Shown in pieces: positions 1 to 64,000 of a DNA stretch of 64,000 nucleotides (its first letter is position 1; every line of letters starts with the position of its first letter). The translations under genes were made by a program, and so were the position numbers. The stretch lies in contig NZ_AP025523.1 in the NCBI RefSeq assembly GCF_027923555.1, forward strand, positions 434,001 to 498,000, written 5' to 3'. The notes beneath the pieces are model-generated. The model did no database searches and was not told where the DNA came from. It was given only the letters and a program-made list of their open reading frames with translations. This DNA comes from Vulcanimicrobium alpinum. Lineage in GTDB: Bacteria > Vulcanimicrobiota > Vulcanimicrobiia > Vulcanimicrobiales > Vulcanimicrobiaceae.

Positions 1-1386
1 CCGAAGATCCCGGAGTGGCTGTTCTGCATGACGGCGCTGCTGCGCATCGGCGCGGTCGCGGTGCCGAGCGCCGAGCAGCTGCGTGCCAAAGATCTGCTCT
101 ATCGCGCGACGCACAGCGGCGCGGTGGGCATCGTCGGCCACGCGAGCAACGCCGCCGAACTCGAGGCGTTGCGCCCCGACGCACCCGGCGTGCACGCGTG
201 GCTGCTCGTCGGCGGCGAGCGCGCCGGGTGGTCGAACGCTGACGCGCTCGTGCGCGACGCGCAGGGCTGGGACGGCGCGCCGACGTCGCCGGCCGACATG
301 GCGTACATCGTGTACACGAGCGGCACGACGAAAGATCCGAAAGGCGTGGTGCATACCGTCGCGTGGACGTTCGCGAACCGCACGCAAGCCGCGACGTGGT
401 TCGACGTGAAGCCGACCGACCTCGTGTGGTGCACCGCCGGAACCGGCTGGGCGAAGTCGCTGTGGAACGTGCTGCTCGGCCCGTGGTCGTGCGGTGCGCC
501 GATCGTGCTCGACGAAGGCGCGTTCGTCCCCGAACGCCGCATGGACATGATCCGCGATCTCGACGTGACCGTGCTGTGTCAGGCGCCGACCGAATACCGT
601 CTCGAAGCGAAGCTGCCGGATCTGGGCGCGCGCTGGAAACTCCCGAAGCTGCGCCACTGCGTCTCGGCCGGCGAACCGCTCAACCCCGAAGTCATCGAGA
701 TCTGGAAGAACGCCATCGGGCTGACGATTCTCGACGGCTACGGCCAAAGCGAGAACACGCTGCTCGTGTCGAATCGCCCGGGCGTCCCGGTGCGGCCGGG
801 CTCGATGGGCAAACCGACGCCCGGTCACGACGTCGCGGTCGTCGACGAGCACGGTGCGGTCTGCGAGCCGGGTGAGATCGGCGACATCGCGCTGCGCGGC
901 AACCCGCCGTCGCTCTTCGTCGGCTACTACAAGAACGACGGCGAGACCGCGGGGTCGCGCCGCGGCGAGTGGTATCTCACCGGCGACCGCGCGCAAGTCG
1001 ACGACGACGGCTACTTCTGGTTCGTAGGCCGCGCCGATGACGTGATCTCCTCGGGCGCGTACCGCATCGGCCCGTTCGAGGTCGAGAGCGCGTTGATCGA
1101 GCATCCGGCCGTGATGGAGTCCGCGGTCGTCGGTTCGCCCGATCCCGATCGCGGCAACATCGTCAAGGCGTTCATCGTCCTGCGTCCGGGCTTCGAGCCC
1201 AGCGATGCGCTGGTGAAAGAACTCCAAGAGCACTGCAAGCGCGTGACCGCGCCCTACAAGTATCCGCGCGCGATCGAGTTCGTCGCGGAACTCCCGAAGA
1301 CGCGCTCCGGCAAGATCCGCCGCGTCGAACTCCGCCAGCGCGAACTCCAAAAGAAAGGCGCCACCGCCGCCAGCGGCTTCGTCTAA
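1..1386 (+). CDS. Acyl-CoA synthetase (AMP-forming, ANL superfamily), 5' end cut by window
   Basis: The reading frame is open from base 1, and the residues before the first Met (PKIPEWLFC) fit the family, so the true start lies outside the window. The visible 461 residues carry the ANL adenylation motifs in order: the phosphate loop YTSGTTKDPKG (about nt 313-345), DGYGQSE (about nt 733-753), the hinge GEWYLTGD / FVGRADDVISSGAYRI (about nt 964-1070) and the C-terminal catalytic-lysine segment LPKTRSGKIRR. The family activates a carboxylate with ATP to acyl-AMP, then to acyl-CoA. The overall pattern is closest to acetyl/medium-chain acyl-CoA synthetases, but the substrate cannot be read from sequence. 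The stop TAA at 1384-1386 is part of the CTAA target site of the adjoining insertion sequence, and the protein end is preserved. Confidence 0.9.
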   Translation, partial: PKIPEWLFCMTALLRIGAVAVPSAEQLRAKDLLYRATHSGAVGIVGHASNAAELEALRPDAPGVHAWLLVGGERAGWSNADALVRDAQGWDGAPTSPADMAYIVYTSGTTKDPKGVVHTVAWTFANRTQAATWFDVKPTDLVWCTAGTGWAKSLWNVLLGPWSCGAPIVLDEGAFVPERRMDMIRDLDVTVLCQAPTEYRLEAKLPDLGARWKLPKLRHCVSAGEPLNPEVIEIWKNAIGLTILDGYGQSENTLLVSNRPGVPVRPGSMGKPTPGHDVAVVDEHGAVCEPGEIGDIALRGNPPSLFVGYYKNDGETAGSRRGEWYLTGDRAQVDDDGYFWFVGRADDVISSGAYRIGPFEVESALIEHPAVMESAVVGSPDPDRGNIVKAFIVLRPGFEPSDALVKELQEHCKRVTAPYKYPRAIEFVAELPKTRSGKIRRVELRQRELQKKGATAASGFV

Positions 1387-1522
1387 CAGCCCCGTGAAAA
1401 AATCGGCGCGTGGTTCGCGAACTGCCCGTTCAGCACGGTTTTCGGGAGGTCGGCGGACCTCTCGAAGCCCGTTGCCGAGCGGTTCATCTCGAAAACGCCC
1501 CTCGGGTCAGCATCACTTCGCA

Positions 1523-2603
1523 TCATGTCGCGGCCCTCAGATTGCGTATCCTGATCAAGTTGTACGCCGCGGCCGTCCAGCGCACAATGTCGCCGACCAG
1601 ATCAAGCCCGCGGAAATGCACCTTGCGCAATCGGCCGATCGTCTTGCCCCACCCGAAGCTCTCCTCGATCAACTTGCGCCTGCGTTGACTCACCGTGTAG
1701 CCCGGATGGCGGACGGTTCGGCGGTCGATCGCGCTGCGGCGACGGGTCGTATTTTGAGCAACGTGCGGCGTCACGTTGAGCGCTCGCAACGCCTCGACAA
1801 AGTCTTTGGTATCGTACGCCTTGTCGGCGCCGAGCGTGATTCGGTTGCTTCCGCTGACCCCGCGAATCAATTCCAGCGCTGCTTCGCGTTCGGCGATCCC
1901 GGTCGCGCGAGTGGTCTTCACGCCGACGATCAAGCCGTTGCGATTCTCCATCAGAGCATGTCCGAGATAGCCGAGAATCGCCGGCGCGCCGCTGCTCTTG
2001 CGGTACAACCGCGCGTCCGGATCGGTACTCGAGACGTGCGTCTCGTTGCTGCGCGGCCGGCCACGAAAGTTCACGCCCTCGTTGCGACCGCCGCTCGAGG
2101 TCGGCGGTTCGTCGTCCGACTTGGGCCGAAAGCTCTTGTGGCTGGCCCACGCCTCGATTAGCGTCCCATCGACGGTGAAATGCTCGTTCGAGAGCAGTTC
2201 GTCGGCACGCGCCCGCTCGACCACAGCGGCGAAGAACCGCTCGGAGATTTCGCCATTCAAGAACCGATCGCGGTTCTTGCTGAACGTCGAGGGGTCCCAG
2301 ATCTTGTCGTCCATGCTCAAGCCCACGAACCAACGAAAGAGCAAATTGTAACGCAACTGCTCCAGCAGCATCGGCTCGCTGCGGATCGAGTAGAACATTT
2401 GCAACAGCAAGGCTCAGCAGCTTCTCCGGCGCGATCGATGGCCGGCCCCGTCGGGAGTAGAGCTTGGAAAACTCCGGCGAGAGTTCGCGCAGAATTTCGT
2501 TGACCATCACGCGCATCGGGCGCAACGGATGATCGCCGGGCACGGTGTCTTCCGGCTGCAACGTCGTCCAAACGGATGCACGCTGCTCATCATGAGTCCG
2601 CAT
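1523..2603 (-). pseudogene. IS5-family transposase, frameshifted
   Basis: This is the same transposase as the intact copy at 54055-55137. The frame opens at the ATG at 2603 (MRTHDEQ) and matches copy 2 up to IAPEKLL. There a 2-bp deletion (GGCTC-AGCAG here against GGCTCGCAGCAG in copy 2, around nt 2415) throws it out of frame. The remaining 295 codons, including all three DDE segments, are open in the other frame from 2410 to 1523. Because copy 2 has one continuous frame, this looks like a disabling mutation, not programmed frameshifting. It could still be moved in trans by the intact copy. Confidence 0.88.
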
Positions 2604-2642
2604 CGGCCGCAACCTCACCAAGGTATGAGGAGACTTGCTCTT

Positions 2643-2671
2643 ATAATACGCGAAAAACGCCGTCACGCCAA
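2643..2671 (-). promoter_or_regulatory. Transposase promoter in IS copy 1
   Basis: On the minus strand TTGGCG (-35) is followed after 17 bp by TATTAT (-10), about 40 bp inside the right inverted repeat. The same promoter is at 55177-55205 in copy 2. It places transcription upstream of the ATG at 2603. Confidence 0.6.
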
Positions 2672-2815
2672 CATCAACTCGGCCGATTTTTCATCGGCCT
2701 GCTAAAAGTCAAGCTGTCGCGCCGCGCCGCGGAGAACGAAACTCGGCGAGCCCCTCGGGGTATCTCCGGCACGACCGTGCACCAGAACACCGGGGACCAG
2801 GATCCCACCGTTGCG

Positions 2816-3556
2816 ATGCCGCGCATCGACCTGCCGCCGCCGGCGCGCGGCGGGGCGTATCATGCGGCCGGACCGGTGGAGGAAGCGGTCGTCGTCGGCC
2901 CGGCCCCGCGCAACGTCACGCCCGTCAAACCCGTCGGGCCGCGCTTCCCGGTCGGCAGCCCGCTCAGCTACGCGATCGCGCGCTTGGCGGCATTCGGCAT
3001 CGACGTCGGTCTCGTTGCCGGCGTGCTCACCATCTTCGCGTACGCGCTGATCGCGATCAACCCGCTGACGGGTCTGCCGACGAACACGCAGCGCGGTTTC
3101 GACGTCACGCTGCTGATGGGCACGATCCTCGCGCTCGTCTACGTGATCGTCGCCGAAGCGATCGCCGGAACGACGATCGGAAAACTCGCGTTCGGACTGC
3201 ACGTCTACGCGCTGCGCGAACGCGGCGTCGGCTTCGCGCGCGCGTTCGTGCGCATGCTGCTGCGTCCGCTCGACGCGCTCGGCGTTGGTTTCGTGCTCGC
3301 GCTCGCGCCCGCGCACCGCAGGCTCGGCGATCTCGCCAGCGGCACGATCGTCACGCGCGAGAGCCCGCTGCGCGGCTTCGCGCCGTATCTGGGCTGGATC
3401 GCGATCCTCATCATCGCCGGTCTGCCGTTCGTCACGATCGGCTTGCCGCGCACGTTCGCCGGCGCGGTCGCATTCTACGAATTCGTCCCCGGCATCGTGC
3501 ACCGCCTCATCGGTCTGCTGCACGCGCTGATCGGCCTCTTCCCGCACGCGGCGTGA
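2816..3556 (+). CDS. RDD-family integral membrane protein
   Basis: The product is 246 residues from the ATG at 2816. A GTG at 2777 is an alternative; the frame extends further upstream only because it runs into the IS. After a proline-rich N-terminus of about 45 residues comes the RDD domain: a first membrane segment with the family's Arg...Asp pair (ARLAAFGID), a second segment (LLMGTILALVYVIVAEA), the RPLDALG segment and the conserved RRLGDLASGTIV. A third hydrophobic segment (LGWIAILIIAGLPFV) follows. RDD proteins sit in the cytoplasmic membrane and mostly lack a defined function; some have been linked to ion exchange. Its promoter region is now mostly IS sequence, so expression may have changed since the insertion. 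No operon partner is seen. Confidence 0.8.
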   Translation: MPRIDLPPPARGGAYHAAGPVEEAVVVGPAPRNVTPVKPVGPRFPVGSPLSYAIARLAAFGIDVGLVAGVLTIFAYALIAINPLTGLPTNTQRGFDVTLLMGTILALVYVIVAEAIAGTTIGKLAFGLHVYALRERGVGFARAFVRMLLRPLDALGVGFVLALAPAHRRLGDLASGTIVTRESPLRGFAPYLGWIAILIIAGLPFVTIGLPRTFAGAVAFYEFVPGIVHRLIGLLHALIGLFPHAA

Positions 3557-3730
3557 CCTTGTCGCGCGCGAAACTCGCTCAGGGACGCGGCGTGCTGCGC
3601 GACGGCGACGCGCTCGCGCACGATGCTGTGCCCGGTTTTCGCTCCCGCTTCCCGGGGCTGTTCGCGGGCTCTCGAACGGCGGCTCCGACGCCAAGCAGGG
3701 ACCGCGCGTTCGGGACGCCGATGCTAGACC

Positions 3731-5080
3731 ATGATCGCGCACGACCCGCTCGCTGCGAAGCACGCCCGCTACGTTCTCACGCCCTGGGCCGCCCAGGGCG
3801 GGCTCGACCTGCCGGTCATCGTGCGGGGCGAGGGAGTGTACCTCTACGATGACGCCGGGAACCGCTACCTCGACCTCACTTCGGGGCTGATCGCGGTCAA
3901 CCTCGGGCACGGCCATCCGGCGGTGCTCGCTGCGATGCACGCGCAGATCGACCGGCTCTGCTTCAGCCCGCCGGCGTGGTTCAACGATGCGCGCGCCGAA
4001 CTCGGCGAAGCGCTCAGCCGCATTGCGCCGTGGGGCGACGAGGGCGCGCGGGCGTTCTTCACCACCGGCGGTGCGGGCGCCAACGAAGACGCGGTCAAGT
4101 TCGCGCGCGAGATCACCGGGCGTCCGAAGGTGCTCGCCGGCTATCGGTCCTTCCACGGCTCCGGGGCCGGATCGGCGACGCTGACCGGCGAGAACCGTCG
4201 CTGGTTCAACGAGCCCGCGAACGTGATGGGGCACGTGGTGCACTTCTGGGCGCCGTATCCGTATCGCAGCCCGTTCTTCACCGCCGATCCGGCCGAAGAG
4301 ACGCAGCGCGCGCTGCAGCACGTCACCGACGTCATCGCCGCGGAAAATCCGGCGATGGTCGCCGCGATCCTGATCGAGCCGGTCGTCGGCTCCAACGGCG
4401 TGATCGTGTATCCGGCGGGGTATCTTGCCGGGCTGCGCGCGCTGTGCGACCGGCACGGCATCCTGCTCATCTTGGACGAGGTGATGACCGGGTTCGGACG
4501 AACGGGCTCGACATTCGCGAGCGAGACGTTCGGCGTCGTCCCCGACCTGATGACGTTTGCGAAGGGCGTGACTTCGGCGTACGTGCCGCTGGGGGGCGTG
4601 CTGGTTCGCGAGCGGTACGCGACCGCGTTCGATGCGAAGCCGCTGCCGGGCGGGCACACATATTCCGGGCATCCGCTGGCGATGGCGGCCGGTGTTGCGG
4701 CGATTCGCGCGTATCAGGAGGGTGGATTCTTTACGCGCGGGCGCGCGATCGAACAGTGGCTGCGCGCCGGGCTCGAGGCGGTGCGGGAGAAGTACGAGAT
4801 CGTCGGCGAGGTGCGCGGCGTCGGTGCGTTCTTCGCGATGGAGTTCGTCGCGAGTCGCGAGACGCGCGAGCCGCTGGTGGCGTGGCAGGGCGCGTCGTTG
4901 GGCGTGATGCCGGCGCTGTTCGCGGGGCTGCGCAAACGGGGCGCGTACGGCTTCGGTCGCTACAACGTGATGCACGTCGCGCCGCCGCTGACGATCAGCG
5001 ACGCAGAACTCGACGAAGGGATCGCGATCATCGACGCCGCCGTCGGCGACCTCGCCGCCGCGCACGCCGCGTCACGGTAG
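3731..5080 (+). CDS. Class III PLP-dependent aminotransferase, probable omega-amino acid (beta-alanine) transaminase
   Basis: This 449-residue protein has the full fold-type I class III signature. It shows SGLIAVNLGHGHP near the N-terminus, TTGGAGANEDAVKFAR for phosphate binding, ILDEVMTGFGRTG (Asp about 249, pyridine-nitrogen partner) and TFAKGVTSAYVPLGG with the Schiff-base Lys at about residue 278. Class III enzymes move terminal amino groups between omega-amino acids and 2-oxoacids. The gene converges on the pyrimidine-catabolic operon (5199-11550), whose last step releases beta-alanine or beta-aminoisobutyrate. I therefore infer a beta-alanine:2-oxoacid transaminase giving (methyl)malonate semialdehyde. 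Taurine, putrescine or adenosylmethionine-type specificity cannot be excluded. The last codons (A-S-R-TAG) abut a palindromic repeat. The 174 bp upstream (3557-3730) show no gene or clear promoter. Confidence 0.85.
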   Translation: MIAHDPLAAKHARYVLTPWAAQGGLDLPVIVRGEGVYLYDDAGNRYLDLTSGLIAVNLGHGHPAVLAAMHAQIDRLCFSPPAWFNDARAELGEALSRIAPWGDEGARAFFTTGGAGANEDAVKFAREITGRPKVLAGYRSFHGSGAGSATLTGENRRWFNEPANVMGHVVHFWAPYPYRSPFFTADPAEETQRALQHVTDVIAAENPAMVAAILIEPVVGSNGVIVYPAGYLAGLRALCDRHGILLILDEVMTGFGRTGSTFASETFGVVPDLMTFAKGVTSAYVPLGGVLVRERYATAFDAKPLPGGHTYSGHPLAMAAGVAAIRAYQEGGFFTRGRAIEQWLRAGLEAVREKYEIVGEVRGVGAFFAMEFVASRETREPLVAWQGASLGVMPALFAGLRKRGAYGFGRYNVMHVAPPLTISDAELDEGIAIIDAAVGDLAAAHAASR

Positions 5081-5084
5081 TCAT

Positions 5085-5177
5085 GTCACGCTGAGCTTGT
5101 CGAAGCGCAGCCCTGACCGCGGCCTTCAGAAGCGCTTCGCGCGCCATGGCGGCTGCCTTCGACAAGCTCAGCGTGAC
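5085..5177. repeat. REP-like palindromic repeat, copy 1 (convergent junction)
   Basis: Two perfect 21-bp inverted arms (GTCACGCTGAGCTTGTCGAA plus one base, 5085-5105; complement at 5157-5177) enclose about 51 bp. The element lies between the convergent aminotransferase and NCS1 permease genes, so its transcript can form a long hairpin in both directions. Related copies are at 23338-23433, 61602-61713 and, as half-units, at 12663-12673, 28983-28992 and 48069-48095. Confidence 0.85.
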
Positions 5178-5198
5178 ACGCGGCCTAGCGTGACGCGG

Positions 5199-6716
5199 TT
5201 ACCGTGAGACGGCGAAGGCGGCGGCGGAGCCGACGGCGGGCGTTTCGTCGAGTTCGGTGATTGTGGCGTACTCCGCGGCGTTCAGGCGCGAGTGGTCGGT
5301 GCGCATGAAGTAAGCATACGCCAGTCCGGCGACGATGATGCTGAAGAACCAGCCGCCGGACCAGAGAAATCCGAGCGCCGGGACGACGAAGCCGATAAGC
5401 GGCGGGATCCAGCCGGCGGCGAGCGCGAGGATCGCGCGGACGTTCCAGCCGCGCGCGTAGTTGTACCGGCTCGCCGGATCGTACAAGCCCGCGAGATCGA
5501 GCCGGCGCGCGCGCACCAGCCAATAATCCGCGATCGCAATGCCGTCGAACGGACCGAGCAGCGTGCCGTACGTGCCGAGCCACGTGAACACGTAGTTGTG
5601 GAACGTCGCGAGGACGTACCACGGCTGCATCAGCAGCGCCAGCAGCCCCGTCATCACCGCGCCGATCGCAAACGTGATCGTGCGCGGCCACAGATTCTCG
5701 AATGCTCGCGCCGGCGCCATCACGTTCGCCCCGACGTTGATCGTGATCGACGAGAGAATCACGATCGCGCCGCCGAGCAGCACCACCGGGAACGGAAACG
5801 TCACCAGCAGATCGACCGGGTTCCAGAGGGCTTTCCCGTAGACCGCGACGGTCGCCGACGTCACCGCGATCCCGACGAACGAGAACAGCGCCATCACCAG
5901 CGGCATCACGAGCTGCCCGCGCAGCTGCGCCGGCTGCGATACGGCGTAACGCGAGTAATCGGGGATGTTCAGCGCGAGCGTCGCCCAGAACGCGACCACC
6001 CCGATCACCGACGGAAAGAACGCCGCCCAAAACGCCCCGCCGTGCAGTGACGCGGGCGTCGCCAGCATCGGCGCCACGCCGCCGGCGGCGTGCATCCCCC
6101 ACGCGAACAGCGCTACCGCCGCGAGTCCCAGCGTCGGCGCCGCGAACGCGGCGAGCCGCCCGATCGCCTGCGGTCCGCGCATCGCGATCCCGACGTTGAG
6201 CAGCCAGAACGCGACGAACGCGAACGCGGTGTGCGGCCCGAGCCCGCTCCAGCCCGGCGCGATGCGCGAGAGGATCGCGTCGAGCGCGAGCCCGCCGAAC
6301 CAGGCGTTGATCCCGAACCAGCCCGCGCCGATGATCGCGCGCGCGAGCGCCGGGACGTGCGCGCCGAACGTCCCGAACCACAGCCGCGCGAAGACCGGAT
6401 ACGGGAACCCGTAGCGCGTTCCGGCGTGCGCGACAAGCAGGATCGGCACCAGCACGACCGCGCTGCCGGTGAAGATCGTCAGCGTCGCTTCCCACCAGTT
6501 CATTCCGAGCGCGATCATCCCGCTGGCGAGCGAGTACGTCGGGATGCACAAGCACATCCCGATCCACAGGCTCGCAAAGCGCGAGGCGCGCCAGTTGTGC
6601 TCCTCGCGCGTGCACGGCCGCAGGTCGTCGTTCCAGAGCTCGGCGCGCTGCGACGCGGCGCTTGCGGCGCCCGGCGTCAGCGTGACGATCCCGTCGCGTT
6701 CGGCCTGCGTCACCAT
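5199..6716 (-). CDS. NCS1-family nucleobase/allantoin permease
   Basis: The product has 505 residues and about twelve hydrophobic segments, typical of nucleobase:cation symporter-1 proteins. The N-terminal NDDLRPCTREEHNWRASRFA resembles the family's pre-TM1 signature. The TM1 region (LWIGMCLCIPTYSLASGMI), the glycine-rich stretch GAGWFGINAWFGG and ALNIPDYSRYA also fit, as does GPFDGIAIADYWLVR near the C-terminus. The family imports uracil, cytosine, allantoin, hydantoins or thiamine-like compounds with Na+ or H+. The gene begins 6 bp after the beta-ureidopropionase stop and is last in the pyrimidine-degradation operon, so uracil, thymine or dihydropyrimidine uptake is the likely role. The C-terminus (VSR, TCACGGTAA) resembles the repeat-derived gene ends seen elsewhere in the window. 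Confidence 0.88.
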   Translation of the reverse strand: MVTQAERDGIVTLTPGAASAASQRAELWNDDLRPCTREEHNWRASRFASLWIGMCLCIPTYSLASGMIALGMNWWEATLTIFTGSAVVLVPILLVAHAGTRYGFPYPVFARLWFGTFGAHVPALARAIIGAGWFGINAWFGGLALDAILSRIAPGWSGLGPHTAFAFVAFWLLNVGIAMRGPQAIGRLAAFAAPTLGLAAVALFAWGMHAAGGVAPMLATPASLHGGAFWAAFFPSVIGVVAFWATLALNIPDYSRYAVSQPAQLRGQLVMPLVMALFSFVGIAVTSATVAVYGKALWNPVDLLVTFPFPVVLLGGAIVILSSITINVGANVMAPARAFENLWPRTITFAIGAVMTGLLALLMQPWYVLATFHNYVFTWLGTYGTLLGPFDGIAIADYWLVRARRLDLAGLYDPASRYNYARGWNVRAILALAAGWIPPLIGFVVPALGFLWSGGWFFSIIVAGLAYAYFMRTDHSRLNAAEYATITELDETPAVGSAAAFAVSR

Positions 6717-6722
6717 CGTGCG

Positions 6723-7607
6723 CTACACTTCTACCATCGCGCCGTACGTCTCCGGACGGCGGTCGCGATAGAACTGCCAGGTGTTGCGCACCTCTTCGAT
6801 CAGCCCGCGGTCCATCACGCCGATGAGCACTTCGTCCTGGTCGCGGCTCGCCATCGCGACGAACGAGCCGCGCGGATCGACCAGGTACGACTGTCCGTAG
6901 AACTCGCCCATGTTCCACGGCGACTCGTAGCCGACACGGTTGATCGCGCCGACGTAGTAGCCGTTGGCGACCGCATGCGCGGGCTGTTCGAGCTTCCAGA
7001 GATATTCCGAGAGCCCGGCGACCGTCGCCGACGGGTTGAAGACGATCTCCGCGCCGCCCAGGCCCAGCAGCCGCGCGCCTTCGGGGAAGTGCCGGTCGTA
7101 GCAGATGTAGACGCCGATGCGCGCGTAGCGCGTCGCGAACGTCGGGTAGCCGCTGTTGCCGGGCTTGAAGTAGTACTTCTCCCAAAAGCCGCAGCCGGCC
7201 GGTCCGGCGGCGACTTGCGGGATGTGATGCTTGCGGTAGAGGCCGAGAAACGAGCCGTCGGCGTCGATCACGGCCGCGGTGTTGTAGTACACGCCGCTGA
7301 TCGTGCGCTCGTACAGCGGAACGACGAGCGCGATCTCGAGTTCCTTCGCGAGATCCTGCATCAGCCGCGTCGTCGGCCCGTCGGGGACGTGTTCGGTCGC
7401 CTCGTACCACTTCGGGTTCTGCTCGGTGCAGAAGTACGGCCCGTAGAAGAGTTCCTGCAGGCAGACGATCTGCGCGCCGCGCCGCGCGGCGTCGCGAATC
7501 ATCGCGACGTGCTTCTCGATCGCGTTGCGCTTGTGCACCGCGACCGACTGTGCGCCGTCGGCCTCGTGATGCGCTTGGATCAGTCCGATCGTCACCGTGT
7601 CGCTCAT
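6723..7607 (-). CDS. Beta-ureidopropionase (N-carbamoyl-beta-alanine amidohydrolase), nitrilase superfamily
   Basis: This 294-residue carbon-nitrogen hydrolase has the Glu-Lys-Cys triad visible as CLQELF (Glu52), YRKHHIP (Lys126) and VYICYDRHF (Cys169). It would hydrolyse N-carbamoyl-beta-alanine (or the beta-aminoisobutyrate analogue from thymine) to the amino acid, CO2 and ammonia in the cytoplasm, the third step of reductive pyrimidine breakdown. The gene lies 10 bp downstream of hydA and 6 bp upstream of the permease on the same strand. Related N-carbamoylputrescine amidases share the fold, but the preT-preA-hydA context makes beta-ureidopropionase the best reading. Confidence 0.9.
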   Translation of the reverse strand: MSDTVTIGLIQAHHEADGAQSVAVHKRNAIEKHVAMIRDAARRGAQIVCLQELFYGPYFCTEQNPKWYEATEHVPDGPTTRLMQDLAKELEIALVVPLYERTISGVYYNTAAVIDADGSFLGLYRKHHIPQVAAGPAGCGFWEKYYFKPGNSGYPTFATRYARIGVYICYDRHFPEGARLLGLGGAEIVFNPSATVAGLSEYLWKLEQPAHAVANGYYVGAINRVGYESPWNMGEFYGQSYLVDPRGSFVAMASRDQDEVLIGVMDRGLIEEVRNTWQFYRDRRPETYGAMVEV

Positions 7608-7617
7608 CGGCGCACTC

Positions 7618-9009
7618 CTACAACTGCACCGGACGGAACGGTGCGGACTTTTGATGGATCCCGGTCCCCGGCTCGCCGGTGAACCGGCCGTCGTCGGCGA
7701 TGATCCGCCCGCGGGAGAGCACGAAGCGCGGCCGGCCGTGCACCGTCATCCCCTCGAAGATGTTGTTGTCGGCTTTCATGTGGTGCGTCGCCGCGGAGAT
7801 CGTGCGCTCGGCGCCGGGATCCCATACGACGATGTCGGCATCGCTGCCGACCGCGATCGTGCCCTTGCGCGGGAAGAGGCCGAACAGCTTGGCCGGATTC
7901 GTCGACGCCAGCGCGACGAGTTGATTCAGCCCGATCACGCCCTTCACCACGCCGTGCTCGAAGAGGATCGCCACCCGGTCTTCGATCGTCGGCGCGCCGT
8001 TGGGGATCTTCGAGAAGTCGTTCTTCCCGAGTTCTTTCTGTCCGCAGTTGTTGAACGAGCAGTGATCCGACCCGAACGCGTGGAGTTCGCCGTTCTTCAG
8101 CTTCTTGAGCAGGACGGCTTGATCGCGCTTCTCGCGCAGCGGCGGCGACATCACGTAGTTGGCGCCGGCGAAATCGGGACGGTCGTAGTCGCTCGCGTCG
8201 CACACGAGATACTGCGGGCACGTCTCGCCGTAGATCGGCAGCCCGCGCTTGCGGCCGTCGCTGATCGCGTCGGCGGCCATCGCGCTCGAGACGTGAACGA
8301 CGTAGAGCGGCGCGCCCGCGACTTCCGCCAGCCGGATCGCACGCGAGGTCGCCTCCGCCTCGAGTTCGACGGGCCGCGTGAGACCGTGATATTTCGGTGC
8401 GGTCTGCCCGGCGGATAGTGCCTCCTTGACGGTGACCTCGATGACGTCGCCGTTCTCGGCGTGCACCTGCACCAGACCGCCGTAACGCGCGGCCGCCTTG
8501 AGCACTTTGAAGATCGTCTCGTCGTCGACTTGCAGGACGTGCTTGTACGCCATGAAGACCTTGAACGAGTTGACGCCCTCGCGCGCGATCATCTCGGGGA
8601 TCTCCTCGAGCGTCTCCGGCCGCCCGTCGGCGATCGTGAGATGAAACGCGTAGTCGATCGCGGCTTTGCCGGCGGCTTTCGCGTGCCACGTCTTGAGCGC
8701 GTTCGCGAGCGAATCGCCCTTGGTATGCAGCGCGAAGTCGATGATCGTCGTCGTTCCGCCGAGCGCCGCGGCGACCGTGCCGCTGGCGAAGTCGTCGATC
8801 GTCGTCGTGCCGCCGAACGGCATGTCGAGGTGGGTGTGCGGATCGATGAACCCGGGGAAGACCAGCGCGCCCGACGCGTCGACGGTCGTATGGCCGGCGG
8901 CGGGGATCGCGTGCGCGATCGCCGCGATCGTCCCGTCCTCGATCAGGATGTCGGCGCGGAACGTGTCGGTCGCGGTGACGACCGTTCCGCCCTTTACGAT
9001 GGTACCGAT
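7618..9009 (-). CDS. hydA: Dihydropyrimidinase (D-hydantoinase), probable ATC start
   Basis: The product is about 463 residues, a normal length for this family. It ring-opens 5,6-dihydrouracil or dihydrothymine to the N-carbamoyl beta-amino acid. The binuclear-metal residues are visible: DPHTHLD (His58, His60), SFKVFMAYK (Lys150, the carboxylated bridging lysine), VHVSSAMA and GSDHCSFNN. The start is unusual. Homologues begin Met-x-x-Ile-Val-Lys-Gly-Gly, and the codon at that place (9007-9009) is ATC, with GGAGAG about 7 nt upstream. No ATG, GTG or TTG lies nearby in frame; the first in-frame ATG is past the metal-binding His pair. The gene overlaps the end of preA by 16 bp, so translation is probably coupled. 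A sequencing error (ATG read as ATC) is the alternative. Confidence 0.9.
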   Translation of the reverse strand: MGTIVKGGTVVTATDTFRADILIEDGTIAAIAHAIPAAGHTTVDASGALVFPGFIDPHTHLDMPFGGTTTIDDFASGTVAAALGGTTTIIDFALHTKGDSLANALKTWHAKAAGKAAIDYAFHLTIADGRPETLEEIPEMIAREGVNSFKVFMAYKHVLQVDDETIFKVLKAAARYGGLVQVHAENGDVIEVTVKEALSAGQTAPKYHGLTRPVELEAEATSRAIRLAEVAGAPLYVVHVSSAMAADAISDGRKRGLPIYGETCPQYLVCDASDYDRPDFAGANYVMSPPLREKRDQAVLLKKLKNGELHAFGSDHCSFNNCGQKELGKNDFSKIPNGAPTIEDRVAILFEHGVVKGVIGLNQLVALASTNPAKLFGLFPRKGTIAVGSDADIVVWDPGAERTISAATHHMKADNNIFEGMTVHGRPRFVLSRGRIIADDGRFTGEPGTGIHQKSAPFRPVQL

Positions 9010-10244
9010 AGCCGTTCTCTCCAGGTGTGGGAAGTGGTGCCGGCGTCGACCCGCACCATCTCGATGCAGTCCTCGATCGGACAGACCATGCTGCACAGGT
9101 TGCAGCCCACGCAGTGCTCTTCGTCGACGACGGGCTTCAGCGCCGGGTCGGCGGGGCGTTCGATGCACTGGTGCGCGGCGTCTTCGCAGGCGATGTAGCA
9201 GCGGTTGCAGTTGATGCACGCATCCGGGTCGATCCGCGCGACGATCTGGTAGTCGAGGTTGAGATCGTTCCAGCTCACGAAGCGCGGTACCGTCTTGCCG
9301 ATCAGGTCGTTCACCGAGGCGATCCCGCGCGCGTCGAGATAGTTCGTCAGGCCGTCGATCATGTCGGCGACGATGCGGAACCCGTGATGCATCACCGCCG
9401 TGCAGACCTGCACGTTGGTCGCACCCATCAGGAAGAACTCGGCTGCGTCGCGCCAGGTCGAGACCCCGCCGATCCCTGAGATCGGAACGCCGACCTGCGG
9501 ATCGCTCGCGCACGAACCGACCATGTTGAGCGCGATCGGCTTGACCGCCGGCCCGCAGTAACCGCCGTGCGACGACTTCCCGTCGACGTGCGGGATCGGG
9601 AGCCACGAGTCCAGATCGACGCCGATCAGCGAGTTGATCGTGTTGATCATGCTCACGGCGTCGGCTCCGCCGCGCACCGCGGCGCGCGCGGCGTAGCGCA
9701 CGTCGGTGATGTTCGGCGTGAGCTTCACGACCACGGGGACGTGCGCGGCTTCCTTCACCCAGCGCGTGACCGTCTCGATCAGTTCGGGATCCTGCCCGAC
9801 GGCGGAACCCATCCCGCGCTCCGACATCCCGTGCGGGCAGCCGAAATTCAATTCGAAGCCGTCGACCCGGACCGTTTCGACGGCGTGCACGAGTTCGTGC
9901 CAGCGCTCGCGCGTGCAGTCGGTCATCAGCGAGGCGACGATCGCACGGTCCGGATACGCCGCCTTGCACTCCGCGATCTCGCGCAGGTTCACGTCGAGCG
10001 GACGATCGGTGATGAGCTCGATGTTGTTCATCCCGATCATCTTGGTCGCGCCGACGTCGTAGCCGCCGAAACGCGAGGTGACGTTGACGATCGGTTCGAG
10101 CGCGAGCGTCTTCCACACCGCGCCGCCCCAGCCGGCGGCGAACGCGCGCATCACCTGATAGCCGGAGTTCGTCGGCGGCGCGGAGGCGAGCCAGAACGGA
10201 TTCGGGCTGCGGATCCCCGCCAGACTGCTGCGCAGATCAGCCAT
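8994..10244 (-). CDS. preA: NAD(P)-dependent dihydropyrimidine dehydrogenase, FMN/Fe-S subunit
   Basis: The 416 residues comprise an N-terminal dihydroorotate-dehydrogenase-like FMN barrel and a C-terminal two-cluster ferredoxin. Barrel markers are PFWLASAPPTNSGYQV, ELNFGCPHGMSERGMG and the active-site Cys segment SSHGGYCGPAVKPIAL. The ferredoxin motifs are CINCNRCYIACEDAAHQC and CVGCNLCSMVCPIEDC, near residues 335-390. With PreT it reduces uracil or thymine to the 5,6-dihydro compound. Its start overlaps the preT stop by 8 bp and its end overlaps hydA by 16 bp, consistent with a single translationally coupled operon. The subunit split matches bacterial PreTA, not the fused eukaryotic enzyme. 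Confidence 0.95.
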   Translation of the reverse strand: MADLRSSLAGIRSPNPFWLASAPPTNSGYQVMRAFAAGWGGAVWKTLALEPIVNVTSRFGGYDVGATKMIGMNNIELITDRPLDVNLREIAECKAAYPDRAIVASLMTDCTRERWHELVHAVETVRVDGFELNFGCPHGMSERGMGSAVGQDPELIETVTRWVKEAAHVPVVVKLTPNITDVRYAARAAVRGGADAVSMINTINSLIGVDLDSWLPIPHVDGKSSHGGYCGPAVKPIALNMVGSCASDPQVGVPISGIGGVSTWRDAAEFFLMGATNVQVCTAVMHHGFRIVADMIDGLTNYLDARGIASVNDLIGKTVPRFVSWNDLNLDYQIVARIDPDACINCNRCYIACEDAAHQCIERPADPALKPVVDEEHCVGCNLCSMVCPIEDCIEMVRVDAGTTSHTWRERLSVPS

Positions 10245-11550
10245 CGTCGACCTCCCCGCGCAGCGCCGCGTCGAGCGCGTGCGCCGCGCGCTTCCCGCGC
10301 TGCGCGGCCTCGACGACCATCGCGTCGATTCCGCCCGGCGCGAACGTGCAGTCGCCGGCGGCCCACACGCGCGGGTTGCTCGTGCGCATCTGGTCGTCGA
10401 CGGTAGCGATCCCGCGTTCGTGCGTCACCCCGAACGCGTCGAGCAATGAGGTGTGCCGCGTCTGGCCGATCGCCAGCACGACCGTCTCGGCGGGGACGAT
10501 TCGCTCCGTCCCCGGCAGCGGCGAGGCGCTGCCGTCGGGCGCAGTCGCGATCACTTCGAGCCCTGCGACGCGGCCGTCCCGAACGAGGATGCGCGTGGGC
10601 AGCGCGTAGGTGCGAAACTCGACGCCTTCGACCTTGGCGAACTCGATCTCGAACCCGTACGCCGTCATCCGCTCCGCGCCGCGGCGGTAGTACATCGTCA
10701 CCGACGGGACGCCGAGCCGGCGGGATGCGGTGGCGGCGTCGATCGCGGTATTCCCGCCGCCGATGACGGCGACGCTGTTGCCGAGCGGGCCGAGATCGCC
10801 GCCGGTCTTCGCGGCGCGGATGAAGTCGAGCGCGTCCCATACGCCGCGCGCGTCTTCGCCGGGGATGCCCAGCCGCGGGACGCCGCCCATCCCGATCGTC
10901 AGCACGACCGCATCGAAGCGCGTGAGGATCTCGTCGGCCGCGATCTTCTCGCCGACGGCCGCGCCGGTGACGATCTCGACGCCGAGCGCTCGGACCTGAT
11001 CCGCTTCCCACAACGCGATGTGCGCGGGGAGACGGAACGGGACGATCCCGTAGGTGTCCAGGCCGCCCGGCTCAGCGTCGCGTTCGTAGATCGTCACCGC
11101 GTGACCGCAGCGCGCAAGTTCGCGCGCGGCGGAGAGCCCGGCCGGACCGCCGCCGACCACCGCGACGCGCTTTCCGGTCGGCGCGCCGGGCGCGAACAGC
11201 ACGGCGCCGGTCGCGATCGCCCAGTCGGTGGCGTAGCGCTGGAGGTCTCCGATGCGGATCGGGTTCTCGTCGGCGTTGTAGACGCAGGCGCCTTCGCAGA
11301 GCTGATCGGTCGGGCAGACGCGCGCGCAGCTCGCGCCGACCGGGTTCGCGTCCATGATCGTGCGGGCGCTCCCCGCCAGATCGCCGGTGGCGATGCGGCC
11401 GATGAACCGCGGGACGTCGATCGCCGTCGGGCACGCGCGCGTGCAGGGCGCGTCGTAGCAGTTCAGACAGCGGTTGGCCTCGACGGTGACGTCGCGCGCG
11501 GAGAGCCGTTTTGCGATCGGCGGCCCGAGCGCTGCGGACGGGAATGCCAT
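10237..11550 (-). CDS. preT: NAD(P)-dependent dihydropyrimidine dehydrogenase, FAD/NAD(P) subunit
   Basis: The ATG at 11550 (MAFPSAALGPP) gives 437 residues, the usual size for PreT and the glutamate-synthase small-subunit-like family. The N-terminal Fe-S segments are CLNCYDAPCTRACPTAIDVP and CARVCPTDQLCEGACV. These are followed by an FAD dinucleotide fold (VAVVGGGPAGLSAARELA) and an NAD(P) fold (VAVIGGGNTAIDAATASRR). It passes electrons from NAD(P)H to PreA. It is the first gene of the operon preT-preA-hydA-ureidopropionase-permease. A 91-bp gap separates it from the divergent dehydrogenase at 11642 and should hold its promoter, though no clear -35/-10 pair was recognised. The frame is open further upstream, but that part overlaps the divergent gene and is not homologous. 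Confidence 0.94.
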   Translation of the reverse strand: MAFPSAALGPPIAKRLSARDVTVEANRCLNCYDAPCTRACPTAIDVPRFIGRIATGDLAGSARTIMDANPVGASCARVCPTDQLCEGACVYNADENPIRIGDLQRYATDWAIATGAVLFAPGAPTGKRVAVVGGGPAGLSAARELARCGHAVTIYERDAEPGGLDTYGIVPFRLPAHIALWEADQVRALGVEIVTGAAVGEKIAADEILTRFDAVVLTIGMGGVPRLGIPGEDARGVWDALDFIRAAKTGGDLGPLGNSVAVIGGGNTAIDAATASRRLGVPSVTMYYRRGAERMTAYGFEIEFAKVEGVEFRTYALPTRILVRDGRVAGLEVIATAPDGSASPLPGTERIVPAETVVLAIGQTRHTSLLDAFGVTHERGIATVDDQMRTSNPRVWAAGDCTFAPGGIDAMVVEAAQRGKRAAHALDAALRGEVDDG

Positions 11551-11641
11551 GGGGACCCGTTCTGTTGGCCGCGTGCCGCATCCGCTCCCGTGCGGCGCCG
11601 CGCCACAGGCGAGGCGCCGCCGGGCCGCGTACGCCATCGCG

Positions 11642-12652
11642 ATGCGAGCCGTACGAATCCACGCCATCGACCGCGAGCGCGGTCCCGAGCAATTCCGCGT
11701 CGACACGGTCGACGAGCCGGCGCCCGCGCCCGGCGAGATCCTGGTCAAGATTGCGCGCGCCGCGTTCAACCGGCGCGACGTCTTCATCAGCCAAGGCTTG
11801 TATCCGGGGATCCAGCTCCCGTGCGTCCCGGGTTCCGACGGCGTCGGAACGGTCGCGGCGCACGGAGAGGGCGCGCAGGGTCCGGCGGTCGGCACGCGCG
11901 TGGTGATCGATCCGACCTTGGGCTGGGGCGAGAGCGAGCGGATTTGGCGGCGCGACTCGCAGGTGCTCGGAATGCCGCATCAAGGGACGATGGCCGAGTA
12001 TCTCGCGGTGCCCGCCGGGAACGTCGTTCCCGCGCCGGCGTCGCTGAGCGACGACGAGGCCGCGGCGATGCCGCTCGGCGGCGTGACGGCGTACCGCGCG
12101 CTCGTGACCCGCGGCGGCTGCACGAAAGATGACGTCGTCCTCTTGCCGGGGATCGGAAGCGGCGTGCAAACGTTCGCGCTGCTGTTCGCGAAGAGGATCG
12201 GCGCGAAGGTGATCGTGACGTCGTCGAGCGACGAAAAGCTCGCACGCGCGAAAGCGCTCGGCGCCGACGTCGGGATCAACTACAAAACGTCCGAGAAGTG
12301 GGAGAAGGAGGTAAGCGCGATCGACGGCGGTCCGTCGCTGATCGTCGACTGCGTCGGCGGCGACACGTTCGCAAAAGCGCTCAACGCGGCGCGCTACGGC
12401 GCTCGCGCCGTCACCTACGGCGGAACGACCGGCGATGCGAAGATCCGCCCGTTCTCGGTGTTCTGGAAACAGCTCGACGTGCTCGGCTCGTCGATGGGCT
12501 CGCCGAACGATTTCCGCGCGATGCTCGCGATGTGGGACGGTTCGATCCGCCCGATCGTCGACTCGGTTTTTCCCATGGACGACATCGTCGCGGCCGCAAA
12601 AAAAGTCGACTCCGGCGAGCAGTTCGGCAAAGTCGTCGTCGCGGTCGGATGA
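11642..12652 (+). CDS. Zinc-type alcohol dehydrogenase-like / quinone oxidoreductase (MDR superfamily)
   Basis: The ATG at 11642 gives 336 residues (MRAVRIHAIDRERGPEQ), the usual MDR start. The GroES-like domain contains AFNRRDVFISQGLYPG and PCVPGSDGVGTV. The nucleotide-binding domain has VVLLPGIGSGVQTFALLFAK, the AxxGxGxxG-like loop, then KVIVTSSSDEKLARAKALGA. The structural-zinc cysteines of classical alcohol dehydrogenases are not apparent, so the protein is more like a zinc-less NADPH:quinone or enoyl reductase. It is divergent from the pyrimidine operon. A role in reducing malonate semialdehyde is possible but unsupported. It converges on the MBL gene with a 12-bp gap. Confidence 0.8.
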   Translation: MRAVRIHAIDRERGPEQFRVDTVDEPAPAPGEILVKIARAAFNRRDVFISQGLYPGIQLPCVPGSDGVGTVAAHGEGAQGPAVGTRVVIDPTLGWGESERIWRRDSQVLGMPHQGTMAEYLAVPAGNVVPAPASLSDDEAAAMPLGGVTAYRALVTRGGCTKDDVVLLPGIGSGVQTFALLFAKRIGAKVIVTSSSDEKLARAKALGADVGINYKTSEKWEKEVSAIDGGPSLIVDCVGGDTFAKALNAARYGARAVTYGGTTGDAKIRPFSVFWKQLDVLGSSMGSPNDFRAMLAMWDGSIRPIVDSVFPMDDIVAAAKKVDSGEQFGKVVVAVG

Positions 12653-12662
12653 CGGGAGCGGG

Positions 12663-12673
12663 GCTCAGCGTGA
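12663..12673. repeat. REP half-unit forming the MBL gene end
   Basis: GCTCAGCGTGA matches one end of the palindromic repeat. On the minus strand it encodes Ser-Arg-stop of the MBL hydrolase (TCACGCTGA). It lies at a convergent junction, like the full copies. Confidence 0.5.
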
Positions 12674-13594
12674 GAGGGTGTAGGTCCGCAGCGGCTCGGG
12701 GGTTCCGAAGCCGAGTTCGGCGCGGATGACGTCGGCGCCGCGGCCGCCGTCGAGTTTCGAGAGGTCGGGGTCGAGCAGCGCGGCTTCGTCGCGATTGGCC
12801 GCGCGCGTCGCGGCGGCGACGGCGACGCGGCCTTCGCGTTCGAGCGCGATCAGATACGCCAGCACCTGTCGCGCCGCCGCAGGCCATAGCGCGCGCGGCG
12901 TTGCGGAGTAGATGCGCGTGACGATCGCCGGGACCGTCGTCGCGCCGTCGCGCAGCGCGGCGAGGATCTGCCGCTCGCGTTCCTCGCGATGCGCGATGTA
13001 TTCGTCGAGCTTCGCGCGCACGTCATGCACCTCGGGACCGTGGCCGCCGTAAAGCGCGCGCGCGTCGCCGTGCTCCTCGCGCAGGCGCCGCAGCGTCCGC
13101 TGATACGTCCGCATCTCGCCGCTCGGCGGCGCGATCACCATGAACCCCCGGCCCGCGACCACGTCACCCGTAAAGAGCGCGCGCTCGTCTTCGAGAACGA
13201 AGACGAGATGGTCGACTGCATGCCCCGGCGTCTCGAGCGCCGCGATCGACGTCTGCGCGAACGTGAGCCGCTCGCCGTCGGCGAGCGTGCGATCGTGCGG
13301 GAAGCGCGCCTCGCGGTGCGCGTACACCGGAGCGCCGGTCGCTGCGGCGAGCGGCGCCGCTCCGGGCGCGTGATCGGGATGCCCGTGCGTCACCAGGATC
13401 GCGACGTAACGCGCTCCGGCATCGCGCGCCGCGCCGACGAACGCGTCGCGCTGGGCGTCGTCGAGCGGTCCCGGATCGATCGCGACCAGTTCGCCCTCGT
13501 CGACCCGCACCGCGTAGCCGTTCGTGCCGTCGAGCGTCATCGGAGAGGGATTGTTCGCGCGCAGTCGTCCGACGCGCGGGCTCAGCGTCACCAT
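12665..13594 (-). CDS. MBL-fold metallo-hydrolase (LACTB2-like)
   Basis: This is a 309-residue metallo-beta-lactamase-fold hydrolase. The metal motif THGHPDHAPG (HxHxDH) is preceded by NPSPMTLDGTNGYAV. LETPGHAVDHLVFVLED, ALFTGDVV and ALYGGHGPEVHDV supply further metal ligands, and a C-terminal winged-helix-like segment (REERERQILAAL to ALEREGRVAV) completes the LACTB2/YobT-type layout. Such proteins act on thioesters or RNA; the substrate is not evident here. The ATG at 13594 overlaps the NUDIX stop as ATGGTGA, so the two are translationally coupled. The last residues (TLSR) and the TGA derive from a repeat half-unit. Confidence 0.85.
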   Translation of the reverse strand: MVTLSPRVGRLRANNPSPMTLDGTNGYAVRVDEGELVAIDPGPLDDAQRDAFVGAARDAGARYVAILVTHGHPDHAPGAAPLAAATGAPVYAHREARFPHDRTLADGERLTFAQTSIAALETPGHAVDHLVFVLEDERALFTGDVVAGRGFMVIAPPSGEMRTYQRTLRRLREEHGDARALYGGHGPEVHDVRAKLDEYIAHREERERQILAALRDGATTVPAIVTRIYSATPRALWPAAARQVLAYLIALEREGRVAVAAATRAANRDEAALLDPDLSKLDGGRGADVIRAELGFGTPEPLRTYTLSR

Positions 13595-14301
13595 CCGTCG
13601 ACCAATTCGGGTGCCATCGCGAGTGCGCCGGCGTCGTCGAAGTGCGGACGCACGACGGTGATGCTCTTCGCCTGTGCGAACGCGAGCAGGTCGTCGACGT
13701 TGCGGTACGGCGCGATCCGTTCGAGGTGCTTCACCGTCGGGAAGATCATCCCGATCTCTCCGCGCGCGAGGGCGTCGAGCGCGTCGCGCGGGCGGAACCA
13801 GCGCCCGTCCAACACTTCGACGGCGTCGGCCTCGGCGATCTGGTCGTCGGGGACGCGCGCGACGAAGAAGCGCGCGTCGAACCGCCGCGGTTCGCCCTCC
13901 GGCGTCACCCAGCGCGAGAAGTAGCGGAGCTGCGACGCGTCGAGCGCCGCGTCGAATCGTGCGAGCACGTCGCCGAACCCGAGCTCCCCGGCGAGCAGCG
14001 CGCGCCGCGCGGCGCCGAGCTCGCGCGGATCGATCGGACGGTCTGCGAAGAGCAGGCCGCCTTCCTCGAACGTTTCGCGCGCGGCGGTCACCGCGAGCGC
14101 GGGGTCGACCTCGCCCGCCGTGCCTCGGACCCGCGCCAGCACGGCGGGATCGCGATCCGCCGGCTCGACGGCGCCGCCGGGAAAGACGAAGAGGTCGGCC
14201 AGCCAGCTCGAGCGCGCGTGGCGGCGCACCAGGAAAACCTCGAGTCCCGCGGCGCCGTCGCGTCCGACCAGCACCGTTGCCGCGTCGCGAACCGGCGTCA
14301 T
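13588..14301 (-). CDS. NUDIX hydrolase with an expanded Nudix box (NUDT19/RDOX-like)
   Basis: The 237 residues start at the ATG at 14301 (MTPVRDAATVLV), with AGGG 5-8 nt upstream. The Nudix motif is split. FVFPGGAVEPAD provides the leading GGxxxxxD/E part, and AARETFEEGGLL provides REx2EExG, with about 20 extra residues between them. This expansion characterises the NUDT7/NUDT19 type of CoA or nucleotide diphosphatases. The protein probably cleaves a nucleoside-diphosphate-linked compound, possibly an acyl-CoA. It is coupled with the downstream MBL hydrolase, a pairing that suggests joint work on thioester or CoA metabolites; this is inference. Confidence 0.85.
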   Translation of the reverse strand: MTPVRDAATVLVGRDGAAGLEVFLVRRHARSSWLADLFVFPGGAVEPADRDPAVLARVRGTAGEVDPALAVTAARETFEEGGLLFADRPIDPRELGAARRALLAGELGFGDVLARFDAALDASQLRYFSRWVTPEGEPRRFDARFFVARVPDDQIAEADAVEVLDGRWFRPRDALDALARGEIGMIFPTVKHLERIAPYRNVDDLLAFAQAKSITVVRPHFDDAGALAMAPELVDGW

Positions 14302-14376
14302 CGTACCCTGCTTCTCTGTCCGCGCGCCGCGCCATGCGGGCGCGGAAGAGAGGACGTGCGCGCGGAAGGATCGTGC

Positions 14377-14823
<447 letters not shown>

Positions 14824-14868
14824 ACGGCGTTTCCTTCGGAGCAATCCTCATATCCAGGAGAAGACGAC

Positions 14869-15498
14869 GTGATCAAACGTTTCAAGACAATCGCGGCGGG
14901 AGCGATCCTCGCGGCGCTCTGTGTCGCCCCCGCGCTCGCGCAGTCGATGGCGATGGGCGCCGGCGAGCACGGCATGCCGGCCGGCGGTGACGGCCACACC
15001 TTCGCGGGCAAGCCCGACCTCGCCGCGACCATTTCGCTGGTCAAGGCCGGCGGCGGCCCCGAGAAGTTTTCGGTCGCCAAGGCGCTCACCGTGATGGTCG
15101 GCCCCGCGCTCACCACGGCCGAAGTGAAAAAGCTCACGAAGCAGTACGGAAAGGCGGCGGTTGCCAACTTCATCGCCGTGCAGGACTTCGCCGTGCAGCA
15201 TGCAGCTGCGACCGCGATCGCGGCCGGCGTGAAGTTCCCGAACTCCAGCATCACCGGACACGCGCTCGCCGCGCGCCTGGTCATGGACGGCGTCCCGGGC
15301 AACAACGGCGCGTTCTACACCGGAACGATGCTCGACCACCTCGTCACCCGCAAGATCCACGAGGCGACGATGGACGCGATCGACGCGAAATACGGCGCGA
15401 AACTCGACGCGAACTATCACAAAATCTCCGACCAGGCCTTCTACGACCTCGCGCAGGCACTCGGCGCGAAGTCGGTAACGCTCGCAGCGTTCCACTAA
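14869..15498 (+). CDS. Secreted protein of unknown function
   Basis: A GTG at 14869 follows AGGAG by 9 nt and gives 209 residues. The N-terminus is a clear Sec signal (MIKRFKTIAAG..., cleavage after ALA-Q, residue about 24). The mature part begins with a Met/Gly/His-rich stretch (SMAMGAGEHGMPAGGDGH), then predicted helices including LTVMVGPALTTAEVKKLTKQ. No family was recognised; a Met/His-rich N-terminus could bind metal, but this is only suggestive. The gene is monocistronic, closed by a strong terminator at 15522. Confidence 0.72.
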   Translation: MIKRFKTIAAGAILAALCVAPALAQSMAMGAGEHGMPAGGDGHTFAGKPDLAATISLVKAGGGPEKFSVAKALTVMVGPALTTAEVKKLTKQYGKAAVANFIAVQDFAVQHAAATAIAAGVKFPNSSITGHALAARLVMDGVPGNNGAFYTGTMLDHLVTRKIHEATMDAIDAKYGAKLDANYHKISDQAFYDLAQALGAKSVTLAAFH

Positions 15499-15521
15499 GC
15501 GCTCGACGCGCCCAAAAGTGA

Positions 15522-15560
15522 AAGGGCCACGCCGCTCGGCGTGGCCCTTCGTCTGCTTTT
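15522..15560 (+). terminator. Rho-independent terminator
   Basis: A perfect 12-bp stem AAGGGCCACGCC / GGCGTGGCCCTT with a 4-nt loop (GCTC) spans 15522-15549. It is followed by CGTCTGCTTTT, and lies 24 bp after the stop of the secreted-protein gene. Confidence 0.9.
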
Positions 15561-15879
15561 CGGTGTCGGTCGCAGCGTGCACATCGGCCGCTACGACGAC
15601 CCCTCCTTCGGTGGATCCTCGGTCATCGAGATGATGCCGCCCTCCCGTTCCGGTGTGGTGCGCGAGAAATTCGGTGTGTTGGTCGCACCGGACCGGCGCG
15701 CAATCAGCCGGTCGGTGCCGCGTTCCCGGGTGGATCTTGCGACGTCAAGTCGCCCTCCCGTGGTCTTCTGCGAACGTATCCTCGAGGTTCGCGTATCGTA
15801 CACCCGCGCTGCACGCGGGTCAACCCCGAAGTTGTCCACAGCGGAGGCGAACGAGCCCATCCGGCCAAGAAAGAGGGCG
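15561..15879 (+). other. 319-bp leader region before the DedA/TVP38-rnd pair, with stem-loop at 15802-15820
   Basis: No convincing gene was seen. The frame of the downstream membrane protein is open back through this region, but its translation lacks family character. A perfect hairpin ACCCGCG-CTGCA-CGCGGGT lies at 15802-15820 without a T-run, about 60 bp before the chosen start. It may be a leader structure or attenuating hairpin; this is inferred from symmetry only. Confidence 0.4.
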
Positions 15880-16551
15880 GTGAGTCCCCGTACCGTTCGC
15901 TGGTTGCGACGTCTCGAGGCGGTCGCGATCCTGGTGGGATCGTTTGTCCTGGCCGCTTTGGTGGTGTCCAACCGGCCGGGCGTCGAGCACGTGCTCGCGC
16001 AACTGGGCTGGCTCGCGATGCCGCTCGCGATCGTGGTGTTCGCGATCGTCGCATCTGCGCCGTTCTCGGTGACAGACGCGCTGGCGATCATGAACGGTGC
16101 CCTTTTCGGACCGCTCTGGGGTTCGGTGGTGAACGCGATCGGTCTGGTGCTCGCCGCGATCATCGGCTACGTCGTCGCGCTGCGCACGTCGGCGGCGTTC
16201 GATGTGAAGAAGAGCGTCGAGCGGCTGCCGTCGTGGGCGCGCCACTTCAAGATCGGCTCGCCGATGTTCCTCATCTGCGTGCGCATCATCCCCGGATTGG
16301 GCGGGACGATCGCGACGCAGACCGCCGCCGCGCTGCGCGTGCCTATCATCCGTCAGATATACACGATGTGCGCGATCGCGATCCCGATCTGCACGATCCT
16401 CGCCGTGTTCGGCGACCGCGCGTCTGACTATTTCGACGCGCACGTCGTCGAGCCGGTGCAGGCCAACATGGAGAAGCATCACATTCACTTCCCGCGTCGG
16501 CGCCCGCATCCGCACGCGCAGCCGTCCGTCCCGGGCGTGCCTCCGCGATGA
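15880..16551 (+). CDS. TVP38/TMEM64 (DedA-like, VTT domain) membrane protein
   Basis: The GTG at 15880 (VSPRTVRWLRRLEAV) gives 223 residues, a normal length. Earlier in-frame starts cannot be ruled out, and the Shine-Dalgarno (AAAGAGG) is close. Hydrophobic segments are AVAILVGSFVLAALVVS, WLAMPLAIVVFAIVASAPF, AIGLVLAAIIGYVVAL and MCAIAIPICTILAVFG. The VTT signature region includes NGALFGPLWGSVVNAIG and FLICVRIIPGLGGTIATQ. The tail is His/Pro/Arg-rich. DedA-like proteins are thought to be lipid scramblases or flippases in the inner membrane. The stop overlaps the rnd start by 4 bp (ATGA). Confidence 0.8.
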   Translation: MSPRTVRWLRRLEAVAILVGSFVLAALVVSNRPGVEHVLAQLGWLAMPLAIVVFAIVASAPFSVTDALAIMNGALFGPLWGSVVNAIGLVLAAIIGYVVALRTSAAFDVKKSVERLPSWARHFKIGSPMFLICVRIIPGLGGTIATQTAAALRVPIIRQIYTMCAIAIPICTILAVFGDRASDYFDAHVVEPVQANMEKHHIHFPRRRPHPHAQPSVPGVPPR

Positions 16552-17741
16552 ATCTCCCGGCCTTTTCCGGACTGGCGGTCGACGTGATCGACGATGCGGC
16601 CGGCCTCGCGCGCACCGTCGATCGGATCTTGCGCGCGGAACGCGTCGGGATCGACACCGAGTTCCACACCGAGAAGTCGTACACGCCGCACCTGATGGTC
16701 GTGCAATTACTTTTCGACGACGGCGTCGCGATCGTCGACCCGCTCGTGCTGCGCGACCTCCAGCTGCTGATCGACGCGCTCGCCGGCGCGCGCGTCGTCG
16801 GGCATGCGCTCTCGTCGGACTTGCGGATCCTAGCCGATTCCTACGACACCCTGCCGCGCGCCGTGTACGATACGCAAGTGGCCGCCGCGTTCGTCGGGTA
16901 TGGGCTCTCGATCTCGCTGCTCGACCTCGTGCGCGATCTGTGCGGCGTGACGCTGCGCAAATCCCAGACGGTCAGCGACTGGAGCTTGCGGCCGTTCACG
17001 CACAAGCAGCTCGAGTACCTGGTCGACGACGTGAAGTATCTCTTCGCGCTCGAAGACGGATTGCGCGAGAAACTGCGCGCGCGCGGCCGCGAGGGGTGGG
17101 CCGACGAAGAGATGCCGGCGCTCGCGAACGTCGGCGCGTATCGCTCCGATCCGCGCCGGCTCTACCTGCGCGTCTCCGGGAACGCGCGCATGAACCGCCG
17201 CGAACTCGGCGTGCTGAGCGAGCTCGCGATCCTGCGCGACCGCTACGCGCGCGAGCGGAACATCCCGCTCAAGTACGTGCTTCCCGACGACGTGATGGTC
17301 GGGCTCGTCCAGCTGCGGCCGCGCACCGTCGACGAGCTCTCGCAATTGCGGCGGATCGACAACGGGACGCGCCGCAACCTCGGCGAGCGGATCGTCGAGG
17401 CGATCGCGCGGGGCGAAGCGCTCGCTGAAAGCGACCTGCCGCCGCGCGCGCCCAAACCGCTGGGCGCGCAGCGCGAGGCGCTCGTCTCGACGATGGCCGT
17501 GCTCGTGAGCGCGATCGCCGCCGACAACGAACTGCCGACGACGCTGCTTCTGCCGCGCGCCGCGCTTGAACGGATCGCACGCGAAGCGCCGCAATCGCCG
17601 GTTGCGCTCGGCGACGTCGTCAACCTCACGTCGTGGCGGCGTCAGCTCGCCGTCGAACCCTTGTGGCAGTTGCTCTCGGGCGAACGCGTCCTGCGCGTCG
17701 AAGGCTACATGGAGGGCGATCCCCGCACCGTGTTCGACTGA
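16548..17741 (+). CDS. rnd: Ribonuclease D (DEDDy 3'-5' exonuclease with HRDC domain)
   Basis: This is a 397-residue protein with the exonuclease motifs in order: ExoI IDTEFHTE, ExoII VVGHALSSDLRIL and ExoIII YLVDDVKYL (the Tyr-x3-Asp of the DEDDy class). The AYDTQVAAAFVGYG region lies between them. A C-terminal HRDC-like helical domain follows (LSELAILRDRYARERNIPL). It would trim 3' ends of tRNA and other stable RNAs in the cytoplasm. It is translationally coupled to the preceding membrane protein. An unusual C-terminal extension of about 80 residues after HRDC was not recognised. Confidence 0.9.
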   Translation: MNLPAFSGLAVDVIDDAAGLARTVDRILRAERVGIDTEFHTEKSYTPHLMVVQLLFDDGVAIVDPLVLRDLQLLIDALAGARVVGHALSSDLRILADSYDTLPRAVYDTQVAAAFVGYGLSISLLDLVRDLCGVTLRKSQTVSDWSLRPFTHKQLEYLVDDVKYLFALEDGLREKLRARGREGWADEEMPALANVGAYRSDPRRLYLRVSGNARMNRRELGVLSELAILRDRYARERNIPLKYVLPDDVMVGLVQLRPRTVDELSQLRRIDNGTRRNLGERIVEAIARGEALAESDLPPRAPKPLGAQREALVSTMAVLVSAIAADNELPTTLLLPRAALERIAREAPQSPVALGDVVNLTSWRRQLAVEPLWQLLSGERVLRVEGYMEGDPRTVFD

Positions 17742-17753
17742 CGCATCCGCGCG

Positions 17754-18863
17754 TCAGTCTTCCTGCGGCGCGACGTCCATGCCGAGCACGAGCGTCGTCG
17801 TTTTCGTCGGCTTGCGCGTGGCCCCGAACACCTTCGCCAGCGCGGCCGCGGCGGGTGTCGAGCCGGAGACGGTTGTGACGGCGCGTACCGGCTGGTCGAC
17901 GAAAGTGGCGACGTTCCAGCCGCCGCCGCGCAGCGCGCCGACGACCGTCGCGTTCCAGTTCGGGATCCCGGTCGCGTTTGCGACGAGCACCTCGTCTTGC
18001 GGCGGCACGCTCTTCGTGAAGAGGAGGCGCCCGATGATGCGTGCCCAGCGCTGGTCGACGAGGACGACGGACGCGTCGCCGACGAACGCCGCGCGCCCCG
18101 GCATCGTGAACGTGCGGATGTTGTCGGCGGGGACGCCGCGATAGATCTCGAGCAGCGCCGCGAGCTGCGGATCCGTAAGCGTTGTCTGCATGTCGGTGCG
18201 CGCGAGGGCGAGCAGACGCGGGAGCTTCGCCCAGTTCTGCGGTAGGCCCATCTGATCGATCAACGACTTCAGCACGATCTGCTGGCGGCGCACGCGCCCC
18301 CAATCCGATTCCGCATCGTGCCGGAAGCGCATGTAGCCGAGCACCTGACCGCCGGTGAGATACTGCTCGCCCCGCTTGAGATGGATGTGCAGGTTGCCGT
18401 AGTTGTCGTCGTAGTCCATGTCGTGCTCGACGTCGACGTTCATCCCGCCCATCGCGTCGACGAGTTGTTTGGCGCCTTCGGGCTGGACGGCGATCGTCGC
18501 ATCGATCGGCACGCCGGTCAGCGCGGTGACGGCTTTCGCGCTCCCCGCCGGGCCGCCGAAGCCGATCGCGGCGTTGATCTTCTGGTAGCCGTGGCCGGGG
18601 ATCGGCACCCACGTATCGCGCGGGATCGAGACGAGCGTGGCGGTGCGGCGATCGATGTCGAGGTGGACGAGAATGACGGTGTCGGAGTTGCCCTCATCGC
18701 CTTGATAGCCGAGCAGCAGCAGGTTGAGCCGATGAGAGTGGAACGCGCTCTCGGCGCTGTTGACCGCGATCGCATGCTGCACGGGCGCGCGCAGCGTCGC
18801 GACGGCGATCGTGGCCGCGAGCGCGCCGCCGGCGAGCATGCCGGCGACGATCGTTCTGTTCAT
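17754..18863 (-). CDS. LytR-CpsA-Psr (LCP) family protein with LytR_C domain
   Basis: The ATG at 18863 follows GAGGAACTC and gives 369 residues. An N-terminal membrane anchor (IVAGMLAGGALAATIAVA) precedes the LCP domain. LCP markers are NLLLLGYQGDEGNSDTVI, LVSIPRDTWVPIPGHG, KINAAIGFGG and LTGGQVLGYMRFRHD, with the pyrophosphate-binding arginines in place. After residue about 265 a LytR_C-type domain follows (EVLVANATGIPNWNA...). LCP enzymes attach undecaprenyl-linked glycopolymers to peptidoglycan or other acceptors outside the membrane. The gene converges on rnd with a 12-bp gap. Confidence 0.88.
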   Translation of the reverse strand: MNRTIVAGMLAGGALAATIAVATLRAPVQHAIAVNSAESAFHSHRLNLLLLGYQGDEGNSDTVILVHLDIDRRTATLVSIPRDTWVPIPGHGYQKINAAIGFGGPAGSAKAVTALTGVPIDATIAVQPEGAKQLVDAMGGMNVDVEHDMDYDDNYGNLHIHLKRGEQYLTGGQVLGYMRFRHDAESDWGRVRRQQIVLKSLIDQMGLPQNWAKLPRLLALARTDMQTTLTDPQLAALLEIYRGVPADNIRTFTMPGRAAFVGDASVVLVDQRWARIIGRLLFTKSVPPQDEVLVANATGIPNWNATVVGALRGGGWNVATFVDQPVRAVTTVSGSTPAAAALAKVFGATRKPTKTTTLVLGMDVAPQED

Positions 18864-18931
18864 GAGTTCCTCGGAGAGAGACGAGCGCCCGGACGGCACA
18901 CGCCGCGTGCGTCAACGAATCGGTGGAATGT

Positions 18932-19609
18932 CTACGCGGCGAGGAACGGGGGTGCGCGCTTTCCGGCGCGCGTCGCGAGCGGGTGAATGCGCACCGTCGC
19001 AAACGACCGGCGGCGGCGCGAAAAAAGCGGAACCGCGGCGGTGCGGACCATCGCGACCCCGCGCACGAACAGCCCGATGCGGACGGCAGCGCGCGTGAGG
19101 GCGCCGAGCGCGTGCGTCAGCAACGCGCTCGTCACGGCGCACGCGAGCGCGTGCAGCGCCAGCGCGATCGGGACGGGGGCGCCGAGCCACAGCGTTCCGC
19201 CGAGCGGATGCCCCGCGATCGCGATTTGTTCGACCGTCTCCATCACGAACAGCGTGGCGAGCTGGGCAATGAAGATGAGCGGGAACAGCGTCGCGAGCCG
19301 CGTCGCTCCGGCGGCGCGATCGATCGCGTGCAGGCGGCGCGCAAGCGCGCGAGACCGATCCGCGAGTGCCGGGCGGGCGCGCATGACGACGTACAGCAGC
19401 GCGAACGCGGCCGCCACGGCAAGCGCCGGGACGACGTCGATCGTGCTGTGGTCGGTGTACCTTCCCGGGCCGAACAGCCCGGCGTTGGAAGCGGCTTCCA
19501 CGAACGGGTCGGCCAGCGCGGCGGCCGTTACGGCCGTCACCAGGCAGAACACTCCGCGGAACGCAGCGCGACGCATCGGCCCAGAGAGTTCTGCGCCGGC
19601 CGCCGTCAT
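18932..19609 (-). CDS. Membrane protein of unknown function, third gene of the wHTH-nucleotidyltransferase operon
   Basis: The product has 225 residues and about five hydrophobic segments (AAFRGVFCLVTAVTAAALA, VVPALAVAAAFALLYVV, LFPLIFIAQLATLFVMETV, ALALHALACAVTSALLT, VRIGLFVRGVAMVRTAAVP), with a basic C-terminus. No family was recognised. The ATG at 19609 overlaps the nucleotidyltransferase stop by 4 bp (ATGA), so it is made with that protein. The context could mean a membrane partner or effector for the nucleotidyltransferase pair, but nothing in the sequence proves it. Confidence 0.7.
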   Translation of the reverse strand: MTAAGAELSGPMRRAAFRGVFCLVTAVTAAALADPFVEAASNAGLFGPGRYTDHSTIDVVPALAVAAAFALLYVVMRARPALADRSRALARRLHAIDRAAGATRLATLFPLIFIAQLATLFVMETVEQIAIAGHPLGGTLWLGAPVPIALALHALACAVTSALLTHALGALTRAAVRIGLFVRGVAMVRTAAVPLFSRRRRSFATVRIHPLATRAGKRAPPFLAA

Positions 19610-20163
19610 CCGCCGAGCGAGGCGAAGAAGCGCGCGACGCGCGAGGCGTCGTACGACGCGTCCGCCGCCATCTCGCGTTCGGTCCAGGCGCGGATCGCCG
19701 CGAGGTCGACGTCGCGACGTGCGCGCACGACCGCCAGCGCGACCTCGAGCGCGGTGCGGTCGCCCCACGCCCAGAAGTGCAGGAAGCGGTCGCGCACGAC
19801 GTCGGTCGGCGTGTAGACGTGCAGCAGCGCGTCGGCGCGGCGGTCGGTGCGCCACGCCGTGATGAGGTCGCGTCCGATCGCGAGCGGACCGATCGGGAAC
19901 GCGAGTACGTAGGGCAGGCGATCGTGCCGGTAGTGACCCTCCGCGGCGAGGGCGAAACCGATCGTCGCAAGCGCGCGGTCGACGATGTGCGGTGCCGCGC
20001 CGACTTCGACGACGAAATCGACGTCGAGCGACTGGTAGCGGTCGGGGACGTAGTACGCGGCGGCGCTCCCGCCGCACAGCACGGCCGTCTCGCCGGCGCG
20101 CGCGAGGACGGTGCACGCCGCGAACGCGACGTCGACGAGGCCGGCGTCGTCGCCGAGCGTCAC
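19606..20163 (-). CDS. Nucleotidyltransferase-fold protein (AbiEii/MNT-like)
   Basis: The GTG at 20163 overlaps the regulator's TGA (GTGA) and gives 185 residues. The polymerase-beta-type signature is clear: LCGGSAAAYYVPDRYQSLDV continues into DFVVEV, giving Gly-Gly-Ser followed by the Asp-x-Asp metal pair. The later part (DRFLHFWAWGDRTALEVALA, IRAWTEREM) resembles the C-terminal helices of AbiEii-like and related uncharacterised nucleotidyltransferases. Such enzymes can act as toxins or modify tRNA or proteins. An adjoining winged-helix gene is the usual partner of type IV or MNT-HEPN-type modules. A housekeeping role is also possible. Confidence 0.78.
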   Translation of the reverse strand: MTLGDDAGLVDVAFAACTVLARAGETAVLCGGSAAAYYVPDRYQSLDVDFVVEVGAAPHIVDRALATIGFALAAEGHYRHDRLPYVLAFPIGPLAIGRDLITAWRTDRRADALLHVYTPTDVVRDRFLHFWAWGDRTALEVALAVVRARRDVDLAAIRAWTEREMAADASYDASRVARFFASLGG

Positions 20164-20504
20164 AGCGGTTTCCCGATGCGCCGCGGACGCTCGCGGAACG
20201 CCCGCGCCCGATCGCGGATCTCGGGATACGCGGCGACGAGCCGGTCGAGGAGCGCTCGCAATTCGACGGCGCCGTACCAGCGGCGATTCAGCAGCACCAG
20301 GCGCGTGCTGCCGACGGGACGCGAGACGACGACCCCTGCGCGTTCGAGCGCGATGACGACGCGGTGGACGGCGTTGGGGCTCGCCTCGATTTGGCGGGCG
20401 AGTTCGCGGACGTGGAGCCCGTTCTCCGAGAGCGCGAGCCGCGTCAGCACCCGGTCCCGGATCGCGGTGCCGAAGAGCGCGGGTCGCAGGTCGTCGCGGC
20501 GCAT
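20160..20504 (-). CDS. Winged helix-turn-helix regulator, first gene of the nucleotidyltransferase operon
   Basis: The start was set at the ATG at 20504 ([20 protein letters not shown], 114 residues), because the frame's earlier TTG at 20540 is itself the TTGACA -35 box. The N-terminal half is a MarR/ArsR-like winged helix ([20 protein letters not shown], then [20 protein letters not shown]), and the beta-wing includes [11 protein letters not shown]. The C-terminal segment contacts are unknown. It is likely the autoregulator of the three-gene operon. With a -10 near 20516, the transcript would begin only a few bases before the ATG, so it may be leaderless or nearly so. Confidence 0.78.
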
Positions 20505-20513
20505 CCCGCTTAG

Positions 20514-20540
20514 TGTCCTCACTTTTGGGACAACTGTCAA
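20514..20540 (-). promoter_or_regulatory. Promoter with palindromic operator for the wHTH operon
   Basis: On the minus strand TTGACA (20540-20535) is the -35. A candidate -10 (GACACT or CACTAA) lies 17-19 bp downstream. Within the spacer and -10 is the inverted repeat TGTCC-N9-GGACA (20514-20532), a likely operator for the winged-HTH protein. It lies about 65 bp from the aconitase start and could influence that gene too. Confidence 0.55.
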
Positions 20541-20596
20541 CGAATCGGGGACGGCCGACGGGAGCAGCGCCGCTTCGCAGCGGCGAAAGCCGCTTC

Positions 20597-23347
20597 GTGG
20601 ACACCCAGGCGCACCCCAACACGTTCTCGGCCCGCGACACGCTGCGGGTCGGCAATCGCGAGTATGCGTACTTCCGGCTCGCCGCCTTGGCCGAGCGCGG
20701 GCACGATCTCGCGACCCTGCCGTATTCGCTGAAGATCCTGCTCGAGAACCTGGTGCGCTTCGAGGACGGGCGATCGGTCAGCGCGGACGACGTCGCGGCG
20801 GTCGCCTCGTGGACGCCCGGAACGTCGTCGTCCAAAGAGATCGCCTACCGGCCGGCGCGCGTGCTCCTCCAGGACTTCACCGGCGTGCCGTGCGTCGTCG
20901 ACTTGGCGGCGATGCGCGATGCGATCGCCGCGATGGGCGGCGATCCCAAGCGCATCAACCCGCTGCAGCCGGTCGAATTGGTGATCGACCACTCGGTGCA
21001 AGTCGACGCGTGGGCGAGCAGCGATGCGTTCGAGAAGAACGCGCAGCTCGAGTTCGAGCGCAACGGCGAACGCTACGCCTTCCTCAAATGGGGCCAGTCG
21101 TCGCTCGACGGCTTCCGTGCCGTGCCGCCCGACACCGGGATCGTCCACCAGGTCAACATCGAGTACCTCGCACGCGTGATCTTCGGCGCGGGCGGCGCGG
21201 GCGAAGCGCATCCCGGCTGGACGCCGCTCGCGTATCCCGACACCGTCGTCGGCACCGACTCGCACACGACGATGGCGAACGGTCTGGGCGTGCTCGCCTG
21301 GGGCGTCGGCGGGATCGAGGCGGAAGCTGCGATGCTCGGTCAGCCGGTGACGATGCTGATCCCCGACGTGATCGGCTTCAAGATCACCGGCAAATTGCGC
21401 GAAGGCGTCACCGCGACCGATCTCGCGCTGCAGATCACCCAGATGCTGCGCAAGAAGGGCGTCGTCGGAAAGTTCGTCGAGTTTTACGGCGCGGGTCTGT
21501 CGTCGCTCCCGGTCGCCGACCGCACCGTCATCGGCAACATGTCGCCCGAATACGGTTCGACCGTCGCGATCTTCCCGATCGACGCGCTGACGCTGCAGTA
21601 CCTGCGGCTCACGGGCCGCACCGCCGAGCAGATCGCGCTCGTCGAAGCGTACGCGAAAGCGCAGGGGATGTTCCGCACCGACGACTCGCCCGAGCCGCGC
21701 TTCACCGACACGCTGCAGCTCGACCTCGGCGACGTCGTCCCCAACCTGGCCGGTCCGCGCCGGCCGCAGGATCGCGTCCCGCTCACCGACGTGAAAGCGA
21801 CGTTCGCCGTCGCGCTCGAGGAGTGGCAGACGGCCCGCGGTGCGAGCAGCAACGGCAAGCAGATCGATCGCTTCGAAGGCGAAGGCGGCGGCACGGCGGT
21901 GGCGGCGCAGCCTCGCACCGAGGTCTCCGACGGCGCGGTGGTGATCGCGGCGATCACGTCGTGCACGAACACGTCGAACCCCGCGCTCTTGATCGGCGCC
22001 GGCCTGCTCGCGAAGAAGGCCGTCGAGAAAGGCCTGCACGCGGCGCCGTGGGTGAAGACCTCGCTCGCACCGGGTTCGAAAGTCGTTACCGACTATCTCG
22101 CCAAAAGCGGCTTGCAGACGTATCTCGACCAGCTCGGTTTCAACCTGGTCGGCTACGGCTGCACCACGTGCATCGGCAACTCCGGGCCGCTCGGCGACGA
22201 CGTCGCGCACGCGGTGGCGGAACACGACATGATCGTCGCCGCGGTGCTCTCGGGCAACCGCAACTTCGAAGGGCGCATCCACCCGCAGGTCCGAGCGAAT
22301 TACCTCGCGTCGCCGCCGCTGGTCGTCGCCTACGCGCTCGCAGGGCGCATGGACGTCGATCTCACGAGCGAGCCGCTCGGACGCACCGTGACCGGCGAAG
22401 ACGTGTACCTCAAGGATCTGTGGCCGACCGGCGCCGAGATCGACGCGGCGATGAGCGCCTCGCTCAACGACGCGATGTTCCGCTCGCGCTACGCCGACGT
22501 CTTCGCCGGCGACGCGCGCTGGGCGTCGATGCAGGTACCCGCCGGCGAACGCTACGCGTGGGACGAGAAATCGGAGTACGTGAAGCGTCCGCCGTACTTC
22601 GACGGGATGCCCGCGCAGCCGGCGCCCGTACGGGACATCCGCGGCGCGCGCGTGCTCGCGATGCTCGGCGACTCGGTGACCACCGACCACATCTCGCCGG
22701 CCGGCAACATCGCGCGCAGTTCTCCGGCGGCGAAGTACCTGGTCTCGAAGGGCGTCGATCCGGCGGACTTCAACTCGTACGGCGCGCGCCGCGGTAACCA
22801 CGAGGTGATGGTGCGCGGCACGTTCGCGAACATTCGCCTGCGCAACGCGCTCGTGCCGGGGACGGAAGGCGGCGTGACGCGCTACCTGCCGACCGGCGAG
22901 CAGATGTCGATCTTCGACGCGTCGGAGAAGTATCGTGCCGCAGGCACGCCGCTGATCGTCCTCGCCGGCAAAGAGTACGGCAGCGGTTCGTCGCGCGACT
23001 GGGCGGCGAAGGGTCCCTATCTGCTGGGGATCAAGGCGGTGATCGCGGAGTCGTTCGAGCGCATCCACCGTTCGAATCTGATCGGGATGGGGATTCTCCC
23101 GCTGCAGTACCCGCAGGGGACGACGCGCGAGAGTCTCGGCCTCACCGGTGAGGAGACGTACGCGATCGAAGGCGTCGCCGCGAAACTCGAACCGGGGATG
23201 ACGGTGAAGGTCACCGCAACGGGCGCCGGCGGCGAAGCAAAGTCGTTCGACGCGTTGGTGCGCATCGACACGCCCGACGAAGCCGACTATTACCGCCACG
23301 GCGGCATCCTGCAGTACGTCCTCCGCCAACTCGCGATGTCACGCTGA
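20597..23347 (+). CDS. acnA: Aconitate hydratase A
   Basis: The product is 916 residues from a GTG at 20597 (start uncertain; homologues begin near [17 protein letters not shown]). It isomerises citrate to isocitrate in the TCA cycle using a [4Fe-4S] cluster. The cluster cysteines appear in [15 protein letters not shown] and [12 protein letters not shown]. Other signatures are [35 protein letters not shown] and [15 protein letters not shown] in the swivelling C-terminal domain. A GCCGCT-TCGC-AGCGGC hairpin (20569-20584) precedes the start. The gene ends Met-Ser-Arg-TGA inside the palindromic repeat at 23338-23433. 2-methylisocitrate dehydratase activity is possible, but no methylcitrate genes are nearby. 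Confidence 0.95.
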
Positions 23348-23433
23348 GCTCGCCGAAGCGCAGCCCCGATCGCGCACGAAGGCGTATCCTTACGTGCACG
23401 GTCAAGGCTGCGCTTCGACAAGCTCAGCGTGAC
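23338..23433. repeat. REP-like palindromic repeat, copy 2 (contains both convergent stop codons)
   Basis: The 28-bp arms (GTCACGCTGAGCTCGCCGAA... and its near-complement at 23406-23433) carry two mismatches. The TGA of acnA (23345-23347) and the TGA of the convergent protease (23424-23426) both lie within the arms, each as TCACGCTGA, so both proteins end Ser-Arg. Confidence 0.88.
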
Positions 23434-24878
23434 ATGAGCCACATGCGGTTCGTAGAGTAGTCGAACATCGTCGTGAATTTGCCGAGGACGCGCGTGCCGA
23501 CGTTCCCCAGCTGCGAGGGATCGGCGAAGGAGCCGGTTCGCTCCAGATTCAGCTTGATCGGAACGTTGCGCACCTGCACCGGGCCTAGGCGCAGCGTGCG
23601 CGCCGTTGCAAGGTATCCGAAGCTCGCGCCTCCGATCCCCAGGCCGCGCTCCGTTGCGCTCGCATGGTACCGTGCGACCAGCCGGTGCGCGCGGGTGAAC
23701 GGCGACATCACGTCGAGTCCGAACGCGCTGCCGGTGTCGATCGCGATGGGGCCGTCGAACGCGTCGAACCCGCCGTCGATCTCGGGCTGACACCCCGAAA
23801 ACCGGATCGGAATCTCCGTCCCCGCTGGATCGAGCAGCGCGGCGTCGCGCGCGAACGAAACGGTGCGCCGCGCGAAGTCGAACCGGACCGCGAAACGCTG
23901 CAGCACCTCGCAGCCGATCGTCCCGTCGGCGTCGTGCATCGACGGATCGTCGACGACGGCGAACGGCTGCGAGCGCATCGACGCGCGCCCGATCTCCATC
24001 CGCGCGACGGTCGCATAGCGTTCGGCGACCAGACCCGGTCCGATCCCGCCGGTCTTGTCGTCGCCGACGAGTTGCACGCCAAGTCGACGCGCGGTGCGCG
24101 ACGTCATCAAGTTGGAGCCGCCCGAGTCGAACAGCATCCGCAGCGGGACGCCGGCGATCCGCACGACGACGACGGGGATGCCGTTGTGCAGCGCGATCGG
24201 TACGGTGCTCACGCCGTCGAGCGTCGCGTCGCGCGGCGGCGGCGGGGGCGCGAACGCGGCGTCAGCGACGTGCGCCGGAAAATCGACGCTGCGCACGCGT
24301 TCGATCCACACGCCGGTGCGCGTCGTCGTGACGGTTTGGAACGGAAGCACGGTGCCGCGGATCCGGCGATAGTCGGAGAAGCGGTCGGCGGCAACGTCGA
24401 TTCCGGAGCGGTCGATCACCTCCGCGATCGTCCCGTTCCGGCGATCAACGGTGACGTCGAGTGGACCGGTCATCCGCGGATACGTCACGCGCAGCACGAT
24501 CCGCGGCCCGCGAGCGGCGAGCAGCCGGATCGCCGGGCGCTCCGGGCCGTTGCGGCCGAAGAAGTGCGCCCACGCTGCGGCGTCGCGGCGGTCCTCGGCG
24601 TTGCCGTTCACGATCGGCATCCCGGTCGCGTCGGCGCCCCAGCTGCGCGTCCCGTCGTAACCGTTGCCCGACGAGAGCGGGCCGGCGACGATCCGCTCGA
24701 CGGTGCGTCCCGTTGCAAGGTCGATCAGATCGGTCTCGGTGCCGCGGACGCCGGCACCCGCCACGGTCGCGTGCAGGCGCACGAACCGCACGGCACCGCT
24801 CGACGTGCGGACGATGCGCAGGCGCTCGGGCGGCGGAAGCGCCGCCGTCGCGAGCGCGGCGGCGAGAACAAGAAGCAT
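23424..24878 (-). CDS. Secreted retropepsin-like aspartyl protease
   Basis: The ATG at 24878 gives 484 residues with an N-terminal signal (MLLVLAAALATAALPPP). Residues 20-230 are a beta-rich domain of unknown function. The C-terminal half has two retropepsin-like repeats, each with an Asp-Ser/Thr-Gly motif: MLFDSGGSNLMTSRTARRLG and IAIDTGSAFGLDVMSP. This matches the bacterial gag-polyprotein/PDZ-type aspartyl protease family, in which two half-domains supply the catalytic aspartates. It is probably exported; the substrate is unknown. It is divergent from the glycosyltransferase (55 bp apart) and ends inside the palindromic repeat. Confidence 0.8.
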   Translation of the reverse strand: MLLVLAAALATAALPPPERLRIVRTSSGAVRFVRLHATVAGAGVRGTETDLIDLATGRTVERIVAGPLSSGNGYDGTRSWGADATGMPIVNGNAEDRRDAAAWAHFFGRNGPERPAIRLLAARGPRIVLRVTYPRMTGPLDVTVDRRNGTIAEVIDRSGIDVAADRFSDYRRIRGTVLPFQTVTTTRTGVWIERVRSVDFPAHVADAAFAPPPPPRDATLDGVSTVPIALHNGIPVVVVRIAGVPLRMLFDSGGSNLMTSRTARRLGVQLVGDDKTGGIGPGLVAERYATVARMEIGRASMRSQPFAVVDDPSMHDADGTIGCEVLQRFAVRFDFARRTVSFARDAALLDPAGTEIPIRFSGCQPEIDGGFDAFDGPIAIDTGSAFGLDVMSPFTRAHRLVARYHASATERGLGIGGASFGYLATARTLRLGPVQVRNVPIKLNLERTGSFADPSQLGNVGTRVLGKFTTMFDYSTNRMWLMSR

Positions 24879-24933
24879 TATCGGTCGTTTATGGCGGCAG
24901 TATTCTGTGCGCCTCTCGCGGTAGGACTCCACG

Positions 24934-26196
24934 ATGATCCCGCGTCACGTTGCGCTCCTGTCGTTCGAGGGACCCGATCGCTACGCGTCGATCGGGGGCC
25001 TCGCGACGCGCGTGACGCAGCTCGCGCGCGCGCTCGGCGCCGCGGGCCACGACGTCGAACTGTTTTTCGTCGGCGATCCGCAGGCCGCGGCGATCGAAGA
25101 GACCGATCCCGGCGTGACGCTGCGCCGCTGGTCGCAGTGGATCTCGACGCAGCATCCGCGCAACGCCTACGACGGCGAGCCGGCGAAGATCCACGATTGG
25201 GAAGTGAGCCTGCCGCCGTGGATCGTCGACGAACTCCTCGTCCCGGCGAACGCCGCCGGCGAACGCGTGCTGGTGATCTGCGAGGAATGGCAGACCGCGA
25301 ACGTCGCGATCGCGATCGACCGGCTCGCGCGCGAACGCTGCGTGCGCGGCGCGCTCACGCTGATGTGGAACGCGAACAACACGTACGGCTTCGAGAAGAT
25401 CCATTGGCCGACGCTCACGCGGGCCGCGGCGGTGACGTGCGTGAGCAAGTACATGAAGTTCGAGCTCGGCGTGTGGGGCGTGAACGCGCTGGTGATCCCG
25501 AACGGGATCGACGAAGCGCTGCTCGCCGGCGCGGATCGCGAGCAGACCGCCGCCTTGCGCGCAGCGTTCGGCACGAAGCCGACGTGCGTGAAAGTCGGGC
25601 GGTTCGATCCCGACAAGAACTGGCTGCAGGCGATCGACGCGATCGCGGAACTGCACGCCGCGGGGACGCCCGCGCGGCTCATCGTGCGCGGCGGGAAAGA
25701 GCCGTACGGCGACGTCGTCCTCGGCCGCGCGCGCGAACGGCATCTCGCCGTCGAGCGGCTGGCGTACGAGGGCAGCGACTGGCACGAGTTCGCGCGTCTG
25801 CTGGGGACGGTCGACGCACCGGTGGTGCACGTGCGCGCATTCCTCGACGAAGCGACGCTCTACGCGCTCTACGCCGCCGCCGACGCGACGCTGGCGAACA
25901 GCGGCAAAGAGCCGTTCGGACTGGTGGGCTTGGAAGTGATGGCGTCGGGCGGGATCGCGGTCTGCGGGGCGACCGGCGAAGAGTACGCCGAACCGTTCGT
26001 CAACGCGATCGTCTGCGACACCAGCGACGGACGTGAACTCGCGACGTATCTCAAAGCCCTCTTCGACGATCCGACGCTCGGCGCGGAACTGCGCGCGAAC
26101 GGCGCCGAAACGGCGCGGCGCTACACCTGGGACAACGCGCTGACGGCGCTCGACCGCAAGATCGCCTACGTCGACGCGCGCAGCGCGCTCGCCTGA
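24934..26196 (+). CDS. Glycosyltransferase, GT4-like (GT-B fold)
   Basis: The 420-residue protein has an N-terminal acceptor domain with the glycine-rich loop FEGPDRYASIGGLATRVTQL. The C-terminal nucleotide-sugar domain has VIPNGIDEALL, KVGRFDPDKNWLQAIDAIA and the EX7E region (KEPFGLVGLEVMASGG). Family members transfer sugar from NDP-sugar with retention. The opening resembles starch/glycogen-synthase-like GT4/GT5 proteins, but no GlgA-specific KTGGL was seen. Its stop overlaps the SDR start by one base (TGATG). Confidence 0.85.
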   Translation: MIPRHVALLSFEGPDRYASIGGLATRVTQLARALGAAGHDVELFFVGDPQAAAIEETDPGVTLRRWSQWISTQHPRNAYDGEPAKIHDWEVSLPPWIVDELLVPANAAGERVLVICEEWQTANVAIAIDRLARERCVRGALTLMWNANNTYGFEKIHWPTLTRAAAVTCVSKYMKFELGVWGVNALVIPNGIDEALLAGADREQTAALRAAFGTKPTCVKVGRFDPDKNWLQAIDAIAELHAAGTPARLIVRGGKEPYGDVVLGRARERHLAVERLAYEGSDWHEFARLLGTVDAPVVHVRAFLDEATLYALYAAADATLANSGKEPFGLVGLEVMASGGIAVCGATGEEYAEPFVNAIVCDTSDGRELATYLKALFDDPTLGAELRANGAETARRYTWDNALTALDRKIAYVDARSALA

Positions 26197-26939
26197 TGCC
26201 GGTTCTTCTGATCACCGGCGGCAGCCGCGGCATCGGCGCCGCGCTCGCGATCGCAGCCGCTCGCGAGGGCTACGACGTCGCGCTGACCTATGCGAGCGAT
26301 CGCGCATCCGCCGATGCGGTGGTCGCGAAGATCGCCGCGCTCGGGCGCACCGCCGTCGCGATCGAAGCCGACGTCGCGCGCGAGGCCGACGTCGTGCGCG
26401 CGTTCGCCGAGGTCGATCGCCGGTTCGGGTCGCTCGACGCGGTGGTCATCAACGCGGGGATCACCGGGACGTTCACGCGCGTCGACACGCTCGACGTCGC
26501 GATGCTCGAGCGCGTCCTCGCGGTCAACGTCACCGGCGCGTTCATGACCGCGCGCGAGGCGGTACGCCGGCTCTCGACCGCGCACGGCGGACGCGGCGGT
26601 GCGATCGTCGTCATCTCGTCGCGTGCGGCGACGCTCGGCTCGCCGGGTGAATACGTCCACTATGCCGCCTCGAAGGCGGCGGTCGATACGCTGGTGCGCG
26701 GTTTGAGCAAAGAGATCGCGCGCGAGGGCGTGCGGGTGAACGGCGTGCAGCCGGGGCTGATCGACACCGAGATCCACGCGCGTGCCGGCCGTCCCGAACG
26801 GGTCGCGCAGATCGCACCGAACGTCCCGATGGGCCGCGCCGGGACGGCCGAGGAAGTCGCGCAAAGCGTGCTGTGGCTGCTCTCGCCGCTCGCCTCGTAC
26901 GTCACCGGTGCTATCCTGGAGGTCGGCGGAGGCCGCTGA
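26196..26939 (+). CDS. Short-chain dehydrogenase/reductase (SDR)
   Basis: This is a 247-residue classical SDR. The cofactor motif TGGSRGIG lies at residues 7-14 (Arg after Ser favours NADPH). NAG is present in VVINAGITG, the catalytic Ser is in IVVISSRAA, and YVHYAASKAAVDTL gives YxxxK. The C-terminal VTGAILEVGGGR is typical. It reduces a carbonyl or oxidises an alcohol of unknown identity; FabG-like sugar or polyol reductases are the nearest style. It is co-translated with the glycosyltransferase through a one-base stop/start overlap. Confidence 0.88.
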   Translation: MPVLLITGGSRGIGAALAIAAAREGYDVALTYASDRASADAVVAKIAALGRTAVAIEADVAREADVVRAFAEVDRRFGSLDAVVINAGITGTFTRVDTLDVAMLERVLAVNVTGAFMTAREAVRRLSTAHGGRGGAIVVISSRAATLGSPGEYVHYAASKAAVDTLVRGLSKEIAREGVRVNGVQPGLIDTEIHARAGRPERVAQIAPNVPMGRAGTAEEVAQSVLWLLSPLASYVTGAILEVGGGR

Positions 26940-26960
26940 GTCCGTCCGGAGGTTGAAGCG

Positions 26961-27530
26961 ATGGGGCGTGAGGCGACGTGCGCATGCACCTGGGGCGACC
27001 GGCACGGCGCCGTGAAGGCGCTGCTGGAGTCGAGCGAACTGATCGTGCGCGGCGCGGTCAGCGCGAAGGTGCCGCTCGTGGCGCTGCGCCGCGTGCGCGT
27101 CGACGGCGAACTGCTGCGTTTCGACGTCGACGACACCGCGGTGAGCTTGGAGCTCGGCGCGCGTGCCGCCGCGTCGTGGGCGGCGAAGATCGCTGCGCCG
27201 GCGCCGTCGGTCGCGAAGAAACTCGGCCTGACGGCCGCGATGCGCGTGCGGCTGCTCAGCGGCGCCGACGAGGTGCTCGGCGACGCTCTCGCGGGGACGA
27301 CGCGCGTGTCGCGCGGCGCCTACGACTGCGCGCTCGCGCGCGTCGAGACGCTTGCGCAACTCGCGAAGCTGGATGTGGCGCCGGTCTGGGTCGTGTACCG
27401 CAAAGGTCGCGGTGGACCGGTCGGCGAGCAGGCCGTGCGCGATGCGCTGCGCGCCCGCGGGCTAATCGACGTCAAGACTGCGGCGGTCGATGAAGACTAT
27501 ACCGCGCTGAAGTTCGTCCGCCGAGCCTGA
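26961..27530 (+). CDS. DUF3052-like protein
   Basis: This 189-residue protein has no signal or membrane segment. The C-terminal half (KLGLTAAMRVRLLSGADEVL to WVVYRKG, AVRDALRARGLIDVK and ALKFVRR) resembles the DUF3052 pattern, in which a KLG...MRV strand and a 'GLVDxKVxAxDExWSALxFV' end are conserved. The first 85 residues are a separate, unrecognised region. The function is unknown. It begins 21 bp after the SDR stop and is probably in the same operon. Confidence 0.7.
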   Translation: MGREATCACTWGDRHGAVKALLESSELIVRGAVSAKVPLVALRRVRVDGELLRFDVDDTAVSLELGARAAASWAAKIAAPAPSVAKKLGLTAAMRVRLLSGADEVLGDALAGTTRVSRGAYDCALARVETLAQLAKLDVAPVWVVYRKGRGGPVGEQAVRDALRARGLIDVKTAAVDEDYTALKFVRRA

Positions 27531-27620
27531 CGCTGTTTCCGGCGCTGCGGAACTTGTTTTCACCGATCCTGCGGCGCTGGACACGGCATTTGCATTGCAG
27601 ACCGGGCGGAGACTGCCCGT

Positions 27621-27650
27621 TTGGACATTCGTTCCGTACTGTGGTAGACT
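27621..27650 (+). promoter_or_regulatory. Sigma70-type promoter for the DEAD-box helicase
   Basis: TTGGAC (27621-27626) and TAGACT (27645-27650) are separated by 18 bp. The predicted start near 27657 leaves a leader of about 80 nt before the ATG at 27737. The surrounding 206-bp gap (27531-27736) is otherwise empty and noticeably richer in A/T than coding DNA. Confidence 0.6.
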
Positions 27651-27736
27651 GGGGTGTCGCCACATCGGCGAGTACCTTTGCGCGATCTTTCGAAACACCG
27701 ACGATCGACCTCGCGCGCTCCGTTTCGAAAGAATCG

Positions 27737-28990
<1,254 letters not shown>

Positions 28991-29005
28991 GCGCTCGGAC
29001 GTGAG

Positions 29006-31513
29006 TCAGCCGGCGGCGATCGTGCGGACGCGGCCGGCGATTTCATCGGCGTAGCGCGCCGCGTCGTCGTCGGTGGTGCCTTCGGCCCAGATGTTCACCG
29101 ATGCATCGGTCGCATCGGGGAGGACGAGCACCCAGCCGCCGTTGCGCTCGAGCCGGACGCCGTCGAGCGTCTCGACCTTGCCGTTGCCGGCGTGCGCGGC
29201 TTCGTCGTGCAGCGAGCGCATCACCGCGCCCTTGCGGTCCCACGGACAGGCGACGACGCGCCCGGCGATGTGCCATTCCGGGAGCGTGGCGACAAGCTGC
29301 GAGAGCTTGCGCTGTTCCGCCGCGAGCAGTTCCATGATCTTCGCTGCCGCGTAGATCCCGTCGAACGCGGGCTGGAACTCCGGGAAGATCAGTTCGTAGT
29401 TCATCCCGCCCGCGAACGCGATCGACGGATCGCATTCCGCCAGACTCATCAGCGAGCGGCGGTCGCTGCGCGTGCGCACGATCGTCGCGCCGTTGTCGGC
29501 GGCGATGCGCTCGACGACCGAGGGGACCGTGAGCGGCAGGGCGATCCGCGCGCCCGGCTTCGACCGCGCGACGAGCAGCGTCAGCAGGGCCATCAGCCGG
29601 TTGCGCCCGATGATCGCGCCGGTGTCGTCGACGAGGATGACCGTCTCGCCGTCGGCGTCGATCAGCACGCCGAGGTTCGCTTCCAGCGAGCTGACCACGC
29701 TCGTGAGCTGCTGCAGATGCCGCTCGCGGTCATTGCGGAACGTGCGCACCTTCTCGGAATCGAAATACGCGTTGAGCGCGATCTGCTCGACGCCCAGCGT
29801 GCCGAGGATCTGCGGCAGGACGATCGAGGCATTGCCGAACGCGTAGTCGATCACGACCCGGAAGTTGGCGTCCTTGAGCGCTTTCGCGCCGAGCGATTCG
29901 ACGAACGCGCCGGAGTAGCGTTCGAGCGCGCGCGAGGGGAAGTCGAGCCGGCCGACCTCGTCCATCGGCGTGCGCCGGAAATCCTCGCGGAAGAAGAGGT
30001 TTTCGACCTTCCGTTCGGCGCCTTTCTCGATCCCGATCCCGGTGTGGTCGAAGAACTCGAATACCAGCGCGTTCGCGTCGTCGGGGGCAACGCGAACGTG
30101 CACGCCGCCGTCGCCGCCCACCCGTACCGCGTAGCGCGCGAGCGGCAGCGGATACGAACGCAGATCGAGCACGTTGATCCCGACGCTGAGGAGGCCGGAG
30201 ATCACGCAGCGGTTCATCACGCGCGACGCAGGGTGCGTGTCGCGGCTCGTCATCACCGTCTGCCCCGACTTCAGCGACGTTCCGAACGCCTGGCCGAGCT
30301 TCAGCGCGAATTCCGGCGTGATCTCGAGGTTCGCCAGACCGCTGATCCCCACCGATCCGAACAGCGAGCCCGGCCACTTCTGGCCGTAGATCAGCGACAT
30401 CGAGACGATCGAGCCGGCGTTGACCCACTTGTCGGGCCACAGCTTGAGGTGCGCGTTGACCGTCGAGCCGTGTCCGAGCGTGCAGCCGCGGCCGATCACG
30501 CTCGCTTCCTGCACGGTCGCGCGGCGTTCGATCGTGTTGCGGTCGGCGACGGTGCAGTCGTTGAGCGACGCCTCCTCGCCGACGTAGCAGTCTTCCCACA
30601 GCACGCTGCGCGTGATCGCGGCGTTGCGCTCGACGATCGAGTGGTCGCCGACCACCGCCGGTCCGACGATCGTTGCGCCGGCGCCGACCCGGACCTCGCG
30701 ACCGAGCACGACGGGCCCTTCGATATGCGCCTGCGGGTCGATCGTCGTCCCTTCGCCCGCCCACACGCCGGGCCGCACTTCGTCGCCGGAGAACGAGATC
30801 GCGACTTTCCGTTCGATCGCGTCATAGTTGGCCTGCTGGTACTGTTCGAGGTTGCCGATGTCGGTCCAATAGGTGTCGAACACCCAGCCGCCCAGCTTCT
30901 TGCCTTCGTGCAGCATGCGCGGAAAGAGATCTTTCGAGAAATCGTAGATCTTGCCGCGTTCCATCAGGTCGAGGATCCCGGGCTCGAGCACGTAGATCCC
31001 GGTGTTGATCGTGTCGGAGAACACCTCGCCCCACGACGGCTTCTCGAGGAAGCGCACGATGCGTCCGTCCTCGCCGGTCACGACGACGCCGAACTCCAGC
31101 GGGTTGGTGACGCGTTGCAGCGCGATCGTGACGTCGTTCTTCTGCTCTTTGTGATGGCGGACGAGCGCCGAGAGGTCGACGTCGGTGAGCGCATCGCCGC
31201 TGATGATGAGAAACGTGTCGCCGGCGAGCAGATCGTTCGCCATCTTCACCGCGCCCGCGGTCCCCAGAGGCGTGTCTTCGACGACGTAGTGCATGGTGAC
31301 GCCGTTGGCGCTGCCGTCCCCGAACCAGGCTTCGATCTCGTCGGCAAGATAGTGCAGCGTCGCGACGATCTCGCCGAACCCGTGCGCGCTCAGCAGGTTG
31401 ACGATGTGTTCCATCACCGGGATCCCGGCGACGGGCGCAAGCGGCTTGGGTCGGCGCGAGGTCAGGGGACGAAGGCGCGAACCCTCGCCGCCCGCCATCA
31501 AGACTGCTTTCAC
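29006..31513 (-). CDS. Fused sugar-1-phosphate nucleotidyltransferase / phosphomannomutase-like protein
   Basis: The GTG at 31513 overlaps malQ (GTGA) and gives 835 residues in three domains. Residues 1-230 are a nucleotidyltransferase (KAVLMAGGEGSRLRPLTSRR, FLIISGDALTDVDLS). Residues about 245-370 are left-handed beta-helix hexapeptides (VVLGREVRVGAGATIVGPAV). Residues about 375-835 are a phosphohexomutase-like domain with the phospho-Ser segment TSRDTHPASRVMNRCV and VLVDDTGAIIGRN-like metal loops (ILVDDTGAIIG). Proteins of this architecture are annotated as mannose-1-phosphate guanylyltransferase/phosphomannomutase, which would make GDP-mannose from mannose-6-phosphate. The mutase metal loop is atypical, so that half may be regulatory. 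It is last in the glucan operon. Confidence 0.88.
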   Translation of the reverse strand: MKAVLMAGGEGSRLRPLTSRRPKPLAPVAGIPVMEHIVNLLSAHGFGEIVATLHYLADEIEAWFGDGSANGVTMHYVVEDTPLGTAGAVKMANDLLAGDTFLIISGDALTDVDLSALVRHHKEQKNDVTIALQRVTNPLEFGVVVTGEDGRIVRFLEKPSWGEVFSDTINTGIYVLEPGILDLMERGKIYDFSKDLFPRMLHEGKKLGGWVFDTYWTDIGNLEQYQQANYDAIERKVAISFSGDEVRPGVWAGEGTTIDPQAHIEGPVVLGREVRVGAGATIVGPAVVGDHSIVERNAAITRSVLWEDCYVGEEASLNDCTVADRNTIERRATVQEASVIGRGCTLGHGSTVNAHLKLWPDKWVNAGSIVSMSLIYGQKWPGSLFGSVGISGLANLEITPEFALKLGQAFGTSLKSGQTVMTSRDTHPASRVMNRCVISGLLSVGINVLDLRSYPLPLARYAVRVGGDGGVHVRVAPDDANALVFEFFDHTGIGIEKGAERKVENLFFREDFRRTPMDEVGRLDFPSRALERYSGAFVESLGAKALKDANFRVVIDYAFGNASIVLPQILGTLGVEQIALNAYFDSEKVRTFRNDRERHLQQLTSVVSSLEANLGVLIDADGETVILVDDTGAIIGRNRLMALLTLLVARSKPGARIALPLTVPSVVERIAADNGATIVRTRSDRRSLMSLAECDPSIAFAGGMNYELIFPEFQPAFDGIYAAAKIMELLAAEQRKLSQLVATLPEWHIAGRVVACPWDRKGAVMRSLHDEAAHAGNGKVETLDGVRLERNGGWVLVLPDATDASVNIWAEGTTDDDAARYADEIAGRVRTIAAG

Positions 31514-33534
31514 GGTACCCTCGGTCGCATCTGCGCGAGCGTGGTGCAGAGCCGGCGCAGGCGCTCGTCCGACGCCAGCGAGTCGACGTCCGTGCCGAGT
31601 TTCCGGCGCCAGTTTGGGTATTGGTGGGAGGTCCCCGGGACGTTCACCGGCATGCGTTCGCCCAGGATGTCGTCGAGTTGTGCCATCACGATAGCACACG
31701 GCGCGGCGGCGAGGTAGCGGTTCGCCGCGATCACGACGGCGATCTCGTCGTCGCATTGCGCGGGATCGAGATCGCCGTGCGCGATCAACGCGTCGAGCAG
31801 CGCGTCGCGGTCGCGCTCGCGGGCCGCATACTCCGCGTCGAGCGGCGTCTCGAGGAATCCGAGCCGGTCGCGCAACCCGAGATCTTCACCGTGCAGCCAT
31901 GCGGGGATCGTCGCGAGATCGTGTGTCCCCGATGCGGCGAGCGCGAGTGCTGGGTACGCTTCGGGCGGGATGAACGCGCCGTCGAGCGTCCGTTCGAAGA
32001 GCAGGATGCGATACGAGAGGATGCCGGTCGCTTCCATCTGGTCGCGAAAGCCCTCGGGGACGGTCCCGAGATCTTCGCCGATCACCACGCAGCGCTCGCG
32101 CACGCTCGCGAGCGCGACGATCCCGCGCAGATCGTCCAGCGGATACGCGACGTAGGTTCCGGTGCGCGCGCCCGCGCCGCGCGGGATCCAGTAGAGCCGC
32201 GCGAGCGAGAAGGCGTGATCGATACGCAGGGCGCCGGCGTCGCGGCAGTTGGCCTGCAGCAGCGCGAGCAGTCCGAGATAACCGTCGCGGCCCAGTTCGC
32301 CCGGATGCGGCGGCGGCAGGCCCCAGTCCTGACCGAGCGTGTTGAGGACGTCGGGCGGCGCGCCGACGGAGACGCCGGGGACGTAGGTGCCGGCGTCGGC
32401 CCAGACATCGGCGGCGTTCGCGTCGACGCCGACGGCGAGATCGCGATAGAGCCGCACGCCGTGCTTGGCGGCGTCGCGCGCGACGGCGGCGAGTTGTTCG
32501 GCCGCCAGCCACTGCAGGTACATCGCGAACTGCACCTCGTCGGACTCGGCGGCGGCGAACAGCGCGACGTCGGGCGCATCGGGGCTGTGGTAGGGTGGCG
32601 GCCACGCGGCCAGGCTGCGCCCGAAGCGCGCCGCGAGCACGTCGAACGTCGCGAACCGGCGCAGCGCCTCACCGCGCTCGACACACCAAGCAAGGAACGC
32701 ATAGCGCCGCGTCTCGTCGCGCTCCAAGACCGCGAAGCATGCGCGCAACGCTTCGTCTTTCATCGCCGCGACGCCGGCGTAGTCGACGTCGCCCGCCGCG
32801 CGCAGACGCGCCTGCCGCTGCGCGCGCGCAGGGTCGGCGAGCAGCGCGGCGACGGACGGGTCGCGCGCCTCGGGCACCTCGTCGACCGCGATGCACAGCC
32901 AGTTGAGCCAGCGCCGCGACGAGGCCGAGTATGGGCTCGCGGCGTCGGGATCGCCGCGAAACGATGCGTGCAGCGGGTTGATTCCGACATACGATGCGCC
33001 GCGCTCGCCGAGCAGCGCGCAGACCGCGCGCAAGTCGGCGAAGTCGCCGACCCCGTCGTTGCGTTCGGAACGCAGCGTGTAGAGCTGCAGCGCGATCCCC
33101 CACGTGCGGCCGCTCGGAGGGTACGCATGCTCCGGCACGACGGTCACGTGCGCCGTCGCGTCGGCGAACGCGGCGACGGTGAAGTCGATCCGGTGAATCC
33201 CCAGCGGCACCGTCGCTGGGATCGTGACGCGGCGCGTATCGAAGGTCACGTCGCCGGGTTCGGTCGCGACGACCGGTGCGTCGCGCAGTGCGAGCTCGCC
33301 GCGCTCTGTCGAACCGTCCTCGCGCACGAGCGTCCAGCGCAGCGTCTCCGGCCAGCTGATCTGCGGCAGCGTGACGTCGAGCGTCACCGGCTCGCCCTCG
33401 CGGACCGTACGGACCGGCGGCGTGACGGGGTGCGCCTGCGCGTCGACGAGCCTCTCGAACTGCGCGACGGTCTCGGGCGGGGCCGCGCGCCGCGTCCCCA
33501 GCGCGTCGACGTACTCGCGTGCGACCAGCGTCAC
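31510..33534 (-). CDS. malQ: 4-alpha-glucanotransferase (GH77, amylomaltase)
   Basis: The GTG at 33534 overlaps glgX (GTGA) and gives 674 residues. The N-terminal 120 residues form a beta-rich extension. The GH77 barrel shows RTWGIALQLYTLRSERNDGV, the nucleophile in ALRIDHAFSL, the acid/base in CVVIGEDLGTVPEGF and the third carboxylate in SGTHDLATIPAW. C-terminal VNVPGTSHQYPNWRRKL is also diagnostic. The enzyme moves maltosyl or longer units between alpha-1,4-glucans in the cytoplasm. It sits between glgX and the sugar-nucleotidyltransferase, both coupled. Confidence 0.93.
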   Translation of the reverse strand: MTLVAREYVDALGTRRAAPPETVAQFERLVDAQAHPVTPPVRTVREGEPVTLDVTLPQISWPETLRWTLVREDGSTERGELALRDAPVVATEPGDVTFDTRRVTIPATVPLGIHRIDFTVAAFADATAHVTVVPEHAYPPSGRTWGIALQLYTLRSERNDGVGDFADLRAVCALLGERGASYVGINPLHASFRGDPDAASPYSASSRRWLNWLCIAVDEVPEARDPSVAALLADPARAQRQARLRAAGDVDYAGVAAMKDEALRACFAVLERDETRRYAFLAWCVERGEALRRFATFDVLAARFGRSLAAWPPPYHSPDAPDVALFAAAESDEVQFAMYLQWLAAEQLAAVARDAAKHGVRLYRDLAVGVDANAADVWADAGTYVPGVSVGAPPDVLNTLGQDWGLPPPHPGELGRDGYLGLLALLQANCRDAGALRIDHAFSLARLYWIPRGAGARTGTYVAYPLDDLRGIVALASVRERCVVIGEDLGTVPEGFRDQMEATGILSYRILLFERTLDGAFIPPEAYPALALAASGTHDLATIPAWLHGEDLGLRDRLGFLETPLDAEYAARERDRDALLDALIAHGDLDPAQCDDEIAVVIAANRYLAAAPCAIVMAQLDDILGERMPVNVPGTSHQYPNWRRKLGTDVDSLASDERLRRLCTTLAQMRPRVP

Positions 33535-35612
33535 CGCACGCTTCCGGCGAACACCGCGAGCGAGCGCGAGATCATCGGATACTCCACCACGGCGTCCACC
33601 GGGACGCCGCGGCGCACGCCGCCCTCGATCGCGGTGTCGAGCACCAGCGACCACGAGATGCGGCGGTGCGATTCCGGGAGCGTGAACGTCACGTCGTCGG
33701 GCGACGCGTTCATCGCGACGAACAGCATCGGGCGCGCACCCAAGAAGAAGCCGATCGTGCGGTGGTCGGAGCCCCAGTCGCCGTTCTCCATCTCGGCGCC
33801 GTCGGGCCGGATCCACGCGATGTCTTTGCGGCCGCTCGCGTCGATCGGCGCGCCGCGGTAGAACGCGTCGCGTTCGAACGCCGGGTGACCGCCGCGCAGC
33901 CGCAGCAGCGTCTTCACGAAGTCCGCAAGCGCGAGATCGTGCGGGCTGAGCGCGCTCCAGTCGACCCACGAGATCTCGTTGTCCTGGCAGTACGCATTGT
34001 TGTTGCCGCGCTGGGTGCGGCCGTGCTCGTCGCCGGCGAGGATCAGCGGGACGCCGAGCGAGAGCAGCAGCGTCGCGAAGTAGTTGCGCTTCTGGCGCTC
34101 GCGCAGGGTGACGATCTCGTCGTCGCCGGTCGCGCCTTCGGCGCCGCAATTCCAGCTCAAGTTGTCGTCGGCGCCGTCACGGTTGCCTTCGTGATTTGCC
34201 TCGTTGTGCTTGTGGTTGTACGAGACCAGATCGGTGAGCGTGAAGCCGTCGTGCACGGTGACGAAGTTGACGCTCGATCGCGGCCGCCGGCCCTGATGTT
34301 CGAACAGGTCCGACGAGCCCGCCAACCGCGATGCGAGCTCGGGGAGCACGCCGAGATCGCCGCGCCAGAAGCGCCTCACCGTATCGCGGTACTTGCCGTT
34401 CCATTCGGACCAGCCCGGCGGAAAATTCCCCAATTGGTAGCCGCCCAAGCCGACGTCCCACGGTTCGGAGATGAGCTTGACCCGCGAGAGCACCGGGTCT
34501 TGCGCGAGCGCTTTGAAGAACGCCGCGTCGCGCGCGTAGCCGTGGTTCTCGCGCGCCAGCGCCGGTGCGAGATCGAACCGGAAGCCGTCGACGTGCATCT
34601 CCTCGGCCCAGTAGCGCAGCGAGTCGGTCACGAGCTGGAGCACGCGCGGGTGACGCACGTCGAGCGTGTTGCCGGTGCCCGTCATGTCGTCGTAGTAGCG
34701 CGGATCTTCGGCGAGCCGGTAGTATGTCGCGTTGTCGATCCCCTTGAACGAAAGCGTCGGACCGAGGTGATTCCCCTCCGCGGTGTGGTTGTACACCACG
34801 TCGAGCACGACTTCGATCCCCGCCTCGTGCAGGTGCTTCACCATCGTCTTGAACTCGTTCGGATCGCCCAGCAGATAGCGCGGTTCCGGCGCGAAGAAGC
34901 CGATTGAATTGTAACCCCAGTAGTTGCGCAGCTTCTGCTCGACGAGCCGGCGGTCGTCGATGAAGGCGTGCACGGGGAGCAGTTCGAGCGTGGTGACGCC
35001 GAGGTCGTGGAGGTAGCCGACGACCGCCGACGTTGCCAGCCCGGCAAACGTCCCGCGCAGCGCGTGCGGCACGGCGGGATGCGCGACGGTGAACCCGCGC
35101 GCGTGCACTTCGTAGAAGACGGTACGCGTCCAGGGCACGCTCGGTCGCTGGTCGTTCCCCCACGTGAACGCGCTCTCGACGACGACGCACTTGGGCATCC
35201 CGCCCGCGTTGTCGCGCCGGTCGAACGAGAGGTCTTCGCGATGCGAGCCGATGCGGTAGCCGTAGTGCGCGTCGCTCCAGCGCAGACTCCCCGAGAGCGC
35301 CTTCGCGTAGGGATCGAGCAGCAGCTTGTGATGGTTGAAGCGGTGGCCGCGCGCGGGATCGTACGGGCCGTAGACGCGATAGCCGTACAGCATCCCGGGC
35401 CGCGCGTCGGCGAGATACCCGTGCCACACCTCGTCGGTGTACTCGGGGAGCGCGATCCGTTCGAGCTCGCGACGGCCGCGCGCGTCGAAGACGCACAGTT
35501 CGACCTTTTCCGCGTGGGCGCTGAAGAGCGCGAAGTTGACGCCCTTGCCGTCCCACGTGGCGCCGAGCGGATAGGGCAGTCCCGCCTCGACGCGTCGCCG
35601 GGCTGCGATCAC
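33531..35612 (-). CDS. glgX: Glycogen debranching enzyme (GH13, isoamylase type)
   Basis: The GTG at 35612 overlaps glgB (GTGA) and gives 693 residues. It opens with a CBM48-type region (PYPLGATWDGKGVNFALFSA). The GH13 barrel has VVLDVVYNHTAEGN, the nucleophile HVDGFRFDLAPALAR, the acid LISEPWDVGLGGYQLG and the third Asp in VTVHDGFTLTDLVSYN. QRGNNNAYCQDNEISWVDW is typical of GlgX/TreX. It hydrolyses alpha-1,6 branches of glycogen or limit dextrins. A second, unrelated debranching enzyme (GDE type) lies at 42029-43936. Confidence 0.95.
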   Translation of the reverse strand: MIAARRRVEAGLPYPLGATWDGKGVNFALFSAHAEKVELCVFDARGRRELERIALPEYTDEVWHGYLADARPGMLYGYRVYGPYDPARGHRFNHHKLLLDPYAKALSGSLRWSDAHYGYRIGSHREDLSFDRRDNAGGMPKCVVVESAFTWGNDQRPSVPWTRTVFYEVHARGFTVAHPAVPHALRGTFAGLATSAVVGYLHDLGVTTLELLPVHAFIDDRRLVEQKLRNYWGYNSIGFFAPEPRYLLGDPNEFKTMVKHLHEAGIEVVLDVVYNHTAEGNHLGPTLSFKGIDNATYYRLAEDPRYYDDMTGTGNTLDVRHPRVLQLVTDSLRYWAEEMHVDGFRFDLAPALARENHGYARDAAFFKALAQDPVLSRVKLISEPWDVGLGGYQLGNFPPGWSEWNGKYRDTVRRFWRGDLGVLPELASRLAGSSDLFEHQGRRPRSSVNFVTVHDGFTLTDLVSYNHKHNEANHEGNRDGADDNLSWNCGAEGATGDDEIVTLRERQKRNYFATLLLSLGVPLILAGDEHGRTQRGNNNAYCQDNEISWVDWSALSPHDLALADFVKTLLRLRGGHPAFERDAFYRGAPIDASGRKDIAWIRPDGAEMENGDWGSDHRTIGFFLGARPMLFVAMNASPDDVTFTLPESHRRISWSLVLDTAIEGGVRRGVPVDAVVEYPMISRSLAVFAGSVR

Positions 35613-37786
35613 GGTGCGAGCCAGAGGGCGGAGAGCGCGGGCACGGTGAGCTCGAGCGACTGCGGTTTGCCGTGCGCGGGACGATCGTCGGCCTCGACGG
35701 CGCCGCCGTTCCCGGTATCCCCGCCGCCGTACACCGCCGCGTCGGTGTTGAGCACTTCCGCGTAGCGCGCCCGCCGCGGAACGCCAAGACGATAGCGGTG
35801 ATGCGTCGCGCCGCTGAAATTGCAGACGCACACCAGGTGCCCGTCGCGCCGTTCGTCCCAGCGGATGAACGCGACGACCCCGTTGCGCGCGTCGTCGTAG
35901 GCGAGCCACTCGAAGCCGTCGGGCTCGGCATCGCGCTGGTGCAGGGGGGCGCGCTCGCGCGCGAGCCGGTTGAGGTCGGTGACGAGCAGCTGCATCCCCG
36001 CGTGCTCGGCGGCGCGCGTGAGGTGCCAGTCGAGCGAGGCTTGCGCGCGCCACTCGCCGCGCTGCGCGAACTCGCCGCCGGCGAAGAGCAGTTTCTTGCC
36101 CGGATGCGCCCACATCAGGCCGTACAGCAGACGTACGCTGGCGAACTGCGCCGCTTCGGGCCCCGGCATCCGCCCGAGCAGGCTGCGTTTGCCGTGCACG
36201 ACTTCATCGTGCGAGAGCGGCAGCACGAAGTTCTCGCTGAACGCGTAGATCAAGCCGAACGAGATCTCGCCGAGATGGTAGCCGCGATAGAGCGGATCGC
36301 GTTCCATGAACTTCAGCGTGTCGTGCATCCAGCCCATGTTCCACTTGTAGCCGAAGCCCAAGCCGCCGTGGTCGACGGGAACGGTGACGCCGGGCCACGC
36401 CGTCGACTCCTCGGCGAAGGTCGCGATCCCCGGGACCTCGCCGTAGAGTGTGGTGTTGAGACGGCGCAGGAACGCCACCGCTTCGAGGTTTTCGCGTCCG
36501 CCGTACACGTTGGGAACCCATTCCCCTTCGTTGCGCGAATAATCACGGTACAGGATCGAGGCGACCGCGTCCACGCGCAGCCCGTCGATGTGGAACTCAC
36601 GCAGCCAGTAGAGCGCCGAGGCGATCAAAAAGTTCGCGACCTCGCCGCGCCCTAGGTTGAAGACGTACGTCCCCCACTCGGCGTGATAGCCTTCGCGCGC
36701 GTCGGCGTGCTCGTAGAGCGGCGTTCCGTCGAAGCGCGCCAGACCGTGCGCATCGGTGGGAAAGTGGCCCGGCACCCAGTCCAGGATGACGCCGAGCCCG
36801 GCACGGTGCGCGGCGTCGACGAACGCGCGGAACTCGTCGGGCTCGCCGAACCGGCTCGTCGGCGCGAACCATCCGGTGGTCTGATATCCCCAGCTCAGAT
36901 CGAACGGATGCTCCGTCACCGGTAGCAGCTCGATGTGCGTGAAGCCCAGGCCGCGCACGTAGGGGATCAGTTCGTCGGCGAGCTCGCGGTAGGTGAGAAA
37001 GCGATCGTGTTCCTCGGGAACGCGTTTCCACGAACCGAGGTGGACTTCGTAGATCTGGATCGGCGCGTCGCGCTGCTGTTTGGGCCCGCGTTCGCGCATC
37101 CAGGCCTCGTCGCGCCAAACGTACCGCGACTCGGCCGTCACGATCGACGCATTCGCCGGCCGTTTCTCGCTGCGGAACGCGAACGGGTCGGCATGCAGCG
37201 GCAGCAATCCGCCGCGCGCGCCGAGCAGCTCGTACTTGTAGCGCGCGCCCTCGCCCACGCCGGGCAGGAAGATCTCCCACACGCCGACCTCGCGCCGCAG
37301 GCGCATCGGGTGCGCGCGTCCGTCCCACGCGTTCCAATCCCCGACGACGCTGACGCGGCGCGCATTCGGCGCCCACACGGCGAAACGCGTCCCCGCGACG
37401 CCGTCGATCGTCTGCGGATGCGCGCCGAGGACGCGGTAGAGCTCGCGGTGGTCGCCTTGACCGATAAGCCAGAGATCGAAATCGGAGAGCAGGGTGCCGA
37501 AGCGGTACGGATCTTCGATCGTCTGCGATTCGCCGCGATCGTCGTCGATGCGCAGGCGGTAGTGCGGCGGCGCCGTGACGACGTACGCTTCGAACAGCCC
37601 CGCGTCGTCGACGAGCTCCGCGTCGGCGAGCTGCGCGCCGCCCGCGTCGACGACGCGCACGCGCCGCGCGCGGGGCAGCATCGCGCGGATGACGGTCCCG
37701 GTCCCCAGCGTGTGCGGTCCCAAGATGGCGAACGGATCGCCGTTGGTGCCCTGCACCACGGCCGCGAGCCGCGCGTCGACCTTCAC
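35609..37786 (-). CDS. glgB: 1,4-alpha-glucan branching enzyme (GH13)
   Basis: The GTG at 37786 overlaps the upstream oxidoreductase (GTGA) and gives 725 residues, the standard length. It carries both N-terminal CBM48 modules (GDPFAILGPHT, GTRFAVWAPNARRVSVVGDW), then YEVHLGSWKR. The GH13 residues lie in HIDGLRVDAVASILYRDYSR (nucleophile Asp), IATFAEESTAWPGV (Glu) and PLSHDEVVHGK (Asp). It forms alpha-1,6 branches in glycogen. No glgA or glgC lies in this window, so the polymerising genes must be elsewhere. Confidence 0.96.
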   Translation of the reverse strand: MKVDARLAAVVQGTNGDPFAILGPHTLGTGTVIRAMLPRARRVRVVDAGGAQLADAELVDDAGLFEAYVVTAPPHYRLRIDDDRGESQTIEDPYRFGTLLSDFDLWLIGQGDHRELYRVLGAHPQTIDGVAGTRFAVWAPNARRVSVVGDWNAWDGRAHPMRLRREVGVWEIFLPGVGEGARYKYELLGARGGLLPLHADPFAFRSEKRPANASIVTAESRYVWRDEAWMRERGPKQQRDAPIQIYEVHLGSWKRVPEEHDRFLTYRELADELIPYVRGLGFTHIELLPVTEHPFDLSWGYQTTGWFAPTSRFGEPDEFRAFVDAAHRAGLGVILDWVPGHFPTDAHGLARFDGTPLYEHADAREGYHAEWGTYVFNLGRGEVANFLIASALYWLREFHIDGLRVDAVASILYRDYSRNEGEWVPNVYGGRENLEAVAFLRRLNTTLYGEVPGIATFAEESTAWPGVTVPVDHGGLGFGYKWNMGWMHDTLKFMERDPLYRGYHLGEISFGLIYAFSENFVLPLSHDEVVHGKRSLLGRMPGPEAAQFASVRLLYGLMWAHPGKKLLFAGGEFAQRGEWRAQASLDWHLTRAAEHAGMQLLVTDLNRLARERAPLHQRDAEPDGFEWLAYDDARNGVVAFIRWDERRDGHLVCVCNFSGATHHRYRLGVPRRARYAEVLNTDAAVYGGGDTGNGGAVEADDRPAHGKPQSLELTVPALSALWLAP

Positions 37787-39132
37787 AGCAGCAGCCGTGC
37801 GAGCGAGGGGATGCCTTCGGCGAACGTGGGGTGGATGTGGACGGATCGCTCGATCGTGCGCCACGTCGAGCCGGCTTCCATGTGCGCGAGGATCACGTGG
37901 ATCAGTTCCCCGGCTTCGTAGCCGACGAACGTCGCGCCCAGAATTGCGTCGGTTTGCGCGTGCACGACCAACCGGAAGAAGCCGTCTTCGAGATTCCACT
38001 CGATCCCGCGCGCGACGTCGGCGAGCTGGTAGGTCACGTCGCGGCACGGGATGCCGGCCTTCTGCGCGTCGTCGCGCGTCATCCCGACGCGGCCGACTTG
38101 CGGTTCCGTATACATCGCGTATCCGAGAACGCGATCGCTGCGCGTGCGCGAGCGGTCGCCGACAATGATGCTGCGCAGGCGCCGGAAGTCTTCCCATGAG
38201 ACGTGGGTGAACTGCGGCTGACCCGCGACGTCGCCGAGCGCGTAGTGATTCGGCACCGAGGTCTGCAGGTGCTCGTCGCACTGCACGAAGCCGCGCGCGT
38301 CGAGCGCGATCCCGGCGCGCTCGACGGTCCCCGCGGGGATCGTCGGCCGACGGCCGATCGCGATCAGGAGCCCGTCGCCGGAGAGCACCGTCTTGTCGTC
38401 GAGCGTGACCTCGAAGCGTCCGTCGTCGTGCGCGACCGCGACAGCGCGCCGTTCGAGCAGAACGCTGATCCCGTCGCGTGCGAGCGCGCGCGTCAGGACG
38501 CTGCAGGTGTCGAGCTCTTCACGCGCGACGAGCCGGTCGTCGGGCGTGACGACGGTGACGTCGCTGCCGAGCCGCGCCGCGCCTTGTCCGAGTTCGAGCC
38601 CGATGTATCCCGAGCCCAGGACGATCAGGTGCTTCGGGAGCGCGTCCTGCAAAAAGAAGTTCGCGTTGGTGAGATAGGGCGTTCCCGCCAGACCGGGGAG
38701 ATCCGGGATCGCCGCGCTCGTACCGGTGTCGATGACGACGACGTCGGCCTCGTACGTATCGTCGCCGGCGCGCAGGACGTGCGGCGCGTCGAACGATGCC
38801 TCCGCGCGCACGACGTGCACCGCGGAACGCGCGAGTTTCTCTTCGACGCCCTCGCGCCACACGCCGACGATGCGCCGCACGCGCTGCAGCACGGCCGGTG
38901 CGTCGACGCGCACCTCGCAATGAACGCCGATCTCGGCGGTCCGTCGGGCGCGCCCGGCGGAATGTGCCGACGCGAGGAACGCCTTCGACGGCGTACAGCC
39001 GACGTTGACGCACGTGCCGCCGAACGCGCCGCGCTCGAACAGCACGACGCTGCGCCCCTGCGAGGCGGCGTCGACCGCGAGCGGCACGCCGCCCTGACCG
39101 GACCCGATGACGGCGAGATCGTAGCGTGCCAC
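37783..39132 (-). CDS. Class I pyridine nucleotide-disulfide oxidoreductase (MerA/Lpd-like)
   Basis: The 449 residues contain the FAD loop IGSGQGG (10-15), the redox disulfide GGTCVNVGCTPSK (Cys41, Cys46), the NAD(P) fold VLGSGYIGLELGQGAARLG, VQCDEHLQTSVPNHYALGDV for FAD, and C-terminal HIHPTFAEGIPSL with the His-x4-Glu pair. The layout fits the mercuric reductase/dihydrolipoamide dehydrogenase group. The C-terminal vicinal cysteines of MerA are missing, so it is not a true mercuric reductase, and no lipoyl partner gene is near. It is the first gene of the glucan operon, coupled to glgB, a connection with no obvious biochemical reason. Confidence 0.87.
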   Translation of the reverse strand: MARYDLAVIGSGQGGVPLAVDAASQGRSVVLFERGAFGGTCVNVGCTPSKAFLASAHSAGRARRTAEIGVHCEVRVDAPAVLQRVRRIVGVWREGVEEKLARSAVHVVRAEASFDAPHVLRAGDDTYEADVVVIDTGTSAAIPDLPGLAGTPYLTNANFFLQDALPKHLIVLGSGYIGLELGQGAARLGSDVTVVTPDDRLVAREELDTCSVLTRALARDGISVLLERRAVAVAHDDGRFEVTLDDKTVLSGDGLLIAIGRRPTIPAGTVERAGIALDARGFVQCDEHLQTSVPNHYALGDVAGQPQFTHVSWEDFRRLRSIIVGDRSRTRSDRVLGYAMYTEPQVGRVGMTRDDAQKAGIPCRDVTYQLADVARGIEWNLEDGFFRLVVHAQTDAILGATFVGYEAGELIHVILAHMEAGSTWRTIERSVHIHPTFAEGIPSLARLLL

Positions 39133-39178
39133 GCGCGGTCACTCCCTGCTCGCGCCGTGCGGTTCCTCTCGCGATTCG

Positions 39179-41878
39179 CTAGGTCTCGGCGAGAACCTCG
39201 AAGTCGGCGGCGACCTGCGGGTGGAACGGGCCGCCGTAATCGCCGAGCTGCTGGATCATCTTCGCGACCAGCGCCGTCCAGCCGGTCTGGTGCGACGCGC
39301 CCAGCCCCTCGCCGGTTTCGGCGTGGAAGTACTCGTGAAACGAGATCTGGTCGCGCCAGTGCGGGTCGGACTGCAGCGTCGCGTTGTCGCCGTTGAACGG
39401 CCGCCGACCGTCCGCGCCGCGCCGGAAGATCGCGACGAGCCGGCGCTGCAGTTCAAGCGAGATCTCCCAGAGCGTCATCATCACCCCCGAGCCGGTGGGA
39501 AACTCGACCGTATACGCGTCGCCGAGATAGTAGTGGAACTTCTGCAGTGCTTCGATGAGCAGGTAGTTGAGCGGCATCCACACCGGACCGCGCCAGTTGG
39601 AATTCCCGCCGAACAGGCCGCTCGTCGACTCGGCCGGCTCGTAGTCGCAGCGGAACTCGGTGCCGCCGACCCGCAGCACGTACGGATGGTCGCGATGATA
39701 GCGCGAGAGCATCCGGATCCCGTGCGGCGAGAGAAACTCGTTCTCGTCGAAGACGCGGCGCAGGATGCGGCGCAAGCGATCGGGATTGACGATCGCCATC
39801 AGGCGGCGCTCGCGCATCCCGCCGATATCCATCCGCGCGACGTTCTCCGCGAGTTCGGGACGGTTGCTGAGAACCCACTCGACGCGTGCTTTCAAACGCG
39901 GGAGCTGTTCGAGCGCGCCTGCCGGGATCGGCTCGACCGCGAAAATCGGCAGGATCCCGACGATGCTGCGCACCTGCACCGCGATCCGTTCGCCGTCGGG
40001 CAGGAAGAGCTGATCGTAGTAAAATTCGTCTTCGGGATCCCACAGGCCGCGATCGTCGTCGCGCTGGGAGTTCATCGCGTCGGCGATGATCAGGAAGTGC
40101 TCGAAGAACTTCTCGGCGACGTCTTCGTAGATCTCTTCGGTCTTCGCGAGCTCGACCGCGATCGCGAGCATGTTGAGCGCGTAGACGCCCATCCACGACG
40201 TGCCGTCGCTCTGCGCGAGCGTCGCGCCCTCCGGCAGGCGGGCGCTCCGGTCGAAGGCGCCGATGTTGTCGAGGCCGAGGAACCCGCCTTGGAAGACGTT
40301 CTTCCCGGCGACGTCCTTGCGGTTCACCCACCAGGTGAAGTTCATCAGCAGTTTTTGGAAGACGCGCTCGAGGAAACGGTAGTCGCCGGCGCCGCCGCTG
40401 CGCTTCGCTTCGATCTTGTAGAGCCGCAGCGCCGCCCACGCGTGCACCGGCGGGTTGACGTCGTCGAACGCCCACTCGTAGGCGGGGAGTTGACCGTTCG
40501 GGTGCATGTACCACTCGCGGGTCAGCCGCACGAGCTGATCCTTCGCGAACTTCGGATCGATGAGTCCGAACGGGATCACGTGGAACGCCAGATCCCACGA
40601 CGCGTACCAGGGATACTCCCAGCCGTCGGGCATCGAGAGCACGTCGTCGTTGTAGAGGTGGCGCCAGTTCGCGTTGCGGCCGTGCTTGCGCTGCGCCGGC
40701 GGCGTCGGCGTCGACGGATCGCCGTCGAGCCAGTCGCGCACGACGTAGTTGTAGAACTGCTTCGTCCAGATCAAGCCGGCGAAGGCGCGCCGCTGGATCA
40801 GTGCCGCTTCGGGATCGAGCTTCGCCGCGAGGTCGGCGTAGAACGCGTCCGCTTCGCGTTCGCGCTCGTCGAAGGTCGCGTCGAACCGGCCGTCGATCCC
40901 GCCGGCGCGCGGATCGTCGCTCATCCGCAGACGCACGGTGTGCGTCGCGCCCGGTTCGATCGTCCAGCGATATACGAGCGCCGCCTTCGAGCCGGTGCGC
41001 GCCGGGTTGATCCCGGTGCGGTCGTTCGTGCGCACCGCGCGGTCGATCCCGCTCTTCACGAACGGCGACGGCGACGCGACCCCGAACGCGCGCTCGAAGT
41101 CGGTGTCGTTCTCGGTGAACAGGATCTCGGCGGCGCCGCCGTCGGTGAAGATCCAGCGCTTTCCGAGGGTCGCGTGCTCGACCGCGAGCACCGAAGCGTC
41201 CGGCGACGCGTCGCGAACCGACGGGCGCGGCGTTCCCGCTCGCCACGACCACTCGTTGCGGAACCACAGCTGGGGAATGAGCTGCAGCGGCGCGGCGACG
41301 GCGCCGCGATTGGTCGCGGTATAGCGCACGAGGATGTCGTCGGGCGCGCGCTTCGCGTACTCGACCGTGATATCGAAGTACGCGTCGCCGTTGAAGACGC
41401 CCGTGTCGATCAGCTCGAACTCGCGGCCGGCGCGGCCGCGCCGTGCGTTTTCCTCGCGCAGCTGCGCGTACGGAAACGCCGCGTGCGGATAGCGGTAGAG
41501 CGCCTTCAGATAGGCGTGCGAGGGCACCGCGTCGAGGTGCCACCAGTATTCCTTGACGTCCTCAGCGTGGTTGCCTTCGTGCCCGCCCAGACCGTACAGC
41601 CGCTCTTTGATAATTTCGTCGCGTTCGTTCCAGAACGCGGGCGCGATGCACAGGCGCTGATGGTTGTCGCAGATGCCGAGGATCCCGTCTTCGCCCCAGC
41701 GGTACGCGCGCAGCCGCGCCATTTCGAACGGAAAGTAGCTCCACGCGTCGCCGTCGGCGCTGTAGTCCTCGCGCACCGTTCCCCACTGCCGATCGCTCAG
41801 GTACGGGCCCCAGCGGATCCATCGTTGGTCCTTGCGGATCGCGACCTCGATCCGATCGCGCTCGGGGTTGCGCTCCAT
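39179..41878 (-). CDS. Glucosidase, MGH1-like/GH63-type
   Basis: The ATG at 41878 gives 899 residues. The N-terminal region has RWIRWGPYLSDRQWGTVRED and YHAEDV-like motifs (GGHEGNHAEDVKEYWWHLDA). The C-terminal alpha/alpha barrel includes YPWYASWDLAFHVIPFGL with the candidate acid Asp, GFLGLDNIGAFDRS and NSNWRGPVWMPLNYLLIEAL. Proteins of this family are annotated as glucosidases related to GH63 and mannosylglycerate hydrolase; the exact glucan is unknown. The gene stands 46 bp upstream of the oxidoreductase on the same strand, so it may be the true first gene of the glucan operon. It is divergent from the GDE-type debranching enzyme with 150 bp between starts. Confidence 0.87.
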   Translation of the reverse strand: MERNPERDRIEVAIRKDQRWIRWGPYLSDRQWGTVREDYSADGDAWSYFPFEMARLRAYRWGEDGILGICDNHQRLCIAPAFWNERDEIIKERLYGLGGHEGNHAEDVKEYWWHLDAVPSHAYLKALYRYPHAAFPYAQLREENARRGRAGREFELIDTGVFNGDAYFDITVEYAKRAPDDILVRYTATNRGAVAAPLQLIPQLWFRNEWSWRAGTPRPSVRDASPDASVLAVEHATLGKRWIFTDGGAAEILFTENDTDFERAFGVASPSPFVKSGIDRAVRTNDRTGINPARTGSKAALVYRWTIEPGATHTVRLRMSDDPRAGGIDGRFDATFDEREREADAFYADLAAKLDPEAALIQRRAFAGLIWTKQFYNYVVRDWLDGDPSTPTPPAQRKHGRNANWRHLYNDDVLSMPDGWEYPWYASWDLAFHVIPFGLIDPKFAKDQLVRLTREWYMHPNGQLPAYEWAFDDVNPPVHAWAALRLYKIEAKRSGGAGDYRFLERVFQKLLMNFTWWVNRKDVAGKNVFQGGFLGLDNIGAFDRSARLPEGATLAQSDGTSWMGVYALNMLAIAVELAKTEEIYEDVAEKFFEHFLIIADAMNSQRDDDRGLWDPEDEFYYDQLFLPDGERIAVQVRSIVGILPIFAVEPIPAGALEQLPRLKARVEWVLSNRPELAENVARMDIGGMRERRLMAIVNPDRLRRILRRVFDENEFLSPHGIRMLSRYHRDHPYVLRVGGTEFRCDYEPAESTSGLFGGNSNWRGPVWMPLNYLLIEALQKFHYYLGDAYTVEFPTGSGVMMTLWEISLELQRRLVAIFRRGADGRRPFNGDNATLQSDPHWRDQISFHEYFHAETGEGLGASHQTGWTALVAKMIQQLGDYGGPFHPQVAADFEVLAET

Positions 41879-42028
41879 CCCGTGCTCTCGGTGGCCGGGC
41901 GGCCGGTTTCCTTTCTCGCCGCGCGCGCGATGTGATCCTGAGCGCGGCGCGAGAGCCAGGTGCGTTGCGGCGCGCGTCGGAACGAGGGGAGCGTGCGGTA
42001 CGGGCGTTCTCTGTGCGGCGATGTCGTC

Positions 42029-43936
42029 ATGGCCGAGTCGCGCGAATGGCTGCTGACGAACGGACGCGGCGGCTATGCGATGGGAACGGTCGCCGGCACG
42101 CTGACGCGGCGCTATCACGGCCTGCTGGTCGCGGCGCTCGATCCGCCGGTGCAGCGCCGTCTCCTCGTCGCGCGGCTGGAGCTCGATGCCGACTACGACG
42201 GCACGTCGTATGCATTGGGGACGAATCGCTGGCGTTCCGGGGCGATCGCACCGCTGGGCTATCGCTTCGTCGAGGCGTTTGCGCTCAAGGACGGTCTTCC
42301 GACTTGGACGTACGCGCTCGGCGATGCGCTGCTCGCCGTCACCTACGCGATGCCGCACGACGCAGACGCGATCGCGATCGAACTGCGCGTGCTGCGCGCG
42401 CGCTCGCCTCTCGCGATCCGCGGGCGGCTCGTCGTCGCCGACCGCGATCATCACGGCGGCGCGCTGCCGCCGAGCGACGCGTTCACCGTCGGCGCCGGCG
42501 CCGGCGCGAGCACGATCGCGCTCCCCGAGGCGCGGCGCACGCTGCACGTCCTGGCGCCGGGCGCGCAGGCCACCGCGGCGTCGGAGCGGTACGAAGGCTT
42601 CGCGTTCGCGCGCGAGACCGAACGCGGCTTCCCCGACACCGACGAGTACCTGCACGCGCTGACGCTCGCGTGGACGCTCGGGCCCGATGCGGCGGCCGGC
42701 GCCGTCCTCACGCTCGATCCCGCCGTCGGCGACGATGCGTGCGCGCTCGTCGCGACGCGCCGCGCCGCCAACCGGAATCGCGCGGCGAAGATGCCGGCGC
42801 CGCTGCTCGGACGCCTCGCGCTTGCCGCCGACGCGTTCGTCACGCGGCGCGGTGACGGTGCAGACGCGGGGACGTCGATCGTCGCCGGATATCCGTGGTT
42901 CGCGGACTGGGGGCGCGATGCGATGATCGCGATCCCGGGACTGCTGCTCGGCACCGGGCGCGCGAGCGACGCCGCCGCGGTGCTGCGCACGTACGCGGCG
43001 CAGATGCGCGACGGGCTGATCCCCAATCGTTTCTCCGACGCGGGCGGGCCGGCCGAGTACAACACGATCGACGCATCGCTGTGGTTCGTCGAAGCGCTTC
43101 GCGCGTACGTCGCGCTGACCGGCGACGCCGCCCTGCTGCGCGAACTCATCCCTGCGGTGCGCGCGGTGATCGACGGGTACCGCGGCGGAACGCGGTTCGG
43201 CATCGGCATCGACGGCGACGGTCTGGTGCGCGGCGGCGAAGACGGCGTGCAGTTGACGTGGATGGACGCGAAGGTCGGCGACCGCGTGATCACGCCCCGC
43301 CGCGGCAAGCCGATCGAGATCAACGCGCTGTGGTACAACGCCCTGCGCGCCTGCGAGACGTTTGCGCAGCGGCTCGGTGACGCGCCCGACGAGTACCGCG
43401 CCCTCGCCGACCGGACGGCCGCGTCGATGCAGCGCTACTGGAACGCCGAGCGCGGCTGGTGCGCCGACGTGCTCGACGGCCCCGACGGCGACGACGTCAG
43501 CTTTCGTCCGAATCAGCTCGTCGCCGTCAGCCTCGACGCGTGCGCGTTCGATGCAGCGCAGGTGCGGGCAATCGTCGACGCATGCGCGGCGCGGCTGTGG
43601 ACGTCGCTGGGGCTGCGCACGCTCGATCCACGCGACCCGCGGTATCGGGGTGTCTATTGCGGCCCGCAGAGCGAGCGGGACGCCGCCTATCACCAAGGGA
43701 CGGTGTGGCCGTGGCTCGCGGGCGCGTTCGTGCGCGCGTACCTGCGCGCCTACGGCTACCGCGAACGCGCCCGCGCGTTCGTCGCACCGCTGATCGACGC
43801 GCTCGAACTCGACGCGCTGGGGACGCTCGGCGAAATCGCCGACGGCGACGCGCCGCACGCGGCGCGCGGCTGTCCGGCACAGGCGTGGAGCGTCGCCGAA
43901 CTGATCGCCGTCCTGCGTCGCATCGACGCGGCATAG
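42029..43936 (+). CDS. GDE-type amylo-alpha-1,6-glucosidase (glycogen debranching)
   Basis: The ATG at 42029 (MAESREWLLTNGRGGYAMGT) gives 635 residues. The N-terminal GDE_N domain is marked by NGRGGYAMGTVAGTLTRRYH, the family's 'GGYA..T..G..TR.YHGLL' start. The C-terminal GH133-like alpha/alpha barrel is marked by AGYPWFADWGRDAMIAIPGL, GLIPNRFSDAGG and HQGTVWPWLAGAFVRAYL. It hydrolyses alpha-1,6 stubs. It shares a divergent upstream region (41879-42028) with the GH63-like glucosidase, suggesting common control. Confidence 0.92.
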   Translation: MAESREWLLTNGRGGYAMGTVAGTLTRRYHGLLVAALDPPVQRRLLVARLELDADYDGTSYALGTNRWRSGAIAPLGYRFVEAFALKDGLPTWTYALGDALLAVTYAMPHDADAIAIELRVLRARSPLAIRGRLVVADRDHHGGALPPSDAFTVGAGAGASTIALPEARRTLHVLAPGAQATAASERYEGFAFARETERGFPDTDEYLHALTLAWTLGPDAAAGAVLTLDPAVGDDACALVATRRAANRNRAAKMPAPLLGRLALAADAFVTRRGDGADAGTSIVAGYPWFADWGRDAMIAIPGLLLGTGRASDAAAVLRTYAAQMRDGLIPNRFSDAGGPAEYNTIDASLWFVEALRAYVALTGDAALLRELIPAVRAVIDGYRGGTRFGIGIDGDGLVRGGEDGVQLTWMDAKVGDRVITPRRGKPIEINALWYNALRACETFAQRLGDAPDEYRALADRTAASMQRYWNAERGWCADVLDGPDGDDVSFRPNQLVAVSLDACAFDAAQVRAIVDACAARLWTSLGLRTLDPRDPRYRGVYCGPQSERDAAYHQGTVWPWLAGAFVRAYLRAYGYRERARAFVAPLIDALELDALGTLGEIADGDAPHAARGCPAQAWSVAELIAVLRRIDAA

Positions 43937-43940
43937 CGCG

Positions 43941-44354
43941 CTACGCGCGCGGCGCGCAGGCGAAGGGGACCGTCTGATTCTGCGCGCTCGGCGGATACGG
44001 TGAGCGGCCGATGAACGCGTACGTCACCGTCGCGTAGGCGCCGCGACCCTCGGGGCAGGTTTGCGCACCGCGCGAAATGTCCCGCCGCGCAGTTCGGCGT
44101 GCAGTCGTTGGCCGAGAACGTGCCGACTGCGGCGGCGAACGTGCTCCCCCAGCCGGTCCATTGCAGATTGCGTGCGAGCGCATTGCCATCGCCGCAGGCG
44201 AAAACGATCTCGTGCGGGCGCTCGACCGGCTTGCCCGCGCAGTCGGGGATCGCCGACGGTGCCGGCCCGGCACGCGCGGTGGCCGCGAGCGACGCGGCGC
44301 GAGCAACGCGGCGAACAGCGCGACCGCCCAGAGAGCGTGCGGCAGGCGGACATG
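43941..44354 (-). pseudogene. Decayed gene for a small secreted protein (two frame breaks)
   Basis: Three pieces in two frames make one plausible protein. A signal-peptide-like start (VRLPHALWAVALFAALLA) is in one frame. The conserved-looking mature part (IPDCAGKPVERPHEIVFACG, NLQWTGWGSTFAAAVGTF, DCTPNCAAGHF) is in a second. The C-terminal end (CPEGRGAYATVTYAFIGRSP to PFACAPRA) is back in the first. Breaks fall near 44300 and 44075, and the second also seems to have lost a short stretch. The Cys-containing pattern resembles small secreted proteins common in actinobacteria-like genomes. Either it is a pseudogene or the sequence has two errors here. Confidence 0.6.
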
Positions 44355-44374
44355 CCGCCAGTATACCGGTCGGG

Positions 44375-44632
44375 TCAGGCGCCGATACGCTCGGCGAACC
44401 ACGCCAGGTAGGCGCTGCCGCGCGGCGCGATCTCGTAGAGCCGTTTGCCGAAACGGATCGTCGAATTGGTGAACGCTCCGTCGTCGAGGGTCCGCAGCAG
44501 AGCGTCGACGTCGGACGCGCGCGGCACCGGGCCGTCGCGCCGTTTGGCGATCTCGAAGGGGATGTCGCGGCCGTACTGAGGGTCGTCGTCGAGCACGGCG
44601 AGGATGTGAAACGCAAGCTCAGGATCGGACAT
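44375..44632 (-). CDS. PadR-like winged-helix transcriptional regulator (small)
   Basis: The 85-residue protein is mostly a PadR-type winged helix: ELAFHILAVLDDDPQYGRDI, a basic recognition region (PVPRASDVDALLRTLDDG) and a wing (GKRLYEIAPRGSAYLAWF). The C-terminal dimerisation domain of long PadR proteins is absent, as in the short s1/PadR-s2 types. Its own promoter at 44649-44677 contains a palindrome between the -35 and -10, so autorepression is likely. The neighbouring DMT exporter on the same strand would be a natural target, but that gene lies upstream, not downstream. Confidence 0.72.
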   Translation of the reverse strand: MSDPELAFHILAVLDDDPQYGRDIPFEIAKRRDGPVPRASDVDALLRTLDDGAFTNSTIRFGKRLYEIAPRGSAYLAWFAERIGA

Positions 44633-44648
44633 TGGCTGCTCGACTTGG

Positions 44649-44677
44649 ACGTTACGCGATATATCGTGACCTGTCAA
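44649..44677 (-). promoter_or_regulatory. Promoter with CGATATATCG operator for the PadR-like gene
   Basis: On the minus strand TTGACA (44677-44672) and TAACGT (44654-44649) are 17 bp apart. The 10-bp perfect palindrome CGATATATCG (44657-44666) lies inside the spacer. It is an AT-rich island in GC-rich DNA and a good candidate for the repressor's own operator. Confidence 0.65.
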
Positions 44678-44712
44678 TAACGCCACGAAATCGGTGCAAA
44701 TGCAAGCTACAA

Positions 44713-45591
44713 TTATGCGTCGGGGCGCGATTCCGGTTGCTGGGTGAGCGCCGCGCCGATCGCGGCCAGGATAACGAGGGCGCCGAGCGCGGTCCCGCCG
44801 CCGAGCCGCTCGCCGAAGAGCCAGGCGGCGAGCAGCGCCGCGATCACCGGCTCCAGCAGGGTGAAGGTCGAGACGAGGGTCGCGCTGAGGATCCGCACGC
44901 CGGCGTTCATCGCGGTGTGACCGAACAGCTGCGAGACGAGCGCCATCGCGAGGATCCCGCCCCACGCGCGCACGTCGCCGGCCGGCGGAAACGGGTCGCG
45001 CACTGCGAGCGTCGCGACGGCCAGGGCGAGCGCCGCATACGCGTAGGTTCGAGCGGTCACCGCGAGGGTGTCGTAGCGCGAGTCGACAGCGCGCACCGCG
45101 AGCAGGTACGCCGCGAACGCGATCGCGCCGATCAGCGCGAGCGCGATTCCGGCCGGCGTGTTCGCCCGGTCGGGGACGCCGACGACGATCGCGACGCCGG
45201 CGAGCGCGCCCAGCACGCTGAGCGCGACGATGCGGTCGACGCGCCGCGTGCGCGCGACGACGTACAGCTCGGTCCACACCGGGACGGTGCACACCAGCAG
45301 GGTCGCGATCGCGACCGACGCCATCGTCAGCGACGCGATCCAGGCGGCGAAGTGCAGCGCGAGCAGCAGCCCCGCCCCGCCCAGACGCAGTTCGGTGCGG
45401 GGGTCGACGACTCGCAGGCACCCGCGCGCGGCGGCGAGCGCCAGCATCACCAGCGCGGCGATCGTGAGCCGTCCGCAGGAGACGGCGATCGGTCCTCCGG
45501 CGGCGAGCGCGAAGCGCGCGAAGATCGCCGCCGCACCGACCGCAAGCTGCGCCAGCGCGACGATCGCAAGCGCGCTGCGCCGAGTGCTCAT
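44713..45591 (-). CDS. EamA/DMT-family transporter
   Basis: The 292-residue protein has ten predicted hydrophobic segments in two EamA repeats. The first repeat begins ALAQLAVGAAAIFARFALAA and SCGRLTIAALVMLALAA. The second begins GIALALIGAIAFAAYLLAV and ends LLEPVIAALLAAWLFGERLG, a family hallmark (EP...L.A.L.LGE). Members export amino acids, nucleosides or other metabolites; the substrate is unknown. It is divergent from thiC with about 35 bp to the thiC -35 box. Confidence 0.87.
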   Translation of the reverse strand: MSTRRSALAIVALAQLAVGAAAIFARFALAAGGPIAVSCGRLTIAALVMLALAAARGCLRVVDPRTELRLGGAGLLLALHFAAWIASLTMASVAIATLLVCTVPVWTELYVVARTRRVDRIVALSVLGALAGVAIVVGVPDRANTPAGIALALIGAIAFAAYLLAVRAVDSRYDTLAVTARTYAYAALALAVATLAVRDPFPPAGDVRAWGGILAMALVSQLFGHTAMNAGVRILSATLVSTFTLLEPVIAALLAAWLFGERLGGGTALGALVILAAIGAALTQQPESRPDA

Positions 45592-45626
45592 CGCGCGGCG
45601 CGTTCCGTCCGCCGTTTGCTTCGTCC

Positions 45627-47496
<1,870 letters not shown>

Positions 47497-47519
47497 CGCA
47501 CGCGAGGGAAGGCGCTTTG

Positions 47520-48071
47520 ATGCCGGTCCCGGCATCAGAGCGTATGACCAAACGAACGAATCCCCGGCGCGTTGCCGGAACGACCGCAGCCGCGCTGCTG
47601 ACGGTCGTGCTCGGCGGCGGCGCCGCCTATGCCGCGACGAGCCCCGCGCCGATTCCCGGCGGCGCAAACCAGATCGCCGGCGTGAGCGGGACGTTCGCGT
47701 CGGTCCTCTTCAACGGCACGCTGCGCGTGCGCGCGATGTCGCTGCAGAATCCCGGCCCGAACGACAACGTGCACGCCAATGCCGCGGGGGAACGACCGCT
47801 CGTGTTCCGCGCGATCGTCAGCAACGGAACGCATCACGAGAACCACGGCTACTTCGATGCGACGCTGTCGGATGCGGACGGAATCACGGTGACGGGTCGT
47901 CCCATCGACGACGGCTGGAGTCTCGAACCGGGAAGTGCGGCGCGCACGGCGATCGCGTTCTCGCTTCCGGCGCAGTTCGTCCCGGTCAAGCTGGTGCTCG
48001 TGCAGGCAGCTGCTCCCCACGCACGCGCGTTTCGGATGGCGCTTCGCGCGCAAGACCTGCCGCCGTCGTGA
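47520..48071 (+). CDS. Secreted protein of unknown function
   Basis: The ATG at 47520 has GGGAAGG 7 nt upstream and gives 183 residues; an ATG at 47544 would remove eight. The signal peptide (MTKRTNPRR... GGGAAYAATS) ends near residue 38. The mature part is a single beta-rich domain (LRVRAMSLQNPGPNDN, LVFRAIVSNGTHHENHGYFD, SAARTAIAFSLPAQFVPVK) resembling an immunoglobulin-like or DUF-type secreted domain. No function is assigned. It follows thiC by 23 bp and could be transcribed with it. Confidence 0.68.
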   Translation: MPVPASERMTKRTNPRRVAGTTAAALLTVVLGGGAAYAATSPAPIPGGANQIAGVSGTFASVLFNGTLRVRAMSLQNPGPNDNVHANAAGERPLVFRAIVSNGTHHENHGYFDATLSDADGITVTGRPIDDGWSLEPGSAARTAIAFSLPAQFVPVKLVLVQAAAPHARAFRMALRAQDLPPS

Positions 48072-48095
48072 GCCTCGCAACAGGCTCAGCCTGAC
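48069..48095. repeat. REP-related half-unit with short hairpin
   Basis: TGAGCCT-CGCAAC-AGGCTCA (48069-48088) followed by GCCTGAC is a diverged end of the palindromic repeat. It includes the TGA of the preceding gene. The 7-bp stem may act as a weak terminator; no T-run is present. Confidence 0.5.
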
Positions 48096-48115
48096 GCGGC
48101 GCGGAACCGCCCTGC

Positions 48116-49150
48116 GTGCGTTTTCAGCAACGCGTCTTCGTTCTGGCCGGGATCGCGCTCAGCGCGCTCGCGGCATGCTCGGGTTCCTTCGGTTCGGGGA
48201 GCGGGCTGCCGCAAACCCTTGCGTCGCCCGGCTTCGGCAACGCGACGCCCTCGCCGGTTCCTGATTCGTCCAGCGTCATTCTGACGGTCGGCGAGTCGAC
48301 GGCGTTTCAAAGTCTGCCCGAGATCGGCGGCTACTCTGGCGCGATCGCGTTTCCGAAGGTCGCGCCCGATCCCGTAAAATCGCCGAGCGCGTCGGCGAAG
48401 AACGCGAGCGCCGCGCCGGCGCCGACGCCCGTCTCCATCGCGGTCGGCGCGTCGCTCTCGGTGAAGAAGCCGAACGACGGCCCCGATCTCAACCTCGAGA
48501 GCGGCAAAGGCAAGAAGAAGCGCTCGCGCGAGCATCCCGCGCGCGCGCTCGCCTACGTCACGCTGCTGCCCACGCATGACGTGACGCTCGAAAGCTATCC
48601 GCGCTTCGCGCTCGATGTGCCGCGCGACATCGCAACGCAGTATCGCGACGGCGAGTTCGGCCTGGCGCTGTGGAACGCCGGCGAGAAGGACGAGTCGTAC
48701 CGTCTCGCGGTCGCCGAACTCGACCGCAGTTCGACGCCGCCGCCCGCAGCCGCGCGGTCGGCAGCCGCGGCGAACGTTGCGCCGAACGTTGCCGCATCGG
48801 ATGCCGCCACGGCCGTGCCGAGCACGGGGACGCGCTCGAGCGGCCCCACGGGGATGGGAGGCAACGTCCCGTTCTCCGGGCAGAGCATGTCGCCGCTGGG
48901 CGGCGCATCGAGAGTCCCGGCGGCCACCGCAGCGCCGACGCTGCCGCCGCAGCGCATCCTGTTCGCATCGAGCGAGAAGACCTTGAAGCTGATCGCGAAT
49001 CGGCCAGCGGTCTTCGCGCTCTACGCGCTCCCGCATCCGGTGAGCGGCGGGACCGCGGCACCGGCGGCGGTGTCGGTTCAGCCCAGCGCCGCGGCCTCCG
49101 CGGCGGCTTCGGCCACGCCCGCGCCGAGCACGTCGCCGTCGCGGCAGTGA
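48116..49150 (+). CDS. Putative lipoprotein, Ala/Pro/Ser-rich
   Basis: A GTG at 48116 gives 344 residues. The signal ends in a lipobox (GIALSALAAC, Cys about 21), so the protein is probably lipid-anchored. Low-complexity Ala/Ser/Pro/Thr stretches (residues 45-120, 200-270 and the tail) alternate with two short ordered segments (LAYVTLLPTHDVTLESYPRF; ILFASSEKTLKLIANRPAVF). No family was recognised. The upstream hairpin at 48069 separates it from the previous gene. Confidence 0.68.
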   Translation: MRFQQRVFVLAGIALSALAACSGSFGSGSGLPQTLASPGFGNATPSPVPDSSSVILTVGESTAFQSLPEIGGYSGAIAFPKVAPDPVKSPSASAKNASAAPAPTPVSIAVGASLSVKKPNDGPDLNLESGKGKKKRSREHPARALAYVTLLPTHDVTLESYPRFALDVPRDIATQYRDGEFGLALWNAGEKDESYRLAVAELDRSSTPPPAAARSAAAANVAPNVAASDAATAVPSTGTRSSGPTGMGGNVPFSGQSMSPLGGASRVPAATAAPTLPPQRILFASSEKTLKLIANRPAVFALYALPHPVSGGTAAPAAVSVQPSAAASAAASATPAPSTSPSRQ

Positions 49151-49157
49151 ACCGCCG

Positions 49158-50126
49158 CTAGGCGACGTTCGCGATCGCGTCCTCGACGCCGGCGACGGCG
49201 AGGATGATCTTGCCGTGGACGCGTCCGCGTTCGAGCCGCCGGTGCGCCTCCTCGGCGTTCTCTAGCGCGAACGTCCCCGCGATCGGCATCTCGAAGTCGC
49301 CGGCTTCGACGGTAGCGGCCAGCCGGGCGAACGCCGTCGGGCTCGGGACGCCGTCGAAGGCGCACGCGTCGATCCCGTCGCGCCGGACGAACGTGACGCC
49401 GTTGGGATAGGCCGCGCGGCCGCCCTGGCGCAGCACATCGAGCGCGCGTTCGAGGGCGTGTCCGCCGGCGAGGGCCAGCAAGGCATCGACGCCGCCGGGG
49501 CTGACGCGACGCACCGAGCCGACGATGTCTTCGTGCAGGACGTCGATCGCGAGATCGACGTCCAATCGATCGAGGAGGTGCACGCCCTCCGCGCCGCGTG
49601 CGGTCGCGATCACGCGGGCTCCCCGGCGCTGTGCGAACTGCACGGCCGCCGAGCCGACGCCGCCGGTCGCCCCGTGGACGAGTACGGTCTGTCCGCTGCG
49701 GACTCCGAGCGCGTCGTCGATCCCCGCCAGCGCGGTGATCCCCGCGACCGGCAGGCCGCCGGCTTCGCGAAAGTCGAGCCCGGCCGGGATGGGCGCGACG
49801 TGCTCCGCCGAGATCGCCACGAATTCGGCGTAAAATCCGCCCTTGCGCTCGCCTGCCAGGAAGCCGTAGACCGCGTCGCCGACTTGGAATACGTGGACGT
49901 CCGCTCCGACGGCGGCGATCGTTCCCGAGCCGTCGGCGCCGAGGATGAGAGGGAACCGTTCGCTGCCGTCGGCCCACGCGCCGCGGCGCGCCTTCACGTC
50001 CCACGGACCGATCCCGGCGGTGTCGACGCGCACGAGTATTTCGTGCGGGTCGATCGACGGCACCGGGACGTCGCGAACGAGGAGTTTCTCGGGGCCGCCG
50101 AAGGCGTCGATCGCGCATGCGCGCAT
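49158..50126 (-). CDS. NADP-dependent quinone oxidoreductase-like protein (MDR superfamily)
   Basis: The ATG at 50126 (MRACAIDAFGGPEKLLVRDV) matches the family start and gives 322 residues; a GTG at 50156 is an alternative. The GroES-like domain has ILVRVDTAGIGPWDVKARRG and FPLILGADGSGTI. The Rossmann domain has VLVHGATGGVGSAAVQFAQ (AxxGGVG). It contains no zinc ligands and belongs to the zeta-crystallin/QOR group. It reduces quinones or enones with NADPH; the physiological substrate is unknown. It has no obvious operon partner. Confidence 0.86.
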   Translation of the reverse strand: MRACAIDAFGGPEKLLVRDVPVPSIDPHEILVRVDTAGIGPWDVKARRGAWADGSERFPLILGADGSGTIAAVGADVHVFQVGDAVYGFLAGERKGGFYAEFVAISAEHVAPIPAGLDFREAGGLPVAGITALAGIDDALGVRSGQTVLVHGATGGVGSAAVQFAQRRGARVIATARGAEGVHLLDRLDVDLAIDVLHEDIVGSVRRVSPGGVDALLALAGGHALERALDVLRQGGRAAYPNGVTFVRRDGIDACAFDGVPSPTAFARLAATVEAGDFEMPIAGTFALENAEEAHRRLERGRVHGKIILAVAGVEDAIANVA

Positions 50127-50187
50127 CGACGGCCGAAAGGCGTCTGCGGTCCTCACGTTGCTCAGGACCGTGCCGCGTCGCGGCTGG

Positions 50188-50940
50188 TTACTTGATGGGC
50201 TGAACCGAGCCTGGGCCGGCGGCGTCGGCCGCGCCGGCGCCGGTCGTCGCCGCAGCAGGCGCCGCGGGCGCTAGCGCAGGCGCAACGACGGCCGGCGAAA
50301 GCGCGCTCTCGCTGGTGGTCACCCATTGGCGCTCGTCGGGCGTCTTTGCGGCGATCGCTTCGGGCGCCGGCGCGAACGCGTTGCCGATGCGCGCGTTGAG
50401 CGTTTTCCACACGCGCAGCACGCGCACGACGTAGTTCTGCGTCTCGCTGTACGGCGGAACGCCGTGATAGCGTTCGACGGCCTTGGGTCCCGCGTTGTAA
50501 CCCGCGATCGCAAGCGTGACGGCGTTTTTCTTCCCTGCGAAATGATCGAGCAGTTTCTTGAGATAGCTCGACGTGCCGTGCAGGTTGTCGCCGGGGCTCC
50601 ACGCATCGACGCCGAGGTTGGCGGCGGTCTGCGGCATCAGTTGGCCAAGGCCGCGCGCGCCGACGCGCGAGACGGCGTTGGATCGCCACCGCGATTCCAC
50701 CGTGACGATCGACATGATGAAGCGAGGATCCAAATGGGTCCGCCACGCGTTGGCCATCACCGAGCGCGCGTACGCGCGCGCTGTCTCGACGGGAAGTTTC
50801 GGATTGAGCGTGCGCAGGACGACGGCGTACGTCGCTTCGCTGGAAAGCGGCGTCTGGGCGGCGGCCGGAACGGCGGTGAGCGCCGCCGCAGCAATGACGA
50901 ACATTGCCGCTGCGGAACGCAGCGTAAGGGGCCGGTGCAT
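50188..50940 (-). CDS. Lytic transglycosylase (SLT domain)
   Basis: The ATG at 50940 (MHRPLTLRSAAAMFVIAAAA) starts a 250-residue protein with a signal peptide ending at PAAAQ. The SLT domain carries the catalytic Glu in VTVESRWRSNAVSRVGARGL, followed by GLGQLMPQTAANLGV and IAGYNAGPKAVERYHGVPPY. The last 60 residues are Ala/Pro-rich and disordered. It cleaves the peptidoglycan glycan strand with 1,6-anhydro product formation in the cell envelope. It stands alone between an MDR gene and a cupin gene on the same strand. Confidence 0.9.
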   Translation of the reverse strand: MHRPLTLRSAAAMFVIAAAALTAVPAAAQTPLSSEATYAVVLRTLNPKLPVETARAYARSVMANAWRTHLDPRFIMSIVTVESRWRSNAVSRVGARGLGQLMPQTAANLGVDAWSPGDNLHGTSSYLKKLLDHFAGKKNAVTLAIAGYNAGPKAVERYHGVPPYSETQNYVVRVLRVWKTLNARIGNAFAPAPEAIAAKTPDERQWVTTSESALSPAVVAPALAPAAPAAATTGAGAADAAGPGSVQPIK

Positions 50941-51046
50941 TACGCCACGCGTTCGGAGCTCGCGTGCGGGGACCCCTTCCGATTCGAACGACGAGTGTGA
51001 CAATGTGACCGGGCTGCGTTCGCCATCAGGCGAGCGAGGGATCCGT

Positions 51047-51508
51047 CTACGTAAGGTGGATGTCGTCGACCCAGCGCACCGGTTCGGGCGACTCGACGAT
51101 CGGGATGTCGAGGTTGACCACGACGGGTTCCTGGCCGCTGCGCACGACCACGCACTCCAGCGGCTCGCCCGACGATGCGTTGATCTCCTGATGCGGCACG
51201 TACGGCGGGACGAAGATGAAATCGCCGGGCCCGGCCTCAGCGAAGTACTCGAGCTGCTCGCCCCAGCGCATCCGCGCCCGGCCGCGCACGACGTAGATGA
51301 CGCTCTCCACTTCGCCGTGATGGTGTGCGCCGGTCTTCGCGTCGGGGTGGATCGTCACCGATCCGGCCCAGAGCTTCTGCGCCCCGCAGCGCGCCGCGGT
51401 GATCGCCGCGGCGCGATTCATCCCGTCCGTCTGAGGTGTGTTCGGGTCGAGATCGCACCCTTGGATCACGCGCACCCCGTCGAATTTCCAGCGCGGTTCG
51501 GTCGCCAT
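51047..51508 (-). CDS. Cupin-domain protein
   Basis: The 153-residue product is a single cupin fold. Metal-binding motif 1 is visible as HPDAKTGAHHHGEVESVIYV (two His and Glu). Motif 2 is GPGDFIFVPPYVPHQEIN (His). The product of such small cupins can be a dioxygenase, an isomerase or a binding protein, and the sequence does not decide. A start at the ATG at 51508 is well supported by the upstream, AT-rich non-coding DNA. Confidence 0.82.
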   Translation of the reverse strand: MATEPRWKFDGVRVIQGCDLDPNTPQTDGMNRAAAITAARCGAQKLWAGSVTIHPDAKTGAHHHGEVESVIYVVRGRARMRWGEQLEYFAEAGPGDFIFVPPYVPHQEINASSGEPLECVVVRSGQEPVVVNLDIPIVESPEPVRWVDDIHLT

Positions 51509-51579
51509 CCGCGAGGCGTTCGCGCGCGTGTTCGCGCGCTCCGGTCACCCGCGCCCGGCTTTTTTAACTGTTTTTTTAG

Positions 51580-51608
51580 TTGACTTCGAAGAGCCGCCAA
51601 AGTATGCT
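51580..51608 (+). promoter_or_regulatory. Strong promoter with UP-like element for a 43-aa peptide
   Basis: TTGACT (51580-51585) and TATGCT (51603-51608) are exactly 17 bp apart. The preceding 51560-51579 is T-rich (two T-runs), resembling an UP element. It is one of the most AT-rich stretches of the window. A transcript from about 51615 reaches a perfect AGGAG at 51640-51644. Confidence 0.7.
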
Positions 51609-51652
51609 CCTCCCATCGAGACCTAAGGAAATAGTTTACAGGAGAATTCGTC

Positions 51653-51784
51653 ATGCTGCGGACCATCGTCGCCACCGTGATCGTCGTCGCCGGCATTCTG
51701 GGCCTGGGCGCCGATCTCGCCCACGCCGCCTACGCGGCGGCGCAGACCGCGCGCGTCGTCGTGCTGCCGTCGGCACGCGCGTAG
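51653..51784 (+). CDS. Small secreted or membrane peptide, 43 residues
   Basis: ATG at 51653 follows AGGAG by 8 nt. The product begins MLRTIVATVIVVAGILGLGA and continues with DLAHAAYAAAQTARVVVLPS and a short ARA end. The first 25 residues are a hydrophobic segment with a possible signal-peptidase site (AHA-A), so either the 18-residue C-terminal peptide is released or the whole is a single-pass membrane peptide. No homologue was recognised. The strong promoter and ribosome site argue for real, abundant expression. Confidence 0.6.
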   Translation: MLRTIVATVIVVAGILGLGADLAHAAYAAAQTARVVVLPSARA

Positions 51785-51819
51785 CGGCCCCCCGGGCGGA
51801 GGCCCGCCGGACCGGACGG

Positions 51820-51996
51820 CTACGCGGACTTCAGCGCGTTCGGTAGGGTCGCTTCAGCGAAGCCCCGACACGGGCAGTCTCGCACCGAGTTGTCGTGCCC
51901 GTAGATCAACGCGACGCAACCCTGATCGTCATGCACGGCCGCGACATGGCCGCACTCGCAGGAGGGGAGTTGCGTTTTTGAGATGCTGACTCGCAT
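51820..51996 (-). CDS. Small four-cysteine protein, 58 residues
   Basis: ATG at 51996 opens 58 codons: MRVSISKTQLPSCECGHVAA, then VHDDQGCVALIYGHDNSVRD and CPCRGFAEATLPNALKSA. Cys-x-Cys-Gly-His and Cys-Pro-Cys-Arg pairs are spaced as in a small zinc-binding domain, with an additional Cys at position 27. No Shine-Dalgarno is evident. The cysteine pattern is unlikely in random translation of GC-rich DNA, which is the main argument for a gene. The function is unknown; a zinc ribbon-type binding protein is possible. Confidence 0.5.
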   Translation of the reverse strand: MRVSISKTQLPSCECGHVAAVHDDQGCVALIYGHDNSVRDCPCRGFAEATLPNALKSA

Positions 51997-52097
51997 TCAG
52001 GTGGGCTCGGGAGGCGGACGGACGCTCTGCCGTCTTCAGTATCGGCAAACGCTGAGTGCTTTTCAAGAGCAGCGGAGCGGTCCCTCCTGTTGCGGCG

Positions 52098-52394
52098 TCA
52101 GTAGACTCGTTCGCGCCCGCCGGCGTGGTCGAGGACGGCGGCGGCGAGTTCGGCTGCGCCCTCTTCGTCGCTGACCAGGAAGTTGCTGCGGCCGCAGCGC
52201 GACCCGTTCTTGTAGAACGAGTAGTTCGCCGTCGCGGCGGTCTGCCCGCGGAAGAGCCGCACTGCGAACACGTCGCGCCGCCACTCGGCGTACTCGTTGG
52301 TTTCGGTGAAGAAGACGCGATGGTGGCCGTGCACGGCGATTTGCTCGTCGAGCACGCTGTTCGTCTTCGCGATGAGACCGTAATAATCAAGCAT
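52098..52394 (-). CDS. Conserved-looking cytoplasmic protein of unknown function, 98 residues
   Basis: The ATG at 52394 (MLDYYGLIAKTNSVLDEQIA) follows GGAG by about 10 nt. The product is a small alpha/beta protein: HGHHRVFFTETNEYAEWRRD, VRLFRGQTAATANYSFYKNG, then SNFLVSDEEGAAELAAAVLD. An open frame continues upstream to 52601 but lacks protein-like composition. No family was recognised. The next minus-strand gene is the 58-residue Cys protein. Confidence 0.6.
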   Translation of the reverse strand: MLDYYGLIAKTNSVLDEQIAVHGHHRVFFTETNEYAEWRRDVFAVRLFRGQTAATANYSFYKNGSRCGRSNFLVSDEEGAAELAAAVLDHAGGRERVY

Positions 52395-52637
52395 AGCGAT
52401 CGGACTCCGCAGGAGACCGATTGGGCGAGCGTCCCCCGCTCCTCCTCCGGCGCAGAGTCGTCCTTGCCTAGTCCAAAAGACCCATACCGGAAGAACCCGC
52501 AACGGGCCGGCGCGTCCCACTTCCGACAGCGCGTCTGCGAGCATCACACGATATGCTTCAAGGTCATGCACCTCCGCTGCGGAAGCGCGTAGGTTTCGCA
52601 CGATTTTGTGCGGGCGTTTGGCAAAGTTGGTCTCCCC

Positions 52638-53258
52638 ATGGTCGGATCGATTCGCGAATACCGGTTACAGCCCGGAAAATTGAACGAGGTCGTGCGGCTC
52701 ACGCGCGACCACTTCGTCCCCATCGTCAGCAACGCGCCGGGTTTCGTGTCGTATTCGTTCACATATGTCGGAGGCGACGAAATCGTCACGACGAGCATCT
52801 TCGAAACGCAGGCGCAAGCCGAGCAGTCGAACGTGATTGCGGCCGAGTGGGCGAAGGCGAATCTGAAAGACGCGGTAACGGCACCGCCGCGCGTCACGAC
52901 CGGACGCATCCCGGTGCGTCACGTCAACGAGGGCACGCAGCCCGGCTACGGCGTGATGCGGCGCTTCGAGATCAAACGCGAACACATCGACCAGGCGACG
53001 AAGCGCGTTGCCGACGGCCTCGTCCCGCTGCTGAGCGGGATGCGCGGGTTCTGCTCGTACGGGCTGCTCGTGGCGTCCACGGAAGATCGCGGCGTCACGC
53101 TCTCAGCGTTCACCGATCGCGCCGCCGCCGAGGAGTCGAATCAGCGCGCGCTGGCGTGGACGCGCGAGAACCTCGGCGACGTGCTCACCAAACCCATCGA
53201 AGTGGTGACGGGCGAAGTGAAATTCCGACTCGCCAAAGCGCCGGTCGGCGCTCTCTGA
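52638..53258 (+). CDS. Tandem antibiotic-biosynthesis-monooxygenase-like (dimeric alpha/beta barrel) protein
   Basis: The ATG at 52638 gives 206 residues; a GTG at 52608 is an alternative. Two similar halves are visible. The first is MVGSIREYRLQPGKLNEVVR to ...IVTTSIFETQAQAEQSN. The second is GYGVMRRFEIKREHIDQATK to ...GVTLSAFTDRAAAEESNQRA. Each has the ABM pattern: a first strand, a helix with a basic start, and a late 'E/D...AE.SN..A..W' helix. Two fused copies can form a barrel without dimerising. No catalytic residues are diagnosable; it may bind or oxidise small ligands. Confidence 0.68.
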   Translation: MVGSIREYRLQPGKLNEVVRLTRDHFVPIVSNAPGFVSYSFTYVGGDEIVTTSIFETQAQAEQSNVIAAEWAKANLKDAVTAPPRVTTGRIPVRHVNEGTQPGYGVMRRFEIKREHIDQATKRVADGLVPLLSGMRGFCSYGLLVASTEDRGVTLSAFTDRAAAEESNQRALAWTRENLGDVLTKPIEVVTGEVKFRLAKAPVGAL

Positions 53259-53305
53259 GCGAACACGCGTCGCTCCTGACGCTTTTCGCATCAGCCCCCT
53301 CCGGT

Positions 53306-53902
53306 CTACTGCTTGGCGCAGCTCCCGGTGACGCGGTTGAGCAGACCGGCCGCCGTCGTAAAGGCTTGCTTCGTCGTATACTTCGTGTCGCTGATCTTCG
53401 TCATGAGCGTTCCGGTGCTCGACGTAACGTCGCCGTTCGGGAGAAACGAATCCGCGCCCCACAGCATATAGCTGTTCTGCCAACCCATTGATGTCGAGTA
53501 TCCGTACGCGCCCGAGGAGCCTACGGTGACGTCGATCCAGCGCTTCGCGTCGTTGTCGTAGGTGTACCAATCGGTGGCTGTATAACCGACGGCAGCGTAT
53601 GACACCTTCTGCGACTTTGTGAGCGACTTCATGAAGTAGCCGTCGGGCGCCATCGTGTACGTGATGGTCGCGAGCGACGCTTCGTTTCCGCGCCGCTCGC
53701 TGTGCGTGGCGCATTTCCACGTGCCCAGCAGAAACTTCATCGACGAGAAGTCCGGCTTGACGGGAACGGGGTAGGTGGGTGCCTTCGGCGGCACGGTCGC
53801 CGACATCGGCGCAGGCGCTTCACCCGTGCTCTGCGCCGACGCCGCGGCTGCGGTAACCGTAAATACGCCCGCGAGCGCGAGCGCTCGAACGAAATATGAC
53901 AT
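53306..53902 (-). CDS. Secreted DUF1579-like protein, promoter displaced by IS
   Basis: The ATG at 53902 follows AGAGAGGA (minus strand) by 6 nt and gives 198 residues. The signal peptide is MSYFVRALALAGVFTVTAAA, cleaved after SAQ. The mature domain starts after a Pro-rich linker with SSMKFLLGTWKCATHSERRG, a lipocalin-like strand in the style of DUF1579 'L.G.W' proteins, and ends in GSCAKQ. A role is not known. IS copy 2 begins 16 bp upstream of the ATG, so the native promoter is gone or separated by 1.3 kb. Transposase transcription runs in the same direction and could read through. Confidence 0.75.
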   Translation of the reverse strand: MSYFVRALALAGVFTVTAAAASAQSTGEAPAPMSATVPPKAPTYPVPVKPDFSSMKFLLGTWKCATHSERRGNEASLATITYTMAPDGYFMKSLTKSQKVSYAAVGYTATDWYTYDNDAKRWIDVTVGSSGAYGYSTSMGWQNSYMLWGADSFLPNGDVTSSTGTLMTKISDTKYTTKQAFTTAAGLLNRVTGSCAKQ

Positions 53903-54054
53903 CGCGCGTCCTCTCTAACAGCCCCGTGAAAAAATCGGCGCGTGGTTCGCGAACTGCCCGTTCAGCACGGTTTTCGGGAGGTCGGCGGACCTCTCGAAGC
54001 CCGTTGCCGAGCGGTTCATCTCGAAAACGCCCCTCGGGTCAGCATCACTTCGCA

Positions 54055-55137
54055 TCATGTCGCGGCCCTCAGATTGCGTATCCTGATCAAGTTGTACGCC
54101 GCGGCCGTCCAGCGCACAATGTCGCCGACCAGATCAAGCCCGCGGAAATGCACCTTGCGCAATCGGCCGATCGTCTTGCCCCACCCGAAGCTCTCCTCGA
54201 TCAACTTGCGCCTGCGTTGACTCACCGTGTAGCCCGGATGGCGGACGGTTCGGCGGTCGATCGCGCTGCGGCGACGGGTCGTATTTTGAGCAACGTGCGG
54301 CGTCACGTTGAGCGCTCGCAACGCCTCGACAAAGTCTTTGGTATCGTACGCCTTGTCGGCACCGAGCGTGATTCGGTTGCTTCCGCTGACCCCGCGAATC
54401 AATTCCAGCGCTGCTTCGCGTTCGGCGATCCCGGTCGCGCGAGTGGTCTTCACGCCGACGATCAAGCCGTTGCGATTCTCCATCAGAGCATGTCCGAGAT
54501 AGCCGAGAATCGCCGGCGCGCCGCTGCTCTTGCGGTACAACCGCGCGTCCGGATCGGTACTCGAGACGTGCGTCTCGTTGCTGCGCGGCCGGCCACGAAA
54601 GTTCACGCCCTCGTTGCGACCGCCGCTCGAGGTCGGCGGTTCGTCGTCCGACTTGGGCCGAAAGCTCTTGTGGCTGGCCCACGCCTCGATTAGCGTCCCA
54701 TCGACGGTGAAATGCTCGTTCGAGAGCAGTTCGTCGGCACGCGCCCGCTCGACCACAGCGGCGAAGAACCGCTCGGAGATTTCGCCATTCAAGAACCGAT
54801 CGCGGTTCTTGCTGAACGTCGAGGGGTCCCAGATCTTGTCGTCCATGCTCAAGCCCACGAACCAACGAAAGAGCAAATTGTAACGCAACTGCTCCAGCAG
54901 CATCGGCTCGCTGCGGATCGAGTAGAACATTTGCAACAGCAAGGCTCGCAGCAGCTTCTCCGGCGCGATCGATGGCCGGCCCCGTCGGGAGTAGAGCTTG
55001 GAAAACTCCGGCGAGAGTTCGCGCAGAATTTCGTTGACCATCACGCGCATCGGGCGCAACGGATGATCGCCGGGCACGGTGTCTTCCGGCTGCAACGTCG
55101 TCCAAACGGATGCACGCTGCTCATCATGAGTCCGCAT
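54055..55137 (-). CDS. IS5-family DDE transposase
   Basis: The ATG at 55137 (MRTHDEQRASVWTTLQPEDT) gives 360 residues. A GTG at 55200 is in frame, but it overlaps the -35/-10 region and is unlikely to be used. The N-terminal domain is DUF772-like (APEKLLRALLLQMFYSIRSE, YNLLFRWFVGLSMDDKIWDP). The DDE triad lies in HFTVDGTLIEAWASHKSF (Asp), LGADKAYDTKDFVEAL (Asp) and KLIEESFGWGKTIGRLRKV (Glu, with the Y/R-type DDE signature). It would catalyse cut-and-paste movement and may also move copy 1. Confidence 0.93.
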   Translation of the reverse strand: MRTHDEQRASVWTTLQPEDTVPGDHPLRPMRVMVNEILRELSPEFSKLYSRRGRPSIAPEKLLRALLLQMFYSIRSEPMLLEQLRYNLLFRWFVGLSMDDKIWDPSTFSKNRDRFLNGEISERFFAAVVERARADELLSNEHFTVDGTLIEAWASHKSFRPKSDDEPPTSSGGRNEGVNFRGRPRSNETHVSSTDPDARLYRKSSGAPAILGYLGHALMENRNGLIVGVKTTRATGIAEREAALELIRGVSGSNRITLGADKAYDTKDFVEALRALNVTPHVAQNTTRRRSAIDRRTVRHPGYTVSQRRRKLIEESFGWGKTIGRLRKVHFRGLDLVGDIVRWTAAAYNLIRIRNLRAAT

Positions 55138-55176
55138 CGGCCGCAACCTCACCAAGGTATGAGGAGACTTGCTCTT

Positions 55177-55205
55177 ATAATACGCGAAAAACGCCGTCAC
55201 GCCAA
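55177..55205 (-). promoter_or_regulatory. Transposase promoter
   Basis: TTGGCG (55205-55200) and TATTAT (55182-55177) on the minus strand are 17 bp apart, giving a start about 30 nt before the ATG at 55137. It excludes the upstream GTG at 55200 as a start. Confidence 0.65.
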
Positions 55206-55278
55206 CATCAACTCGGCCGATTTTTCATTGGCCTGCTAAACGTGAGCCCGATAAGCCGACCTTGCGGGACATCGTTTT

Positions 55279-56511
55279 CTAGTCCTGCATGACAATCCGA
55301 GCGTCCACCTTGAAGACCTGATAGCGCGCGACCATGCCGCCCTCCATGTGGTCGCTGACGTGACAGTGGAACAGCCAAATCCCGGGATCGTCGGGGACCA
55401 TGTCGGCCGTGAGCATCTGAGCCGGCGAGATCGGGACGACGTCGGTGCGCTCACCGTGCACCAGCACCGTGTTGCCGTGCCAGTGCGGAGTGTGGAAATT
55501 CAAGCCCTCGCCCAGCGTGAGCAGATACCAGCGAACGCGGTCCCCGCGCTTCATCTGCGGCATCGGTCCGTTCGCAAACTGGTAGCCGTTGATCGACCAG
55601 CGCAGGTTCGCGGGTCCGGATCCTTTGCCCAGGAGAATGTCGAGATTCCCCGATGCGTCGGACGGCGTGGCGTCGAACTTGTTGTGCTTCTTCGCATCGG
55701 CGGCAAAACGCCGGATGTTCTCGTTGATGAACGAACTCTGATTTTCGTCGAAAGCGACGAAGAAGCTGACGACTTCGCGATCGACGTCTTTCGGAGTGCC
55801 GTCGGCCTTCGCCATGCCGCGCGCGGTGACGACGATCGCGCCGATGAGACCGGCATTGACGTCGCGGCGCTCGTCGACATGCGAGTGATAGAGCCACACG
55901 ACCGAACTCGAATCCGCCGGGCCGGGGCCGGCGCGCTCCGGGACGTCCCACATGTACGTGAAGGTACCGCCGGGCGCGACCGCGGCGCCGCCCTTCGCCG
56001 ACGCGGCAACGCCGTCGGCGTATCCCGAACCCTCGGACGCTTTCTTGTAGAACACGCCGTGCGGGTGGAGGCTGTACGGGTGCGTACCGTGGTTGCGGAA
56101 CACGATCTTGATCGTGTCGCCGACTTCCGCGTGCACGATCGGGCCGACGATGCCCAGATACGCGTCTTGCGCGGTTCGCAGCTTGAGGCAGTGGAACGTC
56201 ACATCGGTGTACTCGCGATACATCGCCTTGCGGAAGACTTTGCCGATGGTGTGCTTGTCGCGCGCGGTGTAGAGCTTTGCGTATCCTTCCGGCCGCATTC
56301 CCATCATCTTGTCGAGCCCGCTGGGCGCGTAATCCCAGTCGAGCTCGTCAGCGGCGATGTAGTACGTGCGAACGTTTCCGCCGGTATCTTGCGCGCCCGC
56401 GCGCACGGACGGCCCGACGAACGCCAGCAGTGCGAGCGAAGCGAACACGGCGAGTCTCCGGCGAACGCGAACGTCGCGGAGAACGGAAAAGAGCGCGACC
56501 GCATGAACCAT
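55279..56511 (-). CDS. Multicopper oxidase
   Basis: The ATG at 56511 with GAGAGG 9 nt upstream gives 410 residues. A signal peptide (RRLAVFASLALLAFVGPSVR) is likely. The four copper motifs are intact: HPYSLHPHGV (HxH), WLYHSHVDER (HxH), HTPHWHGN (HxxHxH) and WLFHCHVSDHMEGGM (HCHxxxHxxxM, type 1 and type 3 ligands). It should oxidise a substrate, perhaps Cu(I), Fe(II), Mn(II) or phenolics, with reduction of O2 to water outside the cytoplasm. The three-domain compactness suggests a ceruloplasmin/hephaestin-like or two-domain type. The neighbours, an ABC metal importer and small secreted proteins 3 kb on, give only weak context. The 141 bp upstream (56512-56652) show no gene. Confidence 0.9.
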   Translation of the reverse strand: MVHAVALFSVLRDVRVRRRLAVFASLALLAFVGPSVRAGAQDTGGNVRTYYIAADELDWDYAPSGLDKMMGMRPEGYAKLYTARDKHTIGKVFRKAMYREYTDVTFHCLKLRTAQDAYLGIVGPIVHAEVGDTIKIVFRNHGTHPYSLHPHGVFYKKASEGSGYADGVAASAKGGAAVAPGGTFTYMWDVPERAGPGPADSSSVVWLYHSHVDERRDVNAGLIGAIVVTARGMAKADGTPKDVDREVVSFFVAFDENQSSFINENIRRFAADAKKHNKFDATPSDASGNLDILLGKGSGPANLRWSINGYQFANGPMPQMKRGDRVRWYLLTLGEGLNFHTPHWHGNTVLVHGERTDVVPISPAQMLTADMVPDDPGIWLFHCHVSDHMEGGMVARYQVFKVDARIVMQD

Positions 56512-56652
56512 GGCGTCTGCCTCTCGTGGATCGTGGTCGCTGCCGCAGCGCAATTGCGTCCCTCTCGCTCGGTCGCGGCGGCGGCGGAGAGGTGGACTTC
56601 CGCGCCGCTTGCACGGTCCCTTGGACCAGGCGCCGCGATCGCGTCCGGGGGC

Positions 56653-56994
56653 TTATCCGTCCAGGGTGCACATATCGGAGAGCGTTACCGTTGCATCCCA
56701 GCCTGAACCCCGGCCGTCCGATACGTCGACCTTGACGATGCGGACGTTGGACGTCGTGCCGCGGCGCGCGTGCATCGCTTTCGCCAGGTTGGCGCACGAT
56801 CGGTCGAGGGCGTCGCGCGCATCCACCTTCGCGTCGTCGACGGCGTTTGCGCGCACCGGACGCGACTTCACCGAGCCCGTAGCGGAGCCCGGAAACGTCC
56901 GCGCCGCGGCGGCAGCGCCGGGCGACGCCCGAATGACGTACGCCAGCAGTACGAGGACCAGGCCGGCTGCCAACGCTCGCGCATGCACCGGCAC
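56653..56994 (-). CDS. Small membrane-anchored or secreted protein
   Basis: GTG starts at 56994 or 56988 give 113 or 111 residues. The N-terminal hydrophobic segment (ARALAAGLVLVLLAYVIRAS) is a signal or anchor. The rest is polar, with a conserved-looking centre (RDALDRSCANLAKAMHARRG; SNVRIVKVDVSDGRGSGWDA) and two Cys. No family was recognised. It is divergent from the cupin-like gene at 57065. The start codon is uncertain. Confidence 0.55.
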   Translation of the reverse strand: MPVHARALAAGLVLVLLAYVIRASPGAAAAARTFPGSATGSVKSRPVRANAVDDAKVDARDALDRSCANLAKAMHARRGTTSNVRIVKVDVSDGRGSGWDATVTLSDMCTLDG

Positions 56995-57064
56995 GACGTT
57001 CGCTTTGTCCGGTTGCTCCCCTTGGTCGAAGGGGCAATCACATCGATCGCGGTAGTGCGGCGAC

Positions 57065-57397
57065 GTGGATCCACTCGATGCGATGACCGCGGCGCCCGCC
57101 AACCACGACGTGCTCTTGGAGAACGATCGTGTGCGGATCCTCGACACACGCATCGCTCCGGGAGAACGCACGCCGGTGCATACCCACGAGTGGCCCGGCA
57201 GCCTCTGCGTGCTGACGTGGAGCGAAATTGTCCGATACGATCCTGACGGCAACGTCCTGTTCGACTCGCGCACGCTCGACGCGCAGCCCGCGCCCGGAGC
57301 ATCGCTCTGGGCTCCGGCGCGCGGCCCCCACGCGACCGAGAACGTCGGGACCACCGAACTGCGCGCGATCGCCGTCGAGCTCAAACCGCCGGCATGA
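57065..57397 (+). CDS. Small cupin-like protein
   Basis: A GTG at 57065 gives 110 residues; an ATG at 57083 would be 104. Cupin features are RILDTRIAPGERTPVHTHEW (two His) and ASLWAPARGPHATENVGTTE (third His). The role cannot be determined; small cupins bind a metal and act as sensors or isomerases. It is followed 44 bp later by the 61-residue repeat protein on the same strand. Confidence 0.68.
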   Translation: MDPLDAMTAAPANHDVLLENDRVRILDTRIAPGERTPVHTHEWPGSLCVLTWSEIVRYDPDGNVLFDSRTLDAQPAPGASLWAPARGPHATENVGTTELRAIAVELKPPA

Positions 57398-57441
57398 GCG
57401 CGTGCCTTCCATCGCACTTCTTCTCAAGGAGGTCGACTTCG

Positions 57442-57627
57442 ATGCATCGTTTCATTACCGCCGCCTGCGCCCTCGCATTCGTCCTCGGACTTTCCGGAAC
57501 TGTCGATGCCAAACAGTGCCGCGACGCCAAAGGCAAATTCGTCAAATGCAAAACGACGACGACGATGCCGATGAAAAAGCAGTGCCGCGATGCCAAAGGC
57601 AAATTCATCAAGTGCAAGACCCAGTAG
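57442..57627 (+). CDS. Small secreted basic protein with duplicated KQCRDAKGKF motif, 61 residues
   Basis: ATG at 57442 follows AAGGAGG by 9 nt. A signal peptide (MHRFITAACALAFVLGLSGT, cleaved near VDA-K) leaves about 38 residues. The mature part consists of KQCRDAKGKFVKCKT, a short TTTMPMK linker and KQCRDAKGKFIKCKT, two near-perfect copies of a 15-residue unit with two Cys each. Each copy could form a Cys-x9-Cys hairpin. This resembles the 'CRDAKGKFIKC' short motif seen in many small secreted proteins of high-GC bacteria, for which no function is known. Confidence 0.72.
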   Translation: MHRFITAACALAFVLGLSGTVDAKQCRDAKGKFVKCKTTTTMPMKKQCRDAKGKFIKCKTQ

Positions 57628-57735
57628 CTCGTTAAGCGGGCGAAGGAAGTAATGCTCGTCCGGCTCCAGGCCGGACGGGCATTTCGCCGAACGCAATTGC
57701 CCGCGCACTCGCTGAGAACACGTGGAGGGAACGCG

Positions 57736-58257
57736 GTGAAGCAGTTGAGTTCGGTCCTCTTGACCGTGCTGCTCGCGGCGCCGGCAACTGTGTGCAGCGC
57801 CGGCCCGAGCGGAGATGAAGCCGAGATTCGTTCGCTCGTTTCGAAACGGCAAGCGGACGCGTGGAACCGGCACGACGCAAAAGCCTATGCCGCGCTGTTC
57901 ACGGAAGACGCCGACGTGGTCAATGTTGTCGGTTGGTGGTGGCGCGGTCGCTCGGAAATTGAACGCAAGCTGACGGCAGCGTTCACGTTCGTCTTCCGCG
58001 ACAGCGCGCTGGCGTTCGACCGACCTGCGGTCCGGTTTCTTGCGAGCGACATCGCGGTGGTCCACGAAACGTGGACGATGACGGGTGCGAAGATGCCCCC
58101 CGGTATGCCGGAGCCGAAGATGGGCTTACAGACGATGGTGCTGCGAAAGCATTCCGGCACGTGGCTGATTTCGGTGTTTCAAAATACGAACTCCGTGCCC
58201 GAAAGGCCGTTTCCGCTCGGACCGCCCGTGATGGTGCCGGCAACCCCGGCACCGTAA
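57736..58257 (+). CDS. Secreted SnoaL/DUF4440-like (NTF2-fold) protein
   Basis: GTG at 57736 follows GGAGGG by 6 nt and gives 173 residues. Residues 1-22 are a signal peptide (MKQLSSVLLTVLLAAPATVC). The remainder is an NTF2-like domain: EAEIRSLVSKRQADAWNRHD, LFTEDADVVNVVGWWWRGRS and VVHETWTMTGAKMPPGMP. It matches the SgcJ/EcaC or DUF4440 style, a fold used for binding or catalysis on small ligands. No active-site residues can be diagnosed. Confidence 0.72.
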   Translation: MKQLSSVLLTVLLAAPATVCSAGPSGDEAEIRSLVSKRQADAWNRHDAKAYAALFTEDADVVNVVGWWWRGRSEIERKLTAAFTFVFRDSALAFDRPAVRFLASDIAVVHETWTMTGAKMPPGMPEPKMGLQTMVLRKHSGTWLISVFQNTNSVPERPFPLGPPVMVPATPAP

Positions 58258-58400
58258 TCGCATGAAGCGAGCCGTCACCGTGAACGAGCGCGGTTCCGAA
58301 AAAGGCACCGGATTGGGGTCGACGATCAGTTTCGAACTGAAGACGAACGCTACGCCGCGCAGCGGGAACAGATGTAACGGCCGACGAGGGCTCGTCCGGC

Positions 58401-58439
58401 AAAAAAGAAAGACCCGCAAATCCTTAACGGACGCGGGTC
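58401..58439 (-). terminator. Rho-independent terminator of the tRNA gene
   Basis: On the minus strand a stem GACCCGC / GCGGGTC (58439-58433 and 58417-58411), with a 15-nt interval, is followed by TTTCTTTTTT (58410-58401). It lies 6 bp beyond the CCA end of the tRNA. Confidence 0.88.
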
Positions 58440-58445
58440 CCGACG

Positions 58446-58521
58446 TGGTGGAGGTGAGGAGACTCGAACTCCTGACCCCTTACATGCGAAGCAAGTGCTC
58501 TACCAACTGAGCTACACCCCC
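58446..58521 (-). tRNA. tRNA-Ala (anticodon CGC), CCA encoded
   Basis: The cloverleaf closes fully. Acceptor GGGGGTG pairs with CACCTCC, including the G3-U70 wobble that marks alanine tRNAs. The D-arm GCTC...GAGC is regular, anticodon stem CTTGC/GTAAG encloses loop TTCGCAT (anticodon CGC), and the T-arm AGGAG-TTCGAGT-CTCCT is intact. The discriminator is A and CCA is encoded (58448-58446). It decodes GCG. It has its own promoter and terminator. Confidence 0.97.
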
Positions 58522-58535
58522 ACGTGGACCGACGG

Positions 58536-58565
58536 ATTCTAGCAGGGTGGGGGCCCCCCTGTCAA
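58536..58565 (-). promoter_or_regulatory. tRNA-Ala promoter
   Basis: On the minus strand TTGACA (58565-58560) and TAGAAT (58541-58536) lie 18 bp apart, with a start near 58529, 8 nt before the mature tRNA 5' end. TGC before the -10 may act as an extended element. Confidence 0.85.
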
Positions 58566-58600
58566 AGGGAGCACTCGCACTCCCGGCGGAGTCGGTAGGC

Positions 58601-59083
58601 GTGTTCGGCCGGCATCGCGATCCGTGCGATGATCCCCGCAATGCGGAGGTCATCGCGTTTCTGCGCCGGCATCTGACGCTGGCGGAACAGCTCTGGCCGC
58701 GCTTCGTGCCGGAACTGCGGGCGGTTCGCGACGTAACGATGGGCGAGTTGCGGACGCATCCCGACCTCGTCGGCGAGCTCATCGACCTGGCTCCCTCGCG
58801 CAAGGACGCATGGATGCTCATGGGCGCCCCCGTGCTTATCGCTCCGTCAGGGGTGATGTACGCCACCGCGTTCAGCATGCACGAGCTGATGGTGCGTTGC
58901 GGTGACGTGGCCGATCCGCGATTGCTCGCGCCCGCGTCGCGCGAAGAGCCGGTCGGCCCCGGTTGGCACGCGCTCAACGTTTGGCTGTCGGGCGTGCCCC
59001 GTCCCGATCGCCCAGCCGCGCGTCGCAACTTGATGCAGCTCGTTGCTCGCGCGCGCAGCACTGCCGCGAAGCTGCGCAGCTGA
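58601..59083 (+). CDS. Unrecognised cytoplasmic protein, 160 residues
   Basis: The frame is open from about 58547, but that region is the tRNA promoter, so a later start is preferred. A GTG at 58601 gives 160 residues. The protein is helical and fairly hydrophobic (AEVIAFLRRHLTLAEQLWPR, WMLMGAPVLIAPSGVMYATA), ending in LMQLVARARSTAAKLRS. It does not resemble a known family to me. A weaker open frame on the other strand (58480-59133) overlaps; the composition of this frame looks more protein-like. Confidence 0.45.
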   Translation: MFGRHRDPCDDPRNAEVIAFLRRHLTLAEQLWPRFVPELRAVRDVTMGELRTHPDLVGELIDLAPSRKDAWMLMGAPVLIAPSGVMYATAFSMHELMVRCGDVADPRLLAPASREEPVGPGWHALNVWLSGVPRPDRPAARRNLMQLVARARSTAAKLRS

Positions 59084-59153
59084 CGTTCCCGTTCGCCCAG
59101 GCCGGGCCGCGCGGGCACAGGGACAACCCGCACGCGCGCCGAGTATCAGGGCG

Positions 59154-60026
59154 ATGCCTCTCCCTCGGCTCGCGGCGGCGTTGTTCGTCCTGATCGCGCT
59201 CTCCGCGTGCGCCCAGTCGTCGGAGCGCCGGCCCGGGCCGCTTCGCGTGGTAGCGACGACCTCAACGCTCGCGTCGCTGGCAAAGGGAGCCGCCGGGCCG
59301 TCCGCCGACGTCCGCTCCCTCGTCCCGGTCGGGGTCTCGCCCGAAGACTATCAGCCGGCGCCGGACGACATCGCGGCCCTGCACGACGCCGACGTGCTGA
59401 TCGAGAACGGCGCCGGCCTCGAGTCGTGGCTCGACGCGACGGTGCGCAACGCTGCGAATCCACGCCTGCGCATCGTCATCTGCAGCGACGGTCTCCCGGT
59501 CCTCGGCGGGAACCCGCATCTGTGGATGGACCCCGAACTCGCGCGCGCGTATGTCGCGAAGATCGGCGCGGCGCTCGCGGCGGCCGACGCTCCCAACGCG
59601 GCGACGTATCGCACCGCGACGCATGCGTACGATGCGGAACTCGCTGCGCTGACCGCGCGCACACGGATGAAGATCGCGACGATCCCGCCGCCGCGGCGCA
59701 CGATGATCGTCTTTCACAACGCCTTCGACTATTACGCCCGGCGCTTCGGGCTGAAGATTGTCGGCGCGATCGAGCCGGTCGCCGGCGCCGAGCCCAACCC
59801 GCGGCACATCGCCGATTTGGTGCAGTTGGCGCGCGCGCAAGGTGTTCCGGCGGTGTTCGCGGAGCATGAATATAGTGACAAACTGGCACGCACGCTCGCG
59901 GCAAGCGCCGGGGGCCTCACGGTCGCGTTTCTCTACGACGATTCGCTCGGCAGCGCGGCGGGCGTGCGCACCTATGTCGGAATGATCGACACCGATACCG
60001 ATGCGATCGTGGCCGCGCTGAAATGA
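59154..60026 (+). CDS. Metal ABC transporter substrate-binding protein (ZnuA/MntC family), lipoprotein
   Basis: The ATG at 59154 gives 290 residues. The lipobox is LIALSAC (Cys about 19). The cluster A-I fold shows RVVATTSTLASLAKGAAGPS and SLVPVGVSPEDYQPAPDDIA, then NPHLWMDP (metal His), MIVFHNAFDYYARRFGLKI (second His) and FAEHEYSDKLARTLA with the end Asp in LYDDSLG. The first metal ligand, a His in the usual P-H-x-Y-E, is Glu here (PEDYQ). No His-rich loop is present, so zinc specificity is not favoured. With the next two genes it makes a complete importer for a divalent metal, perhaps Mn2+ or Fe2+. Confidence 0.9.
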   Translation: MPLPRLAAALFVLIALSACAQSSERRPGPLRVVATTSTLASLAKGAAGPSADVRSLVPVGVSPEDYQPAPDDIAALHDADVLIENGAGLESWLDATVRNAANPRLRIVICSDGLPVLGGNPHLWMDPELARAYVAKIGAALAAADAPNAATYRTATHAYDAELAALTARTRMKIATIPPPRRTMIVFHNAFDYYARRFGLKIVGAIEPVAGAEPNPRHIADLVQLARAQGVPAVFAEHEYSDKLARTLAASAGGLTVAFLYDDSLGSAAGVRTYVGMIDTDTDAIVAALK

Positions 60027-60763
60027 ACGTTCCCAACGCGGTCGACGTCCAAGGCTTGCGCGTGCAGTACGATCGCGTCGTCGCGCTCGACGGGGTCGAC
60101 GTCGAGTTGCCGCGCGGGACCGCGCTTGGGATCGTAGGCCCGAACGGCTCCGGAAAATCGACGCTGCTCAAAGCGGTCGCGGGGCTGGTCAAGCCGAGCG
60201 GCGGGACGGTGCGCGTCGGCGGGATGCCGCCGGAGAAGTTGCCGCCTGGGACTATCGGCTACGTGCCGCAGATCGAAGACGTCGACTGGAGCTTCCCGGT
60301 CAGCGTGCGCGACGTCGTCACGATGGGACGCTATCCGCGCGTCGGCGCGTTCCGGCGGTTCTCCGCGCACGATCATCGCGCGGTTGCGCGCGCGATCGAG
60401 GCGCTCGACCTCGGCCCGATCGCCGACCGGCACATCAGCGAACTCTCGGGGGGCCAGCAGCAGCGCGCGTTCGTCGCGCGCGCGATCGCGCAGGAACCGC
60501 TTCTGCTACTGCTCGACGAACCGACCACCGGTGTCGATGCGACGACCGAAGAGGCGCTGCGGGAGCTGGTGCGCGGGCTCGTTGCCGACGGGCTCCCGGT
60601 GCTGATGACGACGCACGATCTCGACCGCGCGCCGGAGTGGTTCGATCGCCTGATCGTCGTCGACCGCCGCGTGCTCGCCGACGGGAAGCCCGACGACGTG
60701 CTGGAGTCCGGCGCGTACGCGGGGATCCGTGAACACACCCACGTGCACGGGCACAAGCGTTAG
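60023..60763 (+). CDS. Metal ABC transporter ATP-binding protein
   Basis: The product is 246 residues, coupled to the binding protein by ATGA. Walker A is GPNGSGKST (about residue 38), the Q-loop PQIEDVDWSF, the signature LSGGQQQR, Walker B LLLLDEPTTGVD and the H-switch TTHDLD. The C-terminus has a His-rich end (GIREHTHVHGHKR) that may bind metal. The PQ..DVDW.FP..V.DVV..GR segment is typical of Zn/Mn importer ATPases. Confidence 0.95.
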   Translation: MNVPNAVDVQGLRVQYDRVVALDGVDVELPRGTALGIVGPNGSGKSTLLKAVAGLVKPSGGTVRVGGMPPEKLPPGTIGYVPQIEDVDWSFPVSVRDVVTMGRYPRVGAFRRFSAHDHRAVARAIEALDLGPIADRHISELSGGQQQRAFVARAIAQEPLLLLLDEPTTGVDATTEEALRELVRGLVADGLPVLMTTHDLDRAPEWFDRLIVVDRRVLADGKPDDVLESGAYAGIREHTHVHGHKR

Positions 60764-61611
60764 TGGACGGTCTGCTCGCGCCGTTCGCGCCGGACTTCAT
60801 GCAGCGCGCGTTTCTCGCTGCGATCGTGGTCGGGGCGCTGTGCTCGGCGCTGGGAACCTACGTCGTACTGCGGAAGCTTTCGTTCATCGGCGACGGGCTC
60901 GCACACGCGTCGTTCGCCGGGATCGTGATCGCTTATCTGCGCGGCGGGAGCTTCTGGATCGGGGCGACGATCGCGACCGTCGTCACGGCGCTGGGAATCG
61001 GGTTCGTGCACCGGCGGGCGCGGGTGTCACTGGATACGGCGATCGGCGTGCTGTTCACCGGCGCATTCGCGCTGGGGATTTTTCTGATGTCGCGCTCGAC
61101 GCGCGCGACGCTGGATCTGCAGAGTTTTCTGTTCGGGAACATTTTGGGCGTGTCGTCGGGGGACTTGCTCAACGTGCTCGTGCTGGGGCTGATCGTGGCG
61201 TTTGTGGTGGGGGCGCTCTGGCGGCCGCTGCTGTATACGTCCTTCGATCCGGTGGTTGCGCAGGCGGCGGGGATCCGCGAGCAGTTCGTCGACGATGCGC
61301 TGCTGGTGATTTTGGCGTTGACGATCATCGTGTCGCTGCAGTTGGTGGGGATCGTCCTGGTTGCGGCGCTGCTGGTCACGCCGGCGGCGGCGGCGGCGCA
61401 GTTGACGCGACGCTTCGTGCCGATGATGCTGCTGTCGATCGGGTTCGGCGTGACTGCGACCGTCGGCGGGCTGTATGCGTCGTATCAGTTGCGTGCGGCG
61501 AGCGGCGCGACGATCGTGCTGCTTGCGACGCTGATCTTCTTCGGTGCGCTCGCCGTCAGCGCCGCGCGGCGACGCCCTTTTTCGTCGTCATCATCGGCGT
61601 CGTCACGCTGA
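60763..61611 (+). CDS. Metal ABC transporter permease (ZnuB/MntB family)
   Basis: A GTG at 60763 overlaps the ATPase stop by one base (TAGTG) and gives 282 residues. About eight membrane segments follow, starting AAIVVGALCSALGTYVVLRK. The family motif VVLRKLSFIGDGLAHASFAG is intact, with DALLVILALTIIVSLQLVGI and LLVTPAAAAAQL later. It forms the membrane channel of the metal importer. The Ser-rich C-terminus ends Ser-Ser-Arg-TGA inside palindromic repeat copy 3. Confidence 0.93.
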   Translation: MDGLLAPFAPDFMQRAFLAAIVVGALCSALGTYVVLRKLSFIGDGLAHASFAGIVIAYLRGGSFWIGATIATVVTALGIGFVHRRARVSLDTAIGVLFTGAFALGIFLMSRSTRATLDLQSFLFGNILGVSSGDLLNVLVLGLIVAFVVGALWRPLLYTSFDPVVAQAAGIREQFVDDALLVILALTIIVSLQLVGIVLVAALLVTPAAAAAQLTRRFVPMMLLSIGFGVTATVGGLYASYQLRAASGATIVLLATLIFFGALAVSAARRRPFSSSSSASSR

Positions 61612-61713
61612 GCCTGTCTAAGCGCTGCCCGAATCCGGAGAGCAGCGGACTCCTCGGCGGCCGCGATCTCGGCGGCCGCGATCTCGGCTGCGCTTCGACG
61701 AGCTCGGCGTGAC
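61602..61713. repeat. REP-like palindromic repeat, copy 3, with an internal 15-bp tandem duplication
   Basis: The arms GTCACGCTGAGCCTGTCTAAGC and its diverged complement ending GCTCGGCGTGAC (61702-61713) match copies 1 and 2 with several substitutions. The centre contains CTCGGCGGCCGCGAT twice in tandem (61653-61667 and 61668-61682). It lies between the convergent permease and S53 protease genes and carries the permease TGA. Confidence 0.85.
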
Positions 61714-61721
61714 AACGTGAC

Positions 61722-63467
61722 TTAGCGGAGGGCTTCGACGGCGGATTTTTCTTTGATCGAGCCGATGCCGGTGACGGCGTCGTAGCCGGTGGTGACGGTG
61801 CAGCCGTCGGGCTGCTGGTCGGTGCAGCCGCGTACGAGGGGCGCCGGTGTGGGGAGGATGCCGCGGAAGTTTTTCGGCAGCGCTTTGCGCCGGGGACGCA
61901 GCGTGTTGTCTTTCCAGCCGCGGTCGTTTTCGCGGCTCACGTCGCGAAACGCCGCAGGCGCGGTGCGAGCCAATGCATAGAGATCGCCCGCGGTCAGCAA
62001 GCGCCGTCCGGGCGCAACGAGGCTGTTGATCGCCGCAAGTTCCGCTCCGACGAGCGAGGCGCTCTCGCTGGTGCCGCCGACGCCGCCCAAGCCGTAGCCG
62101 TGCCAGTAGACGCGCAGGTGGCCGGCAGCGTCGCCGGCGACGTCGGGGACGATGCGGTTCTTCACGTACGCGGTCGAGAAGATGAAGTCGCCCGGCGCGT
62201 TCTGCCAGGCCGGGCGCGGTTCGCGCGAGATCCCGCCGCCGGTCGCGTGGTCGTCGTCGTTCCACGGACCTTCGTCGGCGACGCCGTCGCGATCGCCGAG
62301 CTGCGTCCCGCCCGCGCAGATCACGTACGGCGAAACGCAGGGCCACGCCACGCGCGGGCGTTCGATCCCGGCTTCGCGATAGCCGTAGGCCCCGTCGTCG
62401 CCGGCGGGAACGACGAGCGGGATTCCGCGCACGATCGCCTCGAGCTGCGGGATCGTCGTCTGTCCGTAGCGCGACGCGATCGATCCGTCGACCGGTCCGA
62501 CGGTGAACGGAAAGACGATGACGGTGGGATCGAGATCGAGCGCGCGCGCCAGCGCGAGCGTGCCGTCGTTGCCGGCCGAGCAGACGTCGTCGTACGCGGC
62601 GATCGTCTCGGCGAGCGGGGCCATCGTCAGCGACGCGTCGACGTCGAGCGCCCCTTCCTGACCGCGATCGTCGCGGCCGCAGTCGCTCGACGGTGATTTG
62701 AACGCGAAGCTGCGCTCGCTCACGCTGCGCTCGGTCGCGCCCGGCGGCGGTCCTTCGGCGGTGAGAAACTTGCGCACGTCGTTCGTATCGAAGCGGTCGG
62801 ACGCGTCCTCGACGACGACGATGCGCTGACCGCTCCCGCCGCCGTCGACCGCGTCGGTCATCGAACGGAATCGCGCGGGTTCGTACCAATCGCCGCGGAA
62901 GTACGTGAACGACGGACGGGTGTCGTTGAGCCGCGGCGTCGTCGCGACCACCACGCCGCGCACGTCGCGCACGTTGGGCGCTGGGACGGTCAGCGGTCCC
63001 GCCGGCGCGAGCGCGGTACGCGTGCCGTCGGTCCATTTCGACCACGTTGCATGGAAGAGGTGCTCGGCTTGCTCGACGGTCAAGATGCCGCCGACGACGA
63101 GCCCGTCGCCCGCCGTCGCAATGTCGCTGACGCTGTTCGCCTTGAGCAGGGTGTTGAGCGCACGCGCGTCCGGCGCCCGGCCGAACCGCTCGACGAACGC
63201 ATCGCGGGTGAGCGTCATGCGATGCCCCGGCGACGCCGGATCCGACATCGCCGCCGCGAGCGCGTCGAGGTCGGCTTTGGGCTGCAGTTCGATCGCGATG
63301 TGCAGCAGCGTTTTCGGGTTCGCGGCCCCGTCGGGATGCATCCCGGCCAGCGAACCCGTGGGGGCGCTGAAGCGCGACGTTGCGGGCGCGGCGTCTCCGG
63401 GCGCCGCGCACAGGAGCAGTGCGCCGTACGCGCAACCGACGAGGAGCAGGGACCGTTGTAGCGTCAA
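61722..63467 (-). CDS. Sedolisin-type serine-carboxyl protease (peptidase S53) with propeptide
   Basis: A TTG at 63467 follows GAAAGGA by 6 nt and gives 581 residues. Residues 1-26 are a signal (MTLQRSLLLVGCAYGALLLC). A pro-kumamolisin domain follows (LQPKADLDALAAAMSDPASP, FVERFGRAPDARALNTLLKA), then the S53 domain. The catalytic Glu and Asp lie in QEGALDVDASLTMAP, the oxyanion Asp in VVPAGDDGAYGY and the nucleophile Ser in GVGGTSESASLVGAELAAIN (GTSxS). The C-terminal Ca2+ site region VTTGYDAVTGIGSIKEK is present. It is a secreted acid protease, activated by loss of the propeptide. Confidence 0.9.
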   Translation of the reverse strand: MTLQRSLLLVGCAYGALLLCAAPGDAAPATSRFSAPTGSLAGMHPDGAANPKTLLHIAIELQPKADLDALAAAMSDPASPGHRMTLTRDAFVERFGRAPDARALNTLLKANSVSDIATAGDGLVVGGILTVEQAEHLFHATWSKWTDGTRTALAPAGPLTVPAPNVRDVRGVVVATTPRLNDTRPSFTYFRGDWYEPARFRSMTDAVDGGGSGQRIVVVEDASDRFDTNDVRKFLTAEGPPPGATERSVSERSFAFKSPSSDCGRDDRGQEGALDVDASLTMAPLAETIAAYDDVCSAGNDGTLALARALDLDPTVIVFPFTVGPVDGSIASRYGQTTIPQLEAIVRGIPLVVPAGDDGAYGYREAGIERPRVAWPCVSPYVICAGGTQLGDRDGVADEGPWNDDDHATGGGISREPRPAWQNAPGDFIFSTAYVKNRIVPDVAGDAAGHLRVYWHGYGLGGVGGTSESASLVGAELAAINSLVAPGRRLLTAGDLYALARTAPAAFRDVSRENDRGWKDNTLRPRRKALPKNFRGILPTPAPLVRGCTDQQPDGCTVTTGYDAVTGIGSIKEKSAVEALR

Positions 63468-63494
63468 CCGAGTCCTTTCCGAGGGGATAGTTCC

Positions 63495-64000
63495 ATGCAA
63501 CGCAGCGCGTTCGTCCGCAGTCTCATCGCCGCCGTCGGCATCACCGAGCTGACGCACGTGATGCCGGCGGTCGCGGGGATCGACGAACCGTCGGTGGGCC
63601 GCGAGGTGTTCGGTCAGCTTCGCGACGACGGCGATCTGCTGTTCGACTCGTCGTTCTACGAACATCTCAACGAGATCGGCTCGGTGATCGCCGAGACCGT
63701 GCGGACCCGGTATCCGTATCCGATCCGGTACTACATCGTCCGCGGCGACTCCGCGAACGCCTTCTCCGTCCCCGGCGGGAACATCTACGTCAACGAGCCG
63801 CTGCTGCGGCTGGCGAAGAACCGCGACGAACTCGCCGGGGTGCTCGCGCACGAGACCGGCCACATGGTCCTGCACCACGTCGCCCAGCGCATGTCGTCGC
63901 TGCAGAAGAAAGGGACGGCCGCATCGGTCGTTTCGGTGTTGTCGCAGGTCGTGCTGGGGCCGCTGGCCGGGGCGGCGATCGACTACGGTTCGCAGTATGC
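63495..64000 (+). CDS. M48-family metallopeptidase, 3' end cut by window
   Basis: The ATG at 63495 (MQRSAFVRSLIAAVGITELT) follows GAGGGG by 9 nt. The frame remains open to base 64000 (168 codons visible). The start resembles a Tat/Sec-type or anchor sequence. AFSVPGGNIYVNEPLLRLA and the zinc motif LAHETGHMVLHHVAQRM (HExxH) identify a peptidase M48/BepA-type protease in the cell envelope. Its start is only 27 bp from the divergent S53 start; the two ribosome sites lie back to back. Confidence 0.88.
   Translation, partial: MQRSAFVRSLIAAVGITELTHVMPAVAGIDEPSVGREVFGQLRDDGDLLFDSSFYEHLNEIGSVIAETVRTRYPYPIRYYIVRGDSANAFSVPGGNIYVNEPLLRLAKNRDELAGVLAHETGHMVLHHVAQRMSSLQKKGTAASVVSVLSQVVLGPLAGAAIDYGSQY

Follow-up and report, generated by a model that had tools for sequence, protein, structure and literature searches.

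The infC gene, which encodes the initiation factor IF3 and starts at AUU, is among the closest described counterparts of the hydA (dihydropyrimidinase/D-hydantoinase) gene of Vulcanimicrobium alpinum, since in both an isoleucine codon stands at the start with a good Shine-Dalgarno (SD) sequence before it. Unlike infC, hydA encodes a catabolic enzyme with no known link between its product and the choice of start codon, and it overlaps its upstream gene. Natural AUC starts are very rare, and those coupled gene pairs that have been studied mostly start at AUG or GUG. Non-canonical starts in Deinococcus deserti were reportedly found at the protein level in the proteogenomic work of Baudet et al. 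in 2010 (cited in PMC3305630); whereas those starts have protein-level reports, the support for hydA is evolutionary conservation within one orthologue family. Among 61,358 ancestral AUG starts in 36 prokaryote groups, two switches to CUG and one to AUU are listed and none to AUC (PMC5622118), in agreement with the view, taken in the original prediction for this locus, that ATC initiation is rare outside infC-type genes. AUC, AUU, AUA and CUG placed behind one 5' UTR give 0.1–0.3% of AUG activity in E. coli, but 5–20% in two clostridia with the same codons and 5' UTR (PMC9680021), hence the output of a start codon depends on the host. IF3 disfavours weak third-base pairs (PMC10158994), and because of this discrimination and of the low activity in E. 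coli, efficient use of AUC would need help. Re-initiation near a stop codon is one known setting in which an SD helps, and IF3 limits it when the SD is missing (PMC2268962).

The window analysed here comprises 64,000 nucleotides of the chromosome of V. alpinum WC8-2, a cultured isolate of the Eremiobacterota/Vulcanimicrobiota with a finished hybrid assembly (chromosome 3,508,363 bp; PMC9758169). All genes of the window discussed below lie on the minus strand. The product of hydA scores 622 bits over its full length against the TIGR02033 equivalog model (cut-off 393), with model positions 2–449 matched from residue 4, and alignments with solved D-hydantoinases begin at residues 3–5. The gene proper occupies positions 7618–9009 (463 codons from ATC plus the stop); the original prediction had the same 3' end, but its upper limit of 9030 takes in a leader of 21 nt with the ribosome-binding site. 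At the putative start the minus strand reads ...CACACCTGGAGAGAACGGCT ATC GGT ACC ATC GTA AAG GGC GGA..., with GGAGAGAACGGCT directly before the ATC (9009–9007). The SD-like GGAGAG (9017–9022) that had been noticed about 7 nt upstream is separated from the ATC by exactly 7 nt (AACGGCT), and the 16S rRNA of V. alpinum has the canonical anti-SD 3' end GGATCACCTCCTTTCT. The claim that no normal start codon is near also holds: the nearest in-frame ATG, GTG or TTG upstream is a GTG at codon -29 (window position 9096), within preA, only CTG codons (-5 and -20) intervene between it and the ATC, and the first downstream is the ATG at codon +62 (in DPHTHLDM). A start at this ATG would remove the His-x-His metal ligands, as had been pointed out. 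CTGs further in aside, the CTG at codon -5 (9022–9024) is the sole NTG of the hydA frame between codons -20 and +62.

The gene lies in an operon with the order preT-like, preA, hydA, ureidopropionase-like amidohydrolase and NCS1 transporter. This arrangement shares gene order and protein families with the PreT-PreA-HydA operons of reductive pyrimidine degradation, but there hydA starts at ATG, TTG or GTG, and the ATC start occurs in this clade only. The preA gene, for a dihydropyrimidine dehydrogenase subunit (8994–10244; 664 bits against the PreA equivalog NF006183, cut-off 335), starts at ATG in all seven relatives compared and shares its last 16 nt with hydA (9009–8994, with the preA stop TAA at 8996–8994), exactly the overlap originally described. 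Upstream, the preT-like gene for an NAD(P)-binding subunit (10237–11895) has NCBIfam matches of the glutamate-synthase small-subunit type, none above cut-off. Its homology starts near 'AFPSAALGPP' (~11470; region 11470–11895), where two relatives have TTG and one has GTG, and the long mechanical ORF upstream of the homology is probably non-coding. Downstream of hydA, the beta-ureidopropionase-like amidohydrolase (6723–7607) starts at ATG, with ATG or GTG in relatives; its matches to carbon-nitrogen hydrolase families are below cut-off, and a pydC role may be assigned to it by inference. The last gene (5199–6716) encodes an NCS1-family nucleobase transporter (TIGR00800, 294 bits, below the cut-off of 353). 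A search for other ATC starts in the 64-kb window, by rough and noisy conservation scans that do not amount to a genome census, indicates that most genes with clear conservation have a conserved NTG close to their start.

The original prediction placed the Met of homologous dihydropyrimidinases at the ATC column and proposed a comparison of orthologous operons, which bears it out. hydA is present in 38 of the 99 genomes of the family. In four genera, every one of the 13 orthologues has ATC at the start column; these sequences are related by descent and do not represent 13 independent events. They come from all nine members of the V. alpinum genus in which hydA was found, from G028 and G101 of a second genus, from G102 of a third and from G120 of a fourth. 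Of the other orthologues tabulated, mostly of the same family, 26 have ATG, GTG or TTG at this column, and in one more (L195) hydA starts two codons earlier. Within the ATC set column 0 is constant, whereas columns -1, +1, +3, +4 and +5 vary; the codon before the ATC is GCT, GCA, GCC, GAC, CAC or ACA, and one codon is gained or missing between the SD and an unchanged ATC. On the tree the ATC group takes two changes, but monophyly of the group cannot be rejected (p-AU 0.32). None of the Bacillota orthologues inspected needs ATC, as in each the column itself, or a position shortly before it, is occupied by ATG, TTG or GTG; a Paenibacillus hydA (L048) with ATA at the column was dismissed as an isoleucine start on account of an upstream in-frame ATG.

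A GGAG-type SD precedes the ATC in 13 of 13 genomes (-5.6 to -12 kcal/mol), although its conservation is not independent evidence because it sits in conserved preA codons (Trp-Arg); several ATG-starting orthologues lack any SD. Thus hydA presents the features of AUU, AUC and AUA starts, namely an isoleucine codon at the start column, an SD at working distance, and no usable ATG, GTG or TTG nearby that fits the protein family, with the caveat that four relatives have TTG or GTG at codon -5 or -6. The comparison does not reveal any selection acting on the third base, because ATC makes up 94% of the isoleucine codons in these genes: 9 of 14 invariant isoleucine columns are all-ATC, and against these columns a preference for ATC over ATT or ATA at the hydA start is not significant.

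V. alpinum ribosomes evidently use an isoleucine codon elsewhere, since infC of this species, by the same homology argument as for hydA, starts at ATA behind GGAGAG, as it does in all ten genus members read. More broadly, infC (L188, G000:C1 ~3080258; loci L161–L187) starts at ATA in most of the family, at ATC in the sister family f2 and at ATT in f3. No odd initiator tRNA was found among the 45 tRNA genes of V. alpinum located by an Rfam search, to be compared with the 54 counted in the genome paper (PMC9758169), which leaves nine unlocated; those located include one ordinary tRNA-Ile(GAU) and three CAU tRNAs, one of them initiator-like.

The preA-hydA junction resembles translationally coupled overlapping pairs, in which re-initiation operates (PMC2268962), in its close upstream stop, its SD within the upstream gene and its operon context; it differs from them in that the start is AUC and that one relative keeps AUC without the overlap. 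Wherever preA was read, its stop ends 12–15 nt after the first base of the ATC, and stop and start are thus close or overlapping, with the exception of G120. In that genome 1467 nt of other sequence separate the preA stop from the hydA ATC, which lies 5 nt after GGAGGAGG, an SD much stronger than in the overlapping relatives. The insert (L201, G120:C191, reverse strand 11557–13024; ~1.5 kb) includes a DUF29-like reading frame. In another family member, L091 (G027), preA and hydA overlap by ~17 nt and the start is TTG; such an overlap therefore does not require ATC. Folding of the junctions, in a set in which the L089 row was entered on the wrong strand, revealed no consistent conserved RNA structure that would hide the hydA start, and for 11 of the 12 sequences the z-score was positive or close to 0. 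A GATGGT/ACCATC inverted repeat, considered as a junction hairpin, appears in some folds, with energies equal to those of shuffled sequences.

Several other explanations of the ATC have to be weighed. The simplest, that the true codon is ATG and the ATC a sequencing error or polymorphism, would take a single C/G difference, but ATC is found in 13 separate assemblies and the genome of the window was finished from Illumina and PacBio data (PMC9758169), so that this explanation is so unlikely as to be negligible. Loss of the start codon in a decaying gene, with ATC as a scar, would agree with the strong drop in expression that a change from ATG to ATC normally causes; it is nevertheless highly improbable, given full-length frames, protein identities of 86–92% within the genus and 71–82% across the family, retained catalytic motifs and operon neighbours, and the strong SD before the ATC in the lone, unlinked context of G120. 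Hardly better can be said of a PreA-HydA fusion made by -1 frameshifting, or of initiation at a distant upstream codon of the open frame. In V. alpinum the hydA frame does stay open across a large part of preA (an ORF of 832 aa), but DNA of 68% GC is expected to contain long open frames that are spurious, no conserved slippery heptamer precedes the preA stop, and preA lies 1467 nt away in G120. Moreover, G028, G101 and G102 have an in-frame TGA 9–10 codons upstream of the ATC, which excludes long N-terminal extensions in those genomes. AAAGGGC, tried as a slippery heptamer, occurs in three genomes, but there it starts at the preA stop, 14 nt past the first base of the ATC.

The alternative that comes closest has HydA initiated at an NTG that lies 5 or 6 codons before the ATC, which would add an N-terminal extension of 5–6 residues to the protein. 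Such a codon is present in 12 of the 13 genomes: CTG in V. alpinum, and a normal start codon in four relatives (TTG in G002 and G006, GTG in G028 and G101); in G028, G101 and G102 a GGTGA element with moderate anti-SD energy lies 12 nt before it. In G102 a CTG is the sole NTG from the upstream TGA to codon 20, and otherwise only isoleucine codons could serve. However, the NTG is forced by the Thr-Trp of preA (ACN TGG; ACC TGG in V. alpinum), and in 8 of the 12 genomes it is CTG, itself a rare start. The GGAG site lies on it or 3' of it, and the SDs that precede it are poor in most genomes (-1.7 to -3.9 kcal/mol, the V. alpinum CTG having -1.7 kcal/mol). G120 lacks the NTG altogether, and its strong SD points at the ATC; canonical members of the HydA family have no such extension. 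A start at this position is therefore unlikely. Starts downstream fare no better, as the first NTG falls at codon 3, 10, 20, 35, 42 or 62, varying by genome, and codon 3 cannot be the common start because it is ATC, ATT, GTG, GTC or TTG, depending on the genome. Taken together, the upstream TGA of G028, G101 and G102 and the loss of overlap in G120 remove most alternative starts.

The original placement of the hydA start at the ATC (9007–9009) is thus supported by the orthologue comparison, and we estimate a probability of roughly 0.87 that, in V. alpinum and its relatives, translation of hydA begins at AUC, served by the SD and, in most species, coupled to preA. The GGAG-type SD within the last preA codons would place the 30S subunit on the AUC, and the initiator fMet-tRNA(CAU) would pair with its first two bases. 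As the preA stop lies ~10–13 nt past the AUC, the subunits that initiate there probably come from ribosomes that have just terminated on preA, a coupling that would aid the weak codon; in G120, where it is lost, the much stronger SD may take its place. The expected effect is an output of HydA that is low relative to PreA and sensitive to IF3. The codon and its conservation, the SD, the overlap and the lack of another start that fits are observed, whereas the use of AUC for initiation, the coupling, the low output and the sensitivity to IF3 are what we infer. The likeliest account of the locus is a weak hydA start that depends on its SD and is probably coupled and sensitive to IF3.

The hydA start joins the known AUU, AUC and AUA starts, among which it is unusual in belonging to a conserved catabolic enzyme gene, and also in persisting through four genera and through the loss of the overlap. 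Most gene finders skip starts other than ATG, GTG and TTG, and annotation pipelines probably either start the hydA genes of this clade too late, at the ATG 62 codons downstream, or run them back into preA. Could the AUC be kept by selection, as a throttle that acts via preA translation and IF3, or does the family tolerate AUU, AUC and AUA starts more widely? Either idea is speculative and, in our estimate, rather doubtful. If the throttle were real, a catabolic enzyme would share the start-codon control known from infC; if the tolerance were wider, further genes with AUU, AUC or AUA starts would be found unannotated in the family. The clade-wide AUC of hydA offers a clean test of bacterial tolerance of this codon and of the contributions of SD strength and coupling, and V. 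alpinum is in culture, hence its hydA start is accessible to bench work.
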